NCBI GenBank assembly: GCA_018399715.1 | Contig: JAGYNR010000010.1 | Span: forward strand, 1-39,944 | Direction: 5' to 3' | Source: Desulfobacterales bacterium | Lineage (GTDB): Bacteria; Desulfobacterota; Desulfobacteria; Desulfobacterales; SKZT01 | Length of the DNA stretch: 39,944 nt | Shown: piece by piece, positions 1-39,944 of the stretch | Layout of the letters: every line of letters begins with the position of its first letter | Position numbering within the stretch: the first letter of the stretch is position 1 | Notes under the pieces: generated by a model | What the model was told of the DNA's origin: nothing | The model's database searches: none | The model's input: only the letters and a program-made list of their open reading frames with translations | Program-made: the position numbers and the translations under genes

Positions 1-9
1 AGCTTTCAT
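1..9 (-). CDS. 5' end of an unidentified leftward gene (partial)
   Basis: Only the first three codons (Met-Lys-Ala) are inside the window. The call rests on the reverse-strand reading AAGGAGACAAAATG, a strong Shine-Dalgarno sequence (positions 15-20) with ideal spacing to an ATG at 9-7. The gene is divergent from waaA. The product cannot be identified. Its leader is short: the repeat element at 24-168 begins three bases upstream of the Shine-Dalgarno, so the promoter must lie inside or beyond that element. Confidence 0.6.
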
Positions 10-23
10 TTTGTCTCCTTAAC

Positions 24-168
24 TAGTGCCTGAACGAAAACTGTCTTTTTCGCCAATATCTGCGTCAGACTCAAATTTTAATCCTTGAAATACTCAATGT
101 ATGTCTGTGGTTAAAATTTTCATCTTCCTTGATCTTAACGAAAAATCCTGGTTTTCGTTCGGGCTCTA
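24..168 (+). repeat. MITE-like repeat element, copy 1 (full)
   Basis: A 145-bp element bounded by inverted ends TAGTGCCTGAACGAAAAC and GTTTTCGTTCGGGCTCTA. Inside are further complementary arms: CTTTTTCG against CGAAAAA, and AAATTTTAATCC against GGTTAAAATTT. It should therefore fold as one long nested hairpin. Further copies are at 6700, 18895, 20241 (half) and 31181, all in the same orientation. TA at both outer ends fits a TA target site as used by IS630/Tc1-type elements. No ORF lies inside, so it would be non-autonomous. Confidence 0.85.
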
Positions 169-331
169 ACTAATGAATGGTAATGGTAAAACACAAATTA
201 TCGCTTGCTAAATATACAAAATTTATAATACACATCATTTAGATTTTGACAAGGGTTCAGAAGTGAAAAGGTTAGTAGCATATTCTGATGCTTAAAGAGT
301 CTCAACGAAATATTGAAAAGGAAAGTCTGGT

Positions 332-1609
332 ATGTCCTGCTCGATGGAAACCGCAGCGATGGCCATGTATGAGATGGGATGGTCCATTGCCATGCCGTTT
401 CTTTCCGTAAATCACAGACTTGTCGAGGGGCTCGATCAACGCTGTCTTAAGATACCGTTACCACGGGCTGATCTTTGGATTCAGGGTGCATCGGTTGGAG
501 AATCATTTCTGACCAGAACTATTTTAACTCACTGGACGCCTGCCTCCCGGTTGAAGGTACTGGCAACAACCAATACACCTCAGGGAATGGATATTTTAAC
601 CCGAAACGGAAGAGAAAAAAAAATCAAAACCGATCAGGTTACCGCATCATTTGCTTATTTCCCCTTTGATAAACCATCCTTGATGAAAAAGGCAGTATCC
701 AGTGTATCTCCCCGGTTGATGGTGCTTCTGGAAACAGAGTTATGGCCGGGGCTGCTGGATGCACTGACAAAAGCGGGCAGCAAAATACTGATCATTAACG
801 GGCGGATAAACCCTGAAAGCCTTAATAAGTATATGCTGTGGCGGTCTTTTTGGAAAAACAGGGCACCGGACCGGATTTTGGCTGTTTCAAAAGAAGATGC
901 TAAACGTTTTGCGATCCTGTTTGGGGAAAAACGGGTCTTTGTTATGTCCAACATTAAGTTTGACCAGATCAGTCCAGCATCAGCAGGGGCTGCTGTCTCC
1001 GAAAAAATAAAAAAAATCATTCCGAAAAATGCAGCTTTTGCAGCATTTGCCTCTATCCGTCAGGAAGAAGAACCGCTGGTTGAAAAAATGATAGCCAAGA
1101 TTCTTGCTGAAAAGCCGGAAACCATTATCGGACTTTTTCCACGCCATATGTATCGTCTGGAATACTGGAAACGAATTCTGACCCAAATGGCCGTTTCCTG
1201 GAAGCTTCGATCTGAACACGAGGCACCGGCCAGGAATGGATCGGTCATTTTGTGGGATACTGTCGGGGAACTGGTTGCTTCTTATAAAATGGCAAAAACC
1301 GCATTTGTGGGTGGGAGCCTCGCACCGCTGGGGGGGCAAAATTTTCTTGAACCACTTACATGCGGCGTTATTCCGATTATCGGTCCTTCCTGGCATAATT
1401 TTTATTGGGTCGGCAGAGAAATTATGGAAAAGAGACTGGTGAAAATCGCTAAAGACTGGGAAACAGCGGCAACAATGATGATTGATAGTCTGCAAATGAA
1501 CATCCCGCGCGAAACCGTTCACAGTAAAGCTATGGCATATATTCACAAACGACAAGGAGGAACCGCCCAGGCCGGTCGTGCCATCAATGAGTTGCTGGCA
1601 CAATTTTAG
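332..1609 (+). CDS. waaA: 3-deoxy-D-manno-octulosonic acid (Kdo) transferase
   Basis: 425 aa, normal for WaaA/KdtA. The enzyme transfers Kdo from CMP-Kdo to lipid A precursor at the inner membrane, making the inner core of LPS. The GT-B N-terminal domain shows the family motif WIQGASVGES (about 50-58), with Glu57 at the position of the catalytic base, then a VLLETELWPG segment. The C-terminal nucleotide-binding domain carries FPRHMYRLE and a GGSLAPLGGQNFLEP motif. The N-terminus (1-25) is moderately hydrophobic, as expected for the membrane anchor. The start has AAAAGGAAAG upstream at good spacing. kdsB, which makes the CMP-Kdo donor, follows about 110 bp downstream, so the two form a functional pair. 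Confidence 0.93.
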   Translation: MSCSMETAAMAMYEMGWSIAMPFLSVNHRLVEGLDQRCLKIPLPRADLWIQGASVGESFLTRTILTHWTPASRLKVLATTNTPQGMDILTRNGREKKIKTDQVTASFAYFPFDKPSLMKKAVSSVSPRLMVLLETELWPGLLDALTKAGSKILIINGRINPESLNKYMLWRSFWKNRAPDRILAVSKEDAKRFAILFGEKRVFVMSNIKFDQISPASAGAAVSEKIKKIIPKNAAFAAFASIRQEEEPLVEKMIAKILAEKPETIIGLFPRHMYRLEYWKRILTQMAVSWKLRSEHEAPARNGSVILWDTVGELVASYKMAKTAFVGGSLAPLGGQNFLEPLTCGVIPIIGPSWHNFYWVGREIMEKRLVKIAKDWETAATMMIDSLQMNIPRETVHSKAMAYIHKRQGGTAQAGRAINELLAQF

Positions 1610-1619
1610 AGTAAGCGAT

Positions 1620-1677
1620 AAGCAGTGAACAGGGAAGCTAATAAATGCAACTGCTTACAGTCTTCTGTTAACTGCTT
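1620..1677. repeat. Imperfect inverted repeat between waaA and kdsB
   Basis: AAGCAGTGAACAG (1620-1632) faces CTGTTAACTGCTT (1665-1677): 12 of 13 positions pair around a 32-nt loop. No U-tract follows, so it is not a good intrinsic terminator. The same CAGTRAG-type heptamer vocabulary occurs at 21847-21947, which suggests a shared low-complexity repeat family. Confidence 0.5.
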
Positions 1678-1716
1678 ACTGCCTTAAACAAACATCATAA
1701 AGGTTTTTGCGTAACG

Positions 1717-2454
1717 ATGAAAATTTTGAACAAATGCTATGGAATCATTCCATGCCGTTATGGGTCACAGCGGTTTGAAGGAAAACCATTGGCCCAGATT
1801 CTTGGAAAACCAATGTTCTGGCATGTCTATAACAGGGCTAGTCAGTGTGCAGCACTTCGGAAAGTCGTGCTGGCGACCGATGATAATCGTATCTTACGGG
1901 CGGCTGAAAAACTGGATGTTCCGGGAGTAATGACCCATCGCGATCATGCCAGTGGTACAGACAGGGTTCTGGAAGCTGCTCATATTTTGAAACTGCAACC
2001 GGATGCCATAGTAGTCAATATTCAGGGAGATGAGCCTGCATTGGCGTCGGATATGCTAAATCAGTTGGTGGAACCGTTTCAATCGTCTGAGGTGATGGTG
2101 ACCACTTTAGCTCGCAAGATTAATCAAGCGGAATCTCAAAACGATGACCGTGTAAAAGTGGTTTTTGACAAGAAAGGAAAAGCCCTTTATTTTTCGCGCG
2201 CTCCGATACCATACCATCGGGATGGTGATGAGAAACAGTTTTACGGGCATATTGGGTTATATGGATTTCGGATGAATGTTCTCGAACAATTTGTTCATAT
2301 AGGACCTGGTCGCCTGGAGAAAACAGAAAAACTTGAACAACTCAGGCTGCTGGAAAACGGTATTCCTATCCATATTGTGATCACTGAACACGAAAGTATC
2401 GGTGTGGACAGACCTGAGGACCTTAAACTGATAGAAAAAATGTTGAGCCGATAA
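1717..2454 (+). CDS. kdsB: CMP-Kdo synthetase (3-deoxy-manno-octulosonate cytidylyltransferase)
   Basis: 245 aa, the usual length. It activates Kdo with CTP to CMP-Kdo in the cytoplasm for WaaA. Visible family motifs are the N-terminal nucleotide-binding loop [15 protein letters not shown] (about 11-25), VVLATDD (50-56), [11 protein letters not shown] (77-87) and the metal/sugar motif VNIQGDEP (100-107). The C-terminal segment [11 protein letters not shown] is also typical. The start is the first Met before the conserved loop, and the Shine-Dalgarno is weak (AAGG well upstream). It lies directly downstream of waaA on the same strand, consistent with a Kdo pathway unit. Confidence 0.95.
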
Positions 2455-2506
2455 CTGATAACTGAAAATTAAAAATGGCAAGAAGACACAAGGGTTTATG
2501 TGACTC

Positions 2507-3133
2507 TTACCCGTTTTTCATGCCTTTAGCCACTACAAATCCTCCCTTACCAAAGCCATTTTGAATGATTTCCTGTTGTTCTCCGGGAATCAGCGTTTGC
2601 CTAAAGGTTAAATCTTTAAAACCAGCATCTGTGAAGTATTTGCTAACCTGCTGTGCAGAGAAAAAGGTGGCATCTTTGTAAAATACACTTGCATTGCGGT
2701 TATCGCTGTATTTTTTGCCCAATTTACTCTCTTTATCCACAAATCCCACAATCTGACACCCATAAGGCTTTAATATCCGGAATGCCTCCTGGAAGGATTT
2801 GAGAATGTCATCAACAAAACAAATGGTAGTTACCATCAGTACAAAGTCAAACTTGGAATCAAGAAAGGGCAAGCTCTCTGCCACACCCCGAAGAACCCGG
2901 ATTCCCCGCCTTTTGGCTTTGATGGCCATCTTCTCCGATGGTTCCACGCCGATATTGATACCCAACGGCACTGCGAATTTGCCTGAACCTACGCCCACCT
3001 CTACCCCTCTTACCGGTGGAAGCGGCAATAATTGGCGTATTGCCTTCAATTCGATATGATAGATATCAGAATTCTTTTCGAACCATTTATCATATCGGTC
3101 ACTATATTTTTCAAAGGGTTCTATCTTGGCCAT
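2507..3133 (-). CDS. Class I SAM-dependent methyltransferase
   Basis: 208 aa. The Rossmann methyltransferase motif I, VEVGVGSGKFAVPLG (about 44-58), binds S-adenosylmethionine. An acidic motif II follows (IGVEPSEKM), then the post-motif ESLPFLDSKFDFVLMV, typical of the UbiE/Methyltransf_11 group. The C-terminal part (FTDAGFKDLTFRQTLI) also fits the group. The substrate cannot be told from sequence. The gene is convergent with kdsB and stands alone, with about 200 bp before the next gene. No good Shine-Dalgarno precedes the ATG. Confidence 0.85.
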   Translation of the reverse strand: MAKIEPFEKYSDRYDKWFEKNSDIYHIELKAIRQLLPLPPVRGVEVGVGSGKFAVPLGINIGVEPSEKMAIKAKRRGIRVLRGVAESLPFLDSKFDFVLMVTTICFVDDILKSFQEAFRILKPYGCQIVGFVDKESKLGKKYSDNRNASVFYKDATFFSAQQVSKYFTDAGFKDLTFRQTLIPGEQQEIIQNGFGKGGFVVAKGMKNG

Positions 3134-3347
3134 ATAAAATATCGAGTTATAAAGTTTATTTTATAACGTCAGTCAATACATTTTTCTTTTGAAAAATGCA
3201 ATTCAATGATAACAAAAAGTGATAAAATCTGATAGCTCGTTTTTGCTTGAAAATACATTCTGCAGGGTCAATTTTGGCAAACCCGGGCTAAGAAAAAAAT
3301 ATCGATTCTAGTGATTACGATACGTTAGAAATATATTTAAAATCAAA

Positions 3348-4061
3348 TTGGCAGCAAAAAAGAAACGTCGAACACAAGCCGGGATTATTAAAAAAGGATG
3401 GAAAATTTTCTTTTCGGTCATTTTATTCCTGGTAATCCTTACCATATTACAAGTCTTCTGCTTAAAATTTGTTAACCCGTCTTTTACCTTTCATATGGCT
3501 TTCTTGCGAATTCAGGAGATGATAACCGGAAAAATTTACCATCAACCGTCATGGTTCTGGAAAGATTTAAAGGAGATTTCTCCCCACCTGCGAAAGGCAG
3601 TTCTGGCTGCTGAGGATCAACGGTTTCCGGATCATTATGGATTTGATTTCGTGGAAATTAAACAGGTGGTTAAAGATATGTTGGATTCCAAGCGGATAAG
3701 GGGAGCGAGTACCATCAGCATGCAAAGTGCCAGAAGCCTTTTTCTCTTAAACAAAAGAAGTCTTTTGCGAAAATCTCTGGAGGCATATTATACGTTTCTC
3801 ATAGAGCTTTTTTGGACAAAAGAACGAATTCTGGAAGTCTACCTAAACACAGTGGACTGGGGGACAGGTGTTTTAGGAGCAGAAGCAGCCGCCCGAAAAT
3901 ACTTCAATATAAGCTCTTCTGACATCAACGAGTTACAAGCAGCATCTCTTGCGGCAATTCTTCCCAGTCCTCACCGATGGTCTCCTTCAGGATCGTCTCC
4001 CCAGGTGCACTGGAGAATCCAGAAGATTTTAAATGACATGAAATATATGCCGTTAATATGA
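3348..4061 (+). CDS. mtgA: Monofunctional biosynthetic peptidoglycan glycosyltransferase
   Basis: 237 aa, typical MtgA length. The protein polymerises lipid II into glycan strands at the periplasmic face of the inner membrane. A basic N-terminus (AAKKKRRTQ) is followed by one transmembrane helix (about 19-41). The GT51 domain has the catalytic motif AVLAAEDQRFPDHYGFD (Glu89), the second motif RGASTISMQSARSLFL (118-133) and the ERILEVYLNTVDWG motif. No transpeptidase domain follows, which separates it from class A PBPs. The proposed start is a TTG with poor Shine-Dalgarno; it is chosen because it gives the expected basic-plus-TM N-terminus. Confidence 0.93.
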   Translation: MAAKKKRRTQAGIIKKGWKIFFSVILFLVILTILQVFCLKFVNPSFTFHMAFLRIQEMITGKIYHQPSWFWKDLKEISPHLRKAVLAAEDQRFPDHYGFDFVEIKQVVKDMLDSKRIRGASTISMQSARSLFLLNKRSLLRKSLEAYYTFLIELFWTKERILEVYLNTVDWGTGVLGAEAAARKYFNISSSDINELQAASLAAILPSPHRWSPSGSSPQVHWRIQKILNDMKYMPLI

Positions 4062-4117
4062 GCCGGTTTCATATGGTGTTTTTATTCAACATGTCCAAAA
4101 AACCGTAGAATTGTGAA

Positions 4118-4146
4118 TTGACAGGAGCATGGCATTTTTTTATACT
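4118..4146 (+). promoter_or_regulatory. Sigma70-type promoter for dapL
   Basis: TTGACA at 4118-4123 and TATACT at 4141-4146, separated by exactly 17 bases. This is a perfect -35 box and a five-of-six -10 box. Transcription would start near 4153, giving a leader of about 85 nt before dapL. Confidence 0.7.
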
Positions 4147-4237
4147 CCCCGAACTGTGAAATTAAAGAAGAGATTCGGTTTTTTTTGAATTCAATATAAA
4201 AAATCAGGCATATCTTAGCCATAAAGGGTTATCTCGG

Positions 4238-5458
4238 ATGATTAAAATTAACGAAAATTATCTCAAACTAAAAGCATCTTATCTTTTTTCAGATATTGCA
4301 AAAAGGGTTCGCGCATTCCAGGAGGCTAATCCGGATATACAGGTGATTAAGCTAGGTATTGGTGATGTCACCAGGGCGCTTCCGGTGGTTTGTATCGATG
4401 CTTTGCATAAAGCGGTAGATGAAATGGGCACTGACAGCTCTTTTAAAGGATACGGACCTGAACAGGGATATCTTTTTTTAAGAGAAAAGATTGCTGATAA
4501 TGATTACCAGGCAAGAGGTGCGGATATTTCTCCGGATGAAATTTTTGTAAGCGATGGCTCAAAATGTGATACGGCAAATATTCAGGAGATTTTCTCCGCA
4601 GACGCTAACGTGGCGATTCCTGATCCGGTCTATCCGGTTTATCTGGATACCAATGTGATGGCCGGACGTACCGGCGAAATCAAGGATGGCAGATACGAAG
4701 GTATCATTTATCTGGATAGTCTTCCCGAAAACCATTTTATACCAAAGCTTCCGACCGAAAAACCCGACCTGATATATCTTTGTTATCCCAACAATCCCAC
4801 GGGTGCTACCATCTCCAAAGGAGAACTGGGTAAGTGGGTGGATTTTGCTGTGAAAAATCAGGCTATCATTCTTTTTGATGCTGCCTATGAGGCATTTATT
4901 CGCGACGAAAGTCTTCCAAAATCCATTTATGAAATTGAGGGTGCCAGGGAGGTTGCCATAGAATTCCGCTCATTTTCCAAAAATGCTGGATTTACCGGCA
5001 CCCGGTGCGCTTACACAGTGGTTCCGAAAACTTTAATGGCCTATGACAAAAAAGGACACCGTCATGAGCTTCATCCGCTATGGAACCGACGTCACTGCAC
5101 AAAATTCAATGGAGTTTCATATCCCATTCAAAAAGCTGCGGCCGCTCTTTACAGTAATGAAGGAAAAGATCAAATCCGTGAATTGACAGATTATTATCTT
5201 CAAAATGCCCGGCTCATTCGCCGGGAAATAACAGCTTTGGGGTACAACTGTGCCGGAGGAGAAGACTCGCCGTATATCTGGGTTGACGGCAAACGCAGTT
5301 CCTGGGAATTTTTTGACCTTATTTTAAATAAGGCAGGTGTAGTGTGCACTCCCGGTGTGGGATTCGGAAAGTGTGGAGAAGGTTTCATACGATTTAGTGC
5401 ATTTAACAGCTTTGAAAATGTGCAAGAGGCCATGGAGCGCATCCGAAAGATACTTTAA
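4238..5458 (+). CDS. dapL: LL-diaminopimelate aminotransferase
   Basis: 406 aa, matching the DapL family (about 410 aa). It converts tetrahydrodipicolinate directly to LL-diaminopimelate with glutamate as amino donor, bypassing the DapD/C/E steps of lysine and peptidoglycan precursor synthesis. It is a fold-type I PLP enzyme: KLGIGDVT near residue 40, YPNNPTG (183-189), an FDAAYEAF segment with the PLP-contacting Asp/Tyr, and [12 protein letters not shown] with Lys248 as Schiff-base lysine. The stretch [15 protein letters not shown] is characteristic of DapL rather than of generic aspartate aminotransferases. It has its own strong promoter and is monocistronic by spacing. Metabolically it connects with mtgA upstream, since both serve the cell wall. 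Confidence 0.95.
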
Positions 5459-5502
5459 CGTATCATTTGTTAACGGCTTTTGAAAGTCTGCATAATAATT
5501 GA

Positions 5503-6264
5503 TTATATTTTTTTCAAAATTTTTATGACATCATCCTCCGAAACATCTGTCCATATACGGTAGGCATCAGCCACTGCAAACGAAACCCCGCTTCGGATAT
5601 TTGCACAATAAAGCGTTTGGACAGTTTGAGCGATGGTGCCGATTGATTCCAGATGACCGGTTGGTGAAGCCACAATGATTTTTTCTGGATCGTGTTTTTT
5701 GACTGCTTCCACGGCAACTCTCATGGTAAATCCGGATGCCAGACCATCATCAACGAGGATAACGGTTCGACCTGAAAATACCGGAACAGTTTTTTCTCCT
5801 CTTAACAGATGAATTCGGCGTTCAACTTTTCGGGTGGTTTTCCGGATGCCGTCTTCCACTACCGGCCTTTTTAACCCCAGACCTTTGACCAGGGGCTCAT
5901 TTAACCGGGTTGTGCCGTCAAATGCTACTGCGCCATAACCAGCCTCGGTGTTCCACGGAAGTGTAATTTTGCTGACTACTGCCACATCCATTTGGAGAAC
6001 AAGTCTTTCAGCCATAATTGCAGCTATGGGAACGCCTCCGGCAGGAATGGCTAATATAAGGGCATCTGAATTTTCAAATTTATCAAGCATTCCGGAAAGT
6101 ACTTCGCCGGCATGGATTCGGTTTTCAAATACATGCGTTTTTTCTCTTAAAGACAGCAAATCATAGACATTTTCAAAATTCGGATACTTTTGCAATGATT
6201 CGCCGCTGATATTATCAAAATTTATCATTTTTTTATCCGGCTTTGATTTATGGGTTGTTTTCAT
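5503..6264 (-). CDS. Phosphoribosyltransferase-domain protein
   Basis: 253 aa from the ATG at 6264. A longer reading from a TTG at 6282 adds six residues, but the ATG is better placed after GGAACG. The type I PRTase PRPP loop is VILVDDGLASGFTM (about 168-181), preceded by an N-terminal AIPAGGVPIAAIMAERL segment. This matches the predicted phosphoribosyltransferases of the COG1926 type. The true substrate is not known for this group, and a role in nucleobase salvage is not demonstrated. It lies 49 bp downstream of the Mth938-type gene on the same strand and probably shares its transcript. Confidence 0.8.
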   Translation of the reverse strand: MKTTHKSKPDKKMINFDNISGESLQKYPNFENVYDLLSLREKTHVFENRIHAGEVLSGMLDKFENSDALILAIPAGGVPIAAIMAERLVLQMDVAVVSKITLPWNTEAGYGAVAFDGTTRLNEPLVKGLGLKRPVVEDGIRKTTRKVERRIHLLRGEKTVPVFSGRTVILVDDGLASGFTMRVAVEAVKKHDPEKIIVASPTGHLESIGTIAQTVQTLYCANIRSGVSFAVADAYRIWTDVSEDDVIKILKKI

Positions 6265-6313
6265 TGGAAACGTTCCTGTCAAGAAACCTATTTTCAGCCA
6301 TTGATTAAATTGT

Positions 6314-6655
6314 TCAGCAGGTTAAGTGAAAAGCACCTGCTACCGCTTTGTTTTGTGAAAATAAATGATTAAACATTTTTACGGCATCGTTAGTATTTTC
6401 AGCATACAAACGAATATTTTTTTGCTCCAGCTCCCTTTTTAATGAAGACGGAATTTTCATATGACCGGCATAGCCCATGCCGATTACCAAAATTGACGGT
6501 TTGGCCGACAGGATATCCTCGATATCTTCAAGCCGTAAACGATGTCCTTCCTTTCGCCACCAATTGCCCTTTACCTTCCCGTTTATAATCTTTAGATCAT
6601 TGTGGTGGGTTTTGCCCTCTATTGTCATCTTTCCGGTTGCATAATGATCAATCAT
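6314..6655 (-). CDS. Mth938-domain (DUF498) protein
   Basis: 113 aa, the full length of this small-domain family, which includes archaeal MTH938 and mitochondrial NDUFAF3. Typical features are the opening I..Y..GKMTIEGKTHHND, the central KPSILVIGMGYAGHMKIP, and the C-terminal TNDAVKMFNHL...AVAGAFHLTC. The biochemical role is unknown in bacteria. The start is certain: GAGGTG lies five bases before the ATG. It appears to be the first gene of a two-gene unit with the phosphoribosyltransferase. Repeat copy 2 begins 44 bp upstream of the start codon, so promoter signals must lie in or near that element. Confidence 0.85.
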   Translation of the reverse strand: MIDHYATGKMTIEGKTHHNDLKIINGKVKGNWWRKEGHRLRLEDIEDILSAKPSILVIGMGYAGHMKIPSSLKRELEQKNIRLYAENTNDAVKMFNHLFSQNKAVAGAFHLTC

Positions 6656-6699
6656 GGTTGCACCTCAATTTTTTATTTCATTTGTTATTGCTTGTTATT

Positions 6700-6849
6700 T
6701 AGTGTCTGAACGAAAATTGTCTTTTCCACCAATATCTGCGTCAGACTCAAATTTTAATCCTCGAAATACGCAATGTAATGTATGCTTGTGGTTAAAATTT
6801 TCGTCTTCCTTGATCTTAACGAAAAATCCTGGTTTTCGTTCGGACACTA
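6700..6849 (+). repeat. MITE-like repeat element, copy 2 (full)
   Basis: 150 bp, from TAGTGTCTGAACGAAAA to TTTTCGTTCGGACACTA. It is the only copy with a small internal insertion, a duplicated TAATG-like stretch near 6775. It has the same orientation as the other copies. It lies in the divergent region between the Mth938-type gene and the PAS kinase gene. The outer ends of this copy form a perfect TAGTGTC/GACACTA pair. Confidence 0.85.
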
Positions 6850-6939
6850 TTTAAATTAATAATTTTTATTGATAAAATCAAATTTCAGGTATCCTTGTTC
6901 GGTAATTTTAATTCTGGTTATGTTTTTGCAACCAATTTT

Positions 6940-6968
6940 CCAATGGAATTTTTAAAGGTTTCCATTGG
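6940..6968. repeat. Perfect 9-bp inverted repeat upstream of the kinase gene
   Basis: CCAATGGAA (6940-6948) and TTCCATTGG (6960-6968) flank an 11-base spacer. It lies immediately upstream of a possible -35 box, so it could be an operator. There is no U-tract, so it is not a terminator. Confidence 0.45.
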
Positions 6969-6971
6969 GTA

Positions 6972-7002
6972 TTGACAGTGAAGAAATGGCCAAAATTAGA
7001 AT
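6972..7002 (+). promoter_or_regulatory. Possible promoter for the two-component pair
   Basis: TTGACA (6972-6977) and TAGAAT (6997-7002). The 19-base spacer is longer than optimal. The perfect -35 box directly follows the inverted repeat at 6940-6968. Confidence 0.3.
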
Positions 7003-7155
7003 TGCTGGTCAACAGTCACAATTGAGTTGCTTTTTTTCAGGGTTTGTTGGATTTTGTTATGTTGAGATAATAAACCGATTGCATGTGGTTTACCTCGATC
7101 TGCTGATCAAAATTTTTTACCGATTGTCCAAAATTATGGCAATTTCAGAAAAAAA

Positions 7156-8325
7156 ATGAATGAATTCTATCAAATAAACCTTATAAAAGATCAAAGTTCT
7201 TACGATAAGATTCTTAATGCCAAGCATCAACTGGAAATGATTTTTGATCTCCACCAGGAAGGCCTAGTTTTACTCAACCGGGAATTAAAAATTATCAGAA
7301 TCAATAAAACCATGGCAGGATGGGTCGGCCAGAGACCGGCCGATGTAGTGGGTAAAACCTGCTATCAGGGACTTTGGACGCTTCCCCGTCCATGTACCTT
7401 TTGTCCGGTAAACAATATTTTTACAACCGGCGAAGCTGTTCACGGAATCGAGGAAACCCTGGAAATCGACGGTCAACAAACATTTTGGTCTATATCCTAT
7501 TTGCCGGTTGTTGAAAATGGGCGTGTGGAAATGGTGATGGAACGTTACAGGGATATAACAGAGGAAAAAAAATTTTTTGAAATGCAAATTCGTACGGAAA
7601 AATTGATTTCCCTTGGCATGATGGTAGCAGGGGTAGCCCATGAAATCATGAACCCGCTTTCCGGCATTTCCGGCATTGCCAATAATATGTTGAACATGCC
7701 TGAACGATATGGAATCAATGAAACTGGACAAGACCGAATTCATACGATACTTGACTCCACCACGCGGATGCGGACAATTTTAACTGATCTGTTGAATTTT
7801 TCGGGACCCAAGCAATACACGATGAAAAAGGCCGATTTAAGGCAATTGATTGAAAAAGCATTCAGTATTATTCATTTGAAAGGATTTAAAGATATCGAAA
7901 CATCCATTCATATCGAAGATGAAGATAACATTACTGAAATAATGTGTGATTCTGAAAAAATCCTTATTTCATTGGACAACCTTATCCATAATGCCGCTTA
8001 CTCGGTTATGGAAAAGGCGAAACAACAAAAGAGAGAGAATAATGAATACCAGGGGTATATTAATGTTACATTGAAAAAGCGGGATAAAAAACTGATTATT
8101 TTAGTAACTGACAACGGAATGGGCATCTTTAAAAGTGATATGCCGCGAATATTTGATCCTTTTTTTACCACAAAGAGTCCGGGTGAAGGTACAGGACTTG
8201 GTTTAAGTATCACAAACCAGATTATTATTGAGCATCAGGGAGCTTTATTTGTCAACAGTTCTCCGGTAAAAACAGTTTTCACCATAGAGCTTCCCATTGA
8301 CCTGTCAGAGGAGAAAAATCGTTGA
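7156..8325 (+). CDS. PAS-domain sensor histidine kinase
   Basis: 389 aa, no transmembrane segment, so probably a cytoplasmic sensor. A PAS domain covers about 25-135. It contains a Cys cluster (Cys69, Cys80, Cys83 in GKTCYQGLWTLPRPCTFCPV) that could hold a redox cofactor or metal; this is inference. The transmitter follows: H-box VAGVAHEIMNPLSG with the phospho-acceptor His162, N-box LDNLIHNAAYSVME, G1 VTDNGMGIF, F-box FDPFFTTK and G2 GEGTGLGLSI. All catalytic boxes are intact. The stop overlaps the next start by four bases (TTGA), so kinase and partner are translationally coupled and very likely cognate. Confidence 0.92.
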   Translation: MNEFYQINLIKDQSSYDKILNAKHQLEMIFDLHQEGLVLLNRELKIIRINKTMAGWVGQRPADVVGKTCYQGLWTLPRPCTFCPVNNIFTTGEAVHGIEETLEIDGQQTFWSISYLPVVENGRVEMVMERYRDITEEKKFFEMQIRTEKLISLGMMVAGVAHEIMNPLSGISGIANNMLNMPERYGINETGQDRIHTILDSTTRMRTILTDLLNFSGPKQYTMKKADLRQLIEKAFSIIHLKGFKDIETSIHIEDEDNITEIMCDSEKILISLDNLIHNAAYSVMEKAKQQKRENNEYQGYINVTLKKRDKKLIILVTDNGMGIFKSDMPRIFDPFFTTKSPGEGTGLGLSITNQIIIEHQGALFVNSSPVKTVFTIELPIDLSEEKNR

Positions 8326-9218
8326 AATCCATCCTTGTTATAGATGATGAAACCGTTATCCGGGAGATGTTAAAAGATTATTTGGATCAAACTTATGAAG
8401 TCCATACGGCTAAAAACGGTGAAGAAGTACTTAGAAGGACTGATTTGGGGAAATTCGATCTTGTAATCGCTGATATTAACATGCCGGGGATGAAGGGGTA
8501 CGAACTGCTTCAACAGATTCGATTTCGGTTTCCCAAGGTCAGAACTGCTTTGATTACAGCCTACGATGTGGACAATTATATCCGCCTTTGTACCGAACAT
8601 GGTATATGCAATATTATTGCCAAAACTGTACCTTTTAATTTTAGTGAACTCAATTTGGTTGTCGAAAATCTCATCACGGGGAATATATTTAGCCTTGACC
8701 GGTATATGTTAGCTGAATATGAAGCGTTGGGGCACTATACCCTAAAAAATTCCGCCGAAGCCAGAATGGCGCCGGAAACCGTAGCGGCGTTATTCGAAAA
8801 AATCCGGGATAAACATAATGATATTAAACTTGTTATGACGGAAATAATAACAAATTCGTTGTACCATGCACCCAAAAATCAAGTGGGACAAGAAAAATAT
8901 GAGGCATTGTGTGAGGTTTTTTTGGAGGAAAAAGAATATGTTGAAGTTTTTTGTGCCAGGGACAAAGAAAAATATGGTGTGTCTGTTACAGATTTTTCCG
9001 GAAACCTGAAAAAGGAAACAGTCCTGAAAAAAATTGACCGTCATACCTCTGGTAAAGGTCATTTTGACATATCCGGCAGAGGAATCTTCCTTTCCCGTTG
9101 CATGGCGGACCGAATGATTATCAATATTGACCCGGGTCGAAAAACCGAAATAGTGTTGCTGTTTTATTTCGAAGACACCTACATGGGATACAAACCAATT
9201 TATGTAAATGAGCTGTAA
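8322..9218 (+). CDS. Response regulator with C-terminal GHKL-ATPase-like domain
   Basis: 298 aa. The receiver domain (about 1-120) has acidic DDE at 8-10, phospho-acceptor Asp51 in VIADINMPG and Lys101. The C-terminal half is not DNA binding. It looks like a serine-kinase-type HATPase (RsbW/anti-sigma kinase class): EIITNSLYHA with Asn178 as N-box and a late SGKGHFDISGRGIFLSRCMADRM as the G-box/lid region. The output is therefore likely protein phosphorylation or partner switching rather than direct transcription control; this is inferred. The start is a TTG overlapping the kinase stop, preceded by GAGGAG. No anti-sigma antagonist gene is adjacent. Confidence 0.85.
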   Translation: MKSILVIDDETVIREMLKDYLDQTYEVHTAKNGEEVLRRTDLGKFDLVIADINMPGMKGYELLQQIRFRFPKVRTALITAYDVDNYIRLCTEHGICNIIAKTVPFNFSELNLVVENLITGNIFSLDRYMLAEYEALGHYTLKNSAEARMAPETVAALFEKIRDKHNDIKLVMTEIITNSLYHAPKNQVGQEKYEALCEVFLEEKEYVEVFCARDKEKYGVSVTDFSGNLKKETVLKKIDRHTSGKGHFDISGRGIFLSRCMADRMIINIDPGRKTEIVLLFYFEDTYMGYKPIYVNEL

Positions 9219-9323
9219 CTACTTACCTTCAATGGCTTAACGGATACTGCAAGACATAATTGTACGGCATCTTTAAAATTCCAAGCATCTGAATTTAATT
9301 CCGATCTTATAAAACCTTTGGAC

Positions 9324-9351
9324 TTGCTCATCGCAGAAACTGTTTTATATT
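9324..9351 (+). promoter_or_regulatory. Possible promoter for cooC
   Basis: TTGCTC (9324-9329), 16-base spacer, TATATT (9346-9351). A second AT-rich box TATAAT at 9355-9360 is close by. It lies about 60 bases before the cooC start in an otherwise empty 197-base gap. Confidence 0.3.
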
Positions 9352-9415
9352 GCTTATAATATGTGATCTTGTTAAATTATCTCGTTGAAATAAATGATTA
9401 TGAAAGGAACTTTTT

Positions 9416-10174
9416 ATGAAGTTAGCCGTAAGCGGTAAAGGGGGAGTGGGTAAAACCACTTTTGCCGCCCTTTTAATTAGAACTTTAAATGATCAGGGAC
9501 ACCATGTCCTGGCCATTGATGCTGATCCTGATGCCAACCTGGCTGCAGCGGTAGGAATAGACGGTGCAGAAAAAATCGTACCGATTGCTGAAATGAAGGA
9601 AATGATTTTTGAACGAACCGGGGCGCAACCTGGAACCATCGGTGGTTTTTTCAAGTTAAATCCCAAGGTGGATGATCTTCCTGACTCACTTTCATCCAAA
9701 ATGGACAATATCAAGCTAATGCGACTCGGCGGTGTTAAAAAGGGAGGCGGCGGATGTATCTGTCCGGAAAGCACCCTCTTGAAAATGCTGGTAACCCATA
9801 TTGTATTGGCCAGAAATGAACTCGTGGTGATGGATATGGAAGCCGGTATTGAGCACCTGGGCAGGGCGACAGCCAGTGCTGTCGATAAATTGCTGGTGGT
9901 GGTGGAACCCGGACGCCGCAGTATTGATACGGCAACTCATATACAGCGTTTGGCTGGTGAAATTGGTCTTAAAAATATTGCTCTCATTGGAAATAAAATC
10001 CGAAACCAAAAAGATGAAGAATTTTTGAAACAAAATTTATCGGATTTTCAGTTTTTAGGGTTTATCGCCTATGATGATGCTTTGGTAGAAGCCGATTTGA
10101 ACGGGTTTTCACCTTACGATGTTCAATCTATGGCAAAGGACGAGGTCGCCGGAATCCTCCGGAAGCTTCTGTAA
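9416..10174 (+). CDS. cooC: CooC-type ATPase for CO dehydrogenase nickel insertion
   Basis: 252 aa, a MinD/SIMIBI-class P-loop ATPase. A deviant Walker A, SGKGGVGKTTFA (about 6-17), is followed by VLAIDADPDANLA. A loop GGGGCICPE carries the CxC motif (Cys114, Cys116) that in characterised CooC proteins forms the dimer-interface metal site. MDMEAGIEHLGRA is a further CooC signature. Its known role is ATP-driven Ni delivery to the CODH C-cluster, so the genome should encode CO dehydrogenase, probably the Wood-Ljungdahl CODH/ACS. No CODH gene is in the window. The start has AAAGGAAC at good spacing. The helicase gene starts four bases after its stop. Confidence 0.92.
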   Translation: MKLAVSGKGGVGKTTFAALLIRTLNDQGHHVLAIDADPDANLAAAVGIDGAEKIVPIAEMKEMIFERTGAQPGTIGGFFKLNPKVDDLPDSLSSKMDNIKLMRLGGVKKGGGGCICPESTLLKMLVTHIVLARNELVVMDMEAGIEHLGRATASAVDKLLVVVEPGRRSIDTATHIQRLAGEIGLKNIALIGNKIRNQKDEEFLKQNLSDFQFLGFIAYDDALVEADLNGFSPYDVQSMAKDEVAGILRKLL

Positions 10175-10178
10175 ATTT

Positions 10179-12290
10179 ATGCAAAGAAAACAACAACCAG
10201 AGCGACGGGGAAAAGGATATACAAAAAAATTCCGGTTTCCAAATATAAAACCGGGTGCAGATTCAAGTCTAAAAAAAGTCTTTGCAACCATCGGGGTGCC
10301 GGAAAAAAGGCCTTTTGTTCCTGATTCTTACCAATCAAGGGCGGTGTCGGCCATAGATCGCGGAGACTGTCTGGTGACTGCACCCACAGGTGCCGGAAAG
10401 ACATGGATCGCTGAGCAGGCGATCCGAAAAGTATTCCAAAAAAACGGAAAAGCCTGGTATGCGTCGCCGCTTAAAGCCCTTTCCAACGCTAAATTTGATG
10501 AATTTTCAGCGATATTCGGACGGGAAAATATCGGAATTCTCACCGGGGACAGAAAAGAAAATCCGGAAGCCCCGATTATTGTAGGAACCACTGAAATTTT
10601 GAGAAATCAGCTCTACGATGCGATGCATCGGGGCGAATTTCTGGAAACAGATTTTGTTGTGCTGGATGAAGCACACTTTTTGGGCGATGAGGACCGGGGG
10701 GTGGTCTGGGAGGAAATCATGATCTACCTCCCTGACCGGATTCCTATTCTCATGCTGTCGGCGACTATCGGGAACGCCCATCAGATTGCCCGATGGCTTG
10801 CGTCAATCCGGGAGAGAAAATGCATTGTCATCCAGGAAAAAAAACGACCTGTGCCGTTATATCCATTGTTTTTTCATCCTTCAGGGACACTGCTTCCCCT
10901 TTTGTCCGAAAAAGCCGGCAAAGGGAAAAAAAAGCTCAACAAAAAAGTCGCTGCCTATATCAATATGAAGCATTCCCCCTATCTTTCACCACCGGGCAGA
11001 CTTCCTCCATTCGGCAAGATACTGAAAGTATTAAGAAAATATAATCTTTTGCCGGCTTTATTTTTTTTGAAATCCCGTGCAGATTGTGACGGAGCCGTGG
11101 AATTGTGTCATGAAAATATTATCCGTGACAACCACAGACAAACTGCCATTAAGGAACGTATTGCTGAACTGGCCCAACAAAGCCCGCATATTTTTCAGCA
11201 CCAACAGTTGGATCATCTGGAAAACCTGGCTGTTGGAGCACATCACAGCGGACAGTTGCCCTCCTGGAAAATTCTTCTGGAAACACTGATGACGGAGGGA
11301 TACCTGGACGCCGTCTTTGCAACCTCAACCGTTGCAGCAGGTGTTAATTTTCCGGCACGAACGATTGTGCTCCTTAATTCAGATCGTTTCAACGGACGTG
11401 AATTTCTGCCGTTGACATCCACTGAATTTCATCAGATGACCGGAAGAGCCGGGCGACGCGGCAAAGACCATATCGGATTTATGGTGGTTATACCTGGAAA
11501 GTTTATGGATATTCCCTTGATTGCCCAATTGACGACTTCTTCGCCTTCGCCCATTTTCAGCCAGATCAAAACCACTTTTTCCATGGTATTAAACCTGCTG
11601 CTTTCCCATTCTCCAAATGAAATCGAGGACTTACTTAAAAAATCGTTTGCCAGCTACTTAATTTTCGAACAAAATCAGAAAAAGCCAAAACGGAAACGCT
11701 TTGATGTGACGCAAAATTTTTTGCGGGAGGATTTTCAAAATCATCTGAATTTTTTAATCGAAACCGGATATGTAACTGAAGCGGGTCACCTTACCGACGA
11801 CGGAGAATGGGCCAGCCAGCTTAGAATCGATCAGCCCCTGCTGATTGCGGAGGGATTTAAATTGGGATTATTTCCTGACAATGATCCCTCGTTAATGGCA
11901 GCAATGATAACGCTGTTTGTCAATGAAAGGGAATCCGACGACCGCTTTGACAAGTCTGACCTTCCCGGAAGCTTTATTTCTACCTTTTTCAGGGTAAAGT
12001 CGGGACTGATGCCGTTTGCCGAACTGATGAAAGATCGCGGATTTATGGTGCGCCCTCTTTTTATCAGACCTTCTTTGACTATTTATGAATGGTCCCGGGG
12101 GAAACCATGGGAACAGGTACTCGAAACCTCAGAAATGTCCGAGGGAGATCTTGCCATGCTGATTCTCAGAACTGCTGATAATTTGCGTCATATCAGGGCG
12201 ATTTATGATGTTTTTCCATCAGCCGCAAAAAATGCTGCAACCGCTATTGAACTGATTATGAGGGAACCGGTCATTACCTACTACGGCTAA
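10179..12290 (+). CDS. Ski2-like DEAD/DEAH-box helicase
   Basis: 703 aa from the ATG at 10179; a longer frame reaching 10119 would overlap cooC by 56 bases and adds no conserved residue. Superfamily 2 motifs in order: Q-like DSYQSRAV, Walker A TAPTGAGKTW (about 67-76), Ib GILTGDR, DEAH in VVLDEAHFLGDED, SATIGN (motif III), AHHSGQLPSWK, FATSTVAAGVNFPART (V) and QMTGRAGRRGKD (VI). The HHSG and GVNFPA signatures place it with Ski2/Mtr4/Hel308-type enzymes rather than with RhlE-type RNA helicases. A C-terminal part of about 200 residues has no motif I recognise. Nucleic acid target unknown. The four-base gap suggests co-expression with cooC. Confidence 0.9.
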   Translation: MQRKQQPERRGKGYTKKFRFPNIKPGADSSLKKVFATIGVPEKRPFVPDSYQSRAVSAIDRGDCLVTAPTGAGKTWIAEQAIRKVFQKNGKAWYASPLKALSNAKFDEFSAIFGRENIGILTGDRKENPEAPIIVGTTEILRNQLYDAMHRGEFLETDFVVLDEAHFLGDEDRGVVWEEIMIYLPDRIPILMLSATIGNAHQIARWLASIRERKCIVIQEKKRPVPLYPLFFHPSGTLLPLLSEKAGKGKKKLNKKVAAYINMKHSPYLSPPGRLPPFGKILKVLRKYNLLPALFFLKSRADCDGAVELCHENIIRDNHRQTAIKERIAELAQQSPHIFQHQQLDHLENLAVGAHHSGQLPSWKILLETLMTEGYLDAVFATSTVAAGVNFPARTIVLLNSDRFNGREFLPLTSTEFHQMTGRAGRRGKDHIGFMVVIPGKFMDIPLIAQLTTSSPSPIFSQIKTTFSMVLNLLLSHSPNEIEDLLKKSFASYLIFEQNQKKPKRKRFDVTQNFLREDFQNHLNFLIETGYVTEAGHLTDDGEWASQLRIDQPLLIAEGFKLGLFPDNDPSLMAAMITLFVNERESDDRFDKSDLPGSFISTFFRVKSGLMPFAELMKDRGFMVRPLFIRPSLTIYEWSRGKPWEQVLETSEMSEGDLAMLILRTADNLRHIRAIYDVFPSAAKNAATAIELIMREPVITYYG

Positions 12291-12322
12291 AAAAATAATT
12301 CATCGATCCTGCTGTTTATTCA

Positions 12323-13663
12323 ATGACAGATAACCGAAAAGCCGTTTGGGGTTGGGTGCTTTACGACTGGGCCAATTCAGCTTTTGCCACAACAGTGATG
12401 GCTGGGTTCTTTCCGGTTGTTTTCAAACAATACTGGAGCCAGGGGACGGATATTAATATCAGCACCGCCCGGCTTGGTTTTGGAAATTCCGCCGCCTGTC
12501 TGATCGTTGCTATCATGGCGCCTGTACTGGGAGCCATTGCAGATAAGGCCTATGCACGAAAAAAATTTCTGATTTTCTTTGCTTATCTGGGTGTTGCAAT
12601 GACCGCCGCGCTGTTTCTGGTGCCCAACGGGCAATGGATACCTGCCATTGTTATATATGTTTTGGGTATCATTGGCTTTTCAGGAGCCAACGTTTTTTAT
12701 GATGCGCTTCTTCCTTCTGTAGCAAATCAAACCAATATTGACTGGATTTCCAGTCTGGGCTTTTCTTTTGGGTATCTGGGGGGAGGCCTTTTATTTTTAA
12801 TCAACGTGCTGATAGCAACAATGCCGGAAACGTTTGGGTTTTCCGACACGAGTTTCGCCGTAAAATTTTTCTTTCTAATGGTAGCAGCATGGTGGGGTGG
12901 CTTTTCGGTTTTTATGATTTTATGGGTGCCCGAGGATAGAAGTACTATACGTGGTGTTAATAAAGGCAAGCTGATCGCAGAGGGATTTCGTCAGTTTGTA
13001 AAAACGCTTAAAAAATTACGCCGATTAAAAACGGCCTTTTTGTTTTTGATAGCCTATTGGTTTTATATTGACGGTGTCGGTACAATTATCAAGATGGCTG
13101 TTGATTATGGGCTTTCTCTGGGATTTTCACCGATGGGGTTAATCGTCGCACTTCTGATTGTCCAGTTTGTTGGATTTCCTGCAGCCATAGGATTTTCGCA
13201 ACTGAGCCGGTGGATCGGCGTTCGAAGTGCTATCTTTCTTGGTATCAGCGTTTACCTGATGGTTACGCTTTCCGCTACCCAGATGACCCATCAAAATGAA
13301 TTCTATATTCTGGCTGTCGCCATCGGTTTGGTACAAGGGGGTATACAGGCATTGAGCCGTTCATATTTTTTTCGTCTCATACCATTGAAACAGGCCGGCG
13401 AATTCTATGGATTCTACAATATGATCGGAAAACTGGCTGCAATCTTAGGCCCCACCTTGATTGGCCTGGCCGGGCTTTTTGCCCGGTGGGTTCTCATGCC
13501 GCCGTCCCCTACACCCGAAGAAATGAAAGCAATCGGACATCTTGGCTCCCGATGGGCCATTGCCTCGGTAGGTCTGTTGTTTATTCTTGGAGCAGTTTTC
13601 CTTTATTTTGTGGATGAACAAAAAGGCAAAGACGATATCCAATTATTTGAAAAAAGGATATAA
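12323..13663 (+). CDS. MFS transporter of the UMF1/Atg22-like family
   Basis: 446 aa with about 12 hydrophobic segments. The N-terminal signature WGWVLYDWANSAFATTV followed by a GFFPVVFKQYW segment is the hallmark of the UMF1 family, related to fungal Atg22 vacuolar effluxers. A cytoplasmic loop motif GAIADKAYARKKFL follows TM2, as in other MFS proteins. The substrate is unknown; Atg22 exports amino acids, but bacterial members are uncharacterised as far as I know. The gene starts 32 bases after the helicase stop, so it may be the third gene of the cooC transcript. Confidence 0.88.
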   Translation: MTDNRKAVWGWVLYDWANSAFATTVMAGFFPVVFKQYWSQGTDINISTARLGFGNSAACLIVAIMAPVLGAIADKAYARKKFLIFFAYLGVAMTAALFLVPNGQWIPAIVIYVLGIIGFSGANVFYDALLPSVANQTNIDWISSLGFSFGYLGGGLLFLINVLIATMPETFGFSDTSFAVKFFFLMVAAWWGGFSVFMILWVPEDRSTIRGVNKGKLIAEGFRQFVKTLKKLRRLKTAFLFLIAYWFYIDGVGTIIKMAVDYGLSLGFSPMGLIVALLIVQFVGFPAAIGFSQLSRWIGVRSAIFLGISVYLMVTLSATQMTHQNEFYILAVAIGLVQGGIQALSRSYFFRLIPLKQAGEFYGFYNMIGKLAAILGPTLIGLAGLFARWVLMPPSPTPEEMKAIGHLGSRWAIASVGLLFILGAVFLYFVDEQKGKDDIQLFEKRI

Positions 13664-13777
13664 GCACATGTTGATTTCTGATATGTCTTTTGGAGCAAAA
13701 TTCTTGTTTTTAATTTTTAATTATATTATTTTAAAATTTGATTGAAAACTTGTTAAATTCAATTGAGGGAATTTTTG

Positions 13778-14008
13778 ATGAAAGACAAGATTATTACCTG
13801 CATTCAGTGTAATGAACCATTTATCTTTACAGCCGAAGAACAAAACCGCTATCATGCCAGGGGGTTTGATGAACCAATTCGCTGTCCCAACTGCAGAAAG
13901 AAAAAATCTAAAGAAACCAATATAAACCAGCCATGGAAAGATCAGGGCCGAAAAAAACACAGACGTCATAAAAACCGAAAAAATTTTAAGGAAAATTCCC
14001 TGGAATAG
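13778..14008 (+). CDS. Small zinc-ribbon protein
   Basis: 76 aa from the ATG at 13778, which has GAGGGA seven bases upstream; a TTG start 15 bases earlier is less likely. Four cysteines in two CxxC knuckles (Cys8/Cys11 and Cys36/Cys39: ITCIQCNE...IRCPNCRKKK) should bind one zinc. The C-terminus is a Lys/Arg/Asn-rich tail, suggesting nucleic acid or ribosome contact. Similar short proteins are annotated as probable zinc-binding domain proteins with no known function. The stop overlaps the next start by one base. Confidence 0.75.
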   Translation: MKDKIITCIQCNEPFIFTAEEQNRYHARGFDEPIRCPNCRKKKSKETNINQPWKDQGRKKHRRHKNRKNFKENSLE

Positions 14009-14601
14009 TGAAACGGTTACCTATTATTTTAATAGCAGGATTTGCTGTCTTATATTTTTATAGTAGTGCGGATTGCGACTACGGTAATGATATTGTCGAC
14101 GCTGCCCGCTGCCAAATAGGAAAAACAGTTATTTATGATCCCGCGTATCATTCGTTAACCTACCCCGATGGGGATATTCCGATCGACCGGGGTGTCTGTA
14201 CAGATGTTGTTATTCGGGCACTTCGCACAGCATTGCATTTTGATCTGCAAAAACTTGTCCATGAAGATATGACTGAAAACTTTTCCTGTTACCCCAATAA
14301 ATGGGGACTGCCCTATCCGGATAAAAACATTGATCATCGGCGGGTACCCAATCTTCGGGTCTTTTTTAAACGGCAGGGATGGGATTTAAATATTTCAAAA
14401 AGGCCGGAGGACTATCGTCCGGGGGATATCGTAACCTGCCTGATTCCACCCCGACTGCCGCATATTATGATTGTGAGCAACAAAAACAACAGAACCGGCC
14501 GTCCTCTGGTTATCCACAACATTGGTGACGGAACCCGTGAGGAAGACCGGCTGTTGGAGTTTAAAATTACCGGTCACTTCAGAATCAACCGGATTCAATA
14601 A
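14008..14601 (+). CDS. DUF1287-family secreted protein
   Basis: 197 aa. It starts with GTG overlapping the preceding stop codon. An N-terminal signal sequence (KRLPIILIAGFAVLYFYSSADC) indicates export. The family signature IDRGVCTDVVIRALR (about 59-73) contains a conserved Cys, and a late PHIMIVSNK carries a His. Together with GDIVTC this arrangement resembles a papain/NlpC-P60-like amidase fold, so a peptidoglycan peptidase role is possible but inferred. E. coli YijF is a known uncharacterised relative. It is convergent with pepF, and the coding ends overlap by 17 bases. Confidence 0.82.
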   Translation: MKRLPIILIAGFAVLYFYSSADCDYGNDIVDAARCQIGKTVIYDPAYHSLTYPDGDIPIDRGVCTDVVIRALRTALHFDLQKLVHEDMTENFSCYPNKWGLPYPDKNIDHRRVPNLRVFFKRQGWDLNISKRPEDYRPGDIVTCLIPPRLPHIMIVSNKNNRTGRPLVIHNIGDGTREEDRLLEFKITGHFRINRIQ

Positions 14602-16384
14602 GCTTGTCAACCAGTTTTTCAAAATACTTTAATGCACTTTTCACCGGTTCGGACGTTCGAAGATCCACTCCTGCCGCTATGAGCTCATCCAGCGGAAATT
14701 GACTGCCGCCCAGCGTTAAAAAGTGTAAATAAGCATCTCTGGCGGTTTCATCGCCTGATAGTACGTTTCGTGCCAGAGCAAGGGCGGCGGATATCCCGGT
14801 AGCATATTGATAGACATAAAACGCCGAGTAAAAATGAGGAATCCTCAAACATTCCAGACAAAGCTCATCATCGACGGTCAGTGTTTCACCAAAATAGCAA
14901 TCAATCAATTTCCGGTATTCCCCGGTAATCGTATCAATCGTCAGCGGTTCGTTTTTTTCCGTCATTTCATGGATGATCTTTTCGAATTCGGCAAACATGG
15001 TCTGCCTGAATAGCGTACCCCGAATGTTATCTATTTCTCTGTTTAAAATGTATGCGGTCATTTTCGGATCATTTCTGTTTTTTTCAAGCAGGTAATGACT
15101 CAGCAGGACTTCGTTGAATGTGGAAGCCACTTCAGCAACAAAGATCGTATAATTGTGGTAAACATAAGGTTGATGCCGGTTTGAGAAATAGGAATGCATG
15201 GAATGCCCTGCCTCGTGTATCAGGGTATAAAGGCTGTTTAAATTTTTGTCTTCATAGTTCAATAAAATAAACGGGGGTGAATCATAGCATCCGGAAGAAT
15301 ATGCACCGCTTCTTTTGCCCTTGTTTTCATAGCGATCGACCCATCCGTTTAGCAGTCCTTCCGACATGATCTGCGTGTATTGCGATCCTAACGGAGACAA
15401 AGCGCGTTTGGCGGTTTCGACAGCCGCATCATAACTCATTTTAAAATTGATTTCTGAAACAAGTGGAACATAGGTATCATAAAAATGGAGCTGCTCTAGT
15501 TTAAGCGTCTTCTTTCGGTATTTCAGATACTTAAACAGCGCAGGAAGATGATGGTTAACCGTTTCGACAAGATTGTCATAAACCGAATCCGGTACATTGT
15601 CTTTAAAGAGTGCTGCCCGACGACAGTTTTCATAATTTCTGACCCGGGCATAAAAATAATCTTTTTTAACAGAGTTAGACAGTGTTGCCGAAATCGTATG
15701 CTTATGATGGTCATACACCTGATAATATTTAAAAAAAGCCTCTTTACGGATTTCCCGATCCGGGTTCATCAAAAACGTAATGAAGTTTCCGTGGCTCAAC
15801 TCGATTTCATTTCCCTCATTGTCTTTCATCGTTCCAAAATTCAGATCCACATTATCGAGTTGACCAAATACCTGCGAGGGTGTCCTTGCCAACTCCTGAC
15901 TCATGGCCAGAATTCTTTCAATGGAAGGTTCCAAGATATGCGGTTTTAACCGTAACTTTTTTTGAAGATAAAATTTATAGGGAATCAGCCGTTTCCCGGT
16001 TATAAATTTAGTCATGGCTTCATCAGGAACTGCAATAATTTCAGGTGTTAAAAAGCTTGAAAGCTCACCGGCTCGATTAGAGAGGTTGACAACCCTGTCT
16101 AAAAGTCCCAGATAAAATGAGTTGGATTTATCCTGATCGCTTTTCAGATGAGCGTAGGTGTATAGCCTGTCAATCCGGCGGGAAATCTCAAGATCGAATT
16201 CTATGGCATCTGCGAGTATATCTGCGGATTTGTGTAAAAGTCCTTTGAATTGGTCATAATCATTTATTTTTTGTTTCAGTTGTGTAAATTCATTCTGCCA
16301 CTGGACATGGGATGAAAACAAGGGAGACAGGTTCCATTTGTGATCATCCAGGATTTCATTTCTTTTCAGTATTGTGCGAACCAT
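14585..16384 (-). CDS. pepF: Oligoendopeptidase F (M3B metallopeptidase)
   Basis: 599 aa, standard PepF length. This cytoplasmic zinc peptidase degrades short peptides. The zinc motif HEAGH sits at about 390-394 (LIHEAGHSMHSYF), with the third ligand Glu418 in FVAEVASTFNEVLL. The helical N-terminal domain starts with the typical WNLSPLF. The C-terminal YQYATGISAALALARNVL segment is also characteristic. AAGGAGAT precedes the ATG. The start lies 13 bases after the comEC stop, so comEC and pepF are probably cotranscribed. No frame damage was seen. Confidence 0.95.
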   Translation of the reverse strand: MVRTILKRNEILDDHKWNLSPLFSSHVQWQNEFTQLKQKINDYDQFKGLLHKSADILADAIEFDLEISRRIDRLYTYAHLKSDQDKSNSFYLGLLDRVVNLSNRAGELSSFLTPEIIAVPDEAMTKFITGKRLIPYKFYLQKKLRLKPHILEPSIERILAMSQELARTPSQVFGQLDNVDLNFGTMKDNEGNEIELSHGNFITFLMNPDREIRKEAFFKYYQVYDHHKHTISATLSNSVKKDYFYARVRNYENCRRAALFKDNVPDSVYDNLVETVNHHLPALFKYLKYRKKTLKLEQLHFYDTYVPLVSEINFKMSYDAAVETAKRALSPLGSQYTQIMSEGLLNGWVDRYENKGKRSGAYSSGCYDSPPFILLNYEDKNLNSLYTLIHEAGHSMHSYFSNRHQPYVYHNYTIFVAEVASTFNEVLLSHYLLEKNRNDPKMTAYILNREIDNIRGTLFRQTMFAEFEKIIHEMTEKNEPLTIDTITGEYRKLIDCYFGETLTVDDELCLECLRIPHFYSAFYVYQYATGISAALALARNVLSGDETARDAYLHFLTLGGSQFPLDELIAAGVDLRTSEPVKSALKYFEKLVDKLIESG

Positions 16385-16397
16385 TTGGGGATCTCCT

Positions 16398-18857
16398 TTA
16401 ATTTGAATTAAGCATGGACTCTATTGAATAAGATTTTCCGTCGGTTGAAAATTCTATCGCACCGTTTACGTCGGTTCGAAAAATTTGGCATTTTCTTTTA
16501 CGATATCGCTGCAGAACCTGATCAGCGGGCATACCAAAGCGGTTTTGCCATCCGGCGGAAATCACCACAGCGTTTGGGTTTACACGGGCCAAAAATTTCA
16601 GGGTACTTGAGGTTCTGCTGCCATGATGAGGGGCAACTAGCACAGTGCTTTTCAGCGCATGGCCTCGTATTTGACAAAGCTCTGCTTCTGCCGGGGCCAT
16701 GATATCTCCCGTAAACAGTACCGAAATCGAACCGGTTTGAACTTTCATTACCAGCGAATTATTGTTGGTATTATCGGTTTCTTCCCGCTCCGCCCGGTTT
16801 CGATAATTCAATGAGGGATACATAACATTAACCGACACACCATTAATCTGATGAACCCCCAAAATACTGTCTAATGACGGGCAGTCGATATTTTTTTGCC
16901 GAATAATTTCCATAAACCGGGTATATCCCATGGTATCTACTGACTGATGATTTGTCCAAACAGAATTTACATTAAAATTTTCCGCAATGTAAAGCAGTCC
17001 GTTCAGATGATCAGCATCTGGATGGGTCAAAACCAATGTATTGACGGTTTTAATTTTTTTTCGCCACAACAGAGGCGCAACGATTCTTTCACCGACATCA
17101 AAAACGGAATTATCTGAAAAACCGCCCCCGTCGATCATCATGATATATCCGCAGGGAAACTCTAGTAAAGCCGCATTTCCCTGCCCCACATCTATAAAGG
17201 TAATCTGTAGCTTGTCTATGTTAAAACGATCGAAACGCCAGTAAGCGATATCCACACACGTAATCAGAAAAATAGCGGTAGAGACCAATAAAAGTTTTTT
17301 CTTACTGCACAGCCTCCAATGCAGCACCAGCAAAAACATACCATAATAAAGAATAAGTTCTGTTAAAGAAGGGGTTATTGTCTTAACCGCAGAAAATTTC
17401 AGTTCGGAAATATAGTGTATGATTTCCAGGGAAAACGATAAGACCGCGCCTGATATTTCGAATCCCAGGCCGGCCAGGATCTGACTTACCGGAAGTATAA
17501 ATCCTGAAATCAGGCCCAGCGGTACCACTAAAAATCCGACCATGGGAACGACAATAAAATTGACCGGAAGTCCTACCAGAGATATCTGGTTGAAATAGTA
17601 CATGGCCAGTGGGAAGGTTCCGAGTATCGCAAACAGAGAAGACAGAAAAAAACCGGAGAAAATCATTATCATCCGGTTTTTTATATCACCTGTTTTTTTG
17701 GAAAGCGTTAAGCTCGAAAAACCTGATAAAATTGCCAGAACCGCGGAAAAAGACAACTGGAACGACACGCTAAACAGTGCTGGTGGATATATGATTAAAA
17801 TTATCAAGGCAGCTACCGCCAACGTATTAATTGAATCGTGTTTTCTGCCGATTAAAAATGTCATCAAAAATACCGATACCATAATTACGGCTCTTTGAGT
17901 TGATGGTGACATCCCGGCCAACAGCCCATAGGTTACAACCGGAAATAGTGTCAGCAGAGCTGCTGCCTTGCGGACCCATCCATTCCAGAGGAAAACAGAC
18001 ACTCTCGAAAGCAACACCGAAAAAAGTATGAAAAAAACGGTGGCCACAATACCGACATGAAGACCCGAGATAGCCAGCAGATGCCCCATCCCCGAACGGT
18101 TGAAATCATTTCTGAGTTTATCATCGATACCGTCTCGATCTCCTACTACAAGGGCTTTCATGACCGCTGAAGTGGGATTTTCTCCCAGCGTTTCAGTTAT
18201 AAAAGCAGCCGTTTTCTGACGTATCTGTAAAATAGTTTTTCCAACCCCAAGTACCTTAGGGTTCCGGGTTACCGAAAGCTTTTCAAAAGAGGCCCAACTG
18301 GAAACATGAATATTTTTAAACGCCATAAATCGTTCGTAATTAAATCCACCCGGATTGTGAAAATTTCGTATCTTTCGAATTTTACCTGAAAACCTGATGG
18401 TATCTCCTGGTAAAAAATCAGGTGTATAGGTTTTTGTATCTACTCTACAGGTCACCCGAAGTCTTCCTGTTGTGTCAAGCGATAACGATTTTTTTTCAAG
18501 ACGATGTACGTTTAAAACAAATTGTATCCTGTTTTTTTTCCAAATGATCGGATCATTATCGACAATTCCCGAAATTTTCCACCTGTGAGACGTTGCATGG
18601 TAGATGATATGATTGGAGGGGAGAGACGGTGAAGTCCAGGGCTGAATAGAAAGATATCCCAAAGCACAAAAAAGGGCACCGATGACAAAAAATAAAGTCC
18701 TGCGTTTAACAATTCCCATAACAACCGGTATCAACACAAAACCGGTTATTAAAAGAACCCAGTGTGCCAGGCCGGGAAACCAGGTGCCAACGGCAATACC
18801 AACCATTAAAAAAATTGTAATGGGAATCAGTGGACGAAAAAAGATGGTATCCTTCAT
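16398..18857 (-). CDS. comEC: ComEC/Rec2 DNA-uptake channel protein
   Basis: 819 aa, full length for the three-domain form. Hydrophobic helices at the N-terminus enclose an OB-like DUF4131 region (about 60-200: KISGIVDNDPIIW...FSGKIRKIRNFHNPGG). The Competence membrane domain follows, with GMGHLLAISGLHVGIV. The C-terminal metallo-beta-lactamase domain has FIDVGQGNAALLE, the metal motif LTHPDADHLNGL, LFTGDI and APHHGS. In naturally competent bacteria the protein carries single-stranded DNA across the inner membrane and the MBL domain may degrade one strand. Competence of this organism is not shown by the window; no other com gene is present. Confidence 0.94.
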   Translation of the reverse strand: MKDTIFFRPLIPITIFLMVGIAVGTWFPGLAHWVLLITGFVLIPVVMGIVKRRTLFFVIGALFCALGYLSIQPWTSPSLPSNHIIYHATSHRWKISGIVDNDPIIWKKNRIQFVLNVHRLEKKSLSLDTTGRLRVTCRVDTKTYTPDFLPGDTIRFSGKIRKIRNFHNPGGFNYERFMAFKNIHVSSWASFEKLSVTRNPKVLGVGKTILQIRQKTAAFITETLGENPTSAVMKALVVGDRDGIDDKLRNDFNRSGMGHLLAISGLHVGIVATVFFILFSVLLSRVSVFLWNGWVRKAAALLTLFPVVTYGLLAGMSPSTQRAVIMVSVFLMTFLIGRKHDSINTLAVAALIILIIYPPALFSVSFQLSFSAVLAILSGFSSLTLSKKTGDIKNRMIMIFSGFFLSSLFAILGTFPLAMYYFNQISLVGLPVNFIVVPMVGFLVVPLGLISGFILPVSQILAGLGFEISGAVLSFSLEIIHYISELKFSAVKTITPSLTELILYYGMFLLVLHWRLCSKKKLLLVSTAIFLITCVDIAYWRFDRFNIDKLQITFIDVGQGNAALLEFPCGYIMMIDGGGFSDNSVFDVGERIVAPLLWRKKIKTVNTLVLTHPDADHLNGLLYIAENFNVNSVWTNHQSVDTMGYTRFMEIIRQKNIDCPSLDSILGVHQINGVSVNVMYPSLNYRNRAEREETDNTNNNSLVMKVQTGSISVLFTGDIMAPAEAELCQIRGHALKSTVLVAPHHGSRTSSTLKFLARVNPNAVVISAGWQNRFGMPADQVLQRYRKRKCQIFRTDVNGAIEFSTDGKSYSIESMLNSN

Positions 18858-18894
18858 CTTTTTGATAAAACTCCCATGCTCTGCCGGAGATAAA

Positions 18895-19039
18895 TAGTGC
18901 CTGGACGAAAACTGGCTTTTTCGCCAATATCTGCGTCAGACGCAAATTTTAATGCTCGAAATACTCAATGTATGCCTGTGGTTAAAATTTTCATCTTCCT
19001 TGATCTTAACGAAAAATCATAGTTTTCGTTTGGGCACTA
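18895..19039 (+). repeat. MITE-like repeat element, copy 3 (full)
   Basis: 145 bp, from TAGTGCCTGGACGAAAACTGG to GTTTTCGTTTGGGCACTA. It carries a few substitutions relative to copies 1 and 5, so it is slightly older or less constrained. Same orientation as the others. Its left end is 37 bp upstream of the comEC start codon, in the divergent region with the YceD-type gene. Confidence 0.85.
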
Positions 19040-19102
19040 AATAACCGGATCATAATGAATCGGTTGGATACAGTCAATACGGTATTTGGAATATGACCTG
19101 AT

Positions 19103-19134
19103 TTGAGTTATATTTAAAAAGGACTCAATTTTTT
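19103..19134 (+). terminator. Weak terminator-like hairpin before the YceD-type gene
   Basis: TTGAGT (19103-19108) pairs with ACTCAA (19123-19128) over a 14-base loop and is followed by six T. The stem is short and AT-rich, so termination would be inefficient. If real it lies in the leader of the downstream gene. Confidence 0.25.
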
Positions 19135-19165
19135 GAAGTCCGAAATCCAACCGAAGGAGGTCGAC

Positions 19166-19702
19166 ATGCGTATCCATCTGAAAGAAATCCCGGAAAACGG
19201 GCTAACATTGGAATTTGAAGAAAATGTCAAACATTATCCGATTTTCACTGAAATGAAGGAGTTCAAATTTCTCGATCCGTTGACCGTAGAGCTTCAATTA
19301 CGGCGAGCTGATCAATCCATTGAAATGAAAGGAAGATTGAAAACCAGGGGAATAATGACTTGCAGCCGATGTTTAAAACCGTTTGTTCAACCATTAAAAA
19401 GCGACTTTCGTCTGATATATGCCAACCGCCCGCAAAGTATCTATCATACACGGGAGACAGAGCTGTCTGCAGAGGATGTTGAACTGATACTTTTCGACGG
19501 CGAGATTATTGATACGTATCAGGCGATTTATGAGGAAACCTTGGCAGCATTGCCGTCAAAGCCCCTTTGCCATCCGGACTGTAAAGGTCTTTGTCCCCGT
19601 TGCGGAAAAGATTTGAATCGGGGGGCATGCCAATGTAAAAATGAAGAAGTTGATCCCAGGCTCGCTGTTTTAAAACAATTTAAGGTGGTCAGAAATCGCT
19701 GA
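19166..19702 (+). CDS. YceD/DUF177 family protein
   Basis: 178 aa from the ATG at 19166, which has AAGGAGG at ideal spacing; a TTG-initiated extension of 11 codons is not needed. DUF177 proteins are linked to 23S rRNA accumulation and usually precede rpmF. The family pattern is present: IMTCSRCLKPF (Cys66, Cys69) and the C-terminal zinc-like cluster PLCHPDCKGLCPRCGKDLNRG. The acidic stretch LSAEDVELILFDGEIID is also typical. Unusually, rpmF (L32), plsX and fab genes do not follow: the next gene is convergent. Confidence 0.85.
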   Translation: MRIHLKEIPENGLTLEFEENVKHYPIFTEMKEFKFLDPLTVELQLRRADQSIEMKGRLKTRGIMTCSRCLKPFVQPLKSDFRLIYANRPQSIYHTRETELSAEDVELILFDGEIIDTYQAIYEETLAALPSKPLCHPDCKGLCPRCGKDLNRGACQCKNEEVDPRLAVLKQFKVVRNR

Positions 19703-19720
19703 TATTATAGAATTTAAAAA

Positions 19721-20221
19721 TTATGTTTTTGAAACATTCAGAAAATGTTTAACTCTCATTAAAAAAACTGACCAGGTTAATTTAAAAAATTTTCGTTTGA
19801 CTTTACCAATTTCTTTTCTGACAGGCCCGGTATCATCACAAAAAGTAACCAGACAAACTTCCGGTCTGGCATCTGAAGGGAAAATACACGGGCCTTTCCC
19901 ATTTTTTAAAAATACGCAGTCCATTGGAAAAAAGGGTTTTTCTTTTTTCAGACATTCAAGGATTTTTGGTTTCAAATCCGGTCTTATTGTCATAATATAC
20001 AAAAAATCAAATTGATTTATTATCAAATCAAGCTGTACATTCCGGCAGCACATTCCATTGCATCTTTCTAGGCACCTTCGCATGAACTTACCAGATTTTT
20101 TTTGCAGCTCAATCTCCGCAGAGCGGATTTCCTGGCAGATGTTTATTATTTTCTTTTTATCTTTGTCATCAAGGGCAAAGAGGATTTTTTCGGCCTGTTT
20201 GAATTGATGATACAATGACAT
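19721..20221 (-). CDS. YkgJ-type cysteine-cluster protein
   Basis: 166 aa. The conserved cysteines of the zinc- or iron-chelating YkgJ-like family appear in order: a CLERCNGMCCRNV cluster near 50-62, then FFPMDCVFLKNGKGPCIFP and RPEVCLVTFC. The N-terminal 40 residues are helical and charged. No enzymatic function is established for the family; related proteins are sometimes annotated as Fe-S oxidoreductases. The start codon has little Shine-Dalgarno. The left end of the partial repeat (20241) lies 19 bp upstream of it. Confidence 0.75.
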   Translation of the reverse strand: MSLYHQFKQAEKILFALDDKDKKKIINICQEIRSAEIELQKKSGKFMRRCLERCNGMCCRNVQLDLIINQFDFLYIMTIRPDLKPKILECLKKEKPFFPMDCVFLKNGKGPCIFPSDARPEVCLVTFCDDTGPVRKEIGKVKRKFFKLTWSVFLMRVKHFLNVSKT

Positions 20222-20240
20222 AATTATTAATTGAATTATT

Positions 20241-20293
20241 TAGTGTCTGAACGAAAACTGTTTTTTTCTCCAATATCTGCGTCAGACTCAAAT
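20241..20293 (+). repeat. MITE-like repeat element, copy 4 (left part only)
   Basis: TAGTGTCTGAACGAAAACTG and the following bases up to GTCAGACTCAAAT match the left third of the full copies. After about 20293 the similarity stops and no right inverted end is seen nearby. Orientation as in the other copies. Confidence 0.8.
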
Positions 20294-20375
20294 ATCATCA
20301 AGTCTTTTATAGATCTATTCATTTTTTTCCAACGCCGGAGATGGGCAAATTAACAAAAACCTGAACATCGAGTAA

Positions 20376-20399
20376 TAGGTCCCGGAATGGGATAACCTA
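20376..20399. other. Small hairpin of unknown role
   Basis: TAGGTCCC faces GGGATAACCTA around a GGAAT loop, with a small bulge. It has no U-tract and is not near a start codon. The rest of the gap between 20294 and 20465 shows nothing recognisable. Confidence 0.25.
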
Positions 20400-20465
20400 C
20401 TACGTGTTAACCGCCACTGAAATTTTATTATTTTACACTCTTAACTAAGATAAATAGGATTTAAC

Positions 20466-20493
20466 TTGCCATTGGCTTTTTTTTTGATAAATT
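20466..20493 (+). promoter_or_regulatory. Possible promoter for the IMPase-like gene
   Basis: TTGCCA (20466-20471), 16-base T-rich spacer, TAAATT (20488-20493), about 90 bases before the preferred start codon. Confidence 0.3.
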
Positions 20494-20581
20494 ACAAACA
20501 ATAAGAGAGATGGCGTTACTATTTTTTGCTATGACTCTAAATGTTCATATAAAATCGTTATCGCAAACTGAAGGAGATAAA

Positions 20582-21382
20582 ATGGTGGAATTAAACAGTC
20601 ATGGGATAGAAACCCTGAGTCGCTTTGCAATCGATGTCACCAGGCGTTTGGGCGAAGAAGCAATGACTTTTTATGGAAAAGGCGACCCAACCGTAAAATT
20701 TGACGAAGAACTGATTACCAAAGCGGAAATTCATCTGGCGGAATTCTTTCAAAATGCGTTGCATCAAAATTACCCACAGCATCAGGTTTTTCGCAGTGTT
20801 TCTAAGGATACAGAATATACCCATGAGGAAAAGCGTTACCTCTGGATTTTTGACCCATTAGATGGTGTTTCTAATTTTCAGGCCGGAATTCCTGTTTGGG
20901 GCATATCTCTTGCCCTTTTCGAAAATTTCTGGCCGATTTTCGGAGCTGTTTATCTGCCTGCCACCGGCGACTTGTTTTATGCTTCTGCTGGTGGAAAAGC
21001 CTTTCGCAACGATCTGGAAATACACGTCTCCAATTTGGAAAATATTAATGATGAAAGTCTGATGTTTATTTATTCCCGTTTCCACCATGACTTCAATGCT
21101 TCCTTTCCGGGTAAGATATTCAATATGGGAAGCACGGCTGCTCACATGTGTTACATCGCTACCGGCCGGGCAGATGTGGCCATCATATCCCACGAATCAT
21201 ACCAAGGACTGGCAGCCGCCCAGATTATTATCGAAGCAGCAGGGGGAAAAATTTTCAAAATGGATGGCTCCGAATTCCATCTGGCCGATTACCTGGACGG
21301 ACAAAAGATTGAAGAGCGCCTGATGGTTTTAGCTCCCGGGATTTACTCACAAATCAGAAGCTGTATCCAAAAAAACAGTTAA
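20582..21382 (+). CDS. Inositol-monophosphatase-like protein with altered active site
   Basis: 266 aa from the ATG at 20582, which follows GAAGGAGATAAA; an upstream ATG at 20510 lacks a Shine-Dalgarno. The fold is clearly FIG/IMPase: IFDPLDGVSNFQAG (about 89-102) corresponds to the metal motif DPxDGTxNF, and GSTAAHMCYIATGRADVA to the GS...A.G..Da region. Two metal or catalytic positions look changed. The usual GEE near residue 70 reads VFRSVSKDTE, and the usual WDxAAG reads YQGLAAAQ (207-214), replacing Asp by Gln. Activity as a Mg-dependent sugar-phosphate phosphatase is therefore doubtful. A receiver-only response regulator follows 51 bases downstream, probably on the same transcript. Confidence 0.8.
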   Translation: MVELNSHGIETLSRFAIDVTRRLGEEAMTFYGKGDPTVKFDEELITKAEIHLAEFFQNALHQNYPQHQVFRSVSKDTEYTHEEKRYLWIFDPLDGVSNFQAGIPVWGISLALFENFWPIFGAVYLPATGDLFYASAGGKAFRNDLEIHVSNLENINDESLMFIYSRFHHDFNASFPGKIFNMGSTAAHMCYIATGRADVAIISHESYQGLAAAQIIIEAAGGKIFKMDGSEFHLADYLDGQKIEERLMVLAPGIYSQIRSCIQKNS

Positions 21383-21433
21383 GCATGGCCGCTCTTCATC
21401 TTTCAAAAAAACGAATTTCCGGAAAGAATTATT

Positions 21434-21805
21434 ATGCCAAACAAAATACTGATCGTTGAAGATGAACCGAATATTGTTGTCCCTTTACGGTTTATAATGG
21501 AAGAAAACGGATATGAAGTCTCGATTGCCGTTACTGGTGAGGAGGCGGTGCAGATACTAGCCAAGGAGAAGCCAGACCTCATTCTCCTGGATATTATGCT
21601 TCCGGGTATGGATGGCTATGAACTGTGTCAGATGATACGCCAAAAGCCCGATTGGGAAGATATCCGAATTGTTTTTTTGACAGCCCTGGGACGCGAAGCA
21701 GACATGGCAAAAGGATTAGCCCTGGAAGCCGATGCATATATCACGAAGCCCTTTTCCAACAAGGAGGTCGTCGATAAGGTCAAAGAATTGCTGAAACAAA
21801 ATTAA
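21434..21805 (+). CDS. Single-domain response regulator
   Basis: 123 aa, a stand-alone receiver domain (CheY/DivK-like). Acidic residues EDE at 9-11, phospho-acceptor Asp in LILLDIMLPGMDGYE (about residue 54), the switch Thr in VFLTALG and Lys in AYITKPFSN are all present, so it should be phosphorylated normally. There is no output domain and no adjacent kinase; it may serve a distant hybrid kinase or act through protein contacts. GGAAAG lies upstream of the ATG. The neighbouring IMPase-like gene is the only obvious functional partner. Confidence 0.9.
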   Translation: MPNKILIVEDEPNIVVPLRFIMEENGYEVSIAVTGEEAVQILAKEKPDLILLDIMLPGMDGYELCQMIRQKPDWEDIRIVFLTALGREADMAKGLALEADAYITKPFSNKEVVDKVKELLKQN

Positions 21806-21846
21806 ACATAAAGGTCATGATCCTAAAAAAAAACAGATAGAGCGAG

Positions 21847-21912
21847 CAGAGGACAGAGGACAGAAGTCAGAGGTCAGAAGTCAGAGGTCAGAGGACAGAG
21901 ATCAGTGAGCAG
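21847..21912. repeat. Heptamer tandem repeat (AGGTCAG-like)
   Basis: About nine consecutive seven-base units such as AGGACAG, AAGTCAG, AGGTCAG, AGATCAG and TGAGCAG. The units vary at two or three positions. The array merges into the stem of the hairpin at 21903-21947. Confidence 0.75.
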
Positions 21913-21954
21913 TAAAACACATAAATTCGACTGGTTACTGCTTACTGTTTTTTT
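21903..21954 (+). terminator. Probable terminator after the response regulator
   Basis: CAGTGAGCAGTAA (21903-21915) pairs with TTACTGCTTACTG (21935-21947), 13 pairs with one G-U, around a 19-base loop, directly followed by seven T. The upstream stem arm grows out of the heptamer array. Confidence 0.55.
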
Positions 21955-21983
21955 ATTTACTGCTTGATTCGTAGCAGGATTTT

Positions 21984-23072
21984 TTACCGTTGCGGACGTT
22001 CACCCAATTTCACATTGATCCGTTTGAACTGGTGATTCCGAAGTATTTTTAATTCAACGACATCTCCGGGTTCCTCTTCCCGGAGATACTTGATCAGTTC
22101 CTCGGATGACGTTACTTTTTTTCCATCAAAGGCGACGACAATGTCTCCGCCCACCGGAATGATCATGTTTCCTGCCCGAATTTTTCGTGAAGCGCCTCTG
22201 ATACCTGCCTTTTCAGCCGGACCTCCCTGTATGACATCCACGATCATTGCACCGCGGTTTATTTTTAAATCCAGTACTTCTGCAATTCCTGGAATAATCG
22301 GAAAAATCTGAACGCCGAGCCAGGGATAAGAGACATATCCTTTTTGAATCAATTCCGGAAGAATCCGCTGTGCAATTTTTACCGGTATGGCAAACCCAAT
22401 TCCCACGTTCGCTCCTGTCGGGCTCAATATGGCTGTATTGATGCCAATAATTTTTCCGTCGGAATTCAACAACGGTCCGCCTGAATTGCCGGGATTGATG
22501 GAAGCATCGGTCTGAATAACATCTTCAATTTCCATTCCGGAACGGGATTTAATCGTCCGCCCCAGAGAACTGATAATTCCGGTGGTCAAGGTTTCTCCCA
22601 GCCCAAATGGATTTCCAATAGCCAGCACCTTTTGTCCAACCTGCAGATTTTGTGATTCAGCCATCGGAATCGCAGTCAGCTTTCTGCCCTGGCTTTCAAT
22701 TTTAATGACCGCCAGGTCATTTGCCGGATCAGCTCCCACCAGCTTTGCCTTCAGCTTATCCCCGTTAAAAAGAGTTACTTCCAGGCGTGTGGCATCCTTT
22801 ATCACATGATTATTGGTCAGGATATAACCGCGGTCATCCACGATAACCCCTGAGCCCGCACCTTCCTGGGGCACCGGGTAAAAAAAGAAATCCCGTGTAA
22901 TGACAACGCTTAAAATATTGACCACGCCGGGAGCTGCGCTCTGATATATTTCGATATTGTTTTTTTCGTCAGTTGTCTGCGCAAAAACGACAAATGTGTC
23001 AATCCAAAGGCTTAGCAGCATGACCGAAATGATTACCACTGCTGTTAATAGCGAATTTATGGTTCTTTTCAT
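21984..23072 (-). CDS. HtrA/DegP-like serine protease with PDZ domain
   Basis: 362 aa. A signal peptide or membrane anchor (about 9-31) is followed by a trypsin-like S1C domain with an intact triad: His89 (LTNNHVI), Asp119 (NDLAVIKI) and Ser197 (INPGNSGGPL). One PDZ domain (about 255-355) follows, with a carboxylate-binding region near the NRGAMIVDVIQGGPAEKAG segment. One PDZ is as in DegS-type proteases, not two as in DegP. Expected role: periplasmic protein quality control. It lies 19 bases downstream of a paralogue, and the pair follows trpF on the same strand. Confidence 0.92.
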   Translation of the reverse strand: MKRTINSLLTAVVIISVMLLSLWIDTFVVFAQTTDEKNNIEIYQSAAPGVVNILSVVITRDFFFYPVPQEGAGSGVIVDDRGYILTNNHVIKDATRLEVTLFNGDKLKAKLVGADPANDLAVIKIESQGRKLTAIPMAESQNLQVGQKVLAIGNPFGLGETLTTGIISSLGRTIKSRSGMEIEDVIQTDASINPGNSGGPLLNSDGKIIGINTAILSPTGANVGIGFAIPVKIAQRILPELIQKGYVSYPWLGVQIFPIIPGIAEVLDLKINRGAMIVDVIQGGPAEKAGIRGASRKIRAGNMIIPVGGDIVVAFDGKKVTSSEELIKYLREEEPGDVVELKILRNHQFKRINVKLGERPQR

Positions 23073-23091
23073 TTACCCTCCTGATCCTTCA

Positions 23092-23934
23092 TTACCGGTA
23101 ACTACCCGCTCTTGAGATAATCCGCCATATAATAAAAACAATCAAAACGCCCAAAACAATAAAAACAATTGGATTCGGCATCCATGTTTCTTTCTTGAGT
23201 TTCTTCAGCACATTTTTTACCTGATCAACCGGGAGTGCAAAACCAACCCCCACGCTTGAACCGGTAGGGCTAAAAATGGCAGTATTGATGCCAATGATAT
23301 TACCGTTTGAATCCAGTAATGGTCCCCCTGAATTGCCGGGATTAATAGAAGCATCCGTCTGAATCATGTTTTCGATAACCAAATCCTTTCCGACCCGCAA
23401 ATCTCTTCCGATGAAACTGATGATGCCGGTTGTCAGGGTTTGATCCAGACCGAACGGATTTCCAATGGCCAGGACCTTGTCTCCAATATGTAAATCTCTG
23501 GAGTTTCCCAAAGTCAATGGCTTTAAAGGAGCGCCTTTCGGTTCAATTTTAATCATTGCCAAATCCAGTGACGGTTCACTGCCAACCAGCTTTGCCTTGA
23601 ATTTTCTTCCATCCGCCAAGGTAACATCCAGTTGCTGCGCATTTCGAATAACATGATTATTGGTGAGAATGTGACCTTTTGTATCAATAATGGATCCTGA
23701 ACCAACCCCTTCTCCCGGAACAGGGTTTAAAAAAAAATCATACTGAATTACCACGGATGAAATATTCACAACACCATCTTTGGTTTTTTGATATACCTGG
23801 ATATTATTGATTTCCTCTTCAATAAGCGCATAGACCAGATGAGGCAGAAAACACACGCAGAAGCATAACAAAATCACAATACGGTTCAACACTCCTGGAA
23901 AAAAATAGTTTTTGGACGAATCAGTTGTCATCAT
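23092..23934 (-). CDS. HtrA-like serine protease lacking PDZ, with C-terminal membrane anchor
   Basis: 280 aa. An N-terminal hydrophobic segment (about 17-37) is followed by an S1C protease domain with intact triad: His94, Asp124 and Ser202 (INPGNSGGPL). Where the paralogue has its PDZ domain, this protein has a short linker and a transmembrane helix (about 255-273, NPIVFIVLGVLIVFIIW) ending in a basic tail RIISRAGSYR. It may thus be tethered by both ends. Sequence similarity over the protease domain to the next gene is strong, so the two arose by duplication with PDZ loss here. It starts 45 bases after trpF. Confidence 0.9.
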   Translation of the reverse strand: MMTTDSSKNYFFPGVLNRIVILLCFCVCFLPHLVYALIEEEINNIQVYQKTKDGVVNISSVVIQYDFFLNPVPGEGVGSGSIIDTKGHILTNNHVIRNAQQLDVTLADGRKFKAKLVGSEPSLDLAMIKIEPKGAPLKPLTLGNSRDLHIGDKVLAIGNPFGLDQTLTTGIISFIGRDLRVGKDLVIENMIQTDASINPGNSGGPLLDSNGNIIGINTAIFSPTGSSVGVGFALPVDQVKNVLKKLKKETWMPNPIVFIVLGVLIVFIIWRIISRAGSYR

Positions 23935-23979
23935 TTATGGCCTCTTCCGTTGATATACGACATATCATTGTAAAAAGAA

Positions 23980-24648
23980 TTAAAAAATCTTTCGAAATTG
24001 TCTGCCGGCAATTTTTGGATCAGAGCCACTGGTGTTTACGGCATTAATAAAATATTTTACTTTCTCAATATCTTTTCGTCCCCGGGATTTTTCAACACCG
24101 GAACTGACATCTACTGCATCCGGACACCCCTCATCAATGGCTTTACCAACATTGTCTGTGTCCAGCCCACCGGCCAGAATCATGGGATAGGATTTTCCAA
24201 ATTCTGAAACCTGGGCATAATTCCATGCCATGGCATTTCCACCCGGGAGTTTTCCTTTTCCGCATTCAACCAGAAAAGCGGTGGCCGGATAATTGGCTGC
24301 CTCAGTTATACAGGGTTTTTTACCGGAAAAAAGGCTTTTGATGACCAAAAGCCCCTCTTTCAAGAGATTTTCATTTAGGGAAGAAGGTTCCTTTCCATGA
24401 AGCTGCACTGATGTCAGTCCGCAGAAATTCACTTTTTCCATTATTACCTCAAAGGGTTCATCAACAAAAACACCCACTTTTTGAACGGAACGTGGCAGCG
24501 CCTCACAAATTTTCCGGGCTTTGGAATCGGTAACAAATCTGGGGCTTTTTGGGAAAAACACAAGCCCGATGGCATCTGCTCCCAGTTCTGCACATTTTAT
24601 CGCCTCATCCACCCGGGTTAGTCCGCATATTTTTATCTGGGGATACAT
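23980..24648 (-). CDS. trpF: Phosphoribosylanthranilate isomerase
   Basis: 222 aa, TIM barrel of normal TrpF length. It isomerises phosphoribosylanthranilate to CdRP in tryptophan synthesis. QIKICGLTR (about 4-12) holds the catalytic Cys8, GLVFFPKSPRFV follows, and the C-terminal part has ILAGGLDTDNVGKAI and AVDVSSGVEKSRGRKD with the catalytic Asp. It is the last trp gene of the operon: trpB and trpA are not downstream, so tryptophan synthase must be encoded elsewhere. Confidence 0.95.
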   Translation of the reverse strand: MYPQIKICGLTRVDEAIKCAELGADAIGLVFFPKSPRFVTDSKARKICEALPRSVQKVGVFVDEPFEVIMEKVNFCGLTSVQLHGKEPSSLNENLLKEGLLVIKSLFSGKKPCITEAANYPATAFLVECGKGKLPGGNAMAWNYAQVSEFGKSYPMILAGGLDTDNVGKAIDEGCPDAVDVSSGVEKSRGRKDIEKVKYFINAVNTSGSDPKIAGRQFRKIF

Positions 24649-24667
24649 TTTTTGATTTCTCCCTTTT

Positions 24668-25468
24668 TTAAATTTGTCCGCATGACAATAACTGCCGAAG
24701 AAAATCCTTGGGAGACGTTGCCCGGACGATACTCTCTCCGATTAAAAAGTTGTAAATTCCAAATTTCAGGTTTTTTTCTATGTCTTCCGGCCGGCTGATG
24801 CCGCTGGCAGCTACGGGCACCTGGTCAGAATGCAATAAAGAGGTCAGGTGCATGGCAATGTTGATATCGGTTTCAAACGTTTTTAAATTGCGATTATTGA
24901 TTCCGATCAACTTCGCACCTGAATTTGTCGCTATTTCCAGATCTGCCTCCGAATGAATTTCCACCAGAGTATCAAACTTCAATTCTTTGCATATATGCGT
25001 AAATTCGTTTAGTTGCTCTTTTGAAAGGCAACGGGCAATCAACAATATTGCATCTGCTCCAATAACAGCCGATTCATAGATTTGATATTCAGAAATAATA
25101 AAATCTTTCCGAAGCACCGGGAGACCGGATGCACTTCGTGCCCGTTTCAAATCATCAAGGGTTCCCATAAAAAAGGTAGCATCCGTTAAAACAGAAATTG
25201 CCGTCGCTCCCCCCTGTTCATAGGCCGCTGCATAAAGCGCCGGATCAAGTTCAGGCCTGATAGGCCCCTTTGAAGGCGAGGCTCTTTTTATTTCTGCAAT
25301 AATATTGATGCCATGGGGGCCTTTGTTTTTGAGTGTTTCGAAAAAAGGCCGACGGTTTTCAATTTCAGCAGCTTCTCTTCGAAGGGTGTTTTCCGGAATG
25401 TTTCTTTTGGCCGTTTCAACTTCTTGTTTTTTACGAGTTATAATGTTTGACAGGAAATCTTCTCTCAT
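24668..25468 (-). CDS. trpC: Indole-3-glycerol phosphate synthase
   Basis: 266 aa from the ATG at 25468, which has GGTGG just upstream; an ATG at 25489 would add seven residues and cannot be excluded. The TIM barrel converts CdRP to indole-3-glycerol phosphate. Motifs: IIAEIKRASPSKGPI with the catalytic Lys and substrate contacts, PVLRKDFIISEYQIYES, GINNRNLKTFETD and AASGISRPEDI. It is separate from trpF, unlike the E. coli fusion. Spacing to trpF is 19 bases. Confidence 0.94.
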   Translation of the reverse strand: MREDFLSNIITRKKQEVETAKRNIPENTLRREAAEIENRRPFFETLKNKGPHGINIIAEIKRASPSKGPIRPELDPALYAAAYEQGGATAISVLTDATFFMGTLDDLKRARSASGLPVLRKDFIISEYQIYESAVIGADAILLIARCLSKEQLNEFTHICKELKFDTLVEIHSEADLEIATNSGAKLIGINNRNLKTFETDINIAMHLTSLLHSDQVPVAASGISRPEDIEKNLKFGIYNFLIGESIVRATSPKDFLRQLLSCGQI

Positions 25469-25499
25469 CAATCCACCGGTTTTTTCCATACCCCAAAAA

Positions 25500-26516
25500 T
25501 TATCCGTTTTCCTGGGTAAATTGAATCAAAGACATCAGTTTTTCTTTCGCCTTGCCGTCGTCGATGCTCTGTTCAGCGATTTTTATCCCCTCTTTGAAAT
25601 CTCTGGCCTTACCGGCTGCTACCAGTGCCGCCGCAGCGTTAATTAACACCACATTTCTTCGGGATCCTTTTTCACCATCTAAAATTTTACTGGTGATAAG
25701 GGCATTTTCCGAGGGTGAACCACCCATCATATCTTCAGGGTCAGCCAAATCACCGAAAAATGTTTCCGGATGAATATCATAGGTTTTAATCATGTCATCT
25801 TTGAGTTCCGAGATTCTGGTGGGACCGCAAACTGAAATTTCATCAAGCCCCTCATGGCCGTAAACGACAAATGCATACCTTGACCTGAGAATCCGAAGGA
25901 CCTGAGCAAACATCTCTGTCAGTTCAGGCGCATACACGCCCAAAACATGGCAGTTTGCTCCCGCCGGATTGGTTAAGGGCCCCAGCATATTAAAAATACT
26001 CCGGATACCCACTTCTTTTCTGGGTTTGGCCGCATATTTCATTGCCCCATGATAAATCGGTGCAAACAGAAAACCAATACCAATCTCCTCCACAGCCTCC
26101 TCAACGACTTCCGGATCGATATCCAGCTTCATCCCCAAAGCCTCCAAAACGTCTGCACTACCACACTGGCTGGATATGGAGCGGTTTCCATGCTTGGCCA
26201 CTGTGACATCCGCACCGGCCACTACAAATGCGGTAGTCGTTGAAATATTAAACGTGTTGACCGCATCTCCGCCGGTGCCAACAGTATCGACAACAATCGG
26301 GGAGGATATCTGAATGCGAAGCGCCTTTCGGCGCATGGCCCGGGCCGCTCCGGCCAATTCCTCGAACGTTTCACCCTTAGTCGCCAAAGCAGCCATCATG
26401 GCACCGATTTGTGCGTCAGTCAGAGCCCCTGAAAAAATCAATCCAATCATTTCAGACATTTCCGCTTCGGTCAAATCAATTCTTTGAACAATTTTATTCA
26501 GCTTTTCACGAAACAT
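25500..26516 (-). CDS. trpD: Anthranilate phosphoribosyltransferase
   Basis: 338 aa, standard length. It joins anthranilate to PRPP. The glycine-rich PRPP motif VDTVGTGGDAVNTFNIST covers about 76-93; AKHGNRSISSQCGSADVLEALG (107-128) and the Mg-binding DE region complete the class. A strong AAAGGAGG precedes the ATG. It is not fused to trpG. Confidence 0.96.
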   Translation of the reverse strand: MFREKLNKIVQRIDLTEAEMSEMIGLIFSGALTDAQIGAMMAALATKGETFEELAGAARAMRRKALRIQISSPIVVDTVGTGGDAVNTFNISTTTAFVVAGADVTVAKHGNRSISSQCGSADVLEALGMKLDIDPEVVEEAVEEIGIGFLFAPIYHGAMKYAAKPRKEVGIRSIFNMLGPLTNPAGANCHVLGVYAPELTEMFAQVLRILRSRYAFVVYGHEGLDEISVCGPTRISELKDDMIKTYDIHPETFFGDLADPEDMMGGSPSENALITSKILDGEKGSRRNVVLINAAAALVAAGKARDFKEGIKIAEQSIDDGKAKEKLMSLIQFTQENG

Positions 26517-26543
26517 GGATGGGTTCCTCCTTTTTCAACTTCT

Positions 26544-27116
26544 TTACGTGTGAGTCATTTTGAGAAAATTTCTCAATAGTCGCTTTCCAATTGGGGTCAT
26601 AATTGACTCTGGATGAAACTGAATTCCTTCAGTTAAATGGTCCCGATGACGAAGTCCCATAATTTCACCGTCCTCTGACTCGGCTGTAATTTGAAGGCAG
26701 TCAGGGAATTTTTCTTTAGAGACGACGAGTGAGTGGTAACGCATGGCTTGAAACGGCTTATGGATACCCTTGTAGATAGATTTACCGTCAGCGGTAACAG
26801 TCGATATCTTTCCGTGCATCAATTGTCTTGCAGAAATTATGTTTCCACCGAAAGCATACCCGATGGACTGATGGCCCAGACAAACGCCGAGAATAGGAAT
26901 TCTGCCGGAAAATTGCCGGACTATTTCTACGGATATGCCGGCTTTTTCAGGTCTTCCGGGCCCGGGGGAAATAACAATTCCGGTAAATTCCCGGGAGTGT
27001 AGTTCAGAAATAGCGACGTCATCGTTTCGGATGACGTTTATATCTGCTCCCAGTTGTCCCAAATACTGAACAAGATTGTAGGTAAAGGAATCGTAATTAT
27101 CAATCATTAATATCAT
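26544..27116 (-). CDS. trpG: Anthranilate synthase glutamine amidotransferase subunit
   Basis: 190 aa from the ATG at 27116, which overlaps the trpE stop as ATGA and has GAGGAGG upstream; the longer reading from 27137 is rejected. Class I GATase: oxyanion region SPGPGRP (50-56), nucleophile Cys79 in ILGVCLGHQSIGYAFGG, and the His-Glu pair in QFHPESIMTPIG. It supplies ammonia from glutamine to TrpE. The overlap implies translational coupling and balanced synthesis of the two subunits. Confidence 0.96.
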   Translation of the reverse strand: MILMIDNYDSFTYNLVQYLGQLGADINVIRNDDVAISELHSREFTGIVISPGPGRPEKAGISVEIVRQFSGRIPILGVCLGHQSIGYAFGGNIISARQLMHGKISTVTADGKSIYKGIHKPFQAMRYHSLVVSKEKFPDCLQITAESEDGEIMGLRHRDHLTEGIQFHPESIMTPIGKRLLRNFLKMTHT

Positions 27117-28615
27117 TTCCCGGCCTCCTCGTAGCATCGGCCCTGTTCAATCAGCTTCAATGCCTTTTGGATGGACATGGCCTTGTTAACCGTTTCGACA
27201 CGCTCCCGCTCGGGATCGGAATCGGCAACAATTCCGGCTCCCGCCCGAACCGTCAGGATCCCATCTTCTACACAGGCGGTTCGGATTGTAATGGCCAGAT
27301 CCATATTTCCGCTGAAGGATATATAACCGACTGCCCCGCCATAAGGTCCCCGGGGAGTGTTCTCCATCTCGTGGATGATTTCCATTGCCCTGATTTTAGG
27401 AGCACCTGACAAGGTACCCGCTGGAAAAGTTGCAGCCAGCAAATCCCAGGCATCGCAGTCACGCTTGAGGTCGCAGGAGATGTTGGACACTAGATGCATT
27501 ACATGAGAGTATCGTTCTACAATCATCAAATCAGTTACCTGAACAGAACCTGTCTCAGCAACACGGCCCAGATCATTTCTACCGAGATCTACCAGCATTA
27601 CGTGTTCCGCCCGTTCCTTTTCATCGTTGAGCAGTTCATTGGCCAAAGCCCTGTCCTCCTGTTCGGATTCCCCCCGCGGGCGTGTCCCGGCAATGGGGCG
27701 AAGGGTTGCCGCCCTGTTTTCCAGACGTACCATGGTTTCAGGTGATGACCCCACCAGGGCCATGTCATCTAAGTGAAGAAAGTAAAGATATGGCGATGGA
27801 TTGATAAACCGTTGCGCCCGGTACAGATTCCACAGATCAGGTGCTTTATCACACACAAAGGGCTGAGAGATAACCGATTGAATAATATCCCCGGCGACAA
27901 TATATTGTTTTACGTTTTTGACCATCTTCTTAAATGTTTCATTTGAAACCGATGATGTCAGTTCAAAAGAATTCGCTATTCCCGGGGATATATCTCCCGA
28001 AAGCGGCATTGACATAAGGTCAAGCAGTTGATGCAGCCGGTTTAAAGCGGTTGTATATGGGTCGGACAGGGTTGATCCATCATCGGTAAAGGTTATCACA
28101 ATAGCTGTCAGGGTATGGCGAATATTATCGAAAATAATCAGTTCATCAGGAATAATGAAATGAGCCAGGGGTTTATCTGCCGGCCAGCAATGAGGAATCC
28201 TCTCGAAAAAGGACACCATCTCATATGTCAGATAGCCCACCAGTCCTCCCCAGAACCTGGGTAGTTCCGGAAGCTGGGCAGGTTGGTAATGGTTCATAAA
28301 CGATCTGAGAACGCCCAGCGGATTGCCATTGTGCAATATTTCCCGTTCGAATCCGTTTTCGGAAATTTTCACAGTCTTCCGGAAAATGCGCAGATGAGTT
28401 CTTGCCGATGCTCCAAGAAAACTGTAGCGACCCCATCGCTCGCCGCCCTCGACACTTTCGAACAAAAATACCGACTTTTGACGATTCTGCACCTTTTTTA
28501 AAAGACTTACCGGCGTTTCCGTGTCGGCAAGAATTTCAACACCGACCGGAATAACATTTTTTTCCCGGGTCAACTGTAAATACTTGCTTCTTCCGGGAAA
28601 CTGCTTGATTTTCAT
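27113..28615 (-). CDS. trpE: Anthranilate synthase component I
   Basis: 500 aa. It forms anthranilate from chorismate with ammonia from TrpG. The N-terminal domain has FLFESVEGGERWGRYSFLG, the region where tryptophan feedback binding occurs in the family. The chorismate domain shows PSPYLYFLHLDDMALVGSSPE, RPIAGTRPRG, the metal motif DLGRNDLGRVA, FPAGTLSGAPKIRAMEII and GPYGGAVGY. AAAGGACG precedes the ATG. It is the first structural gene of the trp operon, preceded by a complete attenuator. Confidence 0.96.
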   Translation of the reverse strand: MKIKQFPGRSKYLQLTREKNVIPVGVEILADTETPVSLLKKVQNRQKSVFLFESVEGGERWGRYSFLGASARTHLRIFRKTVKISENGFEREILHNGNPLGVLRSFMNHYQPAQLPELPRFWGGLVGYLTYEMVSFFERIPHCWPADKPLAHFIIPDELIIFDNIRHTLTAIVITFTDDGSTLSDPYTTALNRLHQLLDLMSMPLSGDISPGIANSFELTSSVSNETFKKMVKNVKQYIVAGDIIQSVISQPFVCDKAPDLWNLYRAQRFINPSPYLYFLHLDDMALVGSSPETMVRLENRAATLRPIAGTRPRGESEQEDRALANELLNDEKERAEHVMLVDLGRNDLGRVAETGSVQVTDLMIVERYSHVMHLVSNISCDLKRDCDAWDLLAATFPAGTLSGAPKIRAMEIIHEMENTPRGPYGGAVGYISFSGNMDLAITIRTACVEDGILTVRAGAGIVADSDPERERVETVNKAMSIQKALKLIEQGRCYEEAGK

Positions 28616-28638
28616 TTAAACGTCCTTTCTCAACAATA

Positions 28639-28664
28639 AAGGCCGCGGAAATCTCCACGGCCTT
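28639..28664 (-). promoter_or_regulatory. Second hairpin in the trpE leader
   Basis: On the minus strand AAGGCCGTGG and CCGCGGCCTT form ten pairs (one G-U) around AGATTT, starting directly after the U-tract of the attenuator terminator and ending about 20 bases before the trpE start. Its 5' arm resembles the 5' arm of the terminator (GACCGTGGG), so CCCACGGTC could pair with either. It may stabilise the 5' end of processed mRNA or add a second decision; unknown. Confidence 0.5.
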
Positions 28665-28701
28665 AAAAAAAAAGACCGTGGGTTGGGCGCCCACGGTCTT
28701 T
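28665..28701 (-). terminator. trp attenuator terminator (3:4 hairpin)
   Basis: On the minus strand AAAGACCGTGGG pairs with CCCACGGTCTTT, 12 uninterrupted pairs around CGCCCAA, followed directly by further T residues. This is a textbook intrinsic terminator about 50 bases before trpE. Its 5' arm (CCGTGGGC, 28696-28689) can instead pair with GCCAACGG (28742-28735), the antiterminator. Confidence 0.88.
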
Positions 28702-28724
28702 ATTTGTTTTGGCAACTATTTCAG

Positions 28725-28799
28725 TTAGTTTGTTCCGTTGGCAAACCCAAATATTTGAATTTGCCACCACCAGTTATTCTGGATTTTAATGTTTATCAT
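28725..28799 (-). CDS. trpL: trp operon leader peptide (Trp-Trp-Trp)
   Basis: 24 codons. The peptide runs MINIKIQNN, then three consecutive Trp codons (TGG at 28772-28764), then QIQIFGFANGTN and a TAA stop. It lies between a good promoter and the terminator, where a ribosome-stalling leader is expected. The third Trp codon is part of arm 1 (TGGCAAA, 28766-28760), which pairs with arm 2 (TTTGCCA, 28745-28739). Stalling at the Trp codons would free arm 2 to form the antiterminator. The Shine-Dalgarno is weak, which is the main reservation. Confidence 0.82.
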   Translation of the reverse strand: MINIKIQNNWWWQIQIFGFANGTN

Positions 28800-28846
28800 A
28801 TTCAAAAAACCGACTAATTTTCTTCTTTGTTGATTAGGCTAAAAAC

Positions 28847-28875
28847 TTTTTATCAATTCCGGATTTACTTGTCAA
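28847..28875 (-). promoter_or_regulatory. trp operon promoter
   Basis: On the minus strand TTGACA (28875-28870), 17-base spacer, TAAAAA (28852-28847). The -35 is perfect and the -10 matches four of six. The start would be about 40 bases before the leader peptide. Confidence 0.6.
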
Positions 28876-29107
28876 GCTTTTTATCAGGACAACAGCAATT
28901 CTAATTGTGGCCACTGCTTCGCAGCCAATTTTCAGAACTATCTTTTGTTTTCTCAAAAGTATCCTTTGCAGGGTTTAAAATGCACGCTACCGGGTTTGTT
29001 GATAGTGCCGTTTACTCATCTTTGTAGAAAATATTGACAAATGAAAGCATATCAGTGATAGTTTTTGTTAATTTTAATATTATTCCATGGGAACAAAACG
29101 GAAACCG
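28876..29107. other. Intergenic region between the divergent trp promoter and the hydrolase gene
   Basis: No gene, repeat copy or clear hairpin seen. AT-rich sequence; presumably holds the promoter of the rightward hydrolase gene, which I could not place with confidence. Confidence 0.4.
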
Positions 29108-29920
29108 ATGAAAATTGTCACTGTCATTTTGGCGTTGTATTCTATTTATTGCGGGATATTGTTTTTTTTTCAGCGTCACATTGTTTTTCCTGCTGGTCAT
29201 GCTGGTCCGGTAAAAGAAAAATCGGAAAACTTATCCGGACTTCAGAAATTTAAGATTGATGGTCCCTCCTGGAAAGTAGAGGCTTGGTTTTTGCCCGCTG
29301 AAAAAGATTTTCGGGATAAATATCCGGTTGCCATATTTGCCCATGGCAATGCAGAATTAATCGATGACTGGCCAAAAGCTTTACAGCCCTTTACGAAAAT
29401 GGGAATATCGGTGTTGCTGGTGGAATATCCGGGCTATGGCAGATCTGTCGGAAAATCGTCTCCAGAAACAATTACAGATGTTTTTATTAAAGCTTACGAC
29501 TTACTGGTTGAACGCAACGATATTGATTCTGATCGTATTTTTTACATTGGTCGTTCTATCGGAGGCGGGGTCGTTTGTTCTCTTGCCCGGGAAAGAGAAC
29601 CGTCGGCATTGGTGCTAATGTCTACTTTTACCAGTCTTAAGGTAATGGCCCGAAAATTTTTGGCGCCGGGTTTCCTGTTGCGGTATCATTTTGAAAATAT
29701 AGAAGTCGTGCAGTCATTTGAAAAACCGGTGTTGGTTATTCACGGAAATAACGACGATGTTGTTCCCTGTGATCATGGCGTTGCCCTGGCGCAAGCAGCA
29801 CCTTGCGGCCGCTTGATCACTTATGATGCCGGTCATAACGATTGCCCGCCCGATTGGAATGTTTTTTACCGGGACATGGAAGTCTTTCTGAAAGAATCCG
29901 GTATATTGATAAAGAAATAG
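29108..29920 (+). CDS. Membrane-anchored alpha/beta hydrolase
   Basis: 270 aa from the ATG at 29108; an ATG at 29087 adds seven basic residues but lacks a Shine-Dalgarno. A single hydrophobic helix (KIVTVILALYSIYCGILFFF) anchors the N-terminus. The hydrolase fold has AIFAHGNAELIDDW (oxyanion region), VEYPGYGRS, the nucleophile elbow GRSIGGG, HGNNDDVVP with the acid, and DAGHND with the His. This pattern is like the ABHD13/BEM46-type serine hydrolases. The substrate is unknown. The dihydrouridine synthase gene follows 48 bases later. Confidence 0.88.
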   Translation: MKIVTVILALYSIYCGILFFFQRHIVFPAGHAGPVKEKSENLSGLQKFKIDGPSWKVEAWFLPAEKDFRDKYPVAIFAHGNAELIDDWPKALQPFTKMGISVLLVEYPGYGRSVGKSSPETITDVFIKAYDLLVERNDIDSDRIFYIGRSIGGGVVCSLAREREPSALVLMSTFTSLKVMARKFLAPGFLLRYHFENIEVVQSFEKPVLVIHGNNDDVVPCDHGVALAQAAPCGRLITYDAGHNDCPPDWNVFYRDMEVFLKESGILIKK

Positions 29921-29968
29921 ATACCGATTGGTTGCTGTTTTTTCTGACTACGATTCAGGCAAAAATCG

Positions 29969-31003
29969 ATGGATACCCATATAAATCAAAGCCTTTTTGA
30001 TCTGGTCAACCAGCCGTTGCCTATCGGTGATAAGGTTATCACCAAGCGGTTGGTTCTGGCTCCCATGACAATTCTGGGTAATATTGCATTCAGGGAACTG
30101 CTTTCGCATTACGGCGGGTATGGACTGCTTTTTTCAGAAATGTGCAGCGCAAAACAGCTTCCCAATGAAAACCCTATACATTCCGGCTATTTCCGGTGGC
30201 GGGAGGAGGAGCGTGAACACCTGATTTTCCAGATTTTCGGTTCAAATCCTTCAGAGATGGCAAACGCTGCCAAGCGTTTGGAATCCGAGGGTTTTTTTGG
30301 TGTAGATATTAATTTTGGATGTTCTGTGGCGTCAATTTGCCAAAAAAAATGTGGTGCCGCATTGCTAAAAACCCCTGAACTGGCTGTCAAAATTGTTAAG
30401 GCGGTCAGAAAATCAGTAGCCATTCCGGTTTTTGTCAAATTCAGAACAGGTTGGAAAGATGATCCTAATATTCCGGTAGATTTGGCAAAACGATTTGAAG
30501 ATGCCGGGGCTGATGCCTTAACATTTCACCCAAGAGTTTCTCCGGATCGTCGTACCCGTCGTCCCCGGTGGGAATATATCGCTATGGTAAAAAATGCCGT
30601 AAATATTCCGGTTTTTGGAAATGGAAATGTATTTGATGCTTCCGGCTGTTTGAAAATGATCAACGATACCGGATGTGACGGCATTGCTGTTGGTCGGATG
30701 GCAATTGCACAACCGTGGTGCTTTGCCCAGTGGTCCCAGGGATTTCAGCCGGATATTAAAACTTTCCAGGAAGCGGCAATTCTGTTAAGCAGGTTGATGG
30801 AAAAGCATTATAGTGCATCCATGGGCCTCAGGCGATATAAAAAATTTGCAGCCTACTTTAGTAGTAATTTTCAATTTGGTCACACGCTTTTCAATCGAAT
30901 AAATAAAACCGACAGCATGAAGGAGATACGGAAAATAGTGAATAATTTTTTTCGCTTGCCTCCAAGATTATTCTTATGTCCCAACCTGAATTTTCTAATT
31001 TGA
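29969..31003 (+). CDS. tRNA-dihydrouridine synthase
   Basis: 344 aa, an FMN-dependent TIM barrel that reduces uridines in tRNA D-loops. LVLAPMTILGNIAFRELL resembles the opening LAPM...D..FR motif, FQIFGSNPSEMANAA the Q.G..p..m..aA segment, and VDINFGCSVASICQKKCGAALL contains the catalytic Cys, with Ser in place of the usual Pro after GC. VKFRTGWKD, LTFHPR, VFGNGNVFD and AVGRMAIAQPW complete the FMN site. Which uridine is modified (DusA/B/C class) cannot be decided; it looks closest to the DusB-like group. The last 20 residues are unusually hydrophobic for the family. Confidence 0.92.
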   Translation: MDTHINQSLFDLVNQPLPIGDKVITKRLVLAPMTILGNIAFRELLSHYGGYGLLFSEMCSAKQLPNENPIHSGYFRWREEEREHLIFQIFGSNPSEMANAAKRLESEGFFGVDINFGCSVASICQKKCGAALLKTPELAVKIVKAVRKSVAIPVFVKFRTGWKDDPNIPVDLAKRFEDAGADALTFHPRVSPDRRTRRPRWEYIAMVKNAVNIPVFGNGNVFDASGCLKMINDTGCDGIAVGRMAIAQPWCFAQWSQGFQPDIKTFQEAAILLSRLMEKHYSASMGLRRYKKFAAYFSSNFQFGHTLFNRINKTDSMKEIRKIVNNFFRLPPRLFLCPNLNFLI

Positions 31004-31180
31004 TGATACCTTTAATTTTTCAGAACAATAATGTTCATTATCAAGAAATCAGGCAGGGGGCATTGAAATTTTAACAAGGCCCAAATTAAAATTGCTGTAC
31101 GGTTGCAACCTGGGTATAAATAGTGTACAAAAACAAAATTACAAGAAATCATTGATACCGATGTAAGGTTGCCAGATATG
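31004..31180. other. Intergenic sequence after the dus gene
   Basis: No gene. One perfect ten-base palindrome GGTTGCAACC at 31101-31110; no terminator-like hairpin with a T-tract was found. Confidence 0.4.
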
Positions 31181-31325
31181 TAGTGTCTGAACGAAAACTG
31201 TCTTTTTCGCCAATATCTGTGTCAGACTCAAATTTTAATCCTCGAAATACTCTATGTATGTCTGTGGTTAAAATTTTCGTCTTCCTTGATCTTAACGAAA
31301 AATCCTGGTTTTCGTTCGGGCACTA
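31181..31325 (+). repeat. MITE-like repeat element, copy 5 (full)
   Basis: 145 bp, from TAGTGTCTGAACGAAAACTG to GTTTTCGTTCGGGCACTA. By eye it differs from copy 1 at only about six positions. Same orientation as the others, but here it lies between two convergent genes, 20 bases beyond the tgpA-like stop codon. Confidence 0.88.
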
Positions 31326-31344
31326 AATAGCAGTTTTGATTGGT

Positions 31345-33285
31345 TTACCAGGGATTGAATGCTTTTACCTGTTTGCAGAAATGTTTTACCATAGAGGTAT
31401 CATGGCTTTTTTGGTATCGAAGCTGGACATAAAGCCGGATAATTTCGTATACATCAGGCTTTAAATCCGGTCGTTTTTGGGCGATGTAACCGGCAAAATC
31501 TACCGGTCCCTGATTCGATAACCGTGGATGCCCGATTTTTTTTAGTTTTTTGCAAAACTTTTCGTAACATATCTGAACCCGATCCTTTTTTGTGGCTGGG
31601 GCTCTGAGTTGAAAAAATACATATAGCCCCACTGTCAGAAAAATTGTCCCACAAATCAGTGAGAAAACAGTTAACAATCCTTTCAATGATTTCATCCGGA
31701 TTCCCAGACGCTCTATCAGCGCTCTTTGCTCCAGGTATGAATACCCGCTGAACCATGCCTCCCAACTGGTACTAACGGCATCCCAGCCAAAGCGCAATTG
31801 TTTGAACCATTTTACAAACAGACTGCCGGAAAATTCTTTTGTCAGTGTTTCGGAAGTTCCCCCTGTAATTCGTTTCGGCGCTACCGCATAAGTTGGATCC
31901 ACCCGCATCCATCCACTGACTTCGCTCCAGACCTCAACCCACACATGGGCATCTGACTGCCGGACAATCAGATAATTTCCAAATGGATTTACTTCACCGC
32001 CAAGATAGCCGCCTACAATCCGGGCCGGTACTCCTGCCGCCCTCATGAGAAAGGCAAATGCTGATGCGTAGTGTTCACAATACCCTTTTTTGGATCGAAA
32101 CAAAAAATCATCTATGGGGTTTCTGTTTAGCAACGGCGGCTCCAGGGTATATACAAATCCGTTGGTCTTCAGATAGAAAATTGTCTGGTTTATGAGTTGC
32201 TCAACAGAATCCGCGTTACCGGCGAGATCTCCGGCTAGTTTTCGTGATTTGGGGTTGCCCTTTGCCGGAAGCTGCTGTGCCGGGGCAATATCCCATAGCC
32301 GGCCCTTATAAGGCTGAAGATAAGAGGTGATGCAGTAATATTTTTTCCGGTTTACCGGACGCAGATGCCGAAGGGTATAGTCCATATACATACGGCTCCA
32401 TTTCGGCGTTGATGCCGGCCTGTCCAGCGTAAACAGCCATCGCTTGCCATGAGGTTCCAAAGCAATGGTGTAAGTCACGGGGCTTTGTCCTGTCGGAAAA
32501 TACCGGATACCCGGAATCCGGTTTGATCGATGCCAGCTTCTGCCATCAAACTCGTGAAAAACAATTCCCCGCCAGTATAAGTGGTTGGCTCCCGGAATAT
32601 TTTTTTCAAATTCTGCACGAAATACAATATCGTTATTTTTTACCAGCCGGGAGATATTGCCGGGACTGAGTCGCTCCGAAAAACCCGTTGTTGCATCCGG
32701 CATGCCTGAAAGGCCGAAGATACTGCCCTGAATCCGGGGAAACAGTATAAACAAAACGGCCATCAAGGGTATTGCCTGGGCCATAATGATACCGGATAGC
32801 CGAAGCCCCGATTTAAAGGTTGCCGTTGTATCATTTATTAGAATCAATGCTCCTGTGGTGACAAATACAGATAGGAACATATAAATCGTAATGAACAGGG
32901 ATTCGGATTGAAACAGGCTGGTGATCACGATGAAATACGCCAGAAAAAGAGAAATCATCCGGTCCCGGTGTGTGCTGATTTCAAAGGGCTTGAGCGCCGC
33001 CATGATGGAAAGAAGGCCCAGGTAAGCGTTTGGGCCTATTCGCATACCGTATGTTATCAGTAAACCGAAAATGCCGAAAACAGAGAATAAAATGAGAACC
33101 GCACGGTTTGGGCGAGGCCATTGAAACCGCAAAGAAAACAAAAGATATCCCCACATTGCCGCACACCATATAATGATCCATAGCGGTAATCTGCCCAGAT
33201 GCGGCAAAATGGCGATGATGATGGCAAAAATAATGTGTGGAAGATATTTATCCTGATCCCTCACCGATAATTCAATCCTCAGCAT
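31345..33285 (-). CDS. TgpA-type transglutaminase membrane protein (DUF3488)
   Basis: 646 aa. The N-terminal membrane domain has about six helices within 1-190. A periplasmic transglutaminase-like domain has an intact triad: Cys403 in KKGYCEHYASAFAFLMRAAGVPAR, His447 in SDAHVWVEVW and Asp463 in RVDPTYA. One more transmembrane helix (about 545-570) precedes a cytoplasmic C-terminal DUF4129-like tail. P. aeruginosa TgpA has this layout and is essential there; the substrate is not settled. The start overlaps the DUF58 gene by 14 bases, and with moxR this forms the common MoxR-DUF58-transglutaminase cluster. Confidence 0.92.
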   Translation of the reverse strand: MLRIELSVRDQDKYLPHIIFAIIIAILPHLGRLPLWIIIWCAAMWGYLLFSLRFQWPRPNRAVLILFSVFGIFGLLITYGMRIGPNAYLGLLSIMAALKPFEISTHRDRMISLFLAYFIVITSLFQSESLFITIYMFLSVFVTTGALILINDTTATFKSGLRLSGIIMAQAIPLMAVLFILFPRIQGSIFGLSGMPDATTGFSERLSPGNISRLVKNNDIVFRAEFEKNIPGANHLYWRGIVFHEFDGRSWHRSNRIPGIRYFPTGQSPVTYTIALEPHGKRWLFTLDRPASTPKWSRMYMDYTLRHLRPVNRKKYYCITSYLQPYKGRLWDIAPAQQLPAKGNPKSRKLAGDLAGNADSVEQLINQTIFYLKTNGFVYTLEPPLLNRNPIDDFLFRSKKGYCEHYASAFAFLMRAAGVPARIVGGYLGGEVNPFGNYLIVRQSDAHVWVEVWSEVSGWMRVDPTYAVAPKRITGGTSETLTKEFSGSLFVKWFKQLRFGWDAVSTSWEAWFSGYSYLEQRALIERLGIRMKSLKGLLTVFSLICGTIFLTVGLYVFFQLRAPATKKDRVQICYEKFCKKLKKIGHPRLSNQGPVDFAGYIAQKRPDLKPDVYEIIRLYVQLRYQKSHDTSMVKHFCKQVKAFNPW

Positions 33286-34204
33286 CTGACAAGGCCAGTG
33301 TTTTCAAGCAATTATGTCTGTGCCGGTGCCCTTTATCCGGCTGCAGATATTTCCCCGGAAGCTTTAAGCCGTAAGCTATTTTCATGCGATCGGCCTGGAT
33401 GACCATATCCGTAAGCCTGGATATTTTTTTTTCCTTGTCGTCGGCCCGAACCATTGTATAGTCTACTATCACTGAGCGGCTGATCTCATTGGCGAACTGC
33501 TTTGTAAAAAGCCCCTGGCATCGGCCAAGGGATTTCCAGGCGATATGTTGAATGGCATCCCCCGGGCGATATTGTCTGAGTCCCTTGAAATCATCCACAC
33601 CCGCCGTTTGGATTTCTTTTTTTCCACTATTGGTTCCGACACCATCTGCCAAATGAAGCGGCCCGGGAATTGGTTTCGGATAAACCACGACAGAAGTTTC
33701 TATATTCAGTTTTGACCAGGCTCGAAACAGTCCGATGGGAAAACGTGTAAAAATGGTCAGCTTTCCGGGTAAATGAAGTCCGCGTCGCTTGGTTTTTGCT
33801 GTTACTTTCACCGTTGTCGGGTTTTTGGCAAAGACCGTTTCAAAACAGTGTGCCTCTTTTTTAAATGCGAATCCAATACTGTTTCGCTGCAATGTATCTG
33901 AGCGGGTCACCACATCAAAGACAGCAGTTTCTCCGGCAAACACCGGTGATGCCGTTACCGATAAAATATTTAGCCCTAAAAGATTTCGCCAGGTATAAAT
34001 GATTGAAACAAGGGCCATGCTTCCCAAAAGAAATACGAGAAGAAATCCAAGATTATTGTTGTAATTAATCGAGCCAATCAGCATACCAAGTAAAACCAGT
34101 AGAAACAATATCCCGTAAACGGTGGGAAAAATATATATCCGGTTCCGGGTTAACCGGATTGGGAGCGATACATCCTGTGGAGCAAACCAAAAACGTTTCT
34201 TCAA
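33272..34204 (-). CDS. DUF58 protein of a MoxR cluster
   Basis: 310 aa from a TTG at 34204 that overlaps the moxR stop (TTGA). The open frame extends to 34360, but that part lies antisense to nothing and inside moxR in another frame, with a composition unlike a protein domain, so it is rejected. Two transmembrane helices (about 25-70: YIFPTVYGILFLLVLLG and a second) precede a cytoplasmic domain with the DUF58 signature GVDDFKGLRQYRPGDAIQHIAWKSLGR, followed by a VWA-like end. The family is thought to be a substrate or partner of MoxR ATPases. Expected to act with the flanking genes. Confidence 0.88.
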   Translation of the reverse strand: MKKRFWFAPQDVSLPIRLTRNRIYIFPTVYGILFLLVLLGMLIGSINYNNNLGFLLVFLLGSMALVSIIYTWRNLLGLNILSVTASPVFAGETAVFDVVTRSDTLQRNSIGFAFKKEAHCFETVFAKNPTTVKVTAKTKRRGLHLPGKLTIFTRFPIGLFRAWSKLNIETSVVVYPKPIPGPLHLADGVGTNSGKKEIQTAGVDDFKGLRQYRPGDAIQHIAWKSLGRCQGLFTKQFANEISRSVIVDYTMVRADDKEKKISRLTDMVIQADRMKIAYGLKLPGKYLQPDKGHRHRHNCLKTLALSDAED

Positions 34205-35118
34205 ACCGGTACCGAAATTTCTTTGAATATATCCATCAGTTTGGAGCGGGGAATCTCGGTTCTGTCCTGACGGGTATGCAACCGATGGCTGGTTACCCAC
34301 GGAAGAACCCTCTGAAGATCTTCCGGAATGGTATAATCTCTTCCTTGTAGATATGCCCATGATCGGGCTGCCCTGGAAAGTGAAAGGCCGGCTCTCGGAG
34401 ACAGTCCCACATGGAAATAGGGAGACGTACGGGTAAAATGAAGGATATCCTGCAGATAATCCAGAAAGGCATCTGATGTGTGCACATGGGTAATTTGTTC
34501 CTGGATGCTTAAAACATCATCTTTTGATATGCAAGGGGACATATTTTTAATCGTGATCCGGGCATCCTCACCTTTTAGAATCATTTTTTCCGCTTTACGA
34601 TCCGGATATCCGATTTCAATGCGCATCAGAAACCGGTCCATCTGAGATTCCGGCAAGGGAAAAGTTCCGGCATATTCAATCGGGTTTTGCGTGGCAATCA
34701 CGAAAAAAGGCTGGTTTAATTGCCGGGTTTGTCTCTCAATGGTGACCTGCTCCTCCTCCATGGCTTCAAGCAGAGCGCTTTGGGTTTTGGGATTGGCACG
34801 ATTGATTTCATCCACCAAAAGCACCCGGGTAAATATCGGTCCCGGATGAAAGTGAAATTTGCCGGTGTTCTGATCGAAAACAGAAACGCCGATAATATCA
34901 CCGGGCAGCATATCGCTGGTGCATTGTATCCGCTGAAAGTCAAGGCCAAGACATTTGGCAAGCACCTTGGCCAGTGTGGTTTTGCCGATACCCGGCAGGT
35001 CTTCTATTAACAGATGACCTCCGGCAAACAGGCAGGTAAGCGCCAGTCGTACATGGGCATTTTTACCCCGCACGACACTGCTGATTTGCTGAACAATATG
35101 TTCAAATGCTTCATTCAT
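34201..35118 (-). CDS. moxR: MoxR-family AAA+ ATPase
   Basis: 305 aa, normal length. Walker A LPGIGKTTLA (about 41-50), Walker B LLVDEINRANPKTQSALLEAMEE (Asp103-Glu104), sensor 1 ATQNPIEYAGTFPLPESQMDRFLMR, and a C-terminal lid with SPRAGLSLSRAARSWA carrying sensor 2. MoxR proteins act as chaperone-like ATPases on VWA or DUF58 partners. Here the DUF58 gene follows with a stop-start overlap, and the Sec-containing peroxiredoxin-like gene precedes by 33 bases. No good Shine-Dalgarno is seen, so translation may depend on the upstream gene. Confidence 0.93.
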   Translation of the reverse strand: MNEAFEHIVQQISSVVRGKNAHVRLALTCLFAGGHLLIEDLPGIGKTTLAKVLAKCLGLDFQRIQCTSDMLPGDIIGVSVFDQNTGKFHFHPGPIFTRVLLVDEINRANPKTQSALLEAMEEEQVTIERQTRQLNQPFFVIATQNPIEYAGTFPLPESQMDRFLMRIEIGYPDRKAEKMILKGEDARITIKNMSPCISKDDVLSIQEQITHVHTSDAFLDYLQDILHFTRTSPYFHVGLSPRAGLSLSRAARSWAYLQGRDYTIPEDLQRVLPWVTSHRLHTRQDRTEIPRSKLMDIFKEISVPV

Positions 35119-35151
35119 AACTAAACTTGATATATAAAAATTGAAAAACGT

Positions 35152-35694
35152 TTATTTTAAACCATCTTTTTTTAATGCCAGCAGACTATCAACGGATGGA
35201 TTATCGGAGGGGTCTTTTGAATAGTAGGCATATCGGATATCACCGGCAGTGTCGATTAAAAAGACACCGGACATCTGCATCACATTATCTTTGGATATAC
35301 CGGGCATATGACCCTTTGCCAGTGTTTTTAACCCGTTCAACCATAAGGATGGTGAGGCCAATGCAGCAACGGAAACTTTTTTGAGTCCATATGCGTGATA
35401 CAGGATTTTTTCAGGATCGCAGATGATAGGAAGTGACGGAGAAAATTGTTTTCTAAATGCTTCTGCTTCATCAGGATTTCCCAGCCCCACCAGTATGATT
35501 TGAAAACCAGCGGATTCAAACTGTGGTTTAAAACGATGCAACTGCACCGTCAGCTCGCGGGCAAACGGTCACCCAAAATGTCGGAGAAAAACAAGAAACA
35601 TCGGCTCCTTTATCCATAAATTGCTGAGACGGTGTACGGCCCGGTCGGAAAATATTACCTCGGCATCCGGTGCTTTTTGATAGGGTTCTAACAT
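35152..35694 (-). CDS. Selenoprotein: AhpC/TSA-like peroxiredoxin with in-frame TGA (Sec42)
   Basis: 180 residues if TGA (complement of 35569-35571) is read as selenocysteine. The ATG at 35694 follows AAGGAAAAAT. Read through, the protein runs MLEPYQKAPD..., then FLVFLRHFG-Sec-PFARE, then ILVGLGNPDEAEAFRKQF, PIICDPEKILYHAYGLKKVS and SGVFLIDTAGDIRYAYYSKD: a complete thioredoxin-fold AhpC-TSA_2/Prx-like2 protein with Sec exactly where relatives have catalytic Cys (FLRHFGCxFCRE). The +3 Cys of relatives is Ala45; Cys92 is the only Cys. A SECIS-like hairpin follows the TGA. Without recoding only a 131-aa fragment from a GTG at 35547, lacking the catalytic site, would be called. moxR follows 33 bases later. 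Confidence 0.87.
35533..35550 (-). promoter_or_regulatory. Bacterial SECIS-like hairpin
   Basis: On the minus strand ACGGTGC pairs with GCATCGT (seven pairs, one G-U) around the loop AGTT. The loop begins 24 bases after the TGA and has G at its second position. This fits the published bacterial SECIS description: an apical loop with an early G, roughly 16-37 bases after UGA. Confidence 0.75.
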
Positions 35695-35747
35695 GTATAT
35701 TTTTCCTTTTTTTGTTTACCATTAATTGCTCATTGTTTAATTTTAAA

Positions 35748-35777
35748 ACTATATCTTGTAACTATAATTATTGTCAA
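35748..35777 (-). promoter_or_regulatory. Promoter for the selenoprotein-moxR operon
   Basis: On the minus strand TTGACA (35777-35772), 18-base spacer, TATAGT (35753-35748). Five of six -10 bases match. It lies in the 138-base divergent region and gives a leader of about 45 bases. Confidence 0.55.
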
Positions 35778-35832
35778 CCAATGAAGGAAATGCTAATTTT
35801 TTTACAAAACTAAAATGAATTATAAGGAAAAA

Positions 35833-37209
35833 ATGATGAAATCGTATGATGTGATTGTGATTGGTTCCGGAACGGCAGGACAAACAGTTGCTTATGAATT
35901 GAATAAACAGGGATTATCCGTAGCAGTTGCAGAAAAAAGCGACCGGCCGGGTGGGGTATGCGCTCTTTCGGGTTGCCAGGCCAAAAAATGGTTTTATGAG
36001 GGAGCGGAAATTATTGCCAAATCCCATCATTTAAAAGGTAAGGGCATCCGTAGTGCCCCTCTTGCCAATTGGTCTGAATTTTTGTCGGCTAAAAATGCGT
36101 TTACAGCAGCGGTACCGGGCAATACGATAGATGGTTTCGATAAGGCAAGCATCGACTTTATAGCCGGTACGGCCCGTTTTACAGCTAAAGACACCATCAC
36201 CATAAATGATTCCCGGTTAACCGCGCGGTTTTTTGTGATTGCCACTGGTGCTTATCCCATGCCCCTGCCTGTCCAGGGAGCTGAGCATATGATTACCAGT
36301 TGGCAGTTTTTGGATCTGCCATCTCTTCCTGCCAGGTTTGTTTTTATCGGAGGAGGATTCATTTCTTTTGAATTTGCGCATTTTGTTGCCCGCTTAGGGG
36401 ATATGCCCAACCGGCAGACAACTATCCTGGAAGCTTCTTCCCGGCCGCTGGGTCCGTTTGATGCCGAAATGGTCTCTTTATTGGTGGCGGCATCTATGGC
36501 CGACGGGATTGATATTCAATCCGATGTCAAGGTGACCGGCATTCAATCCGAAAAAAATGGATTTCGGGTGATAACCGATAAGACCGATTACATGGCGGAC
36601 ATGGTTGTCCACGGCGCAGGCCGCATTCCAAGCATTGACGATTTAAACCTGGATATTGCAGGAGTGGATTATTCCAAAAAAGGGATCACAGTGAATTCCC
36701 GAATGCAGACAACCAATCCGAAAATTTATGCAGTGGGCGATTGTGCCGCCACCATTCAGTTGGCCCGGGTAGCCGACCATGAAGCCATGGCGGCCGCAGG
36801 CGACATTGCCGGAAACAATAGTGACTGGAAAGATATGGATTATACGGCGGTTCCGTTTGTTTTGTTTTCGTATCCCCAGTACGCCATGGTGGGCAAAACC
36901 GAACAGTCTCTTGTGGATGAAGGGGTCCCGTTTACAAAAAGTTTTGGTAAAAATCTTCGTTGGCCGACGTATCGGCGGGTTGGGATGGAACATGCCGCAT
37001 ACAAGCTTTTGGTTGACAAGGATGGATATTTTCTCGGTGCCCATATTCTGTCGGATAATGCCACCGGGCTGATTAATACCATCCGCATGGCGATGCTAAA
37101 CCGGATCACCGCAGATACCTTGTATCGCCAGCATATTATGTCGCCGTATCCATCGAGGGAAAGTGATCTCATCTATATGTTGAAGAGCATCCTGATAGAT
37201 CATCATTAG
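35833..37209 (+). CDS. FAD/NAD(P) disulfide-oxidoreductase-like protein
   Basis: 458 aa from the ATG at 35833, which has AAGGAAAA upstream; an ATG at 35815 would add six residues. FAD Rossmann motif VIVIGSGTAGQTVAYE (7-22), redox-active CxxxxC in PGGVCALSGCQAKKW (Cys43, Cys48), ATGAYPMPLP, NAD(P) motif FIGGGFISFEFA, and the second FAD motif KIYAVGDCAA. This is the pyridine nucleotide-disulfide reductase class I fold. The C-terminus reads HIMSPYPSRESDLIYMLKS where lipoamide and glutathione reductases have the active-site HPTxxE, so the catalytic His-Glu pair is not conserved. The electron acceptor is unknown. It is divergent from the selenoprotein gene, which makes that protein a possible partner. 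Confidence 0.87.
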   Translation: MMKSYDVIVIGSGTAGQTVAYELNKQGLSVAVAEKSDRPGGVCALSGCQAKKWFYEGAEIIAKSHHLKGKGIRSAPLANWSEFLSAKNAFTAAVPGNTIDGFDKASIDFIAGTARFTAKDTITINDSRLTARFFVIATGAYPMPLPVQGAEHMITSWQFLDLPSLPARFVFIGGGFISFEFAHFVARLGDMPNRQTTILEASSRPLGPFDAEMVSLLVAASMADGIDIQSDVKVTGIQSEKNGFRVITDKTDYMADMVVHGAGRIPSIDDLNLDIAGVDYSKKGITVNSRMQTTNPKIYAVGDCAATIQLARVADHEAMAAAGDIAGNNSDWKDMDYTAVPFVLFSYPQYAMVGKTEQSLVDEGVPFTKSFGKNLRWPTYRRVGMEHAAYKLLVDKDGYFLGAHILSDNATGLINTIRMAMLNRITADTLYRQHIMSPYPSRESDLIYMLKSILIDHH

Positions 37210-37276
37210 TTTTGTTGATGACGTGGAGACATAAAGTGTATGCGTTTTTTCACCCTTTAGGAGAAGGATTATAACC

Positions 37277-38257
37277 ATGACAGGAAAAATAAAAAGTTGG
37301 GTGGGGCGTCGCGGCAAACAGAAAAAACGTGGCAATTTAAAGGAAGATGTAAAAGTCGTGACAAAACTGTTAAACGAGCAAATCCGAAAATGGGAGGTGC
37401 TGAAGGATGTGAGCCCACTTGACGGAAGCATCGATCCGTTGGTCGAGGCGATCCAGCGGTTTCAGTCTGATGTTCTTCTGATGAGGAAGCCAGATGGACG
37501 AGTTGATCCAAAAGGGTTAACGTTTGATATTCTAAAAAAATCCAGAAAAATGAACTTCCCTGAAGTGCTCATGGTAAGTCTTAGAGAGATGTCAGAAAAA
37601 CCCGTTGGTGATATTTCTCCTAATGTCTGGAGGTCTGCCATGAGAAGTCTGTGTTATCATTATTCCTGTCTTAAACTGTACAAGCCCTATTTGGTGACGA
37701 TAGTTGATTTTACCAAGCCGTCCAATGAAAAAAGGATGTGGATCGTAGATATCAAAAAACGAAAGTTGTTGTTGGGAAGCCCTTTCCATGTAGGACATGG
37801 TAAAGGTGGAGGCAAAATGCAAAGTGGGAAAAGGGCACCCAAAAACACATCGGATTCGATACCCAAAAATTTTTCGAATCAAACGGGCAGCTACTTGTCA
37901 TCATTAGGGGCATTTGTGACACTTAACATATGCAAAAAACCTTTAGGAAAATTTTCGGATAACAAAGACCGTATAACTTTGAAAATTGATGGGTTGGATG
38001 GGTCTGTCAATAACCGTGCATTCAACAGGGGCATCTACTTTCATGCAGCCAGCTATGTAAAGCCAAAAGAAAATCCAAAACATGTCGGCTGTAGTCATGG
38101 GTGCTTTGTTACCCAGGAGCGCATCAACGAAAAAATTATTCCCGTCATCAAAAACGGATCGTTTGTTTACGCCTACGGCCCAGGCGTCAAAAAAATATCT
38201 GATCAATATATTGCCGAAGTTCAGCCATTCGCTAAATGGCTTATGGCTCAAAAATAA
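37277..38257 (+). CDS. L,D-transpeptidase-type (YkuD_2) protein with N-terminal PG-binding-like domain
   Basis: 326 aa. After a very basic start (GKIKSWVGRRGKQKKRG) a domain at about 24-85 has the pattern VTKLLNEQI...LDGSIDPLVEAIQRFQ...KPDGRVDPKGLTFD, resembling peptidoglycan-binding modules. The C-terminal domain has the YkuD_2 signature LDGSVNNRAFNRGIYFHAASYV (His256) and VGCSHGCFVT, with Cys276 as probable catalytic Cys and His274. No signal peptide or transmembrane segment is visible, although its substrate should be periplasmic peptidoglycan. Possible explanations are a non-classical export route or a missed upstream start. AGGAGAAGG precedes the ATG. Convergent with the PEBP gene. Confidence 0.82.
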   Translation: MTGKIKSWVGRRGKQKKRGNLKEDVKVVTKLLNEQIRKWEVLKDVSPLDGSIDPLVEAIQRFQSDVLLMRKPDGRVDPKGLTFDILKKSRKMNFPEVLMVSLREMSEKPVGDISPNVWRSAMRSLCYHYSCLKLYKPYLVTIVDFTKPSNEKRMWIVDIKKRKLLLGSPFHVGHGKGGGKMQSGKRAPKNTSDSIPKNFSNQTGSYLSSLGAFVTLNICKKPLGKFSDNKDRITLKIDGLDGSVNNRAFNRGIYFHAASYVKPKENPKHVGCSHGCFVTQERINEKIIPVIKNGSFVYAYGPGVKKISDQYIAEVQPFAKWLMAQK

Positions 38258-38277
38258 AAACCGTTAGGTTTTATTTT
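38251..38277. terminator. Bidirectional AT-rich terminator
   Basis: AAAATAAAAACC and GGTTTTATTTT pair with one bulged A around GTTA, between the convergent transpeptidase and PEBP genes. A-tract and T-tract on either side would serve both strands. Confidence 0.5.
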
Positions 38278-38723
38278 CTTTCGTAACGACCGATCAACTC
38301 TGTTTGTTCAAGAATATGGCCGCTCATTTCGTTTTCTACGGTGTTTTTGGAAGCTCCTTCTTTGAGACCTAATTCCTTGTCAAGAGCATAGAGTTTAAAA
38401 AAGTAGCGATGCTCCCGGTCCGGCGGGCATGGTCCATAATAATAAAGATTCCCGGCTGTTCCCTTTCCATGAATTCCGGGAGGTTCTTTTCCCTCCGGGA
38501 TCGTATGGGTATCCGGCGGAATATTGAAAACGATCCAATGATCCCACATGCCGTCTTCCCGAAGCCGTTTGGGAACATCGGGATCATCCATAATCAATAC
38601 CAGACTTTTGGTTCCCGATGGGATATTGGAAATTTGCAATGGTGGATTAATATTTTCACCATCACAGGTATATTTCGGGGGTATGATACTATTATGGTCA
38701 AATTCCCTGCTCGAAAGTTTCAT
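38271..38723 (-). CDS. YbhB/YbcL-family (PEBP-like) protein
   Basis: 150 aa, full length for bacterial phosphatidylethanolamine-binding-protein homologues. Motifs: IPPKYTCDGENINPPLQISNIP, the ligand-site segment LVLIMDDPDVP, DHWIVFNIPP, GTAGNLYYYGPCPP and HRYFFKLYALD. No signal peptide, so cytoplasmic. The function of the bacterial members is not established. AAGGAGAAAAAA precedes the ATG. Confidence 0.93.
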   Translation of the reverse strand: MKLSSREFDHNSIIPPKYTCDGENINPPLQISNIPSGTKSLVLIMDDPDVPKRLREDGMWDHWIVFNIPPDTHTIPEGKEPPGIHGKGTAGNLYYYGPCPPDREHRYFFKLYALDKELGLKEGASKNTVENEMSGHILEQTELIGRYERK

Positions 38724-38754
38724 TTTTTTCTCCTTTTACCAAAATTTCTACACA

Positions 38755-39630
38755 TTACAGCCCTGGCAGCGCATCGAGCATCATACTATCAGAGGAAGCA
38801 TTTAACTGAAAACCGACCACCTCTTTGTCCGATGCGTAACCAATGTAAACCTGGGTTTCACTGGTGTTGATAACACAAATTTCGGTCTCCCATGTGTTGT
38901 TACTGGCAACGTGAGGAAAGTAAAGAAGGTTAGAATCCGTTGAAGAACCTGTACCTTTCCATGAATGATAATAAATATTCAAGAGGTCTGTGAACTCTGC
39001 TGTAGCCTTCTGGTTGCCGGCTGCTGTGGGATGACCATCATAACCATCAGGGGAATAGGAGGACACATTGTTATCTACAGTCCGGATGTGCTGAATAGTA
39101 CTGTTCCACCAACGATGGTGATTGCCGGTTTCCTGGCCTACGTCGTTGGTATTGGTATCGCCCCCGTTGCTGGTCAGAACATTATAAAAATCAAACACTG
39201 CAACGTTATTGTAAGGGTAACTGTCCAGCCAGTCATTCACCAGCCAGTTGTTCAGAGCACGGGCATTCGAAGCGGGGTATCCGGTGTCATTCGGAGGTTG
39301 TGGCGGAGATGTTATGAGAACAAACAATTTATCCTGTTGAGTGGCAAAATATTCCAGGATATCATTATAAATTCCCTTTGCATTGCCAACGGTGTGATAG
39401 GTTGATGAAACGTCCTGTCCACGCAACGGGTTGCTTCCGGATGTAGGCGGATCAGAAGCGTTTCCGTCCAGGCCGGAATTGGGATAACAAGATTTAAACA
39501 TTACGATTTCATTTTCACCGCCCGGGTCAGTTGCCAGACGGGAATAATAGTCCACACTCTTTATCGCCCTTGCTCTGTAGTTGCATAAAAGAGTGAAAAA
39601 ATGAGAAGTAAAAAGCCTGCAGATGCCCAT
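38755..39630 (-). pseudogene. Truncated SGNH/GDSL-hydrolase-like surface protein
   Basis: The open frame encodes 291 aa, but the homologous part seems to start only near residue 25 (VDYYSRLATDPGGENEIVMFKSCYPNSGL). The preceding residues look like chance translation, and two TAG stops lie in frame shortly upstream. The SGNH domain retains the C-terminal catalytic-type DGYDGHPTAAGNQKATAEF (Asp/His) but lacks the N-terminal GDS/Ser block. The end (LLYFPHVASNNTWETEICVINTSE...) looks like the first half of a surface domain common in deltaproteobacteria, cut off after about 50 residues. I conclude that both ends are lost; a short functional variant is the alternative. Confidence 0.6.
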
Positions 39631-39763
39631 GAAATAAGGTTTAATAAGAATTATCTACTAATTTCTATAGATAAATCGCCATTTCTCTTCGAAGTCGGTA
39701 TCAAGTTGCAAGGACAACTTTTACTCGATGATCAAGTTTTTCAATTCAGCTCATAACAATCTT
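39631..39763. other. Sequence between the hydrolase remnant and the REP-like palindrome
   Basis: No gene seen. This is where the missing N-terminal part of the SGNH gene would be expected; none of its motifs are recognisable here. Confidence 0.35.
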
Positions 39764-39848
39764 CGTCATTCCGGGCGTAGCGAAGCGAAGACCCGGAATC
39801 CAGGAAGCCCGCAAAACCTTCTGGATTCCGGCTTTCGGCGGAATGACA
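39764..39848. repeat. REP-like palindromic repeat
   Basis: Outer arms GTCATTCCG and CGGAATGAC enclose inner arms CCGGAATCCAG and CTGGATTCCGG. This nested palindrome is of a type widely dispersed in proteobacterial genomes. It is unrelated to the TAGTG element. After it, 39849-39944 contains nothing I recognise. Confidence 0.8.
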
Positions 39849-39944
39849 GGAAAAAAATGATCATCGAGTTTTATGATTCAAGTCGTTGCTTTTGGGATGA
39901 CTCGAATTTTGAGTAGAAAAATCGAAAATTATCCGACTATGTGA

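Follow-up and report, generated by a model that had tools for sequence, protein, structure and literature searches.

The window analysed here is the whole stretch of 39,944 nucleotides of Desulfobacterales DNA (contig JAGYNR010000010.1, positions 1 to 39,944), and its minus strand carries the operon trpE, trpG, trpD, trpC and trpF (23980..28615), as identified from the open reading frames and from the Pfam matches Chorismate_bind, GATase, Glycos_transf_3, IGPS and PRAI, respectively. trpE itself, also identified by ORF and Pfam, lies at 27113-28615, behind the leader which would control the whole operon. At the other end, directly after trpF, two consecutive ORFs with GNSGGPL motifs (21984-23934, minus strand) are found, which we take, from this motif, to be HtrA-like serine proteases.

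All the elements of the leader are carried on the minus strand. The -35 box is an exact TTGACA (28870..28875), followed after a 17-nt spacer by the -10-like sequence TAAAAA (28847..28852), which matches at 4 of 6 positions; a promoter scan of the window, which demands a T at position 6, did not return TAAAAA at 28852-28847. The leader peptide ORF, MINIKIQNNWWWQIQIFGFANGTN, runs over 24 codons from the ATG at 28799 to the stop at 28725 (28725..28799, stop included), contains TGGTGGTGG and presents three consecutive Trp codons, TGG TGG TGG (28764..28772), as putative sensor. No Shine-Dalgarno-like sequence was found before its ATG in the window, and a loose pattern identified one in 26 of 65 leaders of the relatives described below.

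Six arms and two terminators can be recognized in this leader. Arm 1 (28755..28766), deduced from the fold, forms with arm 2 a 12-bp hairpin (28766-28755 with 28750-28739). Arm 2 (28735..28750; sequence and fold) is located within the leader ORF and has two faces, TTGGGTTTGCCA facing arm 1 and GCCAACGG facing arm 3; the 2:3 match associates GCCAACGG (28742-28735) with CCGTGGGC (28696-28689), with one mismatch. Arm 3 (28689..28701), the partner of arm 2, delineated by a terminator scan and arm energies, is also the 5' arm of a first intrinsic terminator (T1), whose 3' arm is arm 4 (28671..28682; sequence and pairing counts). This 3:4 hairpin comprises 12 bp (28701-28671) and is followed by a T-tract (28665..28670), read from the sequence. 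Six nucleotides past T1, the terminator scan reveals a second tandem intrinsic terminator, T2 (28639..28664, 11 bp), made of arm 5 (28654..28664; sequence and pairing counts) and arm 6 (28639..28649; sequence and terminator scan). Arm 4 (28681-28672) also pairs with the stretch AAGGCCGTGG of arm 5 (28664-28655), and in this 4:5 hairpin the T-tract of T1 plus T28671 becomes the loop. T2 is followed in the window by TTATTG, with no long T-run, so that its T-tract is weak, and it ends 23 nt before the trpE ATG, just ahead of the ribosome-binding site. Both 3:4 and 5:6 are terminator-like, in the scan of the window as in the regions upstream of trpE in relatives.

The leader RNA is predicted to fold far more stably than its shuffled versions (z -5.97; none of 200 shuffles was equally stable). 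A search with the families of Rfam 15 (trp leaders, T-boxes and riboswitches included) gave no match in the window at gathering score, and we thus ruled out the identity of this leader as a T-box or a known riboswitch.

A preliminary description of this locus had proposed a complete trp attenuator with a promoter at 28875-28847. We do find the promoter box (TTGACA, with a weak -10, TAAAAA, 4/6), the 24-codon leader with its Trp-Trp-Trp run and arms 1 to 4, ahead of trpEGDCF; the three arm pairs, 1:2, 2:3 with its one mismatch and 3:4 with 12 pairs and a T-tract, are all found in the window. Ribosome-mediated trp attenuation at the trpE leader is strongly supported. The description also held that every part of the classical mechanism had been located within 28639-28875. 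The interval does contain the trp attenuator and the four-arm set, but a second terminator hairpin (28664-28639, 11 bp), conserved and complementary by its 5' arm to the 3' arm of T1, lies inside it and had been omitted. The four-arm description of this trp leader is incomplete.

Tandem terminators upstream of trpE in relatives

TrpE was found in 50 of the 58 genomes of our set of relatives, to which 80 named loci from the GTDB collection were added, mostly from Desulfobacterales and Syntrophales-like MAGs, with some from other phyla. The 128 upstream regions were reduced to 124 non-redundant ones by dropping the duplicates L116, L070, L065 and L084. A script detected two adjacent terminator hairpins in 72 of these 124 regions, two of which were judged false (L005, L088), and both hairpins were recognized by eye in 11 more (L007, L009, L029, L030, L059, L060, L074, L077, L080, L099, L101). 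Removal of the two false pairs leaves 70 tandem loci, 68 without L110 and L111, which have another core, and 65 when L012, L024 and L053, in which the leader was not found, are also excluded. The leader cluster contains 2 to 5 Trp in all of the 65 leaders, a set preselected for a Trp run, and in 59 of them the 100 nt preceding the leader start contain an exact TTGACA, versus a mean of 1.9 after shuffling. The preliminary description had made its reading depend on conservation in related genomes: the leader with its TGG run, the 1:2, 2:3 and 3:4 complementarities and the -35 box are all kept there.

In these relatives, arm 2 is encoded by the C-terminal part of the leader peptide (e.g., FADG, or in Syntrophaceae FVRR ahead of the stop), a CCGTGG core is common to the T1 and T2 hairpins across families, and T-rich tails follow T2 in most cases. 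Where extra sequence intervenes, T2 adjoins T1 and not trpE, the distance from T2 to trpE reaching 290 nt; such extra sequence, with T1 and T2 remaining together, was seen in L007, L010, L012, L023, L041, L061 and L081. Some relatives with a Trp leader present, by eye, a single terminator (L035, L038, L044, L055, L071, L091), and in more distant groups many trpE-upstream regions have neither a Trp leader nor terminators. The Desulfobacca-like trp leaders L110 and L111 carry tandem terminators with different cores, GGGGCCCC and GCCGTGG, and are perhaps tandem terminators without a relay between them. Another trp leader is found in L044 and L091 (Desulfobotulus alkaliphilus), with a nearly identical peptide, LCTEKNISILWWWP, followed by a long stretch of conserved sequence and, much farther along, by only one terminator.

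Alternative pairings between the arms

The pairings were evaluated by a swap test, in which arms are exchanged between genomes and the energy of each own pair is compared with that of swapped pairs. Own pairs were clearly favored for 1:2 (z -5.82) and 2:3 (z -5.33), with 0 of 5000 swaps reaching the observed value in each case, and for the two terminators, 3:4 (z -18.6) and 5:6 (z -19.1). The mutually exclusive pairings 1:2, 2:3 and 3:4 are hence kept in relatives. For 4:5 the test gave z -5.57, against -2.91 for its mirror control, 3:6, and 4:5 was the stronger of these two in 47 of 70 loci (Wilcoxon p 5e-4). We also considered that T2 could be controlled through a pairing of arm 2 with arm 5, and this was ruled out, arm 2 fitting arm 5 no better than swapped arms do (z +1.93 at the trpE loci, +1.20 in 22 units located before other genes). 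As judged from these energies, the target of arm 2 is arm 3 and not arm 5.

The same comparison was made column by column, over 68 loci and 8 core columns (i.e., 544 cells). Paired cells amounted to 534 for 3:4, 526 for 5:6 and 517 for 4:5, versus 436 for the 3:6 control. In columns 1, 2, 3, 4 and 6, the contacts of arm 4 with arm 5 comprise 103 G.U and 3 A.C cells, against 22 G.U and 77 A.C cells for arm 3 with arm 6. The 10 cells with a broken 3:4 all retain 4:5, and 2 of them retain 3:6; of the 18 cells with a broken 5:6, 11 retain 4:5 and 4 retain 3:6. In four loci (L037, L051, L062, L076), an A of arm 4 stands opposite a U of arm 5 in column 3.

Using a TrpE tree and parsimony states, we scored the one-sided changes of paired cells as pair-keeping or not. 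Pairing was kept in 34 of 43 changes for 3:4, in 57 of 70 for 5:6 and again in 57 of 70 for 4:5, versus 31 of 73 for 3:6 (Fisher test, 4:5 vs 3:6, p 2.4e-6). In alignment A2, made of 50 of the 68 loci chosen by hand to thin near-duplicates and outliers, the covariation level of 4:5 was reached in 0 of 500 shuffles and that of 3:6 in 177 of 500. When the substitutions of T2 or T1 were re-placed as events on the TrpE tree, the 4:5 total was at least as high in 254 and 137 of 1000 replicates, so that chance is not rejected by this null, which keeps the observed kinds of substitutions and is therefore blind to a restriction to wobble-compatible changes. By these alignment counts, the 4:5 complementarity is kept almost as well as the terminators themselves, and it covaries. 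The comparison of genomes thus reveals, besides the parts of the leader, the conserved pairings 1:2, 2:3, 3:4, 5:6 and 4:5 and their recurrence in the phylum. The six arms constitute a chain of alternative pairings, in which 2:3 and 4:5 are conserved versus 3:4 and 5:6.

A candidate six-arm relay and its alternatives

We calculated the folding of the leader RNA of the window, cut off immediately downstream of arm 5. With the ribosome masked at the third Trp codon, 2:3 and 4:5 each have a probability of 0.88; when it is moved to the stop codon, 3:4 reaches 0.98 and 4:5 falls to 0.02. Across the 65 loci, moving the ribosome from the stop to the Trp codons raises the probability of 4:5 by more than 0.1 in 28 and lowers it in 2, the two values differing by at most 0.1 in the other 35. 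When arm 6 is added to the window RNA, 3:4 and 5:6 prevail at equilibrium in every ribosome condition. The energies show a like gradation at the two steps, from -13.5 kcal/mol for 2:3 to -17.5 for the stronger 3:4, and from -11.5 for 4:5 to -16.6 for the stronger 5:6. Since T1 and T2 win at equilibrium, the ON state must be kinetic, and known attenuators likewise depend on a kinetically held open state.

We consider it probable that this trp leader is a leader-peptide attenuator in which the chain of alternative pairings links two successive terminators into a six-arm relay. When Trp is replete, the ribosome would reach the stop codon and cover arm 2, and 3:4 would form and terminate transcription; polymerases leaking past T1 would then meet 5:6, which would also form in this condition, arm 4 being engaged with arm 3. 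Under Trp starvation, the ribosome would stall on the Trp codons and cover arm 1, 2:3 would form and arm 4 would be left free. The 4:5 hairpin would then form as arm 5 emerges, before arm 6 exists, and T2 would be defeated as well, allowing the transcription of trpE. By this way, one ribosome decision would be passed along the RNA to both terminators, which should multiply termination and lower the basal leak without cost to induction. The kinetics, the termination, the response to Trp and the lower leak of the relay are what we infer from the conserved pairings and the calculated folds.

The same parts could also belong to a trp attenuator of the usual four-arm kind, with a second terminator behind it that escapes regulation, or a hairpin stabilising the 5' end of the mRNA, if arms 4 and 5 did not interact in the cell. 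The four-arm part is complete by itself, relatives with a single terminator exist, the equilibrium fold always ends in both hairpins and the re-placement of events does not reject chance. We nevertheless find this reading rather unlikely, as the 4:5 complementarity is preserved like a helix and 3:6 is not, and as such a terminator directly before trpE would reduce expression under starvation too. The complementarity could also be a by-product, if T2 resembled T1 as its duplicate or as a stock terminator sequence of these genomes. The CCGTGG core common to both hairpins across families agrees with this, and a duplication may well be the origin of T2, but after a duplication 3:6 should be preserved to the same degree as 4:5, and it is less preserved. 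As for a stock sequence, a CCGTG...CACGG hairpin followed by T's occurs at only 3 places in the genome of the window (4 strand matches; 2 for the reversed control), and CCGTGG as the stock terminator of this genome was ruled out on this basis. A count of core hairpins among all the terminators of the collected loci was set aside, because these loci were picked for trp and because its "isolated" class includes T2s whose T1 failed the stricter filter. We regard the by-product explanation as very improbable. Even less credence is given to T2 being a translational or processing hairpin at the start of trpE, and not a terminator: the closeness of its end to the ribosome-binding site and to the trpE ATG (23 nt) and its weak T-tract in the window go in this direction, but T-rich tails stand behind T2 in most relatives and T2 stays with T1 when up to 290 nt part it from trpE.

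Known attenuators and tandem units before other genes

In its textbook form, attenuation relies on a single terminator. In E. coli, the trp attenuator has four arms, with one terminator before trpE, and its arm 2 lies outside the leader ORF; the his attenuator has a middle hairpin named C:D, and the ermK attenuator has a leader peptide. The six-arm relay proposed here shares with the E. coli-type trp attenuator the Trp-codon leader, the pairings 1:2, 2:3 and 3:4 and the intrinsic terminator before trpE. It differs from the E. coli layout, as generally known, by an arm 2 located inside the leader ORF and by a second terminator with its own antiterminator, 4:5. In the his attenuator, as presented in passages of PMC4046918, A:B and E:F alternate with B:C and D:E, and the ribosome position is relayed through B:C and D:E to the single terminator E:F. 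Six arms and a relaying chain of alternative pairings are thus common to both leaders, but here the middle hairpin, 3:4, is also a terminator and one chain would set two terminators. Two adjacent Rho-independent terminators are likewise found in the leader of ermK, as cited in a passage of PMC4335068, but ermK is a macrolide resistance gene of Bacillus. In the rimP leader of Gammaproteobacteria, two terminators can stand in tandem, one of which has a predicted antiterminator (PMC2965389), but the motifs are inverse and the passages on this leader report no leader peptide with amino-acid codons. The mgtCBR leader also contains tandem attenuation in one leader ("Tandem attenuators"), with two short ORFs according to PMC3641672, versus one here. 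Finally, the trp attenuators of Corynebacterium and Streptomyces share with the window a UGG-run leader and arms in triple complementarity; unlike in the window, a second terminator is not mentioned in the corresponding passages of PMC1262725. In the open-licence literature, we found no paper describing, for Desulfobacterota, amino-acid leader peptides followed by a pair of terminators which a conserved 4:5 pairing connects.

We searched 198 genomes of the phylum with R1, a covariance model built on the two hairpins. At E 0.01, matches were obtained in 153 of the 198 genomes, a level that is unspecific, since 7 of 16 genomes to which loci of other groups had led were matched as well; the distribution was therefore drawn only from matches with E of 1e-7 or lower, giving 50 of 198 genomes, by hand count from the match list, vs 0 of 16. 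The two best matches among the check genomes of other groups (L179 and L180) are not leaders. Fifty matched loci were viewed, and a candidate leader was found by a loose residue-run pattern in 42 and by eye in the other 8; in L167, the leader found by the pattern is in the wrong frame. The genes behind a chosen subset of the tandem units were identified by NCBIfam or Pfam. Besides TrpE, Trp leaders with the tandem unit precede TrpB-like enzymes (PRK12391), a DAHP synthase and an indolepyruvate oxidoreductase. Phe/Tyr leaders precede 2-amino-3,7-dideoxy-D-threo-hept-6-ulosonate synthase, DAHP synthases and Peripla_BP_6 binding proteins, as well as a phenylacetate-CoA ligase in the genome of the window. 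IlvB is preceded by an Ile/Leu/Val-rich leader, and Leu-rich leaders are followed by an enzyme resembling LeuB and by a protein of the enoyl reductase/nitronate monooxygenase-like type.

In 22 non-trpE units, chosen by hand from the 50 viewed loci with near-duplicates omitted, the own versus swapped comparison gave z -8.22 for 2:3, +1.20 for 2:5, -3.51 for 4:5 and -1.86 for 3:6. As R1 was built from T1 and T2 with a common core, the likeness between T1 and T2 in its matches is partly by construction, while the leaders and 2:3 are independent of it. On balance, we favor the existence in Desulfobacterota of a phylum-wide modular class of relay attenuators, in which a conserved cross-complementary terminator pair would be joined to one or another kind of leader peptide (Trp; Phe/Tyr; Leu; Ile/Val), these being exchangeable, ensuring a two-stage, low-leak control of the genes for aromatic and branched-chain amino acids.

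If this is true, a whole phylum uses a six-arm relay, with one ribosome decision acting on two terminators in series, which would be a natural answer to the need for an attenuator that shuts tightly and still opens completely. Such a relay would also provide a directly testable design rule and an example of one RNA output module serving different amino-acid sensors, and would add leader peptides missed by annotation.

The tandem units behind the Ile/Leu/Val- or Leu-rich leaders are those of L143, L172 and L148, with ilvB, leuB-like and enoyl reductase/nitronate monooxygenase-like genes. A second relay-like unit is present in the window's own genome (L168; G000, contig C189, 13104-13178, minus strand), before a phenylacetate-CoA ligase gene. 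It consists of a Phe-rich leader (MMAHPNIGYFFLFIDGFHFSGSIRGLAW) and two hairpins, and its T1 and T2 pair with many G.U.

Follow-up and report, generated by a model that had tools for sequence, protein, structure and literature searches.

Canonical peroxiredoxins carry the active-site motif PxxxTxxC, and SelL is characterized by a UxxU motif with a diselenide. SelL has been described as a Prx-like selenoprotein (PMC2398784), and an AhpC/TSA_2 selenoprotein (pfam13911, cd02970) with a UxxS motif appears in published lists (PMC9312934, PMC13188914), UxxS accessions being CAB1081847.1 and MDX2448127.1; the term UxxA is absent from PMC13188914. Searching the literature for the name 'SelL-related redox protein' yielded no paper. 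Selenocysteine (Sec) in AhpC-TSA_2 proteins is thus already known, and the locus described here adds an uncommon active-site variant, UxxA, rather than a new kind of system. It lies in a window of 39,944 nucleotides, the whole stretch of DNA that was analysed, from a MAG of the order Desulfobacterales (2.58 Mb, 243 contigs, 77% complete), and its central features are the following:

35152-35694, minus strand: predicted selenoprotein gene, SelL-related/AhpC-TSA_2, motif U42-P-F-A45; 180 codons plus TAA, with Pfam and NCBIfam matches and with purifying selection before and after the TGA.
35569-35571, minus strand: in-frame TGA, predicted Sec codon 42; in the alignment, 55 other loci have TGA here and 54 have TGC/TGT.
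35560-35562, minus strand: codon 45, GCC (Ala), the adjacent resolving position; relatives in the clade have TGC/TGT (Cys).

Compared with SelL proper, the name-giving relative of the NF040769 family model, the window protein has the Prx-like fold in common but not the UxxU motif: it features U42-P-F-A45 with one TGA. With the published UxxS protein it shares the Pfam domain, the single Sec and the lack of an adjacent resolving Cys, the motif being UxxA instead of UxxS. The PxxxTxxC motif of canonical peroxiredoxins is missing (LRHFGU instead); because of this, we term the protein peroxiredoxin-like, and peroxidase activity is not assured. A histidine, H39, is conserved at -3 of the Sec. In the AF2 model (mean pLDDT 86.7), residue 42 sits directly before helix 43-54, and the best solved fold matches include Bcp4, PRXL2B and AhpE. 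Human prostamide/prostaglandin F synthase PRXL2B (PDB 9usa) is alike in fold (TM 0.74, rmsd 2.3) and holds its catalytic residue in a shared FGC/U-xx-C/A context, but it has a C44-C47 pair where the window protein has Sec and Ala, and identity is 19%. AhpE, a 1-Cys peroxiredoxin of Mycobacterium tuberculosis (PDB 1xxu; TM 0.69), uses one catalytic chalcogen and external resolution, like that proposed for the window protein, although with Cys rather than Sec.

Translated from 35694 to 35152 on the minus strand with TGA read as U, the frame yields a protein of 180 residues whose only U is at position 42 (...FLVFLRHFGUPFARE...), and it ends in TAA, in agreement with the initial annotation, which had described a TGA interrupting a continuous 180-codon frame. 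ORF calling with table 11 returns only a GTG-started fragment of 131 aa (35547-35152). The full product scores 64.5 bits against Pfam AhpC-TSA_2 (PF13911; gathering score 27) and 147.1 bits against NCBIfam NF040769 'SelL-related redox protein' (curated cut-off 120); the latter model is also passed by the Sec-containing relatives L042, L046 and L064 and the Cys-containing relatives L076 and L068, and the window protein differs from this family in having Ala, not Cys, three residues after the catalytic one. While a single-sequence scan of genome contigs confirmed no relative, an alignment query retrieved 493, the named ones mostly from Desulfobacterales. A homologue was found in 60 of 194 related genomes, most with exactly one TGA, and named Desulfobacterales, Desulfobulbaceae, Nitrospirota and other phyla supplied additional ones. 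The relatives keep the peptide that precedes the TGA, and many carry the TGA themselves; a lack of such conservation had been named as evidence against a selenoprotein. Across 110 aligned loci, some of which are one gene from two collections (e.g. L042/L122, L012/L044), the Sec column holds TGA in 56 and TGC/TGT in 54 and nothing else, confirming that the TGA occupies the position of the catalytic Cys in this AhpC/TSA-like family, as had been proposed. Among the close relatives with estimable dS, to which these figures are limited, dN/dS is about 0.14-0.32 upstream of the TGA and about 0.20-0.24 downstream, and purifying selection thus acts on both parts of the frame.

How would a UGA in this position be read as Sec? 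A putative recoding signal follows the codon:

35533-35550, minus strand: predicted bacterial SECIS stem-loop with 7 pairs, an AGUU loop and 25 nt from UGA to loop; based on covariation, folding and published bSECIS constraints.

The hairpin (ACGGTGC-AGTT-GCATCGT) starts exactly 21 bases past the first base of the TGA, where the initial annotation had placed it. A published bSECIS model asks for a loop of 3-9 nt, a stem of 4-16 bp, a G in the first two loop positions, a distance of 16-37 nt from the UGA and an MFE <= -7.5 (PMC13188914); the AGUU loop, 7 pairs, G in second position, 25 nt and -9.7 kcal/mol of the window hairpin lie within all of these limits. Folding of the 20-nt stem-loop core, a check suggested at the outset, gave this energy with z = -4.46, and none of 200 shuffles was as good; longer stretches around the TGA folded only weakly better than shuffles (z -1.1 to -1.7), and their energy was discarded as evidence. 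When the protein is kept and its codons are redrawn at random according to local usage, 7 pairs in the same register arise in only 0.3% of the synonymous recodings. In the window's clade, the hairpin is kept by compensatory changes around an invariant GCAGTTGC, and it is absent in Cys homologues. The codons for Gln51-Leu52, which form the loop, are CAG TTG in 43/43 Sec loci of the clade, while Cys homologues have mixed codons there. In 32 distinct sequences of the clade, 91.1% of stem cells are paired, both partners vary in four of the seven stem pairs, and covariation scores 0.402, compared with 0.249 in shuffles (0/500) and <=0.171 in slid controls. Since shuffles take no account of relatedness, a better yardstick is provided by the slid controls and by the Cys homologues: at least three continuous pairs from the loop are found in 32/32 Sec but only 6/54 Cys sequences. 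The outer pair is A-U in the window and G-C in its nearest relatives, a private compensatory change. The reading of the hairpin as a SECIS element is therefore supported by covariation. A more distant Sec clade uses another hairpin, GGCAGC-AGGUC-GCUGCC in L031, closer to the TGA; as it differs in both sequence and placement, the family has two hairpin solutions. On the side of distribution, the Nitrospirota Sec members (among L046-L050, L052, L054 and L073) group with the window's clade, and L073, from one Actinomycetota MAG, shares the TGA and the GCAGTTGC hairpin, which points to horizontal transfer or mis-binning.

The MAG also encodes machinery for Sec insertion. It contains a tRNA-Sec (78.7 bits, anticodon TCA), selB (383.6 bits) and selA (604.9 bits); the absence of selA, selB or selC had been named as one observation that would refute Sec decoding. 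The best match to selD in this 77% complete genome reaches 73 bits, below the cut-off of 125. selD is present in both genomes of the same family and in 9 of 10 other relatives searched, the listed copies themselves having an in-frame TGA, and the simplest reading of the missing match is a gap in an incomplete assembly. A search for other Sec families in the MAG found two formate dehydrogenase alpha subunits (FdhA; L140, L141) whose usual Sec site holds an in-frame TGA (CARLUH and CARTUH), FlpD matches without TGA, and no CobW-related or SelW match.

Less can be drawn from the surroundings of the gene. Genes for a MoxR ATPase, a DUF58 protein and a TgpA-type transglutaminase lie downstream on the same strand (31345-35118, minus strand), and since they begin 33 bp past the stop codon, they may be co-transcribed with the selenoprotein gene; this pairing was not seen in relatives. 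On the other side, a divergent gene for a pyridine nucleotide-disulfide oxidoreductase, whose active site is of the CxxxxC type (GGVCALSGC), adjoins (35815-37209, plus strand), making its product a candidate reductant. Neither MoxR nor the oxidoreductase is adjacent in the other loci, where flanks of about 1.5-3 kb were compared, and we rejected both as functional partners; no conserved neighbour in these flanks points to a substrate or reductant. Upstream of the gene, one further feature was considered:

35748-35777, minus strand: promoter-like TTGACA-18-TATAGT; sigma-70 consensus match only, at 11/12 positions, and not above chance for the region.

The initial annotation had credited the gene with a good Shine-Dalgarno sequence and promoter. 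A Shine-Dalgarno-like AAAAGGAAA is indeed found 5' of the ATG, but promoter-like matches in the region are no more numerous than in shuffles, leaving the promoter as a consensus match.

Could the TGA simply be a Cys codon that was mutated or misread, so that the gene yields a truncated product or none? A table 11 reading does end at codon 42, and near the motif the window protein is more diverged than its relatives. Against this stand the presence of TGA at this codon in 55 further, independently assembled loci, the selection on both sides of it, the SECIS retained with its private compensatory change, and the Sec machinery in the MAG. We consider a pseudogene or sequencing error extremely improbable. 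The original proposal of Sec at this site is upheld by the tRNA-Sec, selA and selB genes, the TGA-bearing relatives and the SECIS covariation, and the gene almost certainly encodes a genuine selenoprotein, as judged from sequence. The identity of residue 45 calls for separate weighing. The +3 residue is Cys in 44, Ala in 11 and Ser in 1 of the 56 Sec loci, and all 54 Cys homologues are CxxC. In a maximum-likelihood tree with U masked, the window protein falls inside a UxxC clade (support 96/89), its sister group being Desulfobacterales UPFC proteins of about 66% identity, with Nitrospirota outside; its Ala45 is hence derived in the window lineage. This agrees with the early remark that Ala replaces the second Cys, a state seen here in a single MAG, and no closer relative with Ala45 was found among 389 genomes of the order or 395 of the phylum. 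Alternatively, Ala45 could have arisen as an artefact of sequencing or assembly, in which case the protein would share UxxC with its relatives: Cys stands at this position throughout the rest of the clade, only one MAG shows Ala, and TTTGCCCGC in the window versus TTTTGCCGC in relatives resembles two neighbouring differences in homopolymer length. However, it is unlikely that two errors a few bases apart would cancel out exactly, the frame is intact, the neighbouring residues have diverged as well (RELTVQ versus REQAVQ in relatives), and other branches of the family acquired UxxA on their own, at least three changes being required on the tree. We regard an artefact as improbable.

Our explanation as a whole, which we hold to be likely, is that of a Sec-decoded SelL-related redox protein with a nucleophilic Sec42 and probably external resolution. 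UGA codon 42 would be decoded as Sec by tRNA-Sec and SelB via the hairpin 21 nt from the UGA, giving a SelL-related (AhpC-TSA_2, PRXL2-like) protein of peroxiredoxin/thioredoxin fold. From family and fold, the product is likely a thiol peroxidase or oxidoreductase, in which Sec42, placed where the active-site helix begins, would be the nucleophile acting on a peroxide or disulfide. As the window lineage lost the +3 Cys, an external thiol becomes a probable agent for resolving the oxidised selenium in a 1-Cys-like cycle, a step to which we give about even weight. Would C92, the sole Cys of the protein, resolve it instead in an atypical Sec-Cys (selenylsulfide) two-residue cycle? It lies at the end of model strand 90-92 and is kept in the nearest relatives, but it is present in only 26/56 Sec and 14/54 Cys homologues, and there are UxxA relatives devoid of Cys outside the Sec column; such a cycle seems rather unlikely. 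The second Sec clade, L028-L040 from Desulfobacterales, is mostly UxxA, its differently placed hairpin having loops such as AGGUC or AGG, and several members (L030, L031, L033, L034 and L037) are free of Cys outside the Sec column. A fully intermolecular one-Sec cycle is therefore plausible in the SelL-related family.

Taken further, the adjacent resolving Cys might have been lost repeatedly in SelL-related selenoproteins, giving rise to low- or no-Cys one-Sec UxxA enzymes that would depend on a thiol or selenol from outside for their regeneration; in the window protein, the loss would then be a recent one within the UxxC clade. We put this forward tentatively. Standard annotation would cut the gene to a 131-aa fragment without its active site, and the same in-frame TGA is carried by dozens of relatives. 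With CxxC, UxxC, UxxA and UxxS, nature provides a series within one family on which both the benefit of selenium in a thiol enzyme and the conditions under which a resolving Cys can be spared could be tested.
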